Shown one piece after another: positions 1-46,565 of a stretch of DNA of 46,565 nt. Below the pieces are notes generated by a model. The model ran no database searches, had not been told where the DNA came from, and saw only the letters and a list, made by a program, of their open reading frames with translations. Origin of the DNA: Bacteroidales bacterium. GTDB taxonomy: Bacteria > Bacteroidota > Bacteroidia > Bacteroidales > P3. Location: contig JAFWQP010000106.1 of assembly GCA_017509045.1 (NCBI GenBank), positions 1 through 46,565 of the forward strand. Direction: 5' to 3'. Numbering within the stretch: position 1 is the stretch's first letter; each line of letters begins with the position of its first letter. Both the position numbers and the translations under genes were made by a program.

Positions 1-427
1 CACTCATGTCTTCCAAGATAAAATATATGGCACCCGAAAAATCATAGTTTACTCGTGCCAAGAAGCGTCGGAACGCTGTGGGCATCTCCTTAATCTCCTT
101 CTCAGTGTCGCGGGTAAAAACCTTTATTTGATTCTGATACCGGGTTTTCCAGGTGCCAAAGCCCTCAATCCTGTTCCATGGGATAGGGGTCTTTTTACCA
201 AAAAAACCGACAATGACAAGATTCTCGTTGGTGAACAAGACTGATGGTGAACCGATGACCACTCGGGCAAAATTCATAAAGTTTATTAGCAACACTAAGG
301 TAAAAAAGGCGAAGCAAGCCCACGCTTTCCATGTATTATCTTCTACTGCCATCCCAATGGAAACAGCCCAAAAAAGCAGGGAGGCTAGCGTCGTCAGACC
401 CCATTTCAGTTTGTTCTTGCGGTTCAC
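1..427 (-). CDS. STM3941-like small membrane protein, C-terminus cut by window edge
   Basis: An uninterrupted frame starts at GTG 427, two codons after the pyrK stop and in the same frame, and runs off the left edge (142 codons visible). After a basic N-terminus (NRKNKLK) there are two hydrophobic segments at about residues 8-25 and 35-52. These are followed by a soluble part with GSPSVLF, a FFGKKTPIPW motif and an IEGF stretch. That order (two membrane helices, then a PH-like beta domain with a G-FFG-PW pattern) resembles the STM3941 family of uncharacterised bacterial membrane proteins. It is probably translationally coupled to pyrK. A start at the later ATG (residue 26) is less likely because it would remove the first helix. 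Function is unknown. Confidence 0.6.
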   Translation of the reverse strand, partial: MNRKNKLKWGLTTLASLLFWAVSIGMAVEDNTWKAWACFAFFTLVLLINFMNFARVVIGSPSVLFTNENLVIVGFFGKKTPIPWNRIEGFGTWKTRYQNQIKVFTRDTEKEIKEMPTAFRRFLARVNYDFSGAIYFILEDMS

Positions 428-430
428 AGC

Positions 431-1201
431 CTACTTGTTTTCAAGAAAACCGGCCAGTTTGGTCACATCAAACACGGGACCCTCTTTGCAGACGCATTTG
501 TGACCATCGACAGTGTCGGTGACACAACAGAGGCAGGCACCAATGCCACATGCCATCATATTCTCGAGCGACACCTCGCAGGGGGTACCCTTCTCCACGG
601 CATAGCGGCCTACCGCCTTCATCATGGGGGTAGGGCCACAGGTGCAGATATGGTCGTAGGGGGCGAAGAATAGGGAATGCTGGGTGACAAAGCCTTTCTC
701 GCCCAAACTGCCGTCCTCGGTGGAATAGAGCACCTTGCCATAGGGCTCAAAGGCTTCGCGCACGGGTATCAGTTCCTTGGTACGCCCACCCAAGAGGATA
801 GTGGGACGCACGCCACGGTCGTTATAACACTTGGCAAGATACAGCAGGGGGGCAATACCGGCACCTCCGCCAACCAGCAGGGGATTGTTGCCGAGGACAG
901 AGAATCCATGTCCCAGCGGATAAATCAGATTGAGCGTGTCGCCCTCGTTGAGTGTGGCGAGCTGGCGTGTGCCATTGCCCACAATTTGGACGAGCAGGGT
1001 GAGCGTGTTGGCGGAGGAGTCGACATCGTGGATGGAGATAGGCCGACGCAACATCACTTCGCGACAGCCACGCACCTCCACCTCAACAAACTGACCTGCT
1101 GCGATGGGTGGCATCTTGTCGGGATGGCACAGCGTAAGGGAGAAATACTGGGCACCCAGCTGCTGCTTGGACACAATTGTGAAATCCGTTATATACTTCA
1201 T
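431..1201 (-). CDS. pyrK: Dihydroorotate dehydrogenase electron transfer subunit PyrK
   Basis: PyrK carries electrons from the PyrD FMN site to NAD+ through FAD and a [2Fe-2S] cluster during pyrimidine synthesis, in the cytoplasm. The 256-residue protein has the ferredoxin-reductase fold signatures: RRPISI near residue 52 for FAD binding, GGGAGIAPLLYLA near 111 for the nucleotide, and CTCGPTPMM near 187. The C-terminal cluster cysteines are C218, C223, C226 and C238 (Cx4Cx2Cx11C). I chose ATG 1201 because AAAGGA sits just upstream; a frame extension to 1216 adds five residues. pyrD is not next to it: the downstream gene is a small membrane protein and the upstream neighbour is divergent recR. 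The minus-strand promoter at 1274-1281 should drive it. Confidence 0.93.
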   Translation of the reverse strand: MKYITDFTIVSKQQLGAQYFSLTLCHPDKMPPIAAGQFVEVEVRGCREVMLRRPISIHDVDSSANTLTLLVQIVGNGTRQLATLNEGDTLNLIYPLGHGFSVLGNNPLLVGGGAGIAPLLYLAKCYNDRGVRPTILLGGRTKELIPVREAFEPYGKVLYSTEDGSLGEKGFVTQHSLFFAPYDHICTCGPTPMMKAVGRYAVEKGTPCEVSLENMMACGIGACLCCVTDTVDGHKCVCKEGPVFDVTKLAGFLENK

Positions 1202-1267
1202 ATATCCTTTTAGCATTTAATGTTTAGCATTTAACCCATGAGGGGCTTGCCAACATTTCTAATAAAC

Positions 1268-1308
1268 AAAATGCAAAAATACAAAAAAAAATCGTATTTT
1301 TGCATTTT
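1268..1308. promoter_or_regulatory. Divergent pyrK/recR promoter pair in a perfect inverted repeat
   Basis: Two Bacteroidales -7 elements (TATTTTTG) face away from each other, at 1281-1274 on the minus strand and 1295-1302 on the plus strand. They are embedded in a perfect 15-bp inverted repeat (1268-1282 and 1294-1308) with an 11-nt A-rich centre. The predicted start sites leave roughly 65 nt before pyrK and 30 nt before recR. No clear -33 TTTG is visible on either side. The assignment rests on the TAnnTTTG consensus and the divergent gene layout. Confidence 0.6.
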
Positions 1309-1338
1309 TATTAACGAAACAGGTATAACAACACAGCA

Positions 1339-1950
1339 ATGCAACTACCCTCAACCATACTATCCCAAGCGGTAGACGCCCTGTCCACCCTGCCCGGCGT
1401 AGGCAAAAGGTCAGCCTTGCGTTTTGCCCTGCACCTGCTCAAGCAGCCTACCAGCGAGGTATTGCAGTTGTCAGAATCAATCAGCAAACTGGCCACCGAC
1501 ATACGTTACTGCCAGATATGCCACTGTATCAGCGACAGCGACATCTGCCCTATCTGCGCCAGCCCTAAGCGGGTGAAGAGCATTGTGTGCGTGGTGGAGA
1601 ACGTGCAGGATGTGATGGCTATTGAGAACACACAGCAATATCAGGGGCTCTATCATGTGCTTGGCGGAGTCATTTCGCCCATTGACGGCATTAGCCCGCG
1701 CGACCTGAATATCGAGTCACTGCTGCAACGTGTGCAGCAAGGGCAGCCTTCGCCTGTGGAAGAGGTCATCTTGGCACTGCCTACCACCATGGAGGGCGAC
1801 ACTACGAACTACTACCTGAACCGACAATTGCAACCCCTTGGGGTAAAAGTGACTACTATCGCACGCGGCATCGCCATTGGCGACAATCTAGAATATGCCG
1901 ACGAAATCACACTAGGACGCTCCATCGTGCACAGAGTACCTTTTGAATAA
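1339..1950 (+). CDS. recR: Recombination mediator RecR
   Basis: RecR works with RecO/RecF to load RecA onto gapped DNA. The 203-residue length is typical. It has the N-terminal helix-hairpin-helix ([17 protein letters not shown], about 18-34), the C4 zinc site (C58, C61, C70, C73) and the Toprim domain ([13 protein letters not shown], then [13 protein letters not shown]). The C-terminal region carries [12 protein letters not shown] and [21 protein letters not shown]-type residues characteristic of RecR. It is the first gene of a plus-strand run reaching about 8.46 kb. Its promoter is the TATTTTTG at 1295-1302. The identification is secure. Confidence 0.97.
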
Positions 1951-1966
1951 ACAATCGCATCACGAT

Positions 1967-3124
1967 ATGAAGAAACAGTTTTTTATCATCACACTCATTG
2001 CGGCACTTACCACTATGGCTTGCAGCCAGAACCCAGCCAACTCACAAGACACTGCCACACCCCAAACCACCAAAACTGACAAGGACCAGTTGTTGGAAGA
2101 TATTGGCGAGATGCTTCTCGTAGGGTTTCGCGGCACCACATTAGGCGAGAACAACCATATTGTCAGAGACATAACAGAGTATCATGTTGGCAGCATCATC
2201 CTGTTTGAGTACGATGCACCGACAGGCACACGCCACCGCAATATTTCCTCGCCTGAGCAAGTGAAGCAACTATGCCATGACCTTCAGAAACATGCCAAAG
2301 GACATCTGCTCATCGGTATAGACCAAGAGGGTGGTAACGTTACACGCCTGCGTGTCAAAGACGGATTCCCCAAAACTCTCAGTGCACAGGCATCGGCAGA
2401 GGCTGGCGAGAAAAGCGTGGTGGAGAACGCCCTCGTGATAGCACAAGAGTTGGACGAGGCCGGCATCAACCTTAATTTTGCCCCATGCGTGGATGTGAAC
2501 ACCAACCCCAACTGCCCTATTATCGGCAAGCTGGGACGCAGTTTCTCGAGCGACCCAGCACTTGTTGTAAAATACGCCCGCCATTGGATTGACGTGCAAT
2601 CAAAAGAAGGTATCGTGTCGTGCCTCAAACACTTTCCCGGACACGGCAGTGCCTCGGGCGATACACACGCAGGGCTTGTTGACGTGACCAAGACATGGCA
2701 AGAGAGTGAACTAGAGCCCTACCGCAAGCTGATTGCCGACGGGAAAGTAGAAATGGTAATGGTGGCCCATGTCATTAACAGAAAGTTGGGCGACAACCTT
2801 CCTGCTTCTCTTTCGCCTATGGTTGTTAAGGAGAAACTCCGCAACGAGATGGGATTCAATGGAGTTGTTGTCACCGATGACCTCGCCATGGGGGCTATAG
2901 CCAAACAATATGGATTAGAAGAGGCTTTGAAAATGGCAATTCTTGCCGGCTGCGACATGCTATGTTTGTCGAACAATGGCAGCGGCACCTACGACCCCGA
3001 GCTGGTGCCACACGCTGTGGAAGCCATCCGCCAGATGGTTGAGAACGGCGAACTGTCGGCTGAAGACATCCACACCTCCGCCGAGCGCATCAGAGCACTC
3101 AAAAAGGCACATTCCATCAAATAA
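1967..3124 (+). CDS. GH3 beta-N-acetylhexosaminidase-like lipoprotein (NagZ type)
   Basis: This is a glycoside hydrolase family 3 enzyme, probably releasing N-acetylglucosamine from peptidoglycan fragments or glycans. The start at ATG 1967 gives a lipoprotein signal ([19 protein letters not shown], lipobox Cys19); the frame also extends upstream to a TTG overlapping recR, which would spoil the signal. The NagZ hallmark KHFPGHG is followed by SASGDTH, matching the Asp-x-His catalytic loop. The predicted nucleophile is the Asp in [13 protein letters not shown]. It consists of a single TIM-barrel domain of 385 residues without the second GH3 domain, as in NagZ. Lipidation points to the periplasm or outer membrane rather than the cytoplasmic location of E. 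coli NagZ. Exact substrate is not known. Confidence 0.88.
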
Positions 3125-3135
3125 CAGATATACGA

Positions 3136-3591
3136 ATGGAAGAGAAAAACATCATAGAAATCAAAAACAAACGGGCAGAATACGAATACTTCCTGCTCGA
3201 CGACTATACCGCCGGCATCGTGCTGACGGGTACCGAGATAAAGTCTATTCGCGACGGCAAGGCGAACCTCACCGACGCCTATTGCGTATTCATTGGCAAC
3301 GAGCTATTTGTTCGGCAGATGCACATATCGGAATACCGCTTTGGGTCGTATCTCAACCATGCCGCCAAGCGCGACCGCAAACTGCTATTGACCAAACGCG
3401 AGCTACACAAACTGCAAAACAAAATAAAGGAGCGCGGCTTCACTATCATCCCCGTTAAACTTTTTGTGAACCCACAAGGAAGAGCCAAACTGCTCATATC
3501 GCTGGCTAAGGGTAAGAAATTCTACGACAAGCGTGAGAGCATCAAGGAGAAAGATACACGCCGCGACATGGAACGAGTACTCAGACGATAA
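3136..3591 (+). CDS. smpB: SsrA-binding protein SmpB
   Basis: SmpB binds tmRNA and brings it to stalled ribosomes for trans-translation. The 151-residue protein has the expected signatures: [22 protein letters not shown] at the start of the OB-fold, [14 protein letters not shown], then RDRKLLL, and a lysine/arginine-rich C-terminal tail ([23 protein letters not shown]) that folds in the mRNA channel. It lies 11 nt after the GH3 gene and 3 nt before the aspartate kinase gene, so it is probably co-transcribed with both. Nothing unusual is seen in length or motifs. Confidence 0.97.
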
Positions 3592-3594
3592 GAT

Positions 3595-4848
3595 ATGAAG
3601 GTTTTTAAATTTGGCGGAGCATCCGTCAACAGCACGGCAGCAGTACGCAACATGGCAGAGATTGTGGGTGCGTACAGGGACGAACCGCTTGTGGTAGTGG
3701 TCTCCGCCATGGGCAAGACCACCAACATGCTGGAGCAGTTAGTGCCTGGCGTACGACCCATTGAGGAGCATCCGGCACTGCTAGAGCAGGTGCGCAGCTA
3801 CCACCTGCTAATCATCCAAGGACTATTTCCCGATGCAGACCACATTGTATACAAAGATTTTGACCGTCTCTTTGCACAACTACAAGAACAGACGGCTCAG
3901 GCTGCTACGAACTATAATTACGACTACGACCAAACGGTATGCTACGGCGAACTTATCTCCACTACCATTATCAGCCACTACCTACGCAGCACGGGTCTGG
4001 AAAACAAGTGGGTAGACATCCGTCAAGTGGTTCGCACCAACAGCCACTACCGCGAAGGCATTGTAGATTTTGACGCCACAAAAGAGGCGAGCAAGGTTTT
4101 CCAAGCGACTGGTTGCATGATGTATGTCACGCAAGGTTTTATCGCCGGCACCTCCGACGGACACACCACGACCCTGGGACGCGAAGGCAGCGACTACAGC
4201 GCAGCCATCCTCTCCTACTGCCTTGACGCTGAAAGCATGACCATTTGGAAAGACGTGCCTGGATTCTTGAATGCCGACCCAAAATACTTCGCAGACACCG
4301 TGAAGATAGAGCAAATACCATACAACGAGGCCATTGAGCTAGCCTACTATGGTGCCAGCGTCATCCACCCCAAGACTGTGAAGCCTATTCAGAACAAGAA
4401 TATACGCCTGCACATCAAATCGTTTGTCACGCCTGACGCAGAGGGTTCTATCATAGGACCCTTCGACACCATCAAGCCTCTGACTCCTCTTTATATCTTT
4501 AAGAACAACCAGACATTGTTGTCGGTACAACCCAAAGACTTCAGTTTCATTGCCGAAGATAACCTGCAGACCATCTTTGCCGCCCTTGCAGAACTGAACA
4601 TCCGCGTCAACCTAATGCAGAACTCGGCACTGAGTTTCTCGCTCTGCATCGACGACAACGAAATGTTACTGGAACAGCTGAGACAACGACTTACCCCACA
4701 ATTCCAGCTGCGCTATAATCGTGGCTTACAGCTCATCACCATACGCTACTACACCCAACAAATTATAGACACGATAGTCGCAGGTCGACCAATCTTGTTG
4801 CAGCAACGTTCGCGCACTACCACACAACTCCTAGTACAGCCACAATAA
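3595..4848 (+). CDS. lysC: Aspartate kinase, monofunctional
   Basis: It phosphorylates aspartate, the first step towards lysine, diaminopimelate, threonine and methionine. The KFGGASV motif is at the N-terminus and VVVSAMGKTTN follows. The catalytic-core segment REGSDYSAA is in the middle, with DVPGFLNADPK and ELAYYGASVIHPKT further on. The remaining roughly 130 residues form the ACT regulatory part (SFIAEDNLQTIFAALAELNIRVNLMQNSALSFSL). The 417-residue length fits a monofunctional enzyme, with no homoserine dehydrogenase domain. The gene follows smpB by 3 nt and precedes aroB by 2 nt. The lysC symbol is by family; feedback specificity cannot be read from the sequence. Confidence 0.93.
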   Translation: MKVFKFGGASVNSTAAVRNMAEIVGAYRDEPLVVVVSAMGKTTNMLEQLVPGVRPIEEHPALLEQVRSYHLLIIQGLFPDADHIVYKDFDRLFAQLQEQTAQAATNYNYDYDQTVCYGELISTTIISHYLRSTGLENKWVDIRQVVRTNSHYREGIVDFDATKEASKVFQATGCMMYVTQGFIAGTSDGHTTTLGREGSDYSAAILSYCLDAESMTIWKDVPGFLNADPKYFADTVKIEQIPYNEAIELAYYGASVIHPKTVKPIQNKNIRLHIKSFVTPDAEGSIIGPFDTIKPLTPLYIFKNNQTLLSVQPKDFSFIAEDNLQTIFAALAELNIRVNLMQNSALSFSLCIDDNEMLLEQLRQRLTPQFQLRYNRGLQLITIRYYTQQIIDTIVAGRPILLQQRSRTTTQLLVQPQ

Positions 4849-4850
4849 CC

Positions 4851-5900
4851 ATGAAAACCATCCTTCACTCACACCAATCACCTTTGAGCCGCCTCAACCG
4901 CACACTAGCAGGCAAAGCCTATCGCGATGCGCGTTATTTTATCCTTGTGGATGAGAACACCTACAACCACTGCCTGCCACAACTAGTGGCGCAGGTTACA
5001 CCGCTTCAAAAAGCTGAATTTATGGAAGTCCCCATTGGTGAGGATTGCAAGGACATAGCCATCGCCACCCAGCTGTGGGAGACCCTGCTCGAAAGCGGGG
5101 CCGACCGCAACAGCGTGCTTGTCAACCTTGGTGGCGGCTGCGTGAGCGACCTCGGAGGTTTTGTAGCCTCTGGGTATAAGCGTGGTATACGCTACATCAA
5201 TGTCCCCACAACACTTATCGGCATGGTCGATGCCGCCATCGGGGGAAAAACAGCCCTAAACCTCAGCGGATATAAAAATCAAATAGGCTTTTTCAACCCA
5301 CCCGACATTGTCTGCCTCAATCCCTCTTTCCTCGACACCCTGCCCGACGAAGAACTATTCAACGGTGTGTTCGAAATGCTTAAGACCATGATGATTGGCG
5401 CCCCTGACCGATATGAGCAACTTTGCGATATGCTGCTTGGAGGCACCCTCGACCTAAAGCCCGACATGATAGCCGCCTGTGCCGAAATCAAGACTGCCGT
5501 GGTTAAACAAGACCCCACCGACAAAGGCATCCGCCACATTCTCAACCTCGGACACACCTTCGGCCACGCTATCGAGTCTTTCAGCCATCAAACTGACAAA
5601 CCCTACAGTCACGGCAAAGCCATAGGCGTAGGCATGGTCTGTGCCCTTTACCTCTCTGTCAAGAAGCTAGGCCTACCCCAATCATGTCTTGACCACTACC
5701 GTAGTGTGGCGACAAAACTCATAGAACTACCACATTACACCCTGCGCGACACCGAAGCACTCCTCTCCTTTATGCGCCAAGACAAGAAGAACGCCGACGG
5801 TGAGATACGCTGCGTGCTGCTGCAAGAACTGGGTGCACCCGTCATCGACCTTGCCGTTGACGAGAACGAAATCCGCGATGCGTTGCTCAAAATATCATAG
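4851..5900 (+). CDS. aroB: 3-dehydroquinate synthase
   Basis: It converts DAHP to 3-dehydroquinate in the shikimate pathway, using NAD and a divalent metal. The 349-residue protein carries the nucleotide-binding GGGCVSDLGGFVASGYKRG, the VPTTLIGMVDAAIGGKTALN segment, and the metal-binding HTFGHAIES and YSHGKAIGVGM regions. It begins 2 nt after lysC and ends 1 nt before the next start, which suggests coupled translation. The family assignment is strong. Confidence 0.96.
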   Translation: MKTILHSHQSPLSRLNRTLAGKAYRDARYFILVDENTYNHCLPQLVAQVTPLQKAEFMEVPIGEDCKDIAIATQLWETLLESGADRNSVLVNLGGGCVSDLGGFVASGYKRGIRYINVPTTLIGMVDAAIGGKTALNLSGYKNQIGFFNPPDIVCLNPSFLDTLPDEELFNGVFEMLKTMMIGAPDRYEQLCDMLLGGTLDLKPDMIAACAEIKTAVVKQDPTDKGIRHILNLGHTFGHAIESFSHQTDKPYSHGKAIGVGMVCALYLSVKKLGLPQSCLDHYRSVATKLIELPHYTLRDTEALLSFMRQDKKNADGEIRCVLLQELGAPVIDLAVDENEIRDALLKIS

Positions 5901-5901
5901 A

Positions 5902-6588
5902 ATGAACCGTCTACACTACCTCATATTTACCCTATGCCTCATGTTGTCATTTGCCTCATGCCGACAACAGTACCCCCCACTACCCCCCATTAGTCAATTT
6001 TTTGGCGTATGCGAATTCGAGACTGGCAACCTTATTTTCATATACGACACCACTGGCATGGGTAGTGCCGTCCAATCTTCCACCGAGTGGGACACACTCA
6101 AACCCGCCCTGACTCATGTGGCTATTACCGAATGCACCGACAGCGGGGTCTATGTTATTGATGCCACGCCCGCTCTAGGGGTGGCACGCCGACCCCTAAT
6201 CGACTTCATCTGTTCGGTCTATGATACCAATGCCAAATACGCTTTCGTCGGTATGGCGGAATATTATTATATTAATGTTTCCTTTGACACGGCAACCCTC
6301 CTTGAGCGTTTACACTCATTCATCGGGTTGCCCTATGACCCCTATTTCCTGCCCGACAATGGACGGCTCTACTGCAGCGAATTGGTGCAAGAATGCTTCT
6401 TCGACCAAAATGGAAACCGTCTCTTCCCCTCCAAGCCCATGAACTTCTACGCCTCTGACGGGACCCTACCTGCCTATTGGCAGCACCATTTTGACAGCCT
6501 TGGCGTTGCCGTCCCACAAGACATGCCCGGTACCAACCCCAACGATATGTCGCGCTCACCCATCCTCCACCAATTTAGAATACAATAA
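5902..6588 (+). CDS. YiiX/YebB-like permuted papain-fold lipoprotein
   Basis: This 228-residue protein resembles the YiiX/YebB group (permuted NlpC/P60-like, orthopoxvirus G6R-related), cysteine amidases that may act on peptidoglycan or acyl bonds. The start at ATG 5902 gives a lipoprotein signal ending LMLSFASC (Cys20). The GNLIFIYD segment is followed by THVAITE, containing the candidate catalytic His72. RLYCSELVQECF contains candidate nucleophile Cys158, so the order is His before Cys, as expected for the permuted fold. The open frame continues upstream inside aroB but has no credible start there. Activity and substrate are not established from sequence. Confidence 0.75.
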   Translation: MNRLHYLIFTLCLMLSFASCRQQYPPLPPISQFFGVCEFETGNLIFIYDTTGMGSAVQSSTEWDTLKPALTHVAITECTDSGVYVIDATPALGVARRPLIDFICSVYDTNAKYAFVGMAEYYYINVSFDTATLLERLHSFIGLPYDPYFLPDNGRLYCSELVQECFFDQNGNRLFPSKPMNFYASDGTLPAYWQHHFDSLGVAVPQDMPGTNPNDMSRSPILHQFRIQ

Positions 6589-6593
6589 CTACC

Positions 6594-8459
6594 ATGCAAC
6601 TAGAACTGCTGTCACCTGCCAAGAACCTTGAACAAGGTCGCGAGGCCGTCAACCACGGTGCCGATGCTGTCTACATAGGTGCACCCGCTTTCGGAGCACG
6701 CACCGCAGCGGGCAACAGCATCGAGGACATCGAATCGCTCACACACTACGCCCACCTCTACCACGCCAAGGTATTCGCCACTGTCAACACACTACTATTT
6801 GATAACGAGATTGACGATGCAGTAAAAATGTTGCACCAGCTCTATAATGCAGGTGTAGACGCTGCCATTATTCAAGACCTGGGACTGCTCGAGTGCGACC
6901 TCCCTCCTATCGAACTGCACGCCAGCACTCAGGCCCATAATGCCAGCCTGCCACGCATACAGTTTCTTGAAAAAGTGGGCTTCAGCCGCATCATCTTGGC
7001 ACGCGAAACCTCGCTGCAACAGATGGAGGAGATACGTCGGCACACCCATGCCGACCTCGAGGCATTCATTCAAGGCGCACTATGCGTCTCTTATAGCGGA
7101 CAATGCTACATGAGCCAATACCTCAACAACCGCAGTGGTAACCGAGGCTGCTGCTCACAACCCTGCCGCTCCGCTTACGACCTCTACAATGAGCAGGGTA
7201 CGCTTCTACGCCACAACGAGCACCTACTCTCGCTCAAAGACTTTTCTGCCGCGCAGCACTTGCGACAGATGGTTGATGCGGGCATCACTTCGTTCAAAAT
7301 CGAGGGACGCCTCAAAGACCTCGGGTATGTCAAAAATGTTACCGCATATTACCGACGACTGCTCGACGGCATAATAGATAGCACAGAACATACACAATCT
7401 TCCTCTGGCCATTGCGAGTTTCATTTTGTTCCCGACCTCGAAAAAACCTTCAACCGAGGCTTTACCGACTACTTCTTAGTGAAACGCCAACCCATGGCGA
7501 CCCTCAGCACACAGAAATCCATCGGCAAGCGTATTGGCACAGTCAAACGTATAGAGCGCAACAGCACCACTATCGATAGTTGCGAGCCGCTCACCGCTGG
7601 CGATGGACTCTGCTTTATGAACAGCCAAGGCACGTGGGAGGGATTTCTTGTCAACCGTGTGGAACGAAACACCGTATATCCTAACCGGATGCCTACATCC
7701 TTAAAGGTTGGAGCCTCCATTTGGCGGAATAATGACCAAGCCTTCGAGCGTCTGCTACAAGGCAACACCAGCAGCCGTAAAATAGACATACAACTGGAAC
7801 TCAGCGATACCGACGAGGGATTGTGTCTGCAACTCACCGACACAGACGGCTGCCAAGCCTCTGCCACAATCGCCTGTTTCAAAGAGCGAGCTCAAAACCC
7901 CGACAAAGCCATAGAACAAACACGTCGGCAACTCTCAAAGCTGGGCGACACTATATTCCGTGCCACCCACATCGACGTCGTCTGCCAGCAGCCCTACTTT
8001 CTCCCCGCATCCACCCTCAACGAACTGCGCCGTCAAGCCGTGACCCAACTACAGGAGCTGCGTGTGGCTCAACACCTGTCACTCCGCGGCACTAGCCCCT
8101 CTTTGGAAGAACGTCGACAGAACACAACTCCCTACTTTAAACCCTCTATCGACTACCATGCCAATGTTATCAATGAGCAGTGCCGCCAATTCTACTTACG
8201 CCATGGAGCAAACACGACAGAATATGGACTGGAGAAAAGCCTCGACTATCACGACAAGGCACTTATGACAACCAAATACTGTCTGCGCTATGAATTAGGC
8301 TGCTGCCTAAAGACAGAGCGACGCAAGTGGCGAGTTGACAACCCAGAAGCCTATCAGGGTAACCTTTATCTGCGCAACAGCCGTAACCAGTTTATCCTCA
8401 CATTCGACTGCGCCAACTGCCAAATGCTAATTAAAGCCTGCAAAAGTCGCAATGCTTGA
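6594..8459 (+). CDS. U32 family protein (RlhA/TrhP-type RNA hydroxylation relative)
   Basis: The 621-residue protein belongs to the family annotated as peptidase U32. Well-studied members (RlhA, TrhP) hydroxylate cytidine or uridine in rRNA or tRNA, and the proteolytic label is doubtful. It contains the family signature EAFIQGALCVSYSGQCYMS at about residues 155-173, then NRGCCSQPCR, giving the cysteine set expected for an Fe-S cluster. ELHASTQAHN and SFKIEGRLKDLGYV are further conserved blocks. The C-terminal half carries extra beta-rich sequence, so its length is closer to RlhA (about 650) than to TrhP (about 450). It is the last gene of the recR run. Which RNA it modifies is unknown. Confidence 0.85.
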   Translation: MQLELLSPAKNLEQGREAVNHGADAVYIGAPAFGARTAAGNSIEDIESLTHYAHLYHAKVFATVNTLLFDNEIDDAVKMLHQLYNAGVDAAIIQDLGLLECDLPPIELHASTQAHNASLPRIQFLEKVGFSRIILARETSLQQMEEIRRHTHADLEAFIQGALCVSYSGQCYMSQYLNNRSGNRGCCSQPCRSAYDLYNEQGTLLRHNEHLLSLKDFSAAQHLRQMVDAGITSFKIEGRLKDLGYVKNVTAYYRRLLDGIIDSTEHTQSSSGHCEFHFVPDLEKTFNRGFTDYFLVKRQPMATLSTQKSIGKRIGTVKRIERNSTTIDSCEPLTAGDGLCFMNSQGTWEGFLVNRVERNTVYPNRMPTSLKVGASIWRNNDQAFERLLQGNTSSRKIDIQLELSDTDEGLCLQLTDTDGCQASATIACFKERAQNPDKAIEQTRRQLSKLGDTIFRATHIDVVCQQPYFLPASTLNELRRQAVTQLQELRVAQHLSLRGTSPSLEERRQNTTPYFKPSIDYHANVINEQCRQFYLRHGANTTEYGLEKSLDYHDKALMTTKYCLRYELGCCLKTERRKWRVDNPEAYQGNLYLRNSRNQFILTFDCANCQMLIKACKSRNA

Positions 8460-8543
8460 AACAAAAAGAACCCTAAAAGAATTATAATCAATAATAAGTT
8501 ACGTCAGTTAGCAACTCGCAAAATACTAGCAAATAGAGTGTTG

Positions 8544-8606
8544 TATTTTTGCGGGAAAATTAGGTTCTAAATAGGGATTTTCCCTAAAAAAATGGTAGTA
8601 CTTTTG
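8544..8606 (+). promoter_or_regulatory. Two candidate -7 elements before the Gly/Ser-rich secreted protein
   Basis: TAnnTTTG matches occur at 8544-8551 (TATTTTTG) and 8599-8606 (TACTTTTG). Either could drive the gene at 8679; the second leaves a leader of about 65 nt. No clear -33 element is seen. The rest of 8460-8678 shows no other gene or strong hairpin. Confidence 0.45.
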
Positions 8607-8678
8607 CATCGTGAAAAAGGCAGACGCAAGTCAGCCAAAGAAAACAGGATAATAAATAAAAAAGAAAGGAGTTATAAA

Positions 8679-9767
8679 ATGAAAATGTCTCGTTTGTTTA
8701 GCATCGCCCTTTTAGGTGTCGCTTTGGCAGTGACCCCTGTTTATGCTCAACGTGGCGGCGGCGGTGGTGGCCGTAGCGGTGGTGGCGGCGGTCACAGCAG
8801 TGGAAGTGTCAGCAGCAGCCGCGGTGGTGGCGGCGGCTTTTCAAGCAGCCGTAGCAGCAGTGGCAGCAGCTATTCCAGCAGTCGTAGCAGTAGTTCGAGT
8901 TATTCTGGTAGCCGTAGTAGTTCAAGCTACTCGGGCAGCCGCAGTAGCTCAAGCTACAGCTCGCCAAACGTAAGCAGCAGCCTGCGCAGCAGCTCATCCC
9001 CGTCGTATTCAGGTTCTCGCTCGTCTTCGTCTGACTTTGGCAGCCGCTCTGAAGGCGGTTCGGCCGTATCACGTGGCAGCAGCCGCCAGTCTCGTACTGG
9101 TAGTGTTCCCGCCCAAATCCGTAGCCACAATAACGAAGCCATGCGCGATGGTGGACGTGGCACTAGCGGCGGTGTACGCGGTGATGGACGTCGTGGCGAC
9201 AATCCCACAGGCAACCACGTTGGTAGTGGACGTCCTCATGGTGTAGCCCCAACTCCCGCAGGTGGATATGCCCACCCGGGCAACCCTGGTGGTCACATGC
9301 CCCCTTCGCACCGCCCGATGCACCCTGCACCCTACTTCATGCACCCCTGCCATCATCACATGGTACACTGCCACAGACTCTACTGGGATCCATTTCCTCC
9401 CCGTCCTTGGTTCTGGCCGGGATTCTGGTTCTACTGCAACAACTATTGGTATGACTATCACGTTACCGACGTAGTGGTGGTAAGAGAGTATGCCAGATCC
9501 ACCTATAATGTAGACCTCATCACTTACGCTATCAGTGGCGACTATATGTACGCCCTCATAAACGACCCCGATGGCCATACCTATCTACAGATATATGACC
9601 GCAACGACAAACTCCTTGCCGAACAGCAAGTAAGTCGCAAATACTGCAAGATGCAGATTGACCCCGAAAACGGCGGCTGCTGGATAATGAAGAAGCGCGA
9701 TAGAGACCCGCTGTTATTCTTCTACACCCCCGAAGGTCAGCTGCTCATCTACGAGGCCGACAAATAA
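8679..9767 (+). CDS. Secreted Gly/Ser-rich protein with Trp/Tyr/His-rich middle, function unknown
   Basis: ATG 8679 is preceded by a strong AAGGAG and gives a signal peptide ending TPVYAQ (about residue 24). Residues about 25-140 are low complexity: runs of Gly, then Ser-rich tandem blocks of the type YSGSRSSSS. A basic Arg/Gly stretch follows, then a His/Pro-rich segment (HPGNPGGHMPPSHRPMHPAP, HPCHHHMVHCHRLY) and an aromatic segment (RPWFWPGFWFYCNNYWYDYH). The last roughly 90 residues look folded, with a repeated beta-strand-like pattern (YALINDPDGHTYLQIYDRNDKLL, then LLFFYTPEGQLLIYE). I recognise no family. It is probably exported to the periplasm or surface, and the His/Cys-rich part could bind metal. 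It is monocistronic, with its own ribosome site and a following hairpin. Confidence 0.8.
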   Translation: MKMSRLFSIALLGVALAVTPVYAQRGGGGGGRSGGGGGHSSGSVSSSRGGGGGFSSSRSSSGSSYSSSRSSSSSYSGSRSSSSYSGSRSSSSYSSPNVSSSLRSSSSPSYSGSRSSSSDFGSRSEGGSAVSRGSSRQSRTGSVPAQIRSHNNEAMRDGGRGTSGGVRGDGRRGDNPTGNHVGSGRPHGVAPTPAGGYAHPGNPGGHMPPSHRPMHPAPYFMHPCHHHMVHCHRLYWDPFPPRPWFWPGFWFYCNNYWYDYHVTDVVVVREYARSTYNVDLITYAISGDYMYALINDPDGHTYLQIYDRNDKLLAEQQVSRKYCKMQIDPENGGCWIMKKRDRDPLLFFYTPEGQLLIYEADK

Positions 9768-9798
9768 ACACACCTTGAATTTTAAGTTATCTTACTAA

Positions 9799-9829
9799 AA
9801 AGCAGGAGCCTGAAACAGACTCCTGCTTT
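9799..9829. terminator. Hairpin terminator after the secreted Gly/Ser-rich protein
   Basis: A perfect 10-bp stem (9799-9808 with 9820-9829) has an 11-nt loop. On the plus strand it is followed by TTTATTATA; on the minus strand the arm is followed by five T. It lies 32 nt after the stop at 9767 and can serve both converging transcripts. Confidence 0.75.
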
Positions 9830-9841
9830 ATTATACACAAA

Positions 9842-9875
9842 AAAGCCGCAAGAGAATGTGGGTTCTTGCGGCTTT
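9842..9875. terminator. Hairpin terminator ending the polysaccharide locus
   Basis: A perfect 12-bp GC-rich stem (9842-9853 with 9864-9875) has a 10-nt loop. On the minus strand it is followed by a run of six T, as expected for an intrinsic terminator just after the aminotransferase stop at 9894. Confidence 0.85.
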
Positions 9876-9893
9876 ATAATAGCAATCAGGTTA

Positions 9894-11000
9894 CTACTTG
9901 ACAACTATCTCCAACACCCTATCCACATCCTCCTCGGAGAGTTCATGGTGCATTGGAAGGCAGATAACTTCGTTAGCAATGCGTGTTGCATTAGGTAGGT
10001 TTTCTGTGGTAGCACTTGGCAGGCCTCTATAGGTACTGAACGTGCTAATAAGAGGATAGAAATAGCGCCGGCTCATAATATTGTGTTCCCGTAGTTTGAA
10101 AAACAATTCGTCGCGCGTCATTCCATATTCCTCTGCATCCACAAAGATAGGAAAATAACTATAGTTGTGACGCACACCTGGCATATCATCAAAGAAGCGG
10201 ATACCCTGCACAGGACGTAATGCTTCGCGGTAGTGTATGGCTACACGATGTCGGGCTTCGATAGCATCATCTACTTGACGCAGGTTTAACAGACCATAGA
10301 TGGCACGCATTTCGTCGAGTTTACTGTTGATTCCAGGGGCTATAACCTCTGTCTCGCTCTCGAAGCCAAAATTCTTGAGATAGTCGATGCGCTGCTTGGT
10401 GGCAGCATCGTGCATGACCATGGCACCACCCTCTACAGTGTTGAATACTTTAGTGGCATGAAAACTCAACGTAGAGATGTCGCCATATTCAAGTATTGAC
10501 TTGCCATTTACTTCTACTCCGAAACAGTGGGCAGCGTCGTATATCACCTTGAGGCCATACTTGTCAGCAATCTGCTGTATACGCACTATGTCGCAAGGTT
10601 TGCCATAGCAATGCACCGGCATAATAGCGGTGGTTCGAGGTGTGATAGCAGCCTCTATCCTATCAGGATCCATACCACAGTTGCTTGGGTCAATATCCAC
10701 AAACACGGGCTTTAACCCATTCCACCAAATGCTATGGGTAGTGGCGACAAAGGTGTAAGGTGTTGTTATAACTTCTCCGCTGACCCGTAATGCCTGAAGT
10801 GCAGTCAGAAGTGGCAAGGTACCATTAGTGAAGAGACTGACATACGGCACTTTCAGATAGGCACACAGAGCCTCTTCTAACTGCTGGTGAAACTGTCCGT
10901 TATTGGTAATCCACTTGCTCTCCCAAATGTCCTTTAACATTTGGGAAAACTCGCCTAAATCAGGCATCAGCGGAGTGGTAACGGTCAGATTTTTTTTCAC
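9894..11000 (-). CDS. DegT/DnrJ/EryC1 PLP sugar aminotransferase
   Basis: This enzyme transfers an amino group to a nucleotide-linked keto sugar, giving an amino-deoxy sugar for the glycan. The 368-residue protein has the fold-type I core: TNGTLPLLTAL for the phosphate, VIYDAAHCFG with Asp155, and SFHATKVFNTVEGG with Lys184 as the PLP Schiff-base lysine. The start is GTG at 11000, overlapping the stop of the kinase gene by 4 nt. It is last in the operon and is followed by a terminator. A sugar 4,6-dehydratase that would supply its usual substrate is not in the window apart from Gmd, so a GDP-4-keto-6-deoxymannose substrate (perosamine type) is possible, as is a substrate made elsewhere. Confidence 0.9.
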   Translation of the reverse strand: MKKNLTVTTPLMPDLGEFSQMLKDIWESKWITNNGQFHQQLEEALCAYLKVPYVSLFTNGTLPLLTALQALRVSGEVITTPYTFVATTHSIWWNGLKPVFVDIDPSNCGMDPDRIEAAITPRTTAIMPVHCYGKPCDIVRIQQIADKYGLKVIYDAAHCFGVEVNGKSILEYGDISTLSFHATKVFNTVEGGAMVMHDAATKQRIDYLKNFGFESETEVIAPGINSKLDEMRAIYGLLNLRQVDDAIEARHRVAIHYREALRPVQGIRFFDDMPGVRHNYSYFPIFVDAEEYGMTRDELFFKLREHNIMSRRYFYPLISTFSTYRGLPSATTENLPNATRIANEVICLPMHHELSEEDVDRVLEIVVK

Positions 11001-13498
11001 TTTCTTTTTCTAGATTTGGTATCAGTGGTCGACTCTGATTTCTCATCATCGTCGTCATCCTGATTCATTGTATCGCTAAACCCGTAACCGTAGCCATAAC
11101 CGTAGCCATAACCATAGCCGTAACCATAGCCATAGCCGTAACCATAGCCATAATTACGTCCATAGATGGGCTGTCTTTCGTATTTTACATCGTTCAGTAT
11201 CGTGCACATGTTGGGGAACGCACCATCCTTATACAAACGCTCCACATCAAGCAACATGCGTTTGTCGAACTTTCTAGCACGAATCATGAATATCGTATGG
11301 TCGGCCACATGCTTTACAATATCGGTATCGACCACCATGCCCGCAGGCGTACCATCAAGAATGATATAGTCGTAACGTTCACGCAAATAATCCATCAACT
11401 GGTCGAATAGCGGCAAACCTAGCAACTCTGCAGGGTTAGGAGGCAACGGACCTGAGAAAATAGCATCCACTCCCTTTGCTACTACATCGTGCTGTATCAG
11501 GCTGTCAATATCAGTCACCTTTTCTGTCAGATAATTCACGATACCCGGTTTCTTACGCGAATAGAACTTGCGGGTAAGCGCCCCTTTGCGTAAATCCAAG
11601 TCCATCAACAATACCTTCTTGTTTGCTAAACCGATACTAGCGGCTAGATTGCTTGTTGTAAACGTTTTACCTGAAGCAGGTACCAAAGAGGTAAATAATA
11701 GTACTTTCGCTCTACCTTGTGAACCACCTAGGAAGTCAATCTTAGCCCTCAAATGCCTGAACGACTCTGCTATACCGTCACGCTCTTTCTCCGTTATGAC
11801 GATATTACGGGTGTCATCCTCGGGTAGGGCTGGAATTTCTGAAAGGAAGGGTACTGTCGTTGCCGACTCAATATCAGAATAAGTCTTCACCTGAGTGTCG
11901 AACAACTTCTTCAACAGGTAAAATACCACAGGAACTAACAAACCAATTATGGCACCCACAAAAGTTATGTGCGAGATATTGGGCGACAGGGGCGTTTTGT
12001 TAACCTGCGCGGGATCAATTATTTTTGCATAACCTTCGAGCGTAGGTTTGCTAATCATCAACTCCTCTCGGCGAGTGAGCAGCGATACATACAATTCCTC
12101 TTTCACCTTTTGGTTACGCTGCAATTCTTCAAGATGTAACTGTTGGATAGGTACAGATCTTACCCTTGCCGATGCCACATTGGCAATATTGCGTTCGTCC
12201 ACTATACGTTGTTCCAAAGATGAGATATACCCCTCAGTCATACTAATCAGGTCCTCACGCTGCTGATTTTGATTCTCGATAGCGCGAGCCGCTACAGGAT
12301 TGTTCACTGTACCCATCTCCTTATAACGTGCCACCTGTTTGGCGTGGCTGTTATACTTAGAAAGATACGATGACACAACTCCATTAGATATGGCTGTTGA
12401 AGGTACTACCGCCGTACCATCGCTAGCTTTGATGCTCGTCAGCAACTCGCGAGCCATACCCAGTTCGTTTTGAAGTCTCACAGCCTCATTATCCGACCGC
12501 AAACTGGTACTCACATATCCTGCGCTGAACGAACCCGATGCCAACGCATCCGAGCTGCTACGGTAAGCGGCAATGGCCGACTCTTGTGCACCAAGGTCTT
12601 CGCTAATGACATTAATACGTTCATTGATAAAATTATAGGTTTCATTAATAATACGTTTCTTGTCATTCACCGACCCTTCATTGTAGACCCGTATCACCGC
12701 GTTGATAAAATCGGCACAACGCTGTGGAGAATAATCCTTCATGGACATATTCAGAATCGTATTACGTTCATCGTTGCGCTTCACCACCAACTTTGAGCGA
12801 TAGTACTCCGACACCGCAGACAAATCGCGATGTTCTACCAATATCTCCTGTCCCACCGACTTATCCACAAATGTCCAAGTCTTGTGCACCATCAACCTTC
12901 CCATCGGTGTTATTACATAACTATCCAGCGGCACCAACAGCGAATGGTGATTTTTGCGACATAGCAACACATGTTCCTTGTCTACAATTTTCATCATCAA
13001 CCTATCGGGCAAAAGAAAACTATTAGAATCAAATTCCAACTCTACGGGTGAAATAGCATATAGATTCTTTTTGCGCTTCAAGAAACGAGTCTCAGTACTA
13101 TACATCACATTCAACTGCAACTCCTCTACCGCTTTCTGGATTGTTGACTTGGAGGTGAGAATCATCATCTCGTTATTAATAGTACTGGCATAGAATGGAC
13201 GAAGTCCTATTGCACTTCTTATCGTCAGCGCACGTGTATCGTTATCATTGAGACCAATATTGTTACCACTACGAATCATTATCTTTGCATGGCTTTGGTA
13301 CACTTTATCTTGACGACGAGCCACAAAATTGGCAATCAAACCGCCTATTAATGCAAAAACAAGCAGCCAATGTATATTGCGCAGCAGCAAAAAAACCAAA
13401 TCTTTAATATGGAACGACACCGACTGTTTCTCATCAAGAAACGACAAATTAGAATAATTCGGAATCGGATTGGTATTAGTGTTATTAGTGTTATCCAT
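10997..13498 (-). CDS. Wzc-like polysaccharide co-polymerase / BY-kinase with (YG)12 tail
   Basis: This inner-membrane tyrosine autokinase works with the outer-membrane export protein encoded just upstream. The 833-residue protein has a Wzz-like N-terminal region with a first helix near residue 38 (LLVFALIGGLIANFV), a long periplasmic part, a second helix (VGAIIGLLVPVVFYLL), and a cytoplasmic ATPase. The ATPase has Walker A (SLVPASGKTFTTSN), the BY-kinase A' motif (VLLMDLDLRKGAL) and a B-like ILDGTPAG. The C-terminus carries twelve consecutive Tyr-Gly pairs and then an acidic, Lys/Arg-ended tail. The Tyr cluster is the expected phosphorylation site, but its strict YG alternation is striking. 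It lies 21 nt after the OPX gene and overlaps the aminotransferase by 4 nt. Confidence 0.93.
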   Translation of the reverse strand: MDNTNNTNTNPIPNYSNLSFLDEKQSVSFHIKDLVFLLLRNIHWLLVFALIGGLIANFVARRQDKVYQSHAKIMIRSGNNIGLNDNDTRALTIRSAIGLRPFYASTINNEMMILTSKSTIQKAVEELQLNVMYSTETRFLKRKKNLYAISPVELEFDSNSFLLPDRLMMKIVDKEHVLLCRKNHHSLLVPLDSYVITPMGRLMVHKTWTFVDKSVGQEILVEHRDLSAVSEYYRSKLVVKRNDERNTILNMSMKDYSPQRCADFINAVIRVYNEGSVNDKKRIINETYNFINERINVISEDLGAQESAIAAYRSSSDALASGSFSAGYVSTSLRSDNEAVRLQNELGMARELLTSIKASDGTAVVPSTAISNGVVSSYLSKYNSHAKQVARYKEMGTVNNPVAARAIENQNQQREDLISMTEGYISSLEQRIVDERNIANVASARVRSVPIQQLHLEELQRNQKVKEELYVSLLTRREELMISKPTLEGYAKIIDPAQVNKTPLSPNISHITFVGAIIGLLVPVVFYLLKKLFDTQVKTYSDIESATTVPFLSEIPALPEDDTRNIVITEKERDGIAESFRHLRAKIDFLGGSQGRAKVLLFTSLVPASGKTFTTSNLAASIGLANKKVLLMDLDLRKGALTRKFYSRKKPGIVNYLTEKVTDIDSLIQHDVVAKGVDAIFSGPLPPNPAELLGLPLFDQLMDYLRERYDYIILDGTPAGMVVDTDIVKHVADHTIFMIRARKFDKRMLLDVERLYKDGAFPNMCTILNDVKYERQPIYGRNYGYGYGYGYGYGYGYGYGYGYGYGFSDTMNQDDDDDEKSESTTDTKSRKRK
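11081..11152 (-). repeat. In-frame (Tyr-Gly)12 hexanucleotide-like repeat
   Basis: Twenty-four codons alternate TAT/TAC with GGN to encode 12 Tyr-Gly pairs at the end of the BY-kinase. Synonymous codons vary (GGC, GGT, GGG; TAT, TAC), so the DNA repeat is imperfect while the peptide repeat is perfect. The 6-nt unit could still gain or lose copies without frameshift. Confidence 0.95.
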
Positions 13499-13519
13499 GG
13501 TATAAAATTATTATGGTTC

Positions 13520-14296
13520 TCAATCTTTTTTCAAATATCCTACCAGCGTAACGAAAAATGTCATCGTCGATAGCCCAATAGACAGCCACGATGCAAAATT
13601 CCTAGCCTCTCTACGGGGAGTGTCTTTCGTATAATTTTGGGTGATGATAAAGTCGTTTTGCTGCAACATGAAGAAAGGATCCTGAAACACTGACGACGAA
13701 CGCGGGTCGAGGTAGCGCATCACCATCTTGCCATCCACCTCGCGCATCACAGCAATCTTATTTCGGCTGGTATATGCGTTCAAACCGCCTGCCAAAGCCA
13801 ATGCCTCAAGAAAGGTACACCGCTCATTGCTGATGGTGATAGCCTTGCCTCCTTCAGCACCGAGGAAGAAAATCTTAAAGTTCGAGAATCGCACCACTAC
13901 GACGGCATCAGTCAATAGCGCGTTAGCAACAAGCATGTGGCTTATAGTGTCCTGCAACTCTAGTCTTGTCAATCCAGACACATGCAGCGTGCCCAGTATC
14001 GGAAACTGAATATTGCCGTTCACATCCACCAAATAGGCACCACGACGGTATGAAACAGACGTTGATGTTGTAAAAGAACTAAGATTAAATGGTTTTGCCT
14101 GTTCCTCGTCGGACGAGAATACATATATGTCCAATTCGTCATACGGACATACACGCGCCTGAAAAGCATTTTCTAGTTCAATCTGGGTCCCGTGCCGCAT
14201 ATCTTGCAGATAGTTAACCTCTCCTGGTGTCAAGCAGGATGTAAAAAGCAACACTGCCAGTAATGTAGCGAATAGTAACTTGCTTGCTCTTTTCAT
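13520..14296 (-). CDS. Polysaccharide export outer-membrane lipoprotein (Wza/OPX family)
   Basis: This 258-residue OPX protein should form or contact the outer-membrane exit for the glycan. The lipoprotein signal ends LLFTSC (Cys21). A polysaccharide-export (PES) region starts near residue 50 (CPYDELDIYVFSS), with GNIQFPILGTLHVSGLT, and a SLBB-like part follows (FLGAEGGKAITISN, LEALALAGGLNAY). A hydrophobic C-terminal segment (LSTMTFFVTLVGYL) matches the short Bacteroides-type OPX proteins rather than the long E. coli Wza. It is first in the three-gene operon OPX-kinase-aminotransferase, with its own promoter. Confidence 0.92.
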   Translation of the reverse strand: MKRASKLLFATLLAVLLFTSCLTPGEVNYLQDMRHGTQIELENAFQARVCPYDELDIYVFSSDEEQAKPFNLSSFTTSTSVSYRRGAYLVDVNGNIQFPILGTLHVSGLTRLELQDTISHMLVANALLTDAVVVVRFSNFKIFFLGAEGGKAITISNERCTFLEALALAGGLNAYTSRNKIAVMREVDGKMVMRYLDPRSSSVFQDPFFMLQQNDFIITQNYTKDTPRREARNFASWLSIGLSTMTFFVTLVGYLKKD

Positions 14297-14377
14297 GATT
14301 ATGATAATAAGATTAAATAATAACGAAGATGTGTTTTTTTTATTGCATTATTTTATTCATTTCTCAGCTTATAGATA

Positions 14378-14385
14378 CAAATATA
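14378..14385 (-). promoter_or_regulatory. -7 element for the OPX-kinase-aminotransferase operon
   Basis: TATATTTG reads on the minus strand at 14385-14378 and matches TAnnTTTG. It lies about 80 nt upstream of the OPX start in the 134-nt gap that separates this operon from the main polysaccharide genes. A TTTG is also present upstream, but only 11 nt away, so the -33 box is uncertain. No strong terminator was seen between the two operons. Confidence 0.55.
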
Positions 14386-14430
14386 CTAGTGCCCGACAAA
14401 TTGGGGCTTGTTTCTGTCTATTGCATCAGA

Positions 14431-15174
14431 TTAATTACGCCGCACCAGATGCCGTTTAATACCATTCTTCACCATCTGTGAGCCAAACTCCATCAAATAT
14501 CGCACACCCAGCGGATTCCAACGTTGGGGATGGGTGGTGATAAGCAGACCATAGTGCAACTGACGAAGCGGAGAAGCAGTGTTGCTCAGTTGTGCAATAA
14601 TATCGTCGGTAGTGTGGAATACAAGCCCTTGCTTTTCCCACAACTCTTGATATTGTGGTATTTTGTCACGAACGCTGACGTGGTATCCATCCCAACGGCG
14701 ACCAGTGTCTGTGATGTATAATGTATGAGAAAAATCCGTGTCGAAATAGGGTTCGTACTTAATACCCAGCTGATGGTAGTCGTAATGTTTCCAAATATCC
14801 CTACTGTCGTATGGGCTACGGGGCGAACCATGCATGCAGATAGTATTGACAGGGACCAGCTGCCGCAATTTTGCCAAATTGTCACAAAAATCACGATAGG
14901 CGGCCTCGATGTCACCATTACATGTAGTAAGCGACTCATAATGATAGCCTATCGTATGTCCTAAGGCTGCTATCTGCTTGATGATGGCCTCGTCATAACT
15001 TTCAGGCACCATACGAAAATAATAGGTTGCCTTCAATTCTTGCTCCTTCTCAATCTGTGCTATGCGCAATGAATTGGCTGGCAGCAAATCCACATCATGC
15101 CTCAACTGGAATGAGATACCACTCAATCGAAGCGCGGTGAGCAGTTGGGCGTATTTCTCAAGGGTAAAATCCAT
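14431..15174 (-). CDS. NodB-like polysaccharide deacetylase family protein
   Basis: This is a 247-residue protein of the polysaccharide deacetylase superfamily. It carries LRHDVDLL near residue 25 (the metal and catalytic aspartates of the RHDVD subgroup), TYYFRM, and GHTIGYHYES, where the His residues can complete the metal site. CMHGSPRSPYD gives a further conserved His. I took the ATG at 15174 (MDFTLEKYAQLL); a TTG at 15213 would add 13 residues and overlap the DUF354 gene. It probably removes acetyl groups from a sugar or lipid-linked intermediate. It is the last gene of the main polysaccharide run. Confidence 0.75.
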   Translation of the reverse strand: MDFTLEKYAQLLTALRLSGISFQLRHDVDLLPANSLRIAQIEKEQELKATYYFRMVPESYDEAIIKQIAALGHTIGYHYESLTTCNGDIEAAYRDFCDNLAKLRQLVPVNTICMHGSPRSPYDSRDIWKHYDYHQLGIKYEPYFDTDFSHTLYITDTGRRWDGYHVSVRDKIPQYQELWEKQGLVFHTTDDIIAQLSNTASPLRQLHYGLLITTHPQRWNPLGVRYLMEFGSQMVKNGIKRHLVRRN

Positions 15175-15199
15175 CCTCAACAATATTACATTATAGTGT

Positions 15200-16222
15200 T
15201 CAAACAGACTCAAGCAGCGAAACTATTTGAGCATTAATATCACCAACACGACTATAGTATTGCTCGCGTTTATGGAGCCATTCCTCCTTTTTCGAATTAA
15301 GGGACAGTTGCGCTGCTTGTCGGATAGCTTCGGCCGGTGTGGCAATGTTATACAGCAGGCCGTACTGCTCCTGTAGCATGATAAAGTTCGACATGTCGTT
15401 GGCACCGACAAAAGTGTTCGACCTAATGGCAGGAGTGCCTAGCAGTGCCGCCTCTGCCGCCATAGTTTGCGAGTCCCCTACATACAGATCTGCAAATGCC
15501 AACACATGATGGATTTGGGATGCTGGAGTGGGGAGCCTGTATTGTTGTAAGTCGGTAGGCAGTTCGCGCTCTGATGAGATATAGACAGTCATATTTCGGG
15601 AAAGCTCCCGCACAAGCTGTTGCTTCTCTTCGCTGTTGAACCCTCCTTGCCCTACATCATGGTTGGCAAACCAACCCACAAAACGCAACACTGCGTATGG
15701 GCGTTGAAGTCCATATTGGTCAACAACAGACGGGTCGGGTTGAAATACCTGGGGCGAGAGATAGCAGTCTTCATATATACCCGCCACACGGCAATGTTTC
15801 TTGCCATAGTCTAAACGAAATGAATCCGGTGTCACCACTTTGGTGCAAAGTGGCACAACATATCTATTGGTCAGTTTCACCACCTCCGAGTCGGGGAATA
15901 TCACCGACTTTCTTCCAGTCAGCCATGCGGCAAAGGTGCCGTACCACGAGGCTTTGGAAACAATGACATCGGGCTTGTACTTACGAACGATAGCAAGGTA
16001 ATTGGCTATCAAGCTAAATGTGCCGAATATTTTAGCAGCCATCGACTTGCTATGCTTGCCAAAAAGGGTATAATCAACGCCCTCTTCCCGAAGCACATTC
16101 AGCAGCACATCCTTGTCTCGAGCCAACACCTTGACCTCATGACCATGCGACTGCAGCGTAAGCATCACTTGCTTAAACTGATAATAGTGCTTGGGATGGT
16201 TGAGTTCGATAATATATTTCAT
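15200..16222 (-). CDS. DUF354 family protein, GT-B-like
   Basis: The 340-residue protein starts MKYIIELNHPKHYYQFKQV, the typical DUF354 opening, and later has GRKSVIFPDSE, LRFVGWFANHDVG and FADLYVGDSQTMAAEAALLGTPAI. The last segment resembles the nucleotide-sugar pocket of GT-B enzymes such as UDP-GlcNAc 2-epimerase. DUF354 proteins occur in polysaccharide loci and are presumed glycosyltransferases or epimerase relatives; no activity is assured. It overlaps the hexapeptide acyltransferase gene by 4 nt (ATGA). Confidence 0.8.
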   Translation of the reverse strand: MKYIIELNHPKHYYQFKQVMLTLQSHGHEVKVLARDKDVLLNVLREEGVDYTLFGKHSKSMAAKIFGTFSLIANYLAIVRKYKPDVIVSKASWYGTFAAWLTGRKSVIFPDSEVVKLTNRYVVPLCTKVVTPDSFRLDYGKKHCRVAGIYEDCYLSPQVFQPDPSVVDQYGLQRPYAVLRFVGWFANHDVGQGGFNSEEKQQLVRELSRNMTVYISSERELPTDLQQYRLPTPASQIHHVLAFADLYVGDSQTMAAEAALLGTPAIRSNTFVGANDMSNFIMLQEQYGLLYNIATPAEAIRQAAQLSLNSKKEEWLHKREQYYSRVGDINAQIVSLLESV

Positions 16223-16710
16223 AACTCTGATTTTTCAAAAGTGCGAATTACCTTGGCTGGTGAGCCGACTGCCACGCAGTATGGCGGTATGTCGTGGGTT
16301 ACAACGCTGCCTGCACCTATTATGGCCCCTTCGCCAACAGTTACTCCCGGCATGATGATAGCCCCAATGCCGATATGGGCACCGTCTTTTATCACCACCC
16401 GCCCCTCCTTAAAAGGACAGTGCATGGCATACATGCCCGGACGGTAGTTGGTAAGGTCGCGTTGGTGGCACAATATCATCACACCCGATGTGATTGCCAC
16501 ACCCTTGCCTATCTCGATAAGGTCGGGGTTGCGGTCGTCTAACACCACACCGCGCGCCACATGCGACTGCTTGCCTATCTTCACCCCCCGCAGCCGATGG
16601 CATGCCACCGTAACCTGGTATGGGAAAGTAAACATAGTGAGTATCGACAGCGAGTGCGTCCAAATGCCTTTAACGACCGACTTGATAGAGCGATGTTCTA
16701 CTATTGACAT
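16219..16710 (-). CDS. Left-handed beta-helix (hexapeptide) O-acyltransferase
   Basis: The 163-residue protein has hexapeptide turns (IEIGKGVAITSGVMILCHQRD, then IGIGAIIMPGVTVGEGAIIGAGSVVTHDIPP and VAVGSPAKVI). These are the hallmarks of acetyl-CoA-dependent sugar O-acetyltransferases of the WbbJ/Maa type. His in LCHQRD is a candidate catalytic base. It probably acetylates a residue of the glycan in the cytoplasm. Its start overlaps the stop of the CapK-like gene by one base (TAATG), pointing to coupled translation. Confidence 0.88.
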   Translation of the reverse strand: MSIVEHRSIKSVVKGIWTHSLSILTMFTFPYQVTVACHRLRGVKIGKQSHVARGVVLDDRNPDLIEIGKGVAITSGVMILCHQRDLTNYRPGMYAMHCPFKEGRVVIKDGAHIGIGAIIMPGVTVGEGAIIGAGSVVTHDIPPYCVAVGSPAKVIRTFEKSEL

Positions 16711-18113
16711 TATTCTGTTGTATATTCGTATTCCGATATGCAGTAGTCTTCCTTCCCAGAGGGGAGACAGGGAATCTCATCAACAAACGAGAGCGAAACC
16801 TGTGAGCCGACAAAATGGTTCTCGTAGTTGTCAACGATATATTCAAATTGTTGGTGGGACTCAGATGGGTCTTTCAGTTTCAACAATATGCATATATCCC
16901 CCTCCTTATCCTGCCTAATCTGAAATTTATCTATCTTATTGTACACCTTCTGATACTCTGCATTGTGATAGTTCAATTCGGGATAGAACATCATGGGAAG
17001 CACCGTCGGTGAAATCGGAACACCCTGCTTGTTATACATCAGCCTCCCAGCCCTGCCCATCACCTCTCCTATCAAACGTGTGTGCCTTCCGCACGAGCAT
17101 TCGCCTTCTTTAATATATGCCATATCGCCCACATGGTAACGTAAGAAAGGAAATACATAGTTATCCAAATCGGTCGCACACACAAATCCAGTCTTGCCCA
17201 TAGGCAAAAGATTGCCCTCCCTGTCGGTAATTTCGATAATGCACGACTCCTCTGTGATATGGAGACCCTCCCGTTTAGGACATTCGTGCGACAATATGCC
17301 TCCATCTCCGGCACCATATGCATCATATACCGGTGCCTTGAACACCTCCTCCAACGTGCGCCGATATTCGGGCATCAGCACCTCACCTGTGGTAAGCACC
17401 ACCTTAATCGGACACACCGGCAGCCCCATCTTCTCTATATATCTCGCCAAGATGTACAGCGACGAACCATAGCCTCTCACCGCCTGCGGTCTCAGCCTCA
17501 TCAATGCCTCATAATTCCTCTGCATCCCCTCATCCGTAACATCCGCGCTGCTATACTTAAAATTGCGCATGATGACACGGTCGTACAGTCCTTTGAACGA
17601 CAGCAACTGTTTCCTCTTATTAATCGAACTGCCACCCAGCGAAAAAATCTTGTCACCCAAATGCAGGCCATACCATTCCCAAGCACGCAGCGTAGATGCC
17701 TTCCAGCTGCTCCATTCGCTGGCATCGGTGCAAAACTTCAGCGGCATACCCGTGCTGCCTCCCGTTGACGAACGGCGCAGACGTTTCGGACTGACAGCCG
17801 TGCTAAAAAGGTCGTCGTAGTTGTCGCGAATCAATTGTTTGGTGAGCACTGGCAGCAACTGCAAATCCTCACGCTCACTTATCTGCTCTGGCTTGATGCC
17901 ATGGGTGTCAAAAAGCCTCGAATAATACGGCACCGTGCGGTAACAATGTTCCACCAACTTCCGCAACTTCTGGTTCTGCACTTCCCTTATTGCAGCTTCC
18001 GACTGACAGTCGTAGCGTCGCATCTCCTTGAGCTTCTCCACCACGTTGCTTCCATACACCAAGTCGCCCAGAGGCAGGAACAGGTATCTGTCTAGATAAT
18101 TATAGAGTGTCAT
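16710..18113 (-). CDS. CapK/PaaK-like adenylate-forming ligase
   Basis: The 467-residue protein belongs to the phenylacetate-CoA ligase/CapK group often found in capsule loci. Visible motifs are the P-loop RRSSTGGSTGMPLKF, the aromatic-acid-type pocket region VYDAYGAGDGG, and the hinge segment VCATDLDNYVFPFLRYHVGDMAYI. CSCGRHTRLIGEVMGRAGRL follows and fits a CxC-type zinc-ribbon insertion seen in this group. The start is ATG 18113, overlapping the GT4 stop by 14 nt; the longer frame to 18275 lies inside GT4. It may activate an acyl group for the adjacent acyltransferase, but the substrate is unknown. Confidence 0.85.
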   Translation of the reverse strand: MTLYNYLDRYLFLPLGDLVYGSNVVEKLKEMRRYDCQSEAAIREVQNQKLRKLVEHCYRTVPYYSRLFDTHGIKPEQISEREDLQLLPVLTKQLIRDNYDDLFSTAVSPKRLRRSSTGGSTGMPLKFCTDASEWSSWKASTLRAWEWYGLHLGDKIFSLGGSSINKRKQLLSFKGLYDRVIMRNFKYSSADVTDEGMQRNYEALMRLRPQAVRGYGSSLYILARYIEKMGLPVCPIKVVLTTGEVLMPEYRRTLEEVFKAPVYDAYGAGDGGILSHECPKREGLHITEESCIIEITDREGNLLPMGKTGFVCATDLDNYVFPFLRYHVGDMAYIKEGECSCGRHTRLIGEVMGRAGRLMYNKQGVPISPTVLPMMFYPELNYHNAEYQKVYNKIDKFQIRQDKEGDICILLKLKDPSESHQQFEYIVDNYENHFVGSQVSLSFVDEIPCLPSGKEDYCISEYEYTTE

Positions 18114-19029
18114 ATATCTTCTTAATTTTTGCTGCCACCCTGTCAGTAGTAAGCCCAAGCGAAAGGATACGTTCACGCCCCTGCGTACGGCCTCCGAAAG
18201 CAATAGCTGAACGCAAGGCATCGCGCAAGCCCTCCACATCGCCATACTGTACAACATACGTGCCGTCCATGCCACCCGTCACCCATCGCACATCGCCCAC
18301 ATCAGTGCTCACTATGGGGCAATTACATGCCATAGCCTCCTTTATCACATTTGGCGAGCCCTCCATTACCGACGTAAGCAACAGCACATCCGCAGCACAC
18401 ATATATTCCACCACCTGGTCATGACTCTTGTCAAACACCGGGTAGAGCACCACATTCTCATCACCCAACAAGCTCACCGCCTGCTGTGCCAACGGGTACC
18501 GTTTCTCACCTCGCGACGGATTGGAGCACCATATCACATATTTCTTCCCCTCCTCAAAACCGCACCGTCCACGAGCAACCTGACAGTCCACCAAGGCAAA
18601 CTGCTCCAAATTCACACCATTGGGTACCACAGGCAAATCCATCCCCAACTGGTTCGCCGTACGTTGCGACTTCACAAGGGTCGCATCCCATACATGCTTG
18701 ATGAAAAAACTCACCCAACGCTTCTTAAAAGTCGCCCGCGGAAAGCTGCCCAAAATCGACACCACCACCTTAGTCCCCGTACAACAGGTGGCAATCGCTG
18801 CCACCAATCCACACACCGAATAGTGGGCATGCACCACATCCGGACGTTCACGCCTCACCAGCCTCCGCAGACGCGCCATAGCAGCCACATACGCCTTCCA
18901 CCCATGTCCCTTCACTGGGAAGAGCACCATGTCCAGTCCCTCGCGCTGCAACGACGCATACTGCGAGCTGACAAACGAACTCACCGTTCCCACTGCCTTG
19001 TTACCACTGGCCACAAATACTACCTTCAT
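18100..19029 (-). CDS. GT4 family glycosyltransferase
   Basis: This is a cytoplasmic or membrane-associated GT-B enzyme of 309 residues. The N-terminal domain has VHAHYSVCGLVAAIA; the C-terminal domain has VLYPVFDKSHDQVVEYMCAADVLLLTS and EGSPNVIKEAMACNCPIVSTDVGD, the GT4 E-x7-E type donor site. The start ATG 19029 lies 2 nt after the epimerase stop. The coding strand is strikingly G-rich here: in 18541-18600 the plus strand has 25 C and 8 G. Donor and acceptor cannot be told. Confidence 0.92.
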   Translation of the reverse strand: MKVVFVASGNKAVGTVSSFVSSQYASLQREGLDMVLFPVKGHGWKAYVAAMARLRRLVRRERPDVVHAHYSVCGLVAAIATCCTGTKVVVSILGSFPRATFKKRWVSFFIKHVWDATLVKSQRTANQLGMDLPVVPNGVNLEQFALVDCQVARGRCGFEEGKKYVIWCSNPSRGEKRYPLAQQAVSLLGDENVVLYPVFDKSHDQVVEYMCAADVLLLTSVMEGSPNVIKEAMACNCPIVSTDVGDVRWVTGGMDGTYVVQYGDVEGLRDALRSAIAFGGRTQGRERILSLGLTTDRVAAKIKKIYDTL

Positions 19030-19031
19030 CC

Positions 19032-20045
19032 TTATTTCAGATTGTTCCAATACCACTCACACGCTTGCTCAAAACCACGCAGGGCATCATACTTCGGACA
19101 ATAACCAAGCACCCTTTGTGCCTTAATAATCGAAGCCTGTGAATGAGGTATGTCACCCGGGCGGTTGGCGCGATACGTTGGTTCCACCTTGGCAATCTCA
19201 CCGTCATAGTGTGCCAAATTGCTCCGCAGGCAGGCAAACAAATCGTTCAGCGTCGTATTGCCGCCATACGCCACATTAAACACCAAGTCGATCGGAGCGC
19301 CCTGAGGCAATGCTCTATTATACAGCGATGCCCGCTCCCTAATCACCTCCGAGGGCACCGTGGCGGCAAGCTCATTCGCCTGAATAACATTGTCGATATA
19401 CGTAAAATCGCGCGAATAACTCCCGTCACCGTTGATATATGGCGACTGATGATTAATCAACGCCTTCACCCACAGTGGTATCACTGCCGCGTATGCACCA
19501 TTAGGATCCTGTCGACGCCCAAACACATTGAAATAACGCAGTCCGATAGTCTCAATACCATAAAGACTAGAAAAGACATTGGCGTACAACTCGTTCACAA
19601 ATTTAGTGATAGCGTATGGCGACAACGGCCTACCAATATTATGTTCAATCTTAGGCAACTCCTTGCTGTCGCCGTATGTCGACGAACTGGCAGCATACAC
19701 AAAACGGCGCACCCCTGCATCGCGTGCAGCCACTAGCATGTTAAGGAAACCGTCTATATTATTGCTGTTCGTATTAATAGGGTCGTTGATGCTACGGGGC
19801 ACACTACCCAAAGCCGCCTCATGCAGCACCACCTCGGCACCCGCCACCACACTGCGGCATGTCTCCATATTGCGAATATCGCCCTCAACAAAATGGAAGT
19901 TAGGCATGGCAAGCAAAGGCTCGATATTGCTACGGAAACCTGTCGAAAAATTGTCCAAACAAGTCACCTCGTAACCCTTCGACACAAAATACTCACACAG
20001 ATTAGACCCAATAAATCCAGCCCCACCAGTTATAGTAATATTCAT
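19032..20045 (-). CDS. UDP-N-acetylglucosamine C4-epimerase (WbpP/TviC-like SDR)
   Basis: It interconverts UDP-GlcNAc and UDP-GalNAc, or their uronic acids, providing a HexNAc donor. The 337-residue extended SDR has GGAGFIGS at 7-14, the catalytic ASSSTYG (119-125) and YAITK (Tyr144, Lys148). The WbpP-specific blocks GSVPRSINDPI, NNIDGFLNMLVAARDAGV and RYFNVFGRRQDPNGAYAAVIP are almost letter-perfect to what I recall of Pseudomonas WbpP. It is separated from the next upstream gene by 457 nt holding repeats, so it may have its own promoter. It is followed 2 nt later by GT4. Confidence 0.92.
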   Translation of the reverse strand: MNITITGGAGFIGSNLCEYFVSKGYEVTCLDNFSTGFRSNIEPLLAMPNFHFVEGDIRNMETCRSVVAGAEVVLHEAALGSVPRSINDPINTNSNNIDGFLNMLVAARDAGVRRFVYAASSSTYGDSKELPKIEHNIGRPLSPYAITKFVNELYANVFSSLYGIETIGLRYFNVFGRRQDPNGAYAAVIPLWVKALINHQSPYINGDGSYSRDFTYIDNVIQANELAATVPSEVIRERASLYNRALPQGAPIDLVFNVAYGGNTTLNDLFACLRSNLAHYDGEIAKVEPTYRANRPGDIPHSQASIIKAQRVLGYCPKYDALRGFEQACEWYWNNLK

Positions 20046-20120
20046 CTTCTACAATTTTTTATGAAATGTGAATTGTGAACCTATTGAATTGAGAATTGAA
20101 AAGAATACTTGATTGTCTGA

Positions 20121-20308
20121 TTGCTTGAGGCTCTAGTTTAATATATGACTGATTTTTTACAGCCTCGAAGAGGCTGAATCTCAATAACACCGTACAAGCG
20201 TAGCGCAGTGCGGTGACAGAATAAACTCACTTCTAGCGTCTCGAAGAGACGCGACATGTATACTATTAGGCAAAAATCAGTCATATGTTGTACTAGAGCG
20301 TTGCTTGA
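20121..20308. mobile_element. MITE-like palindromic element with 29-bp terminal inverted repeats
   Basis: Segments 20129-20157 and 20272-20300 are inverted repeats (about 29 bp, four mismatches) with a perfect 15-bp core at 20143-20157 / 20272-20286. Both ends are flanked by the direct repeat TTGCTTGA (20121-20128 and 20301-20308), which looks like a target-site duplication. Inside are two small palindromes sharing the loop GAA (AGCCTC-GAA-GAGGCT near 20161 and GCGTCTC-GAA-GAGACGC near 20236) and a CACCG...CGGTG pair. There is no coding capacity. It sits between the epimerase and the carboxyethylornithine-synthase-like gene. Confidence 0.6.
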
Positions 20309-20330
20309 TTGCCTTAAAAAGCTAAGAAGT

Positions 20331-20468
20331 ATGAACTAAGAAGTTACTAAATTGAAAATTGAAATTTTGCTGCCGCAAAAACATTAAACTCTAAACTTTA
20401 AACAACTCTAAACTTTAAACTATCGACTTTAAACTAAAAAATCGTAGCTGATTTTTATTCTTAATTTG
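20331..20468. repeat. Dispersed intergenic repeat, copy A
   Basis: This stretch closely matches 29377-29507: both share ATGAACTAAG, AAGTTACTAAAT, GAAAATTG, GCCGCAAA, CATTAAACT, and ACTATCGACTTTAAACTAAA followed by AAATCG and AGC. The A copy has an extra internal TAAACTTTAAAC unit. It occupies the rest of the 457-nt gap 20046-20502; no gene is seen there. Confidence 0.8.
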
Positions 20469-20502
20469 TTACGATTTTAATGTAGTAAGTTTTCATTTTT
20501 AA

Positions 20503-21465
20503 TTACCTTCTTCCCTGAAATTCAATAATCCTGCGGTCAAGAATCGTACCCTTCTCAAAATTGTGGCAACCCCGAAGCACGTCGTTCTGCAGCGGTCGAT
20601 CCTCAATCAAAAGGTCAACATACTTGACAAACTCGGCACTAAGCGTCTCCGTTGCAGTCTTCCAAAAAAGCGATGGCGTGTGGTCGACAACATAGTGCGT
20701 AATGCCGTCTACCATATATGTGGGATTTTCAATGGTAGTCGGAACACTAGTCTCCACACCACCGTTACGATCGCATGAAACATCAATAATCAGTGCGTTA
20801 CGCTTCATTCGCTGCAGGTCGTGTCGATATATGATGTGGTCGTGACGCGAAGTATCCCAAAGGATGGCATTCACCACCACGTCGAAATCACCCAACTCCT
20901 GTTGGAAAAGTCGTTCAGTTTTGCGGTCGTACTGTCTCACTTCGGCACCCATATAGTTCAGGGTCTTGATGGCACCCCGAGCTATATTGCCGCGTCCCAG
21001 CACTGCTGCACGAGTATTGTAGGGAAACACCCCGTGGCACATATAGGCGTGAAACACAGCCGCCTCACCGGCAATCTCGTTGTTACGCCAAAAGCTATGC
21101 CTACCGTTCTCATACATATCCTCCCACGCAAACGAGGTAAGCCTACGCGAAATAATCTTGTCAGTGATGTCGCGGTTCTGCACAGCGTGCACCCAGCCGA
21201 AAATAGTCTGGCCATCTAACGATTCCAAATACTCGGCATCGCCTATCTTCGGGTCAGCCACGATATCCTTCAGCAACACCTCGCTACGGCTAGCAATGCC
21301 GATGCCCTGCGCCCGATAGTCGTCGTCAGCATACCCTAGCACGTCGCCATAGCCCGTTTCAATCCATATCTGTTCGGGATGCTGGATATGGCGGACATCA
21401 GCAGGCACCAGCGTCCTACGACGTTCGTTCTCCTTATGCGAGATAGGTAGTCCTATCGTTTTCAT
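20503..21465 (-). CDS. N5-(carboxyethyl)ornithine synthase-like dehydrogenase (AlaDH/PNT fold)
   Basis: Known members condense ornithine (or lysine) with pyruvate and reduce the imine with NADPH to give N-(1-carboxyethyl) amino acids. The 320-residue protein opens IGLPISHKENERRRTLVPAD, the alanine-dehydrogenase-type N-terminus, with DPKIGDAEYL near 71 (Lys73). GQTIFGWVHAVQNRDITDKI and SFAWEDM are features I associate with the CEO synthase branch. The Rossmann motif GRGNIARG is at 157-164. It is flanked by repeats on both sides, so it may be a transferable single-gene insertion in the locus. It is shorter than true alanine dehydrogenases (about 370). The amino-acid substrate is an inference. 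Confidence 0.7.
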   Translation of the reverse strand: MKTIGLPISHKENERRRTLVPADVRHIQHPEQIWIETGYGDVLGYADDDYRAQGIGIASRSEVLLKDIVADPKIGDAEYLESLDGQTIFGWVHAVQNRDITDKIISRRLTSFAWEDMYENGRHSFWRNNEIAGEAAVFHAYMCHGVFPYNTRAAVLGRGNIARGAIKTLNYMGAEVRQYDRKTERLFQQELGDFDVVVNAILWDTSRHDHIIYRHDLQRMKRNALIIDVSCDRNGGVETSVPTTIENPTYMVDGITHYVVDHTPSLFWKTATETLSAEFVKYVDLLIEDRPLQNDVLRGCHNFEKGTILDRRIIEFQGRR

Positions 21466-21628
21466 AATTATACGTATTGCGATTGTTTGTTTGATTGCTT
21501 AATCCTATCAAATTGAGAATCGTGAATTAGCTCTCGCCCCCAGATAACTTTCAATTTTTAATTTCAATTTTTTTATTTATAATAAACGCCGGCCACTCAA
21601 GCATTCAATAATTAAAGCAATCCAACAA

Positions 21629-23026
21629 TTAAAACAACCCTCTTGTTCCCAACTTGAAGAATGCCCACGCAAACATCATCACTGGTACCACCCAAAACCA
21701 CACCTTCACCCATTTATAGTTTCGCTCTGACACCAACGACACCCCGTATGCCGCCATCACCATCAATATAGGCACACCTGGCAACAGGAATCGTTCGGCA
21801 TTAGCAAAACCACTCAACGAGATAATACCCAGATACGCCACCTCAAAGGCACCCATAAGTGAGAGGTCGCGCCAGTTTTTGGTTCGAAACAGAGCATCAA
21901 ACAACGCAATCAACACAAACACACCCAAAAAGTTTCGCACATAATTGCCACCATGTATCAACTGCTGGTTGTATTGGTAGTCCACGTCCACCATCGTAGG
22001 GAACGGCAGCACAAATATCATAGGTGCCATCACAGCGCCAGTCGCATACTCTGCCCACTTATACCCCTTTCGCACCTGATAGTCGCGCTTGGCGGACTGG
22101 TTGTCGGCACGTGTATCCCACAACCCTTGAGCCTCGCTGGCGATGGTGCCGCCAGCCAACACTGCCAATCCTATCACCGCCCATGAGATAAGCACCACAC
22201 GGTTCCAGTTACCCACCAACCTGTTAGTAGTGAACACCAATGCCGAGAAAATGGCAAAAATCACCGCAGCTCCCAATACATTGCGGAAAAAGAAAATACT
22301 CGCCACCAACAGCCCCTCCAGCACCACATCCCATATCTTCAGCTGGCTCTTGTGCAACATCTTGTCAGCCGTCGCCAAACTAGCCACCGTAAGGAATATC
22401 ATCTCTGTCTCCTTCAGGTGCATGCCGCAATACATGATAAGGTTAGGCATCAGGCAGCAGAAAATGCCGGCCATGCGACCCACCTCCTCGCCTATAGTAC
22501 GCTTCGCCATCCGATACACCATCACGCACATCCACGAACTTAGCAGACACTTGATAACCCTGATGAGGTAGATTCGTGGACCAAAAATGCTGTACAGCAC
22601 AGTAAGATATATCGGGTAGCCTCGGTCACCGAGAGAACGATGACTCAAATAATCCCACGTCACCGTCCAACCCATATCGTTAAACCACACTGCGGCATCA
22701 TGGTACGCCAACGCATCGCTCGACCCAAATTCGAAAGGCACCCCCGTCTTAGCTATATAATAGAAATACGAGAATGTAATCCATATCAGCCTCAACACCA
22801 ACGCCGTGAAGAAAAGTTTGCGAACAAACTTACCCTCCTCAAAGGCAAGCCAACGGAAAGTGTAGCGGTTGGCTAGCAAGAAGAAAAGCAACACCCACAC
22901 GATGCCGATAACGATAAATTCCAGCTTCATCGCATGACTAAAAAATATAATCGTCACCGCGGCAAGCGTGGCAAGGTAGATAAAGATGGCTCTCGACGAG
23001 AACTGTTTGGGAAGATAGGGTATCAT
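21629..23026 (-). CDS. GT-C-fold multi-pass membrane glycosyltransferase (PMT/ArnT-like)
   Basis: The 465-residue protein has about ten or more hydrophobic helices, starting with AIFIYLATLAAVTIIFFS and ending ANAERFLLPGVPILMVMAAY and WVKVWFWVVPVMMFAWAF. Between the first helices lies SSDALAYHDAAVWF, an acidic loop like that of GT39/GT83 enzymes, and then HLKETEMIFLTVASLA. Such enzymes use polyprenyl-phosphate sugars to decorate glycans on the periplasmic face. It could instead be a Wzy-like polymerase, but the loop pattern favours GT-C. It lies 163 nt upstream of the CEO-synthase-like gene; that gap holds only AT-rich repeats. Confidence 0.7.
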   Translation of the reverse strand: MIPYLPKQFSSRAIFIYLATLAAVTIIFFSHAMKLEFIVIGIVWVLLFFLLANRYTFRWLAFEEGKFVRKLFFTALVLRLIWITFSYFYYIAKTGVPFEFGSSDALAYHDAAVWFNDMGWTVTWDYLSHRSLGDRGYPIYLTVLYSIFGPRIYLIRVIKCLLSSWMCVMVYRMAKRTIGEEVGRMAGIFCCLMPNLIMYCGMHLKETEMIFLTVASLATADKMLHKSQLKIWDVVLEGLLVASIFFFRNVLGAAVIFAIFSALVFTTNRLVGNWNRVVLISWAVIGLAVLAGGTIASEAQGLWDTRADNQSAKRDYQVRKGYKWAEYATGAVMAPMIFVLPFPTMVDVDYQYNQQLIHGGNYVRNFLGVFVLIALFDALFRTKNWRDLSLMGAFEVAYLGIISLSGFANAERFLLPGVPILMVMAAYGVSLVSERNYKWVKVWFWVVPVMMFAWAFFKLGTRGLF

Positions 23027-23106
23027 GAAAGTCTTTTACTATGAATTCAAACGTTACGAGTTTTTCTGAAATAAAAAAGGGTTAACTATAGGGGTAGACA
23101 CATGTG

Positions 23107-24063
23107 TCAACCCTTACTGATTAACAATCGTGACTTGATTATTGACAACAGCGTACGGACGGCAAAACGTACACGCTGCCACAACAACGACGAATGATAT
23201 ATTCTATACGTGTTCTGCGGCACATGCGACCAATCTATCCGCTCCAGTTGCACCAACGCCTCGGCATGGTACTGTCGCGATAGATAGAAACGATACAGCC
23301 CATCAGCTCGAAGTCTGTCGATAAGCAGCTTGTAGTCGGGATTAGATGCCTCCTCGTCTTCCAGATAGTCAAGATTCCACAGCATGTGCTGTGCTGGGTT
23401 GTGAAGGCGGCGAGTGGCTCGACGAGAGGGAGGAATGTCCTGAAAATAGTTGGCCAACGGACGGTTCATCAATGCCACAGGATATTTCAACGCAATTCTA
23501 ATCCAAAGGTCGAAATCTTCACCCAACAGGATGCCTGACTTAAAACCTCCTAAATCATGAAACACTCGGTGCGGTATCGCCACAGAACTGGAGGTGACAG
23601 GCATACAAAGTGTGCGCGCGTATATTTGGCAATAATTAATATATCCAGACCGAAAGCCTTCATCTACCCCTATCGGAGCCACTCGCCGTCTGCCATTCTT
23701 TACCAAATAATAGCCTGTGGCATACAACCCCGCATCAGGACAGATAGTTATTAACTCCTCAATTCCCTCCAAGAAGGTAGGTTCCCACCAATCGTCGGCA
23801 TCCAAAAAGCAGAGATACTCACCTTCTGCCAACTGCGCTCCTTTGTTGCGTGCAGCAGCCACCCCCGCATTATCCTGCCGCAACACACGGCATTGCGCTT
23901 GCTCCTCTGCAACACGACACGCCACAGCATACGAATTGTCAGTGCTGCCATCGTCAACCACTATCACCTCATAGTCGCCAATCGTCTGTGCAAAAAGGCT
24001 CATAAGAGTCTTTTCCACATACTCTTCCTTGTTATATAATGGCACTACCACCGAATATTTCAT
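23107..24063 (-). CDS. GT2 family glycosyltransferase
   Basis: This is a GT-A enzyme of 318 residues opening YSVVVPLYNKEEYVEKTLMS. It has VIVVDDGSTDNS for the nucleotide and the DxD-type metal site CFLDADDWW near residue 90. Its start overlaps the previous gene's stop by 4 nt. It transfers a sugar to the growing chain on the cytoplasmic side; specificity cannot be read. Confidence 0.93.
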   Translation of the reverse strand: MKYSVVVPLYNKEEYVEKTLMSLFAQTIGDYEVIVVDDGSTDNSYAVACRVAEEQAQCRVLRQDNAGVAAARNKGAQLAEGEYLCFLDADDWWEPTFLEGIEELITICPDAGLYATGYYLVKNGRRRVAPIGVDEGFRSGYINYCQIYARTLCMPVTSSSVAIPHRVFHDLGGFKSGILLGEDFDLWIRIALKYPVALMNRPLANYFQDIPPSRRATRRLHNPAQHMLWNLDYLEDEEASNPDYKLLIDRLRADGLYRFYLSRQYHAEALVQLERIDWSHVPQNTYRIYHSSLLWQRVRFAVRTLLSIIKSRLLISKG

Positions 24064-25040
24064 CCCACCTCCTTTTTTTTACTCCCCCGCAACCACGGTC
24101 CTTCATGGTGAAGTAGTCGTTTCAGCCGCCTATTGATTCTATACGGCAGATGCCTCACGCCTAACCTCCCATAATTGCCCGGGTCGAAATAGGTACGTTG
24201 GAAATCGTAGTCAGCCCGTCGCTGTATCTTACAGTCCGAAGGGTGTACCAACGGCATGATCGAGTATGTCTTCTGTCGTGCCACTGGCGACTTCTTTTTC
24301 CATGTATGCGTAGCTCCTGCGCCAAAACCCACATTTGAGCAGAGATTCACATTGGGTATAATACCCTTGCCTCCCCTGCGCCATATCGACATCCAGAATT
24401 GCTGGTCCCAGCTCGAGTTGTGCAGGCCGTCCTTGTGAATCTCGTCCAATCGGGCACACCAATACTCCCGCTCCCGGAGTCGTGCGCCATAGCGCCGCAA
24501 CACTCGCGACAAATCTCTACGCGAGAAATCCTTCAGCCCAATATCGAAATGCTGCCATGCCCGTCGCCATGTTGCCCAAGCACAGAGCGTGTGGTTCATC
24601 TTCGAGAAGTAATACGATCCGTCGCCATAATGCTTGCCTTCCAGTTGCATACTGCCTATTGCCATCACACTGTCGTCATCACGATAACGCTCCAGCAACT
24701 CTGTTGCGTATTCGAAGAACTCCTCATGCGGCACCGCATCATCCTCCAGTATGATGCCCTCGTCGACATGGTCGAAAAACCACGAGATGGCACTTGCAGG
24801 TCCCGGACCGCAACCCAGATTAACCTCAGAATAATATCTTTCCAGCTGGCAAGGCCAGTCAACCATCCTTTCTACCAGATGGCGCACCTCGCCGCACAGC
24901 TGCCTGTCGGCATCGTTGCCGCTGCGTGCGCCGTCCTGAAACACAAACAGCCTCTGCGGACGGCTCTTGCGCAGCACCTCCAGCACCTGCCTTGTGAGGT
25001 CGGGGCGGTTAAAGGTTATCAGCAACACCGGAGTTGTCAT
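24060..25040 (-). CDS. GT-A glycosyltransferase-like protein (HlpA-like)
   Basis: The 326-residue protein starts PVLLITFNRPDLTRQVLEVL and has EVNLGCGPGPASAISWFFD and IILEDDAVPHEEFFEYATELL, with EDD as the DxD equivalent. The sequence ACAWATWRRAW-like block (LCAWATWRRAWQHFD) is typical of the group annotated as hemolytic protein HlpA-like or nucleotide-diphospho-sugar transferase in Bacteroides. The start ATG 25040 makes a 4-nt ATGA overlap with the deacetylase stop; TTG 25076 and ATG 25064 are alternatives. It presumably adds a sugar; the donor is unknown. Confidence 0.8.
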   Translation of the reverse strand: MTTPVLLITFNRPDLTRQVLEVLRKSRPQRLFVFQDGARSGNDADRQLCGEVRHLVERMVDWPCQLERYYSEVNLGCGPGPASAISWFFDHVDEGIILEDDAVPHEEFFEYATELLERYRDDDSVMAIGSMQLEGKHYGDGSYYFSKMNHTLCAWATWRRAWQHFDIGLKDFSRRDLSRVLRRYGARLREREYWCARLDEIHKDGLHNSSWDQQFWMSIWRRGGKGIIPNVNLCSNVGFGAGATHTWKKKSPVARQKTYSIMPLVHPSDCKIQRRADYDFQRTYFDPGNYGRLGVRHLPYRINRRLKRLLHHEGPWLRGSKKKEVG

Positions 25041-25777
25041 CGTTCGTTGGTCATCTTGCTCCATATCTTGTTCCAATAGTGGCTGTCCATAGGCCTACGG
25101 TCTATCATACCGTGATAGTGGCGGTTCGTATTGCCATCCACACCCACAGGCACAATACCTTTCTGCCACAGCAGCCGTTGTGTGGCCTCAGTATGTCTGC
25201 CCCACGTATAGGCAAAAAACGGTATATATCTAGGATGCCTCTGCAACGCCTCCACACATCTCTCCACCGACAGTTCAAACTCCTCTGCCGTCTGTACCGT
25301 TGCATCATCATGCGCATAGCCGTGCATACCCACCGTCACCCACTCGCTCGTCAATGCCCACAGCTGGTCGTGCGTCATATACTGTGGCTCCTCGGCATAA
25401 CCTTCACGACGGCTCACCCCGTCCAGATACTTCGGATTCACAAACAGTGTCACCGGCACCCGCTCCGATTCCAAAAACGGCAGCACCTCCAGCACCGACG
25501 CATAGCCGTCGTCGCATGTCAACACCGCCAGTCGTTCACGCCTCGGACACCACCGACGCAGCCGACGACCAGCCTCGTCCAACGAGATGAATCTATACCG
25601 CGACTTCAGCAGCCGTACGTGGTTCTTAAAAACATCCGTTTGCGACCAATCCACCCGTTTGTTTCTGCGGCTGTCATATAGATCCGACACCGCATGAAAC
25701 ACCAACACCTCTACTGGAGCCCACCAGAGCCTCTCCAACTGCCTAACGACCTTATCAACGATTGCGGTAAAACACAT
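25037..25777 (-). CDS. Polysaccharide deacetylase, NodB/CE4 type
   Basis: The 246-residue protein has VLVFHAVSD at the start of the fold, VLTCDDGYAS (the DDG metal/catalytic motif, with Cys in place of the usual Phe), and TVGMHGYAHDD, which supplies the H-x3-H metal pair. The triad Asp-His-His is therefore complete. It probably N-deacetylates a HexNAc residue of the glycan or its lipid-linked precursor. No signal peptide is seen, so it should be cytoplasmic. It overlaps DUF1919 by 23 nt. Confidence 0.85.
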   Translation of the reverse strand: MCFTAIVDKVVRQLERLWWAPVEVLVFHAVSDLYDSRRNKRVDWSQTDVFKNHVRLLKSRYRFISLDEAGRRLRRWCPRRERLAVLTCDDGYASVLEVLPFLESERVPVTLFVNPKYLDGVSRREGYAEEPQYMTHDQLWALTSEWVTVGMHGYAHDDATVQTAEEFELSVERCVEALQRHPRYIPFFAYTWGRHTEATQRLLWQKGIVPVGVDGNTNRHYHGMIDRRPMDSHYWNKIWSKMTNER

Positions 25778-26399
25778 TGCCCCTTATCTTTCCTGTATTA
25801 AAGAAATGCACATAGTCAAATAGCTCGTACCACCTAGCACCACCATGCAGCAACCCATACTCCAGCAACTTTCCCTGCGGATAGTCTTTGCGCTTGATGG
25901 CAAATACCGAACGGTATTGGGGGTACTCCTTCATCGTTATTATCACCTTGCGCTGCTGGGGCAGTTTGTCGAAAGCCTCCACATGGCAGTCGTGGCAGTT
26001 GTCGCCATCCATCAGCACCATCAGATTGTTATACTGCACCCTGGCTTTACGCTCCTCCCACTTCGTCAGAGCCTCCTCCTCCGAATGGTAATGTGTGAAA
26101 TACACCCTCACATCACCCCAATCGCCATGCAACACGCCCACTGGGTAGCTCCACTGCGAAGGTACCATCACCACCGGCAGCGAGAGATAATGCTCCAGAT
26201 GACCGCAGAAAGTCAGAAACTCATCGTGATCTCTGATACCACAATTGATAGTGGGCGAACAAAACCGTAGGTGCAAGTCGTGAAACAATATACCCCCCAC
26301 GCAGGTGTTCGTTATCAAAGTAAACTCCCTGTTGCTAAGCCTAGCCCTATGCACACAAGATATTGCATCCCTTATGCGACGAACAAACTCTTCCTTCAT
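25755..26399 (-). CDS. DUF1919 family exopolysaccharide protein
   Basis: The 214-residue protein has the DUF1919 hallmarks: NREFTLITNTCVGGILFHDL, SPTINCGIRDHDEFLTFC, YPVGVLHGDWGDVRVYFTHYHSEEEALTKWEERKARV and NNLMVLMDGDNC. The family is common in O-antigen and exopolysaccharide clusters with no firmly assigned reaction. It overlaps the deacetylase by 23 nt. The 237-nt gap before it (26400-26636) holds AT-rich sequence and a 7-bp inverted repeat (GGACAAA at 26456 with TTTGTCC at 26481), and I see no gene there. Confidence 0.85.
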   Translation of the reverse strand: MKEEFVRRIRDAISCVHRARLSNREFTLITNTCVGGILFHDLHLRFCSPTINCGIRDHDEFLTFCGHLEHYLSLPVVMVPSQWSYPVGVLHGDWGDVRVYFTHYHSEEEALTKWEERKARVQYNNLMVLMDGDNCHDCHVEAFDKLPQQRKVIITMKEYPQYRSVFAIKRKDYPQGKLLEYGLLHGGARWYELFDYVHFFNTGKIRGNVFYRNR

Positions 26400-26636
26400 A
26401 TTTTAGGGGACTTCTATAAATTGAATGATATGGAGTTAAATAAGGAAGCTAAATAGGACAAATGCTTGGTCGTCAACAGTTTTGTCCATTTTCGACGTAA
26501 GTCCACAGGAATTCCTTAATACTTTTACCTTCAAATTTTGAATTAATAGAACCCATTTTTAAACTAAAGGGAAAAAAGAAAAAAATAAATCTGTGGTAGC
26601 CCCTTTTTCAATTTTCACCTTTCATTTTCCAATTAT

Positions 26637-27701
26637 TCAAGTCACATTATCGCCCTCGCCCGACTGAATATTCAGGTTGGCATCGTAGTTGTAATTCTTC
26701 GGATAGGCAAACGACCTATTGTATATCTCCTCACAAGCATACATGCGATACTGTGCTACATAATCGTACAGCCGTTTGTCAGCAGTACTGAACAACGGCC
26801 TCCGCTCATCCAGCAGATGTTCCGCCACAGCCATAAACACCACCTCGTCAGCCGACTCGTCATAGTATAGGTATTTCACTGCCCATTCGTCGCGGGTGGC
26901 GCGAAGCACCACAAAACCCACCATCCGTTCCTGCTGCCGCACCACAAAGGCGTACATCCTGAATGTCGGCAACGCTGAAGCGAACTTACAGCGGCGGCGC
27001 ACCCTGCGACGCAGGGGTGACTCAATCATAAAGTGATGCTGCAACACCCAATTCATCGACTCCTGACTGCGCAGCAGCAGGTCGCCCTCGGCGTGCGAGC
27101 TGACAAAAGCGTACGTCTCGTCGTCGACATAGTTCACATATTGTATTTTATATTCGCTGCCAGCAATCTGCTTCCGAAGCTCTTTTTCGTGCGACCTGAT
27201 ACGACCGCACAGCCCATTCCACGCCTGCGCCAATGCGGCTTTGCCGCTGCCGCTACCTGTAGCTTTCTGCCGCAGTATGTATTGCGGACGATAGGTGACG
27301 GTGAGGCCGCTGTATTTCAGGTTCTCCACCGACGCTTCAGCAGCGTCGAGGTCGAAATAGTCGTCGCCATACAGCTCGCAGATGGCGGCAATCACACAAT
27401 AGGCATATCCTCTGCCTTCGTAGCGGGGGTTGACATACAGGGTGGTGTTCCAGAAGATGGTTCTACCATGAGGTTTCTCCATTCTGTCTGGGAAAACATA
27501 GGTGTAGGCTGCCACCTTCCCGTCAACGAACAATGCCGACACCAGCGACATATCGTCACTGACATACGGATTGGTCACCAAGGCGTACGCCCTTACCTTG
27601 TCAATCAGCACCTCCGACAGTCCATCGATGGTGGTGTTGTGCAGCAACCACCCTTTCAACTGGGCGGCGGTGTAGAGCTTTAAGTCAATCTGCTCAGCCA
27701 T
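26637..27701 (-). CDS. GNAT-fold acyltransferase-like protein
   Basis: In this 354-residue protein the first half has a GNAT-like core: SLVSALFVDGKVAAYTYVFPD, then LYVNPRYEGRGYAYCVIAAI, whose R-Y-E-G-R-G-Y-A matches the acyl-CoA pyrophosphate loop (Q/RxxGxG/A). The second half has ERMVGFVVLRATRDEWAVKYLYYD, which looks like another GNAT-like strand pair, so a tandem arrangement is possible. It starts 4 nt after the carrier-protein gene. A plausible role is moving an acyl group from that carrier to a sugar or amino acid; this is inference from context. Confidence 0.65.
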   Translation of the reverse strand: MAEQIDLKLYTAAQLKGWLLHNTTIDGLSEVLIDKVRAYALVTNPYVSDDMSLVSALFVDGKVAAYTYVFPDRMEKPHGRTIFWNTTLYVNPRYEGRGYAYCVIAAICELYGDDYFDLDAAEASVENLKYSGLTVTYRPQYILRQKATGSGSGKAALAQAWNGLCGRIRSHEKELRKQIAGSEYKIQYVNYVDDETYAFVSSHAEGDLLLRSQESMNWVLQHHFMIESPLRRRVRRRCKFASALPTFRMYAFVVRQQERMVGFVVLRATRDEWAVKYLYYDESADEVVFMAVAEHLLDERRPLFSTADKRLYDYVAQYRMYACEEIYNRSFAYPKNYNYDANLNIQSGEGDNVT

Positions 27702-27705
27702 TGCA

Positions 27706-27945
27706 TTAACAATGTTTCTCGATGGCAGCCATCAAGTCACCCAACGTGTGGATACCCACCAACTCAAAGATTTTAAATTTAACGCCAAAGGTCTCTTCCA
27801 CTTTAGCCAACAGTTGCATGAAAGCCAGCGAAGTCCAGCCGTCGACGGTGTCGGGACTCATGCTTTCGTCAATCACCAGTGCGGGGTTGTCAAACACCTC
27901 ACGCACCATAGGCGACAGTTTCTCTATAATCTGTTCTCTAGTCAT
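27706..27945 (-). CDS. Acyl carrier protein (second carrier of the locus)
   Basis: This 79-residue carrier opens TREQIIEKLSPMVREVFDNP. The phosphopantetheine attachment motif is DGWTSLAFMQLL with Ser39, followed by VEETFGVKF and HTLGDLMAAIEKHC. The spacing of helices II and III is normal. It sits between the VOC and GNAT genes and is distinct from the carrier at 31.0 kb, although both place Ser at residue 39 within a WTSL motif. It needs a phosphopantetheinyl transferase encoded elsewhere. Confidence 0.9.
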   Translation of the reverse strand: MTREQIIEKLSPMVREVFDNPALVIDESMSPDTVDGWTSLAFMQLLAKVEETFGVKFKIFELVGIHTLGDLMAAIEKHC

Positions 27946-27998
27946 AAATTCCTAATTAGAGTGAAAATTGAAAAGTGAAGAAATTGACAACCACCCCA

Positions 27999-28403
27999 CT
28001 AACCACGTTCCACCAATTCTATCAGTCCCAACTGCATGTTATAGAGGTAGCATATCTTTCTATTCTCCATTGCAACCGACTCCACTGGGAAAAACAGCGG
28101 CTTGAAGTCTTCCTCGTACAGGTCTTCTACGGCTTGATTAATGTCCTCCACCACGTAGCATACATGGTATGTGGAGCAGCCCACCTGCTTGAGAATATTG
28201 TCGACTGGCGATTTGCCCTCTAGTGGCGACACCAGCTCGATAGTGGGGAAGCCTTCGCGACGCAGGAAGGCGATACGTGCGTTCTGTACGCGCTCCTCAT
28301 ATACCTCCGACAGCTGCCAGCCCGCGGCGGTGTAGTAGCGGGCAGTGGTGGCGATGTCGCGAACGGCATAGCCAATATGGTCTACAGATTCTAGATGTTT
28401 CAT
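27999..28403 (-). CDS. VOC-family metalloenzyme (epimerase/glyoxalase-like)
   Basis: The 134-residue two-module VOC protein opens ESVDHIGYAVRDI, like methylmalonyl-CoA epimerase. All four metal ligands can be placed: His9, Glu56 (PTIELVSP), His80 (STYHVCYVVED) and Glu129 (LIELVE). It overlaps the DltD-like stop/start by one base. Position beside a carrier protein suggests that it acts on a thioester-bound acyl group, for example by epimerising an alpha carbon. True Mce activity is not assumed. Confidence 0.82.
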   Translation of the reverse strand: MKHLESVDHIGYAVRDIATTARYYTAAGWQLSEVYEERVQNARIAFLRREGFPTIELVSPLEGKSPVDNILKQVGCSTYHVCYVVEDINQAVEDLYEEDFKPLFFPVESVAMENRKICYLYNMQLGLIELVERG

Positions 28404-29356
28404 TATAGGCTATAATGTGTTGCAATATAATGTGCCAAGTAGGTCGTGTATACGTCCGACATCTGCTTGTTCAGATGATTGGGCGACTCGAAATGGTTGG
28501 TGTCCATCGACAACCAATGAGGTGCTACATAGTGCACACACTCGAAACGATGTGCACTAGCTAGCGAATCATACACTCGATACACCTCTGCCTCATTAAC
28601 CACACGGTCCGACAATTCGTACACTATCGGCGGAAGCACCATCAACACTTCGACCCCACTTTTATTGCAGTCCATAAGGAATGTGTCGAGCATCGCCACC
28701 ACTGGCTGCTCGATGGGCTGCTCAAAGTCGCCATCAAACCACTCGTCGTGGCCGTTGTAGGGGCAGTCTAGTCCTTGATAACCCTTGTAGTGTTCTGGCG
28801 TACCGGCATATCGTTTCAATCCCAAGAAGTTGTATATGCCATACTTGATGCGCTTGTGGTGACCAAAATAGCGGTAGCAAGGCACGTATGCATCAAGCCA
28901 GCTGTAGCCGCCATACTGCCGCAGAAAACGGCGAGCATCGCGGTCGCACATCAGTGCCAGAAACTGTTCGTTTTCCATATTGGTCTTCGCCTCACGGTAG
29001 CTCATGTCGCTGTAATCCAATGCCAGCACCACCAGCTTGGGATCGTGAGTATGGTATTTGCGCAACATATTCCACATAAAATAGTGATATGGGAATGTCA
29101 GGTTACTCATGGCGAAGACATACGAGTCGGTGCCCAGTATAGAGTCGAGTATCTGAGGATTGTGGTCGTGCGCCGCCACACAGTTGCCTAGCACCACTAA
29201 GTCGGGAGCCACGGTGGAGTCCATCACATCGTTCCACACCTCTTGCACATAGTCGGTGCGGTGGTGCAGTCCGGTGGTGATTGCCCAATCAAGCGCCGCA
29301 CCCAACACCACAGCCACGATGACAAAAAGTACTATTTTGGTTATAAATTGCCTCAT
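28403..29356 (-). CDS. DltD-like membrane-anchored SGNH-fold protein with Ser-to-Cys change
   Basis: The 317-residue protein has one N-terminal helix (ITKIVLFVIVAVVLGAAL) followed by an extracytoplasmic SGNH-like domain. The block I nucleophile region reads VVLGNCVAAHDHNP, with Cys59 where relatives usually have Ser (GNS or GSS). Near the C-terminus MDTNHFESPNHLNKQMSDVYT offers Asp285, His288 and His294 for the catalytic pair. It directly follows the MBOAT gene, as DltD or AlgJ/X-type partners do. It should receive an acyl or aminoacyl group after MBOAT transfer and pass it to the glycan. Whether Cys59 is a working nucleophile is unknown. Confidence 0.72.
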   Translation of the reverse strand: MRQFITKIVLFVIVAVVLGAALDWAITTGLHHRTDYVQEVWNDVMDSTVAPDLVVLGNCVAAHDHNPQILDSILGTDSYVFAMSNLTFPYHYFMWNMLRKYHTHDPKLVVLALDYSDMSYREAKTNMENEQFLALMCDRDARRFLRQYGGYSWLDAYVPCYRYFGHHKRIKYGIYNFLGLKRYAGTPEHYKGYQGLDCPYNGHDEWFDGDFEQPIEQPVVAMLDTFLMDCNKSGVEVLMVLPPIVYELSDRVVNEAEVYRVYDSLASAHRFECVHYVAPHWLSMDTNHFESPNHLNKQMSDVYTTYLAHYIATHYSL

Positions 29357-29376
29357 ATCTCAATGAAGTAAGAAAT

Positions 29377-29507
29377 ATGAACTAAGAACTATGAAGTTAC
29401 TAAATCGAAAATTGTAATTTTGCGGCCGCAAAGACATTAAACTATAAACTTTAAACTATCGACTTTAAACTAAAAAATCGCAGCCAATTTTTTAATTTTT
29501 AATTCTT
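29377..29507. repeat. Dispersed intergenic repeat, copy B
   Basis: It matches copy A (20331-20468) over most of its length, including ACTATCGACTTTAAACTAAA followed by AAATCG and AGC. It fills most of the 203-nt gap between the DltD-like and MBOAT genes, so it interrupts the otherwise tight Dlt-like cassette. A small AGCCC-TAAC-GGGCT palindrome follows at about 29510. Confidence 0.8.
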
Positions 29508-29559
29508 AAAGCCCTAACGGGCTATTGTTAGAGGTTGCCTTAACAAGTTTTCAACTCAT

Positions 29560-31023
29560 TTAAAATACTTGGTAGATGAACCCTGTGGTCTCGCCACCAT
29601 TGAGGAAGACAACAAGAATAATCAATAAATAGATGCCCCACCGCAGGGGGGTGCTACGCATGTCGGAGAGGTCAAGACCGTGGTCGCGACGACGGTGGAG
29701 CCACTCGACCATGAGCATGGCGACAACAAACAGCCAGTTGACAGCAGCACCTATATCGGGGAAGGTGAAAAGACCGTGACGCAGGGTGGAAAGCTCGTGG
29801 GTGAACTGTCCCACCGTAGTGCAACGGAAGATGAGCATGCCGAAAACAACCAGCACAAAGGTGAGCAGCATCCGCCCGAAGTCTTTGAGCCTAGGCAAAC
29901 CCAACCGGTTGGTCTGCACCTCATCGGCGACACCCATTTTGCCCATGAGAATGAGCGGCACGAATAGTAGACCGTGGTAGAGTCCGTATATGACATAGTT
30001 CCAACTAGCACCATGCCACAGTCCGACGATGAGGAAGTTGATGACGATAGCTGCAATCATGCCCCATTGGCGATTTTTGCGGAAGGTGAAGCAAAGGGGT
30101 GTGAACACATAGTCGGTGACCCATGTGGTGAGCGACATGTGCCAACGCCGCCAGAAGTCGGCAATATTGAGGGCGAAGAATGGGTAGTTGAAGTTTTTCG
30201 CCACCTTGAGGCCGAGCAGCTTGCCCACACCTATCGCCATATCCGAGTAGCCAGAGAAGTCGGCATAAATCTGGAATGTGTAGGCCAATGCCACTACGAT
30301 TGTGGTACTGCCCGATGCCGCAACCGAGCCACCACCTAGGTAGAGGTCGACATATTGTGCCAGACCGTCGGCGACTACCATCTTCTTGAACAATCCCCAC
30401 AGTATTTGCCGCAGGCCGTCGGTGGCAACAGGGTATTGGAACTGACGGCGGCTGCCTAGCTGAGGAATGAAGACGTTGGGGCGGTCGATGGGACCCGACA
30501 GCATGCAGGGGAAGAAGGCGACATAGGTGGCAAAGGCGAGAATGTCGCGCGATGCCGACATCATGCCACGATGTACCTCAATCACGTAGCTGACCAGACG
30601 GAAGGTGAAGAAGCTGATGCCTAACGGGACTATGATGCGCAGCGAATGCCAGCTGGTGTGGAGCCCGCAACAATTCAACAGGTTGGCAAACGACTGGATG
30701 AAGAAGTTAGTATACTTGAAATAGACCAACATGCCTACGCCAAGCACGATGCCCAGCAGCAGCAGACGGTCGGCAAGGGGGTGGTCTTCGTGCCGCTCGA
30801 TGCCGATGCCGATAAAATAGAATACCACCGTTACCACCAGCAGCAGGGGCAACATGAGCAGGTCGGTATAGGCGTAGAAGAAATAGCTTGCCAGAAGCAA
30901 CACTATGTTCTGATAGGTGCTCCATTGCTTGAACTGCACGTGGCCAAGTAGTGAGGGTACTATATAGTAGAGCACAAAGACTGCTACGATAAGTACAAGA
31001 AAAGATAGCGAATTAATTGCCAT
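29560..31023 (-). CDS. MBOAT O-acyltransferase (DltB/AlgI-like)
   Basis: This multi-pass membrane protein of 487 residues moves acyl or aminoacyl groups from a cytoplasmic carrier across the membrane. Conserved MBOAT parts are visible: YFKYTNFFIQS, LGISFFTFRLVSYVIEVHRG, FPCMLSGPIDR, ADFSGYSDMAIGVGKLLG, FNYPFFALNIADFWRRWHMSL and LIVGLWHGASWNYVIYGLYHG with the invariant His residues. The start ATG 31023 overlaps the carrier-protein gene by 11 nt; an extension to 31062 lacks a membrane-protein-like beginning. The order ligase-carrier-MBOAT-DltD-like mirrors dlt operons. Confidence 0.9.
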   Translation of the reverse strand: MAINSLSFLVLIVAVFVLYYIVPSLLGHVQFKQWSTYQNIVLLLASYFFYAYTDLLMLPLLLVVTVVFYFIGIGIERHEDHPLADRLLLLGIVLGVGMLVYFKYTNFFIQSFANLLNCCGLHTSWHSLRIIVPLGISFFTFRLVSYVIEVHRGMMSASRDILAFATYVAFFPCMLSGPIDRPNVFIPQLGSRRQFQYPVATDGLRQILWGLFKKMVVADGLAQYVDLYLGGGSVAASGSTTIVVALAYTFQIYADFSGYSDMAIGVGKLLGLKVAKNFNYPFFALNIADFWRRWHMSLTTWVTDYVFTPLCFTFRKNRQWGMIAAIVINFLIVGLWHGASWNYVIYGLYHGLLFVPLILMGKMGVADEVQTNRLGLPRLKDFGRMLLTFVLVVFGMLIFRCTTVGQFTHELSTLRHGLFTFPDIGAAVNWLFVVAMLMVEWLHRRRDHGLDLSDMRSTPLRWGIYLLIILVVFLNGGETTGFIYQVF

Positions 31024-31261
31024 TGACTTTTCGGTTGATGGTCTGTACCATGTCGCCAACACGTTGCCACGACATCATGTCCTTGAGTTTGACGGTGAAT
31101 CCGAATGTCTGCTCGATCTCGAACACTAGGTTCATGTAAGTGAGCGAGGTCCACTCGGGGATGTCGGCGGCGGAGGTGTCGGCAGTGACGACGATGCCGT
31201 CGCGCTTGAAGGTCTTGCAAAAGAGGTCGGTGAGCTTTTGGTAGATTTCTTCTTCGGTCAT
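31013..31261 (-). CDS. Carrier protein of the Dlt-like cassette (DltC-like)
   Basis: The 82-residue carrier opens TEEEIYQKLTDLFCKTFKRD; the attachment motif DIPEWTSLTYMNLV holds Ser39, followed by FEIEQTFGFTVKL. It overlaps the AMP ligase by 4 nt and the MBOAT by 11 nt, so translation of all three is likely coupled. By analogy with DltC, it should accept the activated residue from the ligase as a thioester and present it to the MBOAT protein. Confidence 0.9.
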   Translation of the reverse strand: MTEEEIYQKLTDLFCKTFKRDGIVVTADTSAADIPEWTSLTYMNLVFEIEQTFGFTVKLKDMMSWQRVGDMVQTINRKVNGN

Positions 31262-32760
31262 TGTATTTCGGATTTTAATTGGGTACGATTGATTTTGTCG
31301 CTAGCATTCAACGGGAAGGTGGGACGGTAGAGGATGCGTGTGGGCACCATGTAGCCGGGCAGTTTGGAGCGTAGGTAGGCCAGCAGCGGGGCAGGGTCTT
31401 CTTCGGGAGACTCGACAAAGAGGGCTATCTCGGTGAGTGCGGAGGCATTTTGGAATGCTATGGCTACAGCACGGTGCTGGCGGTTGGAGTACTCGCGGGC
31501 GTGGTATTCTATCTCGCCTAGCTCGACACGGAAACCTTGAATCTTAGCCTGCTGGTCGATACGACCGCAATACATGATGTTGCCGCTGGGGTGGCGGTAA
31601 CAGAGGTCGCCAGTGTGGTAATAGCGGCGAGGGGTTCCGTCGTCATCGTGCAGGAAGAAGGCTTCAGCATTTTTATCGGCATTGTTCCAATAGCCGGGAG
31701 TCACTTGGTCGCCACTGATGCAGAGCTCGCCTTTTTCTTGCCCGCTGACGGGGTTGCCGTCGTCGGCCAGGATGAGGGCGTGGACGTTCGCTAATGGGTG
31801 GCCGATGGATATGATGCCGTTGGCGGAGAGGTTGGGGGCATGTCGTGAAAGTTTGTAATAGGTGCAGTAGATGGTGGCCTCGGTGGGTCCGTAGAAGTCG
31901 TAAATATCGGTGTTGGTGGCACAGTGGAACCATTCTTCCATTAGGTCGGTGGGACAGGCTTCGGCGGTAAGGATGCAGGCGCGGAGGCTGGAAGCGTCCA
32001 ACTCGTCGAAGTAGGGCCGCAGATAGGTAAGCATGGAGGGAGCCATGGCACCGAAGGTGATGTGCTGTTGCTGTATGAGTTGGGCAACGTAGAGGTATTT
32101 GACCATGCCGTAGGGGACTGTGTAGAGGCAGGCGCCACGGGTGAGCGCCACAAGAAAGGACTGTACGCTGACATCGAAGGTGAGGTCGAACGCCTGCAGA
32201 CAACGGTCGGTGTGGTCGATATGGATGCCTGTTTGCCAAAACGAGTCGAGGAAGGCCGATATGTTGCGACGGCTGATGGTGACACCCTTGGGGACGCCAG
32301 TGCTGCCAGAGGTGAAAAGTATATAGGCTAGCTGATGGTCGGGGGTAGACACCCAGTCAGTGAGTGACGAAGCGGGGTCGACTGATTTGAGTCGGGTTGT
32401 GTTGAGCGCATGGAAGGGGGAGGTGTCGGCACTATCGAGGATTAACGTTGTGCCTACCTGACCGATGATGCCCTGATTGCGTTCTAACGGCTGGTTGGGA
32501 TGCAGTGGGACATACGCCTTCCCTTCCATCCAAAGGGCGAAAATGGAGGCATAGGTGTCAATGTCGTCGTGGATTGCCAGTGCTGCTATGGTGTGGGAGG
32601 AGGTGTGCTGACGTAGTGCCTGACGGATGGCAGCGATGCGCTGCGCCAACTGGAGATAGGTGTATGGGGTGCCTGCTATGTTGAGAGCAGGCGCCATGGG
32701 GTGTGCATTTATACTTTGCACAAAGGGGATGAGTATTTGCTTGGAAAAATTACTTTCCAT
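31258..32760 (-). CDS. Amino-acid-activating AMP ligase (DltA-like adenylation domain)
   Basis: This 500-residue stand-alone adenylation protein is the length of DltA. Core motifs are the P-loop ILFTSGSTGVPKGV (147-160), A4 FDLTFDVSVQ with the carboxylate/amino-group Asp at about 192, A5 YDFYGPTEATIY, YHTGDLCY, GRIDQQAKIQGFRVELGEIE, and the C-terminal A10 lysine (SDKINR, about Lys489). Retention of the A4 aspartate is typical of alpha-amino-acid substrates rather than fatty acids. It overlaps the GT2 gene by 11 nt. The amino acid cannot be read reliably; D-alanine is the default by analogy. Confidence 0.85.
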   Translation of the reverse strand: MESNFSKQILIPFVQSINAHPMAPALNIAGTPYTYLQLAQRIAAIRQALRQHTSSHTIAALAIHDDIDTYASIFALWMEGKAYVPLHPNQPLERNQGIIGQVGTTLILDSADTSPFHALNTTRLKSVDPASSLTDWVSTPDHQLAYILFTSGSTGVPKGVTISRRNISAFLDSFWQTGIHIDHTDRCLQAFDLTFDVSVQSFLVALTRGACLYTVPYGMVKYLYVAQLIQQQHITFGAMAPSMLTYLRPYFDELDASSLRACILTAEACPTDLMEEWFHCATNTDIYDFYGPTEATIYCTYYKLSRHAPNLSANGIISIGHPLANVHALILADDGNPVSGQEKGELCISGDQVTPGYWNNADKNAEAFFLHDDDGTPRRYYHTGDLCYRHPSGNIMYCGRIDQQAKIQGFRVELGEIEYHAREYSNRQHRAVAIAFQNASALTEIALFVESPEEDPAPLLAYLRSKLPGYMVPTRILYRPTFPLNASDKINRTQLKSEIQ

Positions 32761-33682
32761 CGGTTTTACGACTTTTGAATATCTTGATTATGTTTTTGCC
32801 AAAGGTTTTGTAACGGCGGTTGACCGCAAATTCGACTATTGCGTAATAGGTGGCACGACACCGGCTGATGGGGGCATAGACGTTGACGCAGTTTTGGAGG
32901 GTGGCACCATAGATGCGGCGTGCCTGCGGATGGTGGGTCTTATGGTAGAACTCGCGGTCCATGGGTAGGGATACACGACAGTATTCCGCCTGCGATATCT
33001 GCGAGGCAATGCCACCCGCGTGAAGCCTATAAATGCCGCCGAAGAAAGCGAAGAGGTAGCCACGGCCAGCATTGAGCAGATGGTAGATTTCGTGCATGTC
33101 GCGGTAGTGACGGTAGCGCTGCTGCCAACGGGGGTCGAAGCTGTCGCGACGGAAGAGCATGGTGAGGGGCTGTGTGATCCAACTGCTAAGGTACATGTCG
33201 ACGGTGATGTCGGTGCCTTCCTGCCCGGCGGAGAGAAAACGCCAGCAGCGATCGTTGACGGTCTTGCCGGTGCGGGTGTTGAGCCGTTTGCAACGGTGGA
33301 AGCAGACGGAATAGTCGGGGTGCGACTCCATGAAGTCGACCTGACGTTGGAGTTTGAGGGGGTCTGTCCAGTAGTCGTCGCCTTCGCAGTAGGCTATATA
33401 TTTGCCACGGGCGCGGGAGTAGTTGAAGACGATGTCCATCTTGCCAGCATAGCCTCGGGAGTACTGGTTTTCGGTTTCGTAGAGGGGGAAGATGATGTCG
33501 GGGTGCTGAGCGGTGTATTGTCGGATGATGGCGTCGGTGCCGTCGGTGGAGGCGTCGTCGTGTATGAGTATCTCGATGGGGAAGGTGGTCTGCTGGGCAA
33601 GGAATCCCTCGAGACAGTCGCGTAGGAAGGGCGCATGGTTGTATGTGAGGCAGCAGATGCTGACCAGCGGGGTGGTGGACAT
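32750..33682 (-). CDS. GT2 family glycosyltransferase
   Basis: This GT-A protein of 310 residues opens VSICCLTYNHAPFLRDCLEGFLAQ. It has LIHDDASTDGTDAI and the metal site YCEGDDYWTDPLKLQRQVDFM, a pattern shared by many Bacteroides capsule glycosyltransferases. VCFHRCKRL follows. It lies 6 nt after the WbqC-like gene and overlaps the AMP ligase by 11 nt. Specificity is unknown. Confidence 0.93.
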   Translation of the reverse strand: MSTTPLVSICCLTYNHAPFLRDCLEGFLAQQTTFPIEILIHDDASTDGTDAIIRQYTAQHPDIIFPLYETENQYSRGYAGKMDIVFNYSRARGKYIAYCEGDDYWTDPLKLQRQVDFMESHPDYSVCFHRCKRLNTRTGKTVNDRCWRFLSAGQEGTDITVDMYLSSWITQPLTMLFRRDSFDPRWQQRYRHYRDMHEIYHLLNAGRGYLFAFFGGIYRLHAGGIASQISQAEYCRVSLPMDREFYHKTHHPQARRIYGATLQNCVNVYAPISRCRATYYAIVEFAVNRRYKTFGKNIIKIFKSRKTDGK

Positions 33683-33688
33683 GGGGGG

Positions 33689-34459
33689 TTAGACTAGGGT
33701 GTATTGGGTGAGAAGCGACTGGGTGCCTTCGCGGCCATTGTTCATCATGACATCGATAATGGAGAGGTTGGGGACGAACTCGCCAGCCTTGGTGTCCTGC
33801 CGATATTGGATAGGGTTGGTTTGTACGAAGTTAATGCGGATACCGTATTGCGCGAACTCGTCGGGGGAATATAGCTGCTGTCCGCCGATGGCGTTGATGA
33901 AGTGGTCGGCACCTTCGCGGCGGCACATCTCGATGACTCGCGCCACTTTGCGGATAGGTCGGGTGGTTTGGAGATATGGCAGGGGGGAATAGTCAGACTC
34001 GATGTTTTGCAGCTGCTGTTCCATGTCGAGGTAGCGGTTGTTGTCGGTTTCGATGGGGGTGGCGATGCCCAGATGGCGGGCAATGCCGACGATGGTGGCA
34101 GCGTTGAGGTCTTTGAGCAGATGGTAGTCTGGCGAGAGCAGGTCGGCGACGAGCGTGTAGGTTTCGTCGTAGTAGGGCTTGCGGCTGTAGCACATCTGCA
34201 TGGTGCGTAGCAGCTTTTCTTTCCACGGCTTGGTGTTGTCGATTTCGACGTCGTGAATCATAGTATGCGAGCTTTTACAGCGGAGGGGTACGGTGGTGAG
34301 GACCACGGTGCCGTCGCGCATGAGGAGGCGGTTGCGATTCATCCAAGCCTCTTTGATAAAGGTGAGGTTGCTATATAGGATGTACTTGTCCACCGCCGCA
34401 ATAGCTTGGAAGTAGCCTATATAGGGCATGAAGTAGGGCTGCATGATGGCGAGACGCAT
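33689..34459 (-). CDS. WbqC-like family protein
   Basis: The 256-residue protein opens RLAIMQPYFMPYIGYFQAIAAVD and continues YILYSNLTFIKEAWMNRNRLL, the clear start of the WbqC family. INAIGGQQLYSPDEFAQYGI near the C-terminus is another family block. WbqC proteins occur in O-antigen and capsule clusters, and their reaction is not firmly known; some are proposed to transfer small amino or acyl groups to sugars. It sits between two GT2 genes. Confidence 0.88.
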   Translation of the reverse strand: MRLAIMQPYFMPYIGYFQAIAAVDKYILYSNLTFIKEAWMNRNRLLMRDGTVVLTTVPLRCKSSHTMIHDVEIDNTKPWKEKLLRTMQMCYSRKPYYDETYTLVADLLSPDYHLLKDLNAATIVGIARHLGIATPIETDNNRYLDMEQQLQNIESDYSPLPYLQTTRPIRKVARVIEMCRREGADHFINAIGGQQLYSPDEFAQYGIRINFVQTNPIQYRQDTKAGEFVPNLSIIDVMMNNGREGTQSLLTQYTLV

Positions 34460-34472
34460 GACGAGGTGGGGG

Positions 34473-35513
34473 CTAATGGACTAATAGGGTATAGAGTTTG
34501 TCGGCAGTGGCCTGACTGTGGTCGGAACGGTGGTGTATCTTGTAGTATTGCAGCAGGGCTCGGGCGATGCGGAGTCGCGAAAGGATGCCGCGTTGGCCTT
34601 TGGCAAAGTATTGGAAGATGAATGCATCGAACTGGGCATAGTAGCACTCGGTGCTGTCGGTAAGGGGGATGCGGTGGAGCAGTGTTTGTCGCAGTAGTGC
34701 GGCGAGCTCGCGGTTGTATTGTGTGATGAAGAGTGTCCTAAACTTGGGTATGAGCATAGCGTGCTGGATGGGCAGTAGGGCAAAGAGGAGCTGACGGTCG
34801 GCACCACGGTCGGAGTTGCTGATGCTGCCGCCATATTGCACCCATACGTAGTCGGCACGGTCGACGAACACTACTCTACCGAATTGTAGGTGATAGTAGG
34901 TGATGATGGTGTCGTCGTAAAGCTTGCCATATTTCTCGGCGGGATTTTCGCCCAGAGGGTTGCGCCGAATCATGTAGGTGGGGTTGAGCCCACAGAGTCC
35001 TTCGCGGATAAGGCGGGCAGGTGTGAGTTTGGCACCGTTTTTGAGTTTGGGGTGCTTGGGCCAGGCATAGCCAGACTCCAGAGGCGCACCTTCGCGCACC
35101 TGCCATACGCGCTGTTGGCATAGGGCACAGTCGGGGTTGTCTAGCAGTGCCTGCAGTTGCAGGGGGTATATGTCGTCGCTTTTCAGGTAGTCGTCGGCAT
35201 CGATGTTGACGAAGAAGTCGCCCTGCGCATGACGGTAGGCGTTAGCCTTGTTCCAGCCGCAGCGTTCGCTACGGTTAGAGGGGTTGCATTCGTCGGAATT
35301 GCAATGTACGCCACGGACGATGGTGGGATAGAGCTGCTCATAGTGATGGATGAGATTCCATGTGCCATCGGTGGAGCGGTCGTCGGAAACGATAATCTCA
35401 TAGGGCACATCGAGCCGCTGCGACAATATGCTGTCGAGACATCGCGACAGGAGGTGACCCTGATTGTGCGACACCACTAAGACACTTAGTACTATATGCT
35501 CTTGGCTAACCAC
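34473..35513 (-). CDS. GT2 family glycosyltransferase
   Basis: The 346-residue protein opens LSVLVVSHNQGHLLSRCLDSIL and has IIVSDDRSTDGTWNL and the metal site FVNIDADDYLKSDDI. The GT-A domain spans about 230 residues, followed by a helical tail. It is 13 nt from the WbqC-like gene and 131 nt after wzt. The gap in between holds a tandem AT-rich repeat. Confidence 0.92.
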   Translation of the reverse strand: MVSQEHIVLSVLVVSHNQGHLLSRCLDSILSQRLDVPYEIIVSDDRSTDGTWNLIHHYEQLYPTIVRGVHCNSDECNPSNRSERCGWNKANAYRHAQGDFFVNIDADDYLKSDDIYPLQLQALLDNPDCALCQQRVWQVREGAPLESGYAWPKHPKLKNGAKLTPARLIREGLCGLNPTYMIRRNPLGENPAEKYGKLYDDTIITYYHLQFGRVVFVDRADYVWVQYGGSISNSDRGADRQLLFALLPIQHAMLIPKFRTLFITQYNRELAALLRQTLLHRIPLTDSTECYYAQFDAFIFQYFAKGQRGILSRLRIARALLQYYKIHHRSDHSQATADKLYTLLVH

Positions 35514-35558
35514 TTATTAAATTGAAAATTGAAAATTGAAAAAGGGCTTCGCCTACCT

Positions 35559-35657
35559 CTTAGTTTTTAGTTTTTACTTCTTACTTCAAGAGATTGCTCC
35601 CGCCCAACTTCTTAGTTCTTAGTTCTTACTTCTTACTTCAAGAATTATTCCCATGCC
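35559..35657. repeat. Two tandem copies of an AT-rich intergenic repeat reaching the wzt stop
   Basis: Copies at about 35559-35604 and 35611-35657 share CTTAGTT-TTAGTT-TTACTTCTTACTTCAAGA and differ at a few positions. The second copy runs over the wzt stop codon at 35645. Reverse-orientation words of the same kind (GAAGTAAGAA, GAACTAAGAACT) occur at about 29365-29390. Confidence 0.7.
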
Positions 35658-36883
35658 GACTGTAGCACCACTTTGGAGGCTCGGTCGTAGGGGGTGATGC
35701 GGTGGATGAAGGTTTCGTTCTGCGTGACACGGAAGCGGACGCAGCTGTGCACCATGTCGTAGGTGGTGTAGGGGTTGCCCAGCCAGATGCTGGAGTTGTA
35801 GCAGCCGGGAGCGAAGTTGACGTTGCGCATGCGGCAGCGGACGGTGCATTTCTCGCCTACGGACATGTGGGGTATATGGTAGTCGTCGTCGTAGTTGGAA
35901 ACGTGGGCTATCTGCTTGCCCAACTCGTCGGTGATGTCGAAACTGATGTCTACCATGTCGGCTTCGCGGACGGCCTCGAGGTCTAGTTCTATTTCTAGGT
36001 CTTCGCCGAGGGTGACGGTGCCGCTGCTGAGACGGAAGTCGCGCACACGCACAGCTCCGTTGCCCGAACGGTTGAAGTCGTTGACGCTCTTCATGCCGCC
36101 CAAATAGTAGTCCACCACATCGCCCACTTCGCCAGTCATCTCAACCATGCCGTTTTTGAGCAATATGCCGTGGTGGCAGAGCTGCTGGATGCTCGCCATG
36201 TTGTGGCTCACGAAGAGTACCGTACGGCCCTCGGTGCTACTCACGTCCTGCATCTTGCCGATAGCCTTTTTCTGGAATTCAGCATCGCCGACAGCCAGCA
36301 CCTCGTCGACGACGAGTATCTCAGGCTCGAGGAAGGCAGCGACAGCGAAACCGAGGCGGACGGTCATACCAGAGCTGTAACGTTTGACAGGGGTGTCGAT
36401 GTAACGTTCGCAGCCGCTGAAGTCAACTATCTCGTCCAGTTTTCGGGCTATCTCGGCCTTAGTCATACCCAGAATGGCACCATTGAGGTAGATGTTCTCA
36501 CGTCCGGTCATTTCACCATGGAAGCCTGTGCCCACCTCAAGCAGCGAGCCGATGCGACCACGCGCCTTGATGGTGCCGGTGGTGGGGCCTGTGACCTTGG
36601 AAAGAATCTTGAGCAGGGTGCTCTTGCCAGCGCCGTTGCGGCCTATGATGCCGATGACGTCGCCCTGCTCCACCTTGAAGTCGATATTCTTAAGCGCCCA
36701 TACATATTCGCTGTCGGCTTTCTTGGAGCGGTCGTTGATAGAGCCGACCTTAAGATAGGGGTCTTCCTTGCCCAATATGTTGATAGTCCACCAACGTTGG
36801 AGGTCGTGGCTGAGGGTACGCGTAGATACGAGACCTAGCCGATACTGCTTGGAAACATTGTTGAATTCGATTGCTGTAGCCAT
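35645..36883 (-). CDS. wzt: ABC transporter ATPase Wzt with C-terminal carbohydrate-binding domain
   Basis: It powers export of a lipid-linked polysaccharide across the inner membrane with Wzm. The 412-residue protein has Walker A GRNGAGKST (81-89), signature YSSGM (169-173), Walker B ILVVDE (189-194) and H-loop His227. From about residue 265 to the end is an extra beta-rich domain (GAVRVRDFRLSSGTVTLGED, FDITDELGKQIAHVSN, CYNSSIWLGNPYTTYDMV) of the Wzt_C type, which in O-antigen systems recognises the finished chain end. The start at ATG 36883 is 4 nt after fcl; the longer frame to 37087 lies inside fcl. Confidence 0.92.
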   Translation of the reverse strand: MATAIEFNNVSKQYRLGLVSTRTLSHDLQRWWTINILGKEDPYLKVGSINDRSKKADSEYVWALKNIDFKVEQGDVIGIIGRNGAGKSTLLKILSKVTGPTTGTIKARGRIGSLLEVGTGFHGEMTGRENIYLNGAILGMTKAEIARKLDEIVDFSGCERYIDTPVKRYSSGMTVRLGFAVAAFLEPEILVVDEVLAVGDAEFQKKAIGKMQDVSSTEGRTVLFVSHNMASIQQLCHHGILLKNGMVEMTGEVGDVVDYYLGGMKSVNDFNRSGNGAVRVRDFRLSSGTVTLGEDLEIELDLEAVREADMVDISFDITDELGKQIAHVSNYDDDYHIPHMSVGEKCTVRCRMRNVNFAPGCYNSSIWLGNPYTTYDMVHSCVRFRVTQNETFIHRITPYDRASKVVLQSAWE

Positions 36884-36887
36884 AATA

Positions 36888-37829
36888 TTATCTTTCAGCC
36901 CGTAGGGGCGAATGTAAAAAATCTTCGTAAGCGAGGGCGATGCCCTGTTCCAACTCAGTGGTGTAGGTCCACCCAAGGCGGGTGGCCTTGCTGACATCGA
37001 GCAGTTTGCGCGGAGTGCCGTTGGGACGGCTGGTGTCCCAGCGGATGGCACCTTGGTAGCCCACGGTGCGCGCCACCAGCTCAGCAAGTGCCTTGATGGT
37101 TATTTCTTTGCCCGTGCCTGCGTTGACGGTCTCGCTGCCGCTGTAGTTGTTCATCAGGAATACGCATAGGTTGGCGAGGTCGTCGACATAGAGAAACTCG
37201 CGCAGGGGGGAACCGTCGCCCCAGCAAACCACCTCCTTCACGCCCGCCACCTTCGCCTCATGAAAGCGACGTATCATGGCGGGGAGCACATGGCTGTGCT
37301 CGGGATGGTAGTTGTCGTTGGGACCGTAGAGGTTGGTGGGCATGACGCTGATATAGTCGGTGCCGTACTGGCGGTTGAGGTATTCGCAATATTTCAACCC
37401 CGAAATCTTGGCAAGAGCATACGCCTCGTTAGTTCCCTCCAAAGCAGAGGTGAGCAGACAGCTCTCGGGCATGGGCTGGGGAGCAAGACGGGGATAGATG
37501 CAGCTGGAGCCAAGGAACTCAAGTTTCTTGCATCCGTTGAGCCATGCCGAATGGATGACATTCATCTCCAACGCCATATTCTGATACATAAAGTCGGCTG
37601 GGGCACTCTGGTTGGCAACGATGCCACCCACCTTGGCGGCAGCCAGAAAGACGTATTCGGGACGCTCGTGAGCAAAGAACTGTTCCACCGCCTCCTGTCG
37701 GGTCAGGTCTAACTCGGCATGGGTGCGGGTGACAATATTGTTGTAACCCTGCCGCTGCAATTCGCGCACTATCGCAGAGCCTACCATACCACGATGACCA
37801 GCCACATATATTTTAGCGTCCTTGTTCAT
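36888..37829 (-). CDS. fcl: GDP-L-fucose synthase
   Basis: It epimerises and reduces GDP-4-keto-6-deoxymannose to GDP-L-fucose with NADPH. The 313-residue SDR has GHRGMVGS at 11-18, the FLGSSCIYP block with the catalytic Ser/Cys at 108-110, and YALAK with Tyr137 and Lys141. [27 protein letters not shown] is the family's characteristic segment. It lies just downstream of gmd, so the pair completes the GDP-fucose route from GDP-mannose. The glycan is therefore likely to contain fucose. Confidence 0.95.
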
Positions 37830-37912
37830 GAGATGTTCGAATAATCAAATTATTAGATTTCGAATTGAAAATAATAATTTGCCTCACCCAGCTATTTTTC
37901 ACTTTTCATTTT

Positions 37913-39004
37913 TCACTTTACGATACCCTTTTCAAGATATTCTGCCAGATTGCAGCGCACATGGGCGGCAGCGTCGTCGGATGCCACCTTCGCCATATCG
38001 TTTTCCACCATGCGGCGCACCAGCTGCGAGAATGGAGTCTTGGAGGGGTTCCACCCCAACAACCGCTTTGCCTTAGAGGCGTCGCCCAAGAGGTTCACCA
38101 CGTCGGTGGGACGATAGAAATCGGGGCTGACCTCCACCAGCACCTTGCCTGTCTGACAGTCGATGCCTTTCTCGTCGATGCCTTCACCTTCCCAGCGCAA
38201 TTCGATGCCGGCATAGTGGAATGCCAACTGGCAGAACTCGCGCACGCTGTGCTGCTCACCTGTGGCGATGACAAAATCGTCGGGCTTATCGTGCTGCAAT
38301 ATCATCCACATACACTCCACATAATCCTTTGCATAACCCCAGTCGCGCAGCGACGAGAGGTTGCCCAACAGCAGGCGCTCCTGCTTGCCCTGACGGATGC
38401 GTGCCGCAGCCAAGGTTATCTTGCGTGTGACGAAGGTCTCACCTCGCCGCTCGCTCTCGTGGTTGAACAATATACCGTTGCAGCAAAACATGTTGTATGC
38501 CTCGCGGTATTCTTTCACTATCCAGTAGCCGTAGAGTTTCGCCACAGCGTATGGACTATAGGGATAGAAGGGGGTTTCCTCGTTCTGCGGCACCGACACA
38601 ACACGACCATACAATTCCGATGTGCTGGCCTGATAGATGCGACAACTATGCTCCAGGCCGCATTGGCGCACAGCCTCTAGGATGCGCAACACCCCGGTGG
38701 CATCAACGTTGGCGGTGTATTCGGGTGCGTCGAAACTGACCTGCACATGACTTTGTGCCGCCAAATTGTATACCTCGTCGGGCCGTACCTTCGACACCAC
38801 TTGCACCATGCTCAGTGTGTCGCCCATGTCGCCATAGTGAAGGTGGAAACGCTCATGCCCTTCGAGGTGGGCAATCCTTTCGCGGTAGTCCACCGACGAG
38901 CGACGGATGATACCATGCACGTCGTAACCCTTCTCAAGAAGGAACTCCGCGAGATAACTCCCATCTTGTCCGGTAATGCCCGTTATCAGTGCCGACTTAG
39001 CCAT
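37913..39004 (-). CDS. gmd: GDP-mannose 4,6-dehydratase
   Basis: It converts GDP-D-mannose to GDP-4-keto-6-deoxymannose. The 363-residue extended SDR has [45 protein letters not shown] (catalytic Thr128 and Glu130) and [11 protein letters not shown] with Tyr152 and Lys156. [21 protein letters not shown] is also diagnostic. Its product feeds Fcl, 83 nt further on, and could also feed the aminotransferase at 9.9 kb. It lies between wzm and fcl. Confidence 0.96.
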
Positions 39005-39025
39005 GAAACTATCCAGTTTTATAAA

Positions 39026-39895
39026 TTACACCGTATCCATGAAACTCTTCTGAGTCTTATTGAAGATGACCACGCCAAAGGCGAGCAGCACCACCATGAA
39101 CACAAAGCTATACGCCAGCCATTGCCAGCCGATAAACTCGCCTGCGCCGAGGGCGCCATATTTGAAGGTCTCCAGCACGGGGGTCACAGGATTGAGGTGC
39201 ATGATGGTATAGAGGTCCATGCCTGCAGCCATCTTGCCCTTCACCAAGCTCAACGGATAGACGATAGGCGTGGCATACATCCAAAGCGACACCACAAAGG
39301 AGAACAATATCTGCAAATCTCTATACTTGGTGGTCATACTCGAAATGAGGATGCCGAAACCCAACGCCAATCCAGCCAACATCACCACCAACACCGGGAA
39401 CAGCAGGATATACCACGTAAGATGGGCAGTGCATCCTTGAATGGCATAGATGACATACACCACAACAAAGAGTCCCAATTGGATGCCAAAGCGCAGCAGG
39501 TTAGATGTGACGGTGGCGAGCGGCGTAATCAGGCGTGGGAAATAGACCTTGCCAAACAGGCCGCTGTTGCTCACAAAGGTGTTAGACGTACGACCCAGAC
39601 AGTCGGAGAAATAATGCCACATGCAGGTACCCGACAGATAGAATAGCGGCTGCGGGATATCGTCGGTGGCGATGCCTGCGATGCCGCCGAACACCACCAT
39701 GTACATAATGACTGTAAGCACGGGCTGGATGACAAACCACAGCGGGCCTAACACCGTCTGTTTATACTGTGTGATAATATTACGCTTCACAAACAGCGTG
39801 TAGAGGTCGCGATAGCGCCACAACTCCTTGAAATCGACAGCCAATAATTTATCCTTTGGCTTAATGATGGTTGTCCACTCTTGTGTCTCGTTCAT
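39026..39895 (-). CDS. wzm: ABC polysaccharide export permease Wzm
   Basis: This 289-residue ABC-2 type permease has about six membrane segments (LWFVIQPVLTVIMYMVVFGGIAG, LFVVVYVIYAI, WYILLFPVLVVMLAGLALGFGILIS, LFSFVVSLWMYATPIVYPLS, WLAYSFVFMVVLLAFGVVIF). It opens with a soluble KELWRYRDLYTLFVKRNIITQYKQTVLGP helix typical of Wzm/KpsM. It pairs with Wzt, encoded 2.1 kb downstream after gmd and fcl. No Wzx flippase is found in the window. Confidence 0.93.
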   Translation of the reverse strand: MNETQEWTTIIKPKDKLLAVDFKELWRYRDLYTLFVKRNIITQYKQTVLGPLWFVIQPVLTVIMYMVVFGGIAGIATDDIPQPLFYLSGTCMWHYFSDCLGRTSNTFVSNSGLFGKVYFPRLITPLATVTSNLLRFGIQLGLFVVVYVIYAIQGCTAHLTWYILLFPVLVVMLAGLALGFGILISSMTTKYRDLQILFSFVVSLWMYATPIVYPLSLVKGKMAAGMDLYTIMHLNPVTPVLETFKYGALGAGEFIGWQWLAYSFVFMVVLLAFGVVIFNKTQKSFMDTV

Positions 39896-39920
39896 ATAGT
39901 TTTGATTCTATAATAATCGG

Positions 39921-41108
39921 TTAGTGTGAATGTTTATGATGGAAGAAAATATTTCCTACAATACCCCAGAAGTATTTCCAATCGGTGCGGAAGGGATGCT
40001 TCAGATACGCCTCCACATACCGCCGTTCCGACTCTTGGATGCCTTCCAGCGTTTCGGGCTGCTCCTTCTCATAATACAGCGGCGGCAGCAATCCCGGCTT
40101 GGTCTTGATGCGCAACTGCTGCATTTCGGGCGTGTATAGGCTGAAGAACTGTCGCGACAGCGGCCTCACCCCCACCAACTTCATCTCACCCTTCAGCATG
40201 TTCACCACCATCGGCAGCTCGTCGAGCCATGTCTTACGCAGGAAAGCACCCATGGTGTTCACCCTGTAATCGTGGTAGAACTTGCCGCTCTTATCCAACT
40301 TGCGGTGCTGATACACATACTCCTGCAAATACTCGCTATACGAATACATCGTGCGGAACTTATACACCGTTATCAGCTTGCCGCCCTTACCCACTCGGAT
40401 TAGCTTGGCGATAGGCGACGAACTGGGGATACCCTCCCTCTGAGGTTCTTTAGCCCTGCGGGCTATCACGCGGAACTCGCCATGTGCCGTATTCTCGTAC
40501 ACCACTTCGAAGCCGGCGTGATACAGCCTTCCCAATACCTCCACACGGTGGAACGTGCGATTGCGTCCCTTCGTCACGGCGAAATACAGCACCTTCAATC
40601 CTGGCATTTTCGGACACACGCGGTGCCACAGGTAATGTATGCCGTAGTAAATTCGGTTGATACCCTTTGGGTAACGGCTGTAAAAAACCGCCTTTTTCAC
40701 CGACGAGGTGCGACAACAGCACACCAAATAGCCCCCCTGCACCAAATTCTCGTTAGCGTTGAACAGAAACTTGTCCAACTCATATATCGTATGCAACGGT
40801 CGTTGCACAAATATCGCCTCATACAGTCCCCCCTCTGCCTCACAACGAGGGATGGGGTCGCCACCGTTATTCCTCATCTTCCAAAGTAGCGACGTAGGGG
40901 CAAACTCGTCACGGTGGTCCGCAAACCAGCGGTACACCTGTTTCAAGGGTTCCTGCTCCACATTCTCGAAGGCCCTGCGCACATCCGCATTCTCAATATC
41001 CTCGGCCTTCAACTCGTCGCACCCTTCGCTCCCCACCTCGACAAACTTGCCTTTAGGCAGATACATCTGTTCCTTTACAGGATCTAATGGAAACAACGGC
41101 TTTCTCAT
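39921..41108 (-). CDS. Initiating sugar-1-phosphate transferase with unusual soluble N-terminal domain
   Basis: This enzyme attaches the first sugar phosphate to undecaprenyl phosphate. The C-terminal half of the 395-residue protein has the bacterial sugar transferase core: GKLITVYKFRTMYSYSEYLQ, RVNTMGAFLRKTWLDELPMVVNMLKGEMKLVGVRPLSRQFF and KPGLLPPLYY. The first roughly 200 residues lack the usual four-helix membrane bundle. Instead they contain DKFLFNANENLVQGGYLVCCCRT and RLYHAGFEVVYENTAHGEFRVIARR, which resemble the end of a class I methyltransferase fold. It overlaps the UpxY gene by 4 nt, so it is translated first after the antiterminator. Confidence 0.85.
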   Translation of the reverse strand: MRKPLFPLDPVKEQMYLPKGKFVEVGSEGCDELKAEDIENADVRRAFENVEQEPLKQVYRWFADHRDEFAPTSLLWKMRNNGGDPIPRCEAEGGLYEAIFVQRPLHTIYELDKFLFNANENLVQGGYLVCCCRTSSVKKAVFYSRYPKGINRIYYGIHYLWHRVCPKMPGLKVLYFAVTKGRNRTFHRVEVLGRLYHAGFEVVYENTAHGEFRVIARRAKEPQREGIPSSSPIAKLIRVGKGGKLITVYKFRTMYSYSEYLQEYVYQHRKLDKSGKFYHDYRVNTMGAFLRKTWLDELPMVVNMLKGEMKLVGVRPLSRQFFSLYTPEMQQLRIKTKPGLLPPLYYEKEQPETLEGIQESERRYVEAYLKHPFRTDWKYFWGIVGNIFFHHKHSH

Positions 41109-41596
41109 TCGACAATAGTTTCTAAAAACTGCGGTGGTATATACGCGGTGGCCACTGCTGCCACGCCCCGTACACTTACAACCAACCGCCTGTCTTTCTT
41201 GATTCGTTTGATATAACCTTCGGCGCCCTTAAACACTCCGTCAGTCACCCTCACTCGGTCGCCTTGATGATACTCCGGTTTGTCGTCACCCAGATAACTC
41301 AACCCTTGCTGTCCCGCAGTACACACAAACACAAACACCTCCATCTCCCTATCAGGAATCGCCGAATACTGTCCCGACAACACATCCCGATAAACCCATA
41401 ATCTACCACGGTACTCATTCTCAAACTGCATCATATACTCGGCAGTGGCCTTGACGAACAGCAGCGAAGTAATCATGCTCGGAATAAAGTAGCTCACCCC
41501 ATCCGACACCAACTGCTCACGCAACGGTGTCATCCTGTTATAATAGACCTTCGCCGCATACCACCTCAAGCTATCCATTCCTATTTCGTCAGTCAT
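41105..41596 (-). CDS. UpxY/NusG-like capsule-locus antiterminator
   Basis: In Bacteroides these NusG paralogues bind RNA polymerase near the 5' leader of their own capsule operon and keep it transcribing. The 163-residue protein has an NGN-type start (LRWYAAKVYYNRMTPLREQLVSDG), SYFIPSMITSLLFVKAT, and a C-terminal KOW domain (YHQGDRVRVTDGVFKGAEGYI). It is the first gene of the locus, 4 nt overlapping the initiating transferase. Initiation at the ATG of MDSLRWY is an alternative. No UpxZ-type inhibitor gene is seen beside it. Confidence 0.88.
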   Translation of the reverse strand: MTDEIGMDSLRWYAAKVYYNRMTPLREQLVSDGVSYFIPSMITSLLFVKATAEYMMQFENEYRGRLWVYRDVLSGQYSAIPDREMEVFVFVCTAGQQGLSYLGDDKPEYHQGDRVRVTDGVFKGAEGYIKRIKKDRRLVVSVRGVAAVATAYIPPQFLETIVE

Positions 41597-41927
41597 CTGT
41601 ACCTACTGCCTAATGATTCATAACACATCCTGCCAGCCGTACCCGCATCCTTCTACACGCACTCTCACACCCTACGCCCCTTAACTCTTCGTCATTTCTC
41701 ACCCCCTTGCCATCATCCTTCTTCTCACTTCTTCTCATCTCTAATCTACGCCTTCCCTCTATGGCATTATCTGCCCTCCCCCTATGACATTGCACGGAGT
41801 TTCTGGATGATTCGGGGCTTTCAAATAACCCATTTCACGCCCGCTCCTATCCAAGAGCAGTAACGCAATCAACCTTATTTGTGCGGATTACACGGAATAC
41901 ACACACTTAATCTAATTTGCAAATATA
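41597..41927 (-). promoter_or_regulatory. Polysaccharide-locus promoter and about 320-nt leader
   Basis: The minus-strand -7 element TATATTTG lies at 41927-41920. The transcript would run about 320 nt before the UpxY start at 41596, a leader of the size on which UpxY proteins act. The RNA is purine-rich between about 41750 and 41690 (repeated GAGAAGAAG-type words). I did not find long inverted repeats flanking the promoter of the kind that mark invertible capsule promoters. Confidence 0.55.
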
Positions 41928-42167
41928 CGTTTTTTTTTACACATAGAAGATAAATTTTTAAAAAATTCACATTAACCCCTACATTATTCACTGTTTCACC
42001 AAATTCAACAACAGATACGGTTTTGCTACAATCTCACCTACCCAATCCCTCTAATCCTTCCTTTCCCCGCCTTTTCTTTCTGTTAATTTTAGTTCATCTA
42101 CTAAATGGATAGGTGATATTGAGGGCTGTTTCGTCCCGTTTTGGATACCCTTTGCCTCCACTTTAGG

Positions 42168-42211
42168 AGCGAAGGCAGAGCGAAGGCAGAGTGGAGGCAG
42201 AGCGAAGGCAT
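42168..42211. repeat. Four tandem 11-nt repeats (AGCGAAGGCAG type)
   Basis: Units occupy 42168-42178, 42179-42189, 42190-42200 and 42201-42211. Units 1 and 2 are identical, unit 3 has two changes and unit 4 one. Confidence 0.9.
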
Positions 42212-42262
42212 CTTGTGTGCCGACCGCCCATTTATATTATACCGAAAAAGCCTAAAAACAGG

Positions 42263-42302
42263 GTGCCACTTTTAAGAAAAAAAAACGGCACCAAAGTGGC
42301 AC
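42263..42302. repeat. 10-bp perfect inverted repeat with 20-nt A-rich loop
   Basis: GTGCCACTTT at 42263-42272 pairs with AAAGTGGCAC at 42293-42302. Neither side has a T-run, so an operator or hairpin is as likely as a terminator. Confidence 0.6.
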
Positions 42303-42415
42303 TCGATGACAATAACAATAACAAAAGATGTGAGACCACCATTTCCTCCCATTTCACACCTCATTTCACAAGTCGTAAGGCGAACACAATGACCGACAGC
42401 TATATACGTTCAGAT

Positions 42416-42443
42416 GTTAAATGTTAAATGTTAAATGTTAAAT
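42416..42443. repeat. Four tandem GTTAAAT heptamers
   Basis: Four exact 7-nt units lie end to end. Similar TTAAATG/CATTTAA words occur at 1213-1233 near pyrK, suggesting a common intergenic word in this genome. Confidence 0.9.
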
Positions 42444-42705
42444 GCAATGATTTTGGTTTTTTTGAGAGCATAAAATATGGTATTATAGATATAATTAATT
42501 AACAATCAATAATTTATATAATAATTGCCTTCATTACAAAAAAATGCAGTTCACATTTCACACTTTTTGCAGGCTTATATAATTTGTCGCAAAAAACCGA
42601 AATTCAAATCCCATTTCGCGCCTCTGAACATACTGGAAAAACAACCCTAATACCTTAATCTTCCGACAATGCACAAAGTCACACAAACTGAAGAATCAAA
42701 AAGAG

Positions 42706-42735
42706 AGGGGCACCCTGCAGATGCAGGATGCCCCT
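42706..42735 (-). terminator. Intrinsic terminator after the M49-like peptidase
   Basis: The hairpin is AGGGGCA (42706-42712) with TGCCCCT (42729-42735), and an inner CCTGCA/TGCAGG stem. On the minus strand it is followed by CTCTTTTTG. It begins about 20 nt after the gene's stop. Confidence 0.85.
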
Positions 42736-42756
42736 AAGTGTTGAACATCTGAGATG

Positions 42757-44394
42757 TTATTTGGCAAGACCGAGGGCTTTCAGACCTTGGTTGTAACGGA
42801 TGTCGCGAGGAATGCCAGCGGTGGCAATCATGTCGAGGTCTTTCTGGAGGTCGGGACGGATGGTGCCGTTCTTGGCAGCGTAAGTGCCTGCAAACTCGAT
42901 GTCGCCTTCGCCTTCAACCTGCAGGATGAGTGCGGCCCAGCTCTTCATAGCCTCTTCGGCCTTCTCAACATTGATGACATACTTGCCTTGCTCGTTGCGA
43001 GTGAAGGCACCCTGGTCCTGAAGGTAGTTGAAGCACATCATGTTGGCGATGCCGTGAGCCTCGGTGGCACCGAAGCGGACACTGCGCAATATGCCAGCGA
43101 TGAAGGTGACGAAGGCATCTTCCTTGGTGCAGTTGGTAATCTCGCCCATCTCGATGAGCTTGGTGGTGAGGAACAGGCCGCAAATGTCGGCTTTGGCTTC
43201 CTCCCACTTGCTGTACTCCTTGCCAAGGGCTTCGCGCATGCTCTTGCCGTCGGTGACTGTGTTCTTGATGCCTAGGCCGTGGGCCACTTCGTGGAAGCAG
43301 ACGTTGCTGAAGAAGGCGTTGAAGTTGACATTGTCGAGCTGGTCGTCGCAGACGAGGAGATTGGCAATGGGCATGAGGATGGTCTCGAACTTGGCCTGCA
43401 TGGCGTTCTTGAGCTGCAGACGGCGGGCACCCATGGTCTTGTGGATGCGCTCGTCGTTGGGCAGGTTGATGGCGATGGTCTTGGAACCCGCATTGCAGTC
43501 GCCGGCGTAGTAGATAACGTCGTAGACGTTGAGGTCGCTAGCCGAGCCTTCCATGGCGGGTTTGTACTTGGGGTCGCAGGGCAGCTCCTGCTGCAGCATG
43601 GGCAGCATGCCGACAAACTTGGCGAGGTCGTTGCTCCACTTTACGTCCTTGACGAGGATGAACGACTCGTAGGAGGTCTTGTTGCCGTAGAGACCGTCGT
43701 CGTAGTTCTCAATGGGGCCGACCACGAAGTCGAGCTTGCTCTCCTTCATGTTCATCCAAGCCACGTCGCTGGCATAGTAGTCGTCGGTCATGATGGCTTT
43801 GCGGCGTTCGATGAGGTAGTTCTTCATGCCGGGATCCTCAGCCAGGTCGATGGCGAGGCCGAAGAGGCTGTCGACCTTGGCAAGGCGGTCGGCATACTCG
43901 ACATGGTAGGGCACCACCTTGAGGGCACCGTTCTCGTCGCGACGGATGACGGTGTACTGGCTGCTCTTTTCGGGGTCGGCAAGGGCGTCGTACTCTTCAG
44001 CCGTCATGTCGACGGGATAGAAGTTGCAACCGGCGGGACGCTCACCATAGCCGGGGATGAAGGGTTTTTCTTCGCCCAGACGGTCCCATGCACCGTACTG
44101 GATGAGGGCGAACTGACGCATGTGGGGGTCGCTGATGGTGTCGAGGCTGGCACGGTTTTCAGCACCGAAGTACTGTTCCCAGTAGAGTTCGTCCATGATG
44201 TCGGCAATCTGGATGAAGATGGGGAGAAGTTGTTTTTCCTTGTCGCTGAGCACACTCAAATCAGTGGTGAGGGTAAACTCGGCATACTCGTCAACTTTTT
44301 GTTGAAGTTCGGATTTTTCTTCCGATTTGTTGTTCTTGCATCCCACCGCTGCAAGCATTGAGATAGCCATAACAAAAATAGATAATTTCTTCAT
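42757..44394 (-). CDS. M49 (dipeptidyl-peptidase III-like) zinc hydrolase lipoprotein
   Basis: The 545-residue protein has a lipoprotein signal (ISMLAAVGC, Cys19). It contains HEVAHGLG near residue 367 and EEAKADICGLF about 30 residues later. This HExxH...ExxxAD pairing resembles the M49 motifs (HExxGH and EECRAE) in a shortened form. MGARRLQLKNAMQAKF and GTIRPDLQKDLDMIA are further blocks seen in Bacteroidetes members. It probably cleaves short peptides in the periplasm or at the surface, although M49-like lipoproteins of this type are poorly studied. It is monocistronic, with its own promoter and terminator. Confidence 0.8.
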   Translation of the reverse strand: MKKLSIFVMAISMLAAVGCKNNKSEEKSELQQKVDEYAEFTLTTDLSVLSDKEKQLLPIFIQIADIMDELYWEQYFGAENRASLDTISDPHMRQFALIQYGAWDRLGEEKPFIPGYGERPAGCNFYPVDMTAEEYDALADPEKSSQYTVIRRDENGALKVVPYHVEYADRLAKVDSLFGLAIDLAEDPGMKNYLIERRKAIMTDDYYASDVAWMNMKESKLDFVVGPIENYDDGLYGNKTSYESFILVKDVKWSNDLAKFVGMLPMLQQELPCDPKYKPAMEGSASDLNVYDVIYYAGDCNAGSKTIAINLPNDERIHKTMGARRLQLKNAMQAKFETILMPIANLLVCDDQLDNVNFNAFFSNVCFHEVAHGLGIKNTVTDGKSMREALGKEYSKWEEAKADICGLFLTTKLIEMGEITNCTKEDAFVTFIAGILRSVRFGATEAHGIANMMCFNYLQDQGAFTRNEQGKYVINVEKAEEAMKSWAALILQVEGEGDIEFAGTYAAKNGTIRPDLQKDLDMIATAGIPRDIRYNQGLKALGLAK

Positions 44395-44436
44395 TTTTAA
44401 TAAGATTAATTATACTTCCCAAAAAAACTTTGATTG

Positions 44437-44444
44437 CAAAGATA
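44437..44444 (-). promoter_or_regulatory. -7 element of the M49-like gene
   Basis: TATCTTTG at 44444-44437 matches TAnnTTTG, about 43 nt upstream of the start codon, and is back to back with the tRNA-Ser promoter. Confidence 0.65.
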
Positions 44445-44452
44445 CATTTTTT

Positions 44453-44483
44453 TTTGCTATTTGTAAAAAAAGTAGTACTTTTG
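44453..44483 (+). promoter_or_regulatory. Promoter of tRNA-Ser (-33 TTTG, -7 TACTTTTG)
   Basis: TTTG at 44453-44456 and TACTTTTG at 44476-44483 are separated by 19 nt, matching the Bacteroidales consensus. The predicted start lies about 45 nt before the tRNA. Confidence 0.7.
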
Positions 44484-44536
44484 CAGCCGATTTCGCCGAG
44501 GGGAAAGCCCCGAAAACGAACTGAAATTTAACCAAC

Positions 44537-44624
44537 GGAAAGGTGCTCGAGTGGTTGAAGAGGCCCGCCTGGAAAGCGAGTAAGCGTTAAAAGCGCTTCA
44601 AGGGTTCGAATCCCTTCCTTTCCG
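44537..44624 (+). tRNA. tRNA-Ser, anticodon GGA
   Basis: The 88-nt class II tRNA has a 7-bp acceptor stem (GGAAAGG with CCTTTCC at 44617-44623) and discriminator G at 44624. The anticodon GGA is at 44571-44573 in loop CTGGAAA, with one C-A mismatch in the anticodon stem. The long variable arm (TAAGCG...CGCTTC region) is typical of serine tRNAs. The T arm is AGGG-TTCGAAT-CCCT. CCA is not encoded. Confidence 0.96.
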
Positions 44625-44643
44625 CAAGCATTGAAGCTTGTGA

Positions 44644-44669
44644 AGCAGAACGAGGGTTCTGCTTTTTTT
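44644..44669 (+). terminator. Intrinsic terminator after tRNA-Ser
   Basis: An 8-bp stem (44644-44651 with 44656-44663) has the loop GAGG, followed by six T. It ends 20 nt after the tRNA and just before the glycosyltransferase start. Confidence 0.9.
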
Positions 44670-44684
44670 AAATGTATATCCGCC

Positions 44685-45497
44685 ATGAAACTATCCATCA
44701 TCACCATTAATTGGAATAACAATAAAGGACTGGAAGAAACCATTCGGAGCGTGGTTTCCCAGACCTACGAGGACTTTGAGTACGTCATAGTAGATGGTGG
44801 CAGCACCGATGGCAGTGTGGATACGATTAAAAGGTATGCCGAGACACGCCCTATCAACTGGCTGTCGGAACCCGACAAGGGCATCTATAATGCCATGAAC
44901 AAAGGAATTGTGAAGGCCAGCGGCGAATACCTGCATTTTCTCAATAGCGGGGACATTCTCTTTGATAACAATGTGGTGGCGGGAATGGTCAGTGAAATAG
45001 AGAAGAACAACCATCCCGATATACTCATAGGACGAATGTACAAGCGGATGCCTGATGGCTCTATTTATATAAATCCCATCAGCGATAATTACTCGTTTCT
45101 AAGATTTTACACCTCGTCTCTCGACCACCCGTCTTCCTATATTAAAAAGGTTCTTTTCGATAAATATGGATTATACGATGAGTCCCTTAAGATTGTTTCC
45201 GACTGGAAATGGTTTATGCAGGTGGTTGCCATGAATGGCATTAAACCCGTAATTGTCGACACAAACGTTTCAATCTTTGACATGACGGGTATCAGTGAAA
45301 CTAATTTAACTCTACGGGATAGGGAACGAAGATTGGTTTTGTCCGACACAGTTCCCCCGTGTTTTCTATCCGATTACGACAAATACATCAAGGATATTAT
45401 GATGATGCGCCGAATTCGAAACCACAAGTGGGCGTATCAGTTGGTGTACTATCTCGAGCGAATACTATTCAAACTCGAGAAAAGAAGACAAAAATGA
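44685..45497 (+). CDS. Orphan GT2 family glycosyltransferase
   Basis: The 270-residue GT-A protein opens KLSIITINWNNNKGLEETIRSVV. It has YVIVDGGSTDGSVDTI, SEPDKGIYNAMNKGI and the metal site HFLNSGDIL; the D-x-D is reduced to SGD, as in the WcaA-like colanic-acid type subgroup. The ATG at 44685 lies after the tRNA terminator; the frame is also open upstream through the terminator but that is not a credible start. It stands alone, 3 kb from the polysaccharide locus, with no obvious promoter of its own in the 15 nt after the terminator. Read-through from the tRNA promoter is possible. Confidence 0.9.
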   Translation: MKLSIITINWNNNKGLEETIRSVVSQTYEDFEYVIVDGGSTDGSVDTIKRYAETRPINWLSEPDKGIYNAMNKGIVKASGEYLHFLNSGDILFDNNVVAGMVSEIEKNNHPDILIGRMYKRMPDGSIYINPISDNYSFLRFYTSSLDHPSSYIKKVLFDKYGLYDESLKIVSDWKWFMQVVAMNGIKPVIVDTNVSIFDMTGISETNLTLRDRERRLVLSDTVPPCFLSDYDKYIKDIMMMRRIRNHKWAYQLVYYLERILFKLEKRRQK

Positions 45498-45560
45498 GCG
45501 GTCATTTCTTTTATTGACGGTCTTTACCAAAATATTTTTCACCGTTTAAAAAAAAATGCG

Positions 45561-45568
45561 TATTTTTG
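45561..45568 (+). promoter_or_regulatory. -7 element of the tryptophanase operon
   Basis: TATTTTTG matches TAnnTTTG. The predicted start, around 45575, lies only about 6 nt before the leader-peptide ATG, so the leader peptide would be translated from a nearly leaderless message. Confidence 0.65.
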
Positions 45569-45580
45569 CAATTCCAAAAT

Positions 45581-45673
45581 ATGAATACAAACAGTCTACA
45601 CATAAGCCCTCGTATCCTTTTCTTAAACATTAAGAAAAGAGATGTTTATGACTGTTTTGTGACCATGGATTGA
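45581..45673 (+). CDS. Candidate 30-residue regulatory leader peptide before tryptophanase
   Basis: An ATG at 45581 opens a 31-codon frame ending in TGA 45671-45673. The peptide has SLHISPRILFLNIKKRD in its middle and ends CFVTMD. The start echoes E. coli TnaC (MNILHI) in its Met-Asn and Leu-His-Ile, but there is no Trp, and the TnaC Trp12/Asp16/Pro24 pattern is absent. The stop codon lies in the loop of the following terminator hairpin. That placement, plus the lack of any other function for the segment, is why I call it regulatory. It could be a chance frame; conservation in related genomes would decide. Confidence 0.55.
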   Translation: MNTNSLHISPRILFLNIKKRDVYDCFVTMD

Positions 45674-45701
45674 GCCTGCTCTCCGTGGTCGTTTTATTTT
45701 T
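45617..45701 (+). promoter_or_regulatory. Attenuator: pause-like hairpin and terminator in the tryptophanase leader
   Basis: The first hairpin is CTTTTCTTAA (45617-45626) with TTAAGAAAAG (45630-45639), a perfect 10-bp stem with a 3-nt loop, inside the leader frame. The second is GACCATGG (45661-45668) with CCGTGGTC (45683-45690), 8 bp with one T-G pair and a 14-nt loop, followed by TTTTATTTTT, an intrinsic terminator. A palindromic CCCCTAGGGG follows at 45703-45712. A ribosome held at the leader stop (45671) would cover both arms of the terminator. Confidence 0.65.
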
Positions 45702-45771
45702 ACCCCTAGGGGCAAAAAAGCATATTTTGGCAATCAATTTTTATTAATAATCATTAAAAAATATAATAATT

Positions 45772-46565
45772 ATGGAACTTCCATTTGCAGAAGCGTGGAA
45801 AATCAAAATGGTCGAACCCATTAAGAAATCCACCCGCGAACAGCGCGAAAAATGGCTCGAAGAAGCCCACCAGAACATCTTCATGCTGAAGAGCGACTAC
45901 GTTTACATCGACCTCCTGACCGACTCTGGCACCGGTGCCATGAGCGACCGCCAGTGGAGCGCGATGATGATGGGCGACGAGAGCTACGGCGGCGCCCGCT
46001 CGTTCTATCACATGAAGGACACCATCACCGAGATTACCGGCTTTGACTATGTCATTCCTACCCACCAGGGCCGTGCAGCCGAGAACGTGCTGTTCAGCTA
46101 CCTTGTGAAACCCGGTATGATTGTGCCCGGCAACGCCCACTTCGACACCACCAAGGGCCATATCGAGAGCCGCAAAGCCTTCGCTATCGACGTCACCGTC
46201 CCCGAGGCTTACGACACCCAGCTCGAAGTCCCCTTCAAAGGCAATGTCAGCCTTGAGAAGCTGGAGAAGGTGCTGCAAGAGAACAAAGGCAACGTCCCCT
46301 TCATGGTTCTCACCGTCACCAACAACACCGTCGGCGGCCAGCCCGTCAGCATGAAGAACATCCGCGAGACCTGCGAACTCTGCCACAAATACGGCGTGCC
46401 CGTCAACATCGACAGCGCCCGCTTCATCGAGAACGCCTACTTCATCAAGACCCGCGAGGAAGGCTATGCCGACAAGACCCTGCGCGAGATCTGCAAGGAG
46501 ATGTTCTCCTATGCCGACAGCATGACCATGAGCGCCAAGAAGGACGGCCTCGTGAACATGGGCGG
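45772..46565 (+). CDS. tnaA: Tryptophanase, C-terminus cut by window edge
   Basis: This PLP enzyme cleaves L-tryptophan to indole, pyruvate and ammonia. The 264 visible residues include FIDLLTDSGTGAMS-type block YIDLLTDSGTGAMSDRQW, MMMGDESYGGARSFYH, PTHQGRAAENVLF, NAHFDTTKGHIESR, VTNNTVGGQPVS, and SAKKDGLVNMGG, where the second Lys (about 256) should bind PLP. Tyrosine phenol-lyase is the close alternative. DTTKGHIE is nearer tryptophanase, while the GLVNMGG ending is shared by both in this phylum, so the call is likely but not certain. Its expression is probably set by the attenuator just upstream. Confidence 0.85.
   Translation, partial: MELPFAEAWKIKMVEPIKKSTREQREKWLEEAHQNIFMLKSDYVYIDLLTDSGTGAMSDRQWSAMMMGDESYGGARSFYHMKDTITEITGFDYVIPTHQGRAAENVLFSYLVKPGMIVPGNAHFDTTKGHIESRKAFAIDVTVPEAYDTQLEVPFKGNVSLEKLEKVLQENKGNVPFMVLTVTNNTVGGQPVSMKNIRETCELCHKYGVPVNIDSARFIENAYFIKTREEGYADKTLREICKEMFSYADSMTMSAKKDGLVNMG

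Follow-up and report, generated by a model that had tools for sequence, protein, structure and literature searches.

In the window, by which the whole stretch of 46,565 nucleotides of Bacteroidales DNA analyzed here is meant (contig JAFWQP010000106.1), the tryptophanase gene tnaA is preceded by a short reading frame for a leader peptide, and this leader is conserved across the order Bacteroidales. Since the core of the peptide is conserved in the order and nonsynonymous changes (pN) are much rarer than synonymous ones (pS) in this frame only, it is a coding frame far beyond chance. The conservation of the core, while synonymous sites are near saturation, suggests that the frame probably encodes a ribosome-arrest leader for tryptophanase. 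The explanation favored here, which we consider rather likely, is a regulatory leader of the arrest-peptide kind, with a stall during elongation at the core and tryptophan-induced readthrough into tnaA.

The leader gene and its surroundings

The landmarks named in a preliminary description of this DNA, namely a -7 element, a frame about 12 nt behind it, a perfect 10-bp hairpin and a gap of 98 nt between the stop codon and tryptophanase, were all found in place (Table 1). The -7 element TATTTTTG, which we take to be a -7 box of the Bacteroidota type (consensus TAnnTTTG), is followed after 12 nt by the ATG of the leader at 45581. What had been described as a 31-codon frame consists of 30 codons and the TGA, which occupies positions 45671-45673, upstream of the tnaA start at 45772. 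The peptide ends with the residues MD and, as had been claimed, contains no Trp. The NF053783 match of the tnaA product spans all 264 residues present; its 503 bits fall short of the 750-bit cut-off for the whole protein because the gene is cut by the contig end.

Table 1. Features of the leader region and tnaA in the window
Feature	Position	Strand	Basis and remarks
-7 promoter element TATTTTTG	45561..45568	+	read from the sequence
5' end CCAAAATATG	45574..45583	+	complementary to 45721-45730; clade-specific long-range pairing
Leader peptide ORF MNTNSLHISPRILFLNIKKRDVYDCFVTMD	45581..45673	+	30 codons + TGA; core under strong purifying selection
Long stem over most of the ORF	45592..45654	+	fold; 45592-45596/45650-45654, 45602-45608/45643-45649, cap 45617-45626/45630-45639
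Core F14-L-N-I-K-K-R-D21-V-Y23, proposed arrest motif	45620..45649	+	146 profile-selected leaders
Terminator-like hairpin GACCATGGA..TCCGTGGTC holding the stop	45661..45690	+	fold; base 20 nt past the first base of the D21 codon
U-rich tail TTTTATTTTT	45692..45701	+	sequence; hairpin + tail counted as terminator-like, -15.2 kcal/mol (hairpin-plus-U scan)
CATATTTTGG, partner of the 5' end	45721..45730	+	42-51 nt upstream of tnaA
tnaA, tryptophanase	45772..46565	+	NCBIfam NF053783 tryptophanase TnaA, E 7.7e-151; runs off the contig end

The promoter arrangement is shared by the relatives. A -7 pattern was detected at most 110 nt upstream of the core in all 70 leaders of the window's genus and in 69 of the 76 leaders of a wider set, while the reversed pattern, used as a control, was found in 1/70 and 8/76, respectively. 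In 54 of the 65 genus leaders for which an ATG was found, this codon follows only 8-12 nt after the -7 box, and the transcripts should therefore be nearly leaderless.

The source genome (2.7 Mb in 154 contigs) encodes the leader once according to a protein search; a second, weak match to the leader profile (G000:C136:3002-3055, E 0.03) lies on a contig other than that of the known tnaA. An identical leader is present in the public record CAMZFW010000004.1 (L288), and the remaining named carriers are uncultured Bacteroidales or Bacteroidetes, including one Candidatus Colimorpha merdihippi; by these carriers, the window belongs to the Bacteroidales of gut and rumen. A search of a plasmid collection yielded no match. 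Pfam returned no match for the window leader and just two weak single matches to other families (E 0.14 and 0.21) for 27 genus leaders. The Rfam 15 search of the window revealed no leader match above the gathering score, the only hit being a tRNA gene elsewhere (RF00005, 50.1 bits) at 44537-44624, located ahead of a glycosyltransferase-like gene which in turn precedes the leader; a lenient search at the leader produced two weak opposite-strand matches (E 0.58 and 0.59) that stay well short of the gathering score.

Conserved core and selection on the frame

Statistics on stop codons, hairpins and composition were calculated from 146 leaders, i.e., 151 leaders found in 189 regions minus five duplicates, which include loci found via the peptide; prevalence rests on another set (see below). 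The 146 leaders comprise the 70 genus leaders and the 76 of the wider set, to which two genus members (L149, L151) also belong. They share a core near the C-terminus with the general form [FY]xN[IVL]K-x-R-D-x-[FY]. K18, R20 and D21 (KxRD) are invariant in all 146 profile-selected leaders, an invariance that is partly favored by the selecting profile, and the second residue past Asp is Tyr or Phe in 135. Trp occurs in only three leaders and is absent from the other 143. The peptides usually comprise 20-35 residues, the shortest examples as few as 14 (L208).

Within the genus, the eight core codons gave a pN of 0.049 and a pS of 0.90 (39 distinct sequences). In the wider set pN was 0.17 and pS was saturated (74 distinct sequences). 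As the leaders were chosen by their amino acids, pN is somewhat lowered by the selection, while the saturation of synonymous sites is unaffected. The other two frames revealed a pN equal to or higher than pS, and the eight codons preceding the core are much freer (pN 0.43 and pS 0.77 in the genus). The preliminary description had named two signs that would speak against a leader peptide, a lost frame or synonymous and nonsynonymous changes at equal rates; what was found is a frame kept in 69 of 80 genus regions and a pN well below pS.

Distribution of the leader

In the genus, 87 of 120 genomes contain tnaA, and 80 usable regions upstream of the gene, including that of the window, were obtained, the remainder being cut, at contig ends or unfetched. 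The pattern F-[LIVMF]-[NK]-[IVL]-[KR]-[KR]-[RK]-[DE] was present in a short frame in 69 of these regions. Among the 11 regions without the pattern, L026 and L084 harbor variants (LFQNIKKRDVF and RYINIKKRDIF), L029 passes the later profile, and eight possess the -7 box with no such leader. By eye, the leaderless members L043, L048 and L067 show a different G+C-rich inverted repeat past the -7 box (in L043 GCGGCGGAAGAGTGTTCCGTCGC) and no KxRD frame; this repeat is perhaps another control element.

For the order, 393 genomes were analyzed, 261 of which contain tnaA. A degenerate DNA pattern for FLNIKKRD matched 16 times in the 393 genomes; two matches have Ser for Arg, and of the 14 exact ones 13, the window among them, are located directly upstream of tnaA and one elsewhere. 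Prevalence was determined on 109 loci from 54 families which were chosen by tnaA, have a known geometry and were drawn from the higher-scoring tnaA places listed for the 261 genomes. Several genomes fetched via the peptide pattern were excluded from this set, G095 and G142 were retained, and the set includes one locus from the window's genus as well as three from other members of the family. With a wider profile, the core was detected upstream of tnaA in 76 of the 109 loci and in 42 of the 54 families, bearing out the claim that a leader peptide precedes tryptophanase; as this profile was trained on some of the loci that it scores, it is to be noted that 21 of the 76 positives were outside its training. 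A profile built from the genus only still found the core in 53 loci from 32 families. The thresholds were set to the best score of 436 controls (reverse strand and shuffles), which was 15.1 for the wider and 17.4 for the genus-only profile, while the best score among the 33 negative loci was 8.8 with the wider profile. The negatives cluster by family, with five in f22, four each in f100 and f2, and three each in f113 and f9. Since the leader is absent from 33 of the 109 tnaA loci, it is dispensable. All ten tnaA products that were checked, six from leaderless loci and four from loci with a leader, passed the tryptophanase cut-off, and in those ten a missing leader is thus not explained by tyrosine phenol-lyase.

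In a sample of the phylum, tnaA was present in 138 of 395 genomes. The 29 best-scoring tnaA loci outside the order include two with a diverged leader, both from the same class (VYVLIKERDSF*, L327, score 24.9; KYILIKERDQFT*, L343, score 18.5), and 27 without a leader. An HMM search of the 395 genomes gave matches in 24, including the window's own; judging from its coordinates, the match in G871 is upstream of tnaA. In a named collection, 449 stretches matched a short pattern, and all 37 loci that were confirmed hold tnaA.

The tnaA genes of families f81, f101 and part of f2 are 92-97% identical to that of the window (71-72% in two other f2 genomes), while those of three g7 genomes from the window's own family are only 74-75% identical. 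This higher identity across families suggests that tnaA has been transferred horizontally, with or without the leader.

RNA structures between the promoter and tnaA

The leader RNA of the window folds better than all of 200 dinucleotide shuffles (z = -4.7). It contains the perfect 10-bp hairpin CTTTTCTTAA-ACA-TTAAGAAAAG at 45617-45639, which caps a long stem. In 27 close sequences including the window, 83.0% of the cells of this long stem pair, compared to 80.3 in shuffled data (0/500 as high), and the covariation is 0.173, compared to 0.129 in shuffles (0/500) and 0.077 in the best slid version. The pairs changed on both sides showed no excess over shuffles (195/500 as high). As related sequences can exceed shuffles without any structure, the covariation gives moderate support to the stem. 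Most leaders of the wider set no longer form the outer pairs of the 10-bp hairpin (paired in 32, 31 and 34 of 76), for which reason the peptide and not the RNA looks like the older constraint.

The preliminary description had placed the TGA in the loop of a terminator. The stop is indeed situated within a terminator-like hairpin, at whose inner bulge its T is unpaired while its G and A belong to an apical 3-bp stem, so that there is no clean loop. The hairpin is directly followed by GTTTTATTTTT. A simple terminator scan restricted to loops of 3-8 did not list it, the outer stem enclosing 12 nt, and in most of the 13 nearest subclade members the U-run at this hairpin is missing. Between core and tnaA, 37 of the 70 genus leaders and 16 of the 76 wider-set leaders have a terminator-like hairpin with a U-run, compared to 6.0 and 1.0, respectively, expected from shuffles; a second scan allowing slightly longer hairpins, run without a control, gave 38 and 17. 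In some members, e.g., the window, these hairpins directly follow the core; in others they are located about 40 nt or more beyond it. Due to their enrichment over shuffles, transcription attenuation is likely in many members. The first of the two scans found no terminator-like hairpin in 33 of the 70 leaders of the genus and in 60 of the 76 of the wider set, and thus one readout cannot fit all. For the members without a terminator, Rho-dependent termination is a guess by analogy to Escherichia coli.

A further interaction may connect the 5' end of the transcript with a site upstream of tnaA. In 66 genus sequences, the mean longest match between a leader's own 5' and 3' segments was 6.35, compared to 5.60 (sd 0.14) for swapped partners, and none of 5000 permutations of these related sequences gave a value as high. 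The signal is mainly carried by a clade with CCAAA past the -7 box, in which 25 of 28 sequences have a partner site beginning 43-53 nt ahead of tnaA; the other genus members have no site in common. RNAalifold, applied to 28 relatives from the leader to tnaA, gave almost no consensus as the downstream part aligns badly; subclade alignments show hairpins.

Position of the stop codon and of the downstream hairpin

Counted from the conserved Asp, the stop codon is located at D+5 or D+6 in 107 of the 146 leaders, with a full range from D+2 to D+12. In eleven leaders the aromatic residue at D+2 is the last one, and a single leader stops short of it. Each of the three stop codons occurs (TAG 66, TAA 56, TGA 24). 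TAG is the commonest stop in the genus (43/70), which may be due to its being part of the hairpin sequence that follows. In the window, the conserved residues end at Tyr23, eight codons ahead of the stop, and with nine residues past Asp its leader is at the extreme of the genus, in which eight or nine such residues occur in 6 of 70 leaders.

A strong hairpin (-9 kcal/mol or better) past the core was predicted for 70 of the 146 leaders, namely 50 of the 70 in the genus and 20 of the 76 in the wider set, compared to 15 and 4, respectively, in single shuffles. Counted from the first base of the Asp codon, 35 of the 70 strong hairpins start at 17 to 22 nt and the other half elsewhere, and there is no correlation between the hairpin start and the position of the stop (r = -0.07). 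The stop is away from its usual place at +15/+18 in 21 of the strong cases; 12 of these hairpins, including that of the window and several from close relatives, still start at 17-22. Within a band of 14-28 nt, which in itself favors tightness relative to Asp, the spread of the hairpin starts was 2.8 nt relative to Asp and 5.9 nt relative to the stop in the genus (n=31), and 3.2 and 5.5 nt in the others (n=13). Over all 70 hairpins the two values differ only a little (9.7 and 11.3 nt). The distance seen in toeprints is 15-17 nt, and the spacing of the hairpins would thus fit a ribosome whose P site contains Asp or the residue after it. Since the hairpin start is independent of the stop and half of the hairpins start 17-22 nt from Asp, an elongation stall at the core is favored, for which this comparison of sequences gives moderate support.

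Discussion

According to the explanation favored here, an inducer in the exit tunnel, most likely free L-tryptophan, would cause a ribosome that has just made the core to halt in elongation with about D21-V22-Y23 at the active site. The leading edge of the halted ribosome would be near the base of the downstream hairpin, and the RNA polymerase would continue into tnaA. Without the inducer, the ribosome would reach the nearby stop and leave, and transcription would end at a terminator before tnaA, which in the window would be the hairpin at 45661-45701, while in relatives lacking a U-run termination may perhaps proceed through Rho. The parts of this scheme differ in their probability. That the peptide arrests ribosomes is likely, and the arrest is probably located at the core rather than at the stop. 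Tryptophan is a fairly probable ligand, and for an intrinsic terminator as the readout in the window the balance is just favorable. It speaks against the scheme that half of the strong hairpins start outside the range of 17-22 nt from Asp, and that in the window a ribosome halted at D21-Y23 would touch no more than the edge of the terminator, which does not readily explain how the latter would be blocked.

The preliminary description had suggested that the ribosome stalls at the TGA, as it does in TnaC of E. coli, and directly covers the arms of the terminator. In favor of such a stall, the stop of the window lies within the hairpin, and the clustering of the stops (107 of 146 at D+5 or D+6) implies that termination may matter after all. 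However, the distance from the conserved Asp to the stop varies from 2 to 12 codons, any of the three stop codons is used, the start of the hairpin is independent of the stop, and the late stop of the window is an exception within its genus. Moreover, the conserved residues end eight codons before this stop, the U-run is missing in most of the nearest relatives, and a footprint of a ribosome at the window's stop would cover the 5' arm of the hairpin and, of the 3' arm, no more than the first bases. Because of the variable stop spacing and the independent hairpin position, a stall at the stop was set aside as the main model; we consider it unlikely.

Still less probable is a free microprotein that acts after its release, e.g., on TnaA, and not as a nascent chain. 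The strong conservation of amino acids and the linkage to tnaA would agree with it, yet just about ten residues near the end are kept while the preceding ones are much freer, and some leaders such as L208 have only 14 residues. It may also be asked whether the conserved entity is the RNA, i.e., the hairpin and the fold of the leader, with the peptide as a by-product. Some covariation of this fold is seen in the 27 close sequences, and the F-L and K-K codons are complementary by nature. This reading was nevertheless set aside as very improbable, since the amino acids persist in the wider set although most of its members have lost the outer pairs of the 10-bp hairpin, and since nonsynonymous change is suppressed in this frame only. 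Equally improbable is classical attenuation, in which a scarce charged tRNA is sensed via runs of its codons, as in the trp and his leaders, which are attenuators of amino-acid biosynthesis. A leader ORF followed by terminator-like hairpins is common to both, but the leaders described here contain no run of a cognate codon, and Trp is present in just three of them. What is conserved are residues and not codons: the codons of the conserved Lys and Arg vary, and neither amino acid is obviously connected with the breakdown of tryptophan.

For the sensing of a free metabolite by a ribosome, TnaC is the textbook example. Like TnaC, the Bacteroidales leader is a short peptide encoded upstream of tryptophanase, at a distance of 49 to about 220 nt in the Bacteroidales, with an aromatic residue three positions ahead of an Ile and an N-I pair (WFNID in TnaC, FLNIK here). 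Homology was rejected as hhalign found no relation to a TnaC profile (E 0.27 over three columns), and the likeness is a resemblance only. According to the available text of two reports on the E. coli system, L-Trp is wedged between the 23S rRNA and Trp12, Ile15 and Asp16 of TnaC, with Pro24 in the P site (PMC8429421, PMC10941005); W12, D16, I19 and P24 are given as important residues, and the system uses Rho and the stop codon (PMC8429421). By contrast, the Bacteroidales leaders have no equivalent of Trp12 for the L-Trp pocket. The position of Asp16, four past the aromatic residue, is occupied by Lys in all 146 selected leaders. There is no conserved terminal Pro: the most frequent residues listed for D+4 and D+5 do not include it, and 78 of the leaders end before residue 12 past the aromatic one, where Pro24 is found relative to Trp12 in TnaC. 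What they possess is the conserved block KxRDx[FY], followed within 2-12 codons of Asp by any of the three stops, and the stop does not seem to be the stall site. Since 143 leaders lack Trp, no terminal Pro is conserved and the profiles do not match, the leader is not a member of TnaC; judging from these sequences, it works like TnaC at most.

The SecM, MifM, VemP and Erm leaders are encoded by short upstream ORFs with a conserved arrest motif close to the end; they stall independently of the stop and sense secretion, membrane insertion or antibiotics. The leader described here resembles them in its conserved block near the end of a short upstream ORF, its stall being predicted, but precedes the gene of a catabolic enzyme. 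To our knowledge, its core is not among the known arrest motifs. An arrest motif of the +X+ type is known from macrolide-dependent stalling, and the K-x-R of the core may be analogous to it; +X+ does not account for the whole core since Asp and the following aromatic residue are also conserved.

The preliminary description had expected the sensing residues to be new, and this is in line with the literature searched (for most searches the best 10-20 of up to 826 results, most subscription papers and all preprints lying outside), which showed no description of the core motif or of a tryptophanase leader or arrest peptide of Bacteroidales. The available text of PMC7366714 reports short ORFs resembling leader peptides in long 5' UTRs of Bacteroides thetaiotaomicron; in its main text, as far as available, neither a word beginning with tryptoph nor BT_1492 occurs. 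The accessible part of PMC8537960 contains tnaC solely as an exclusion term, and a term search of that of PMC10219788 gave no tryptophanase-leader terms. Transposases near tnaA in Porphyromonas gingivalis are described in PMC13305171, whose available text has no word beginning with leader.

It is conceivable, at a little less than even chance, that the Bacteroidales evolved a nascent-peptide tryptophan sensor of their own, independently of TnaC, with the motif [FY]xNIKxRDx[FY], an arrest in elongation and not in termination, and different readouts (intrinsic terminators or others) by family. If this is true, a second leader for the same enzyme, using other residues and apparently another stall point, would indicate that the sensing of metabolites in the ribosomal tunnel arises repeatedly, and it would provide a ready comparison for the recognition of tryptophan by the tunnel. 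A regulator of this kind for indole production in Bacteroidales is not described in the literature searched; the leader would suggest how the production of indole, a signal between host and microbes in the gut, is controlled in these bacteria.
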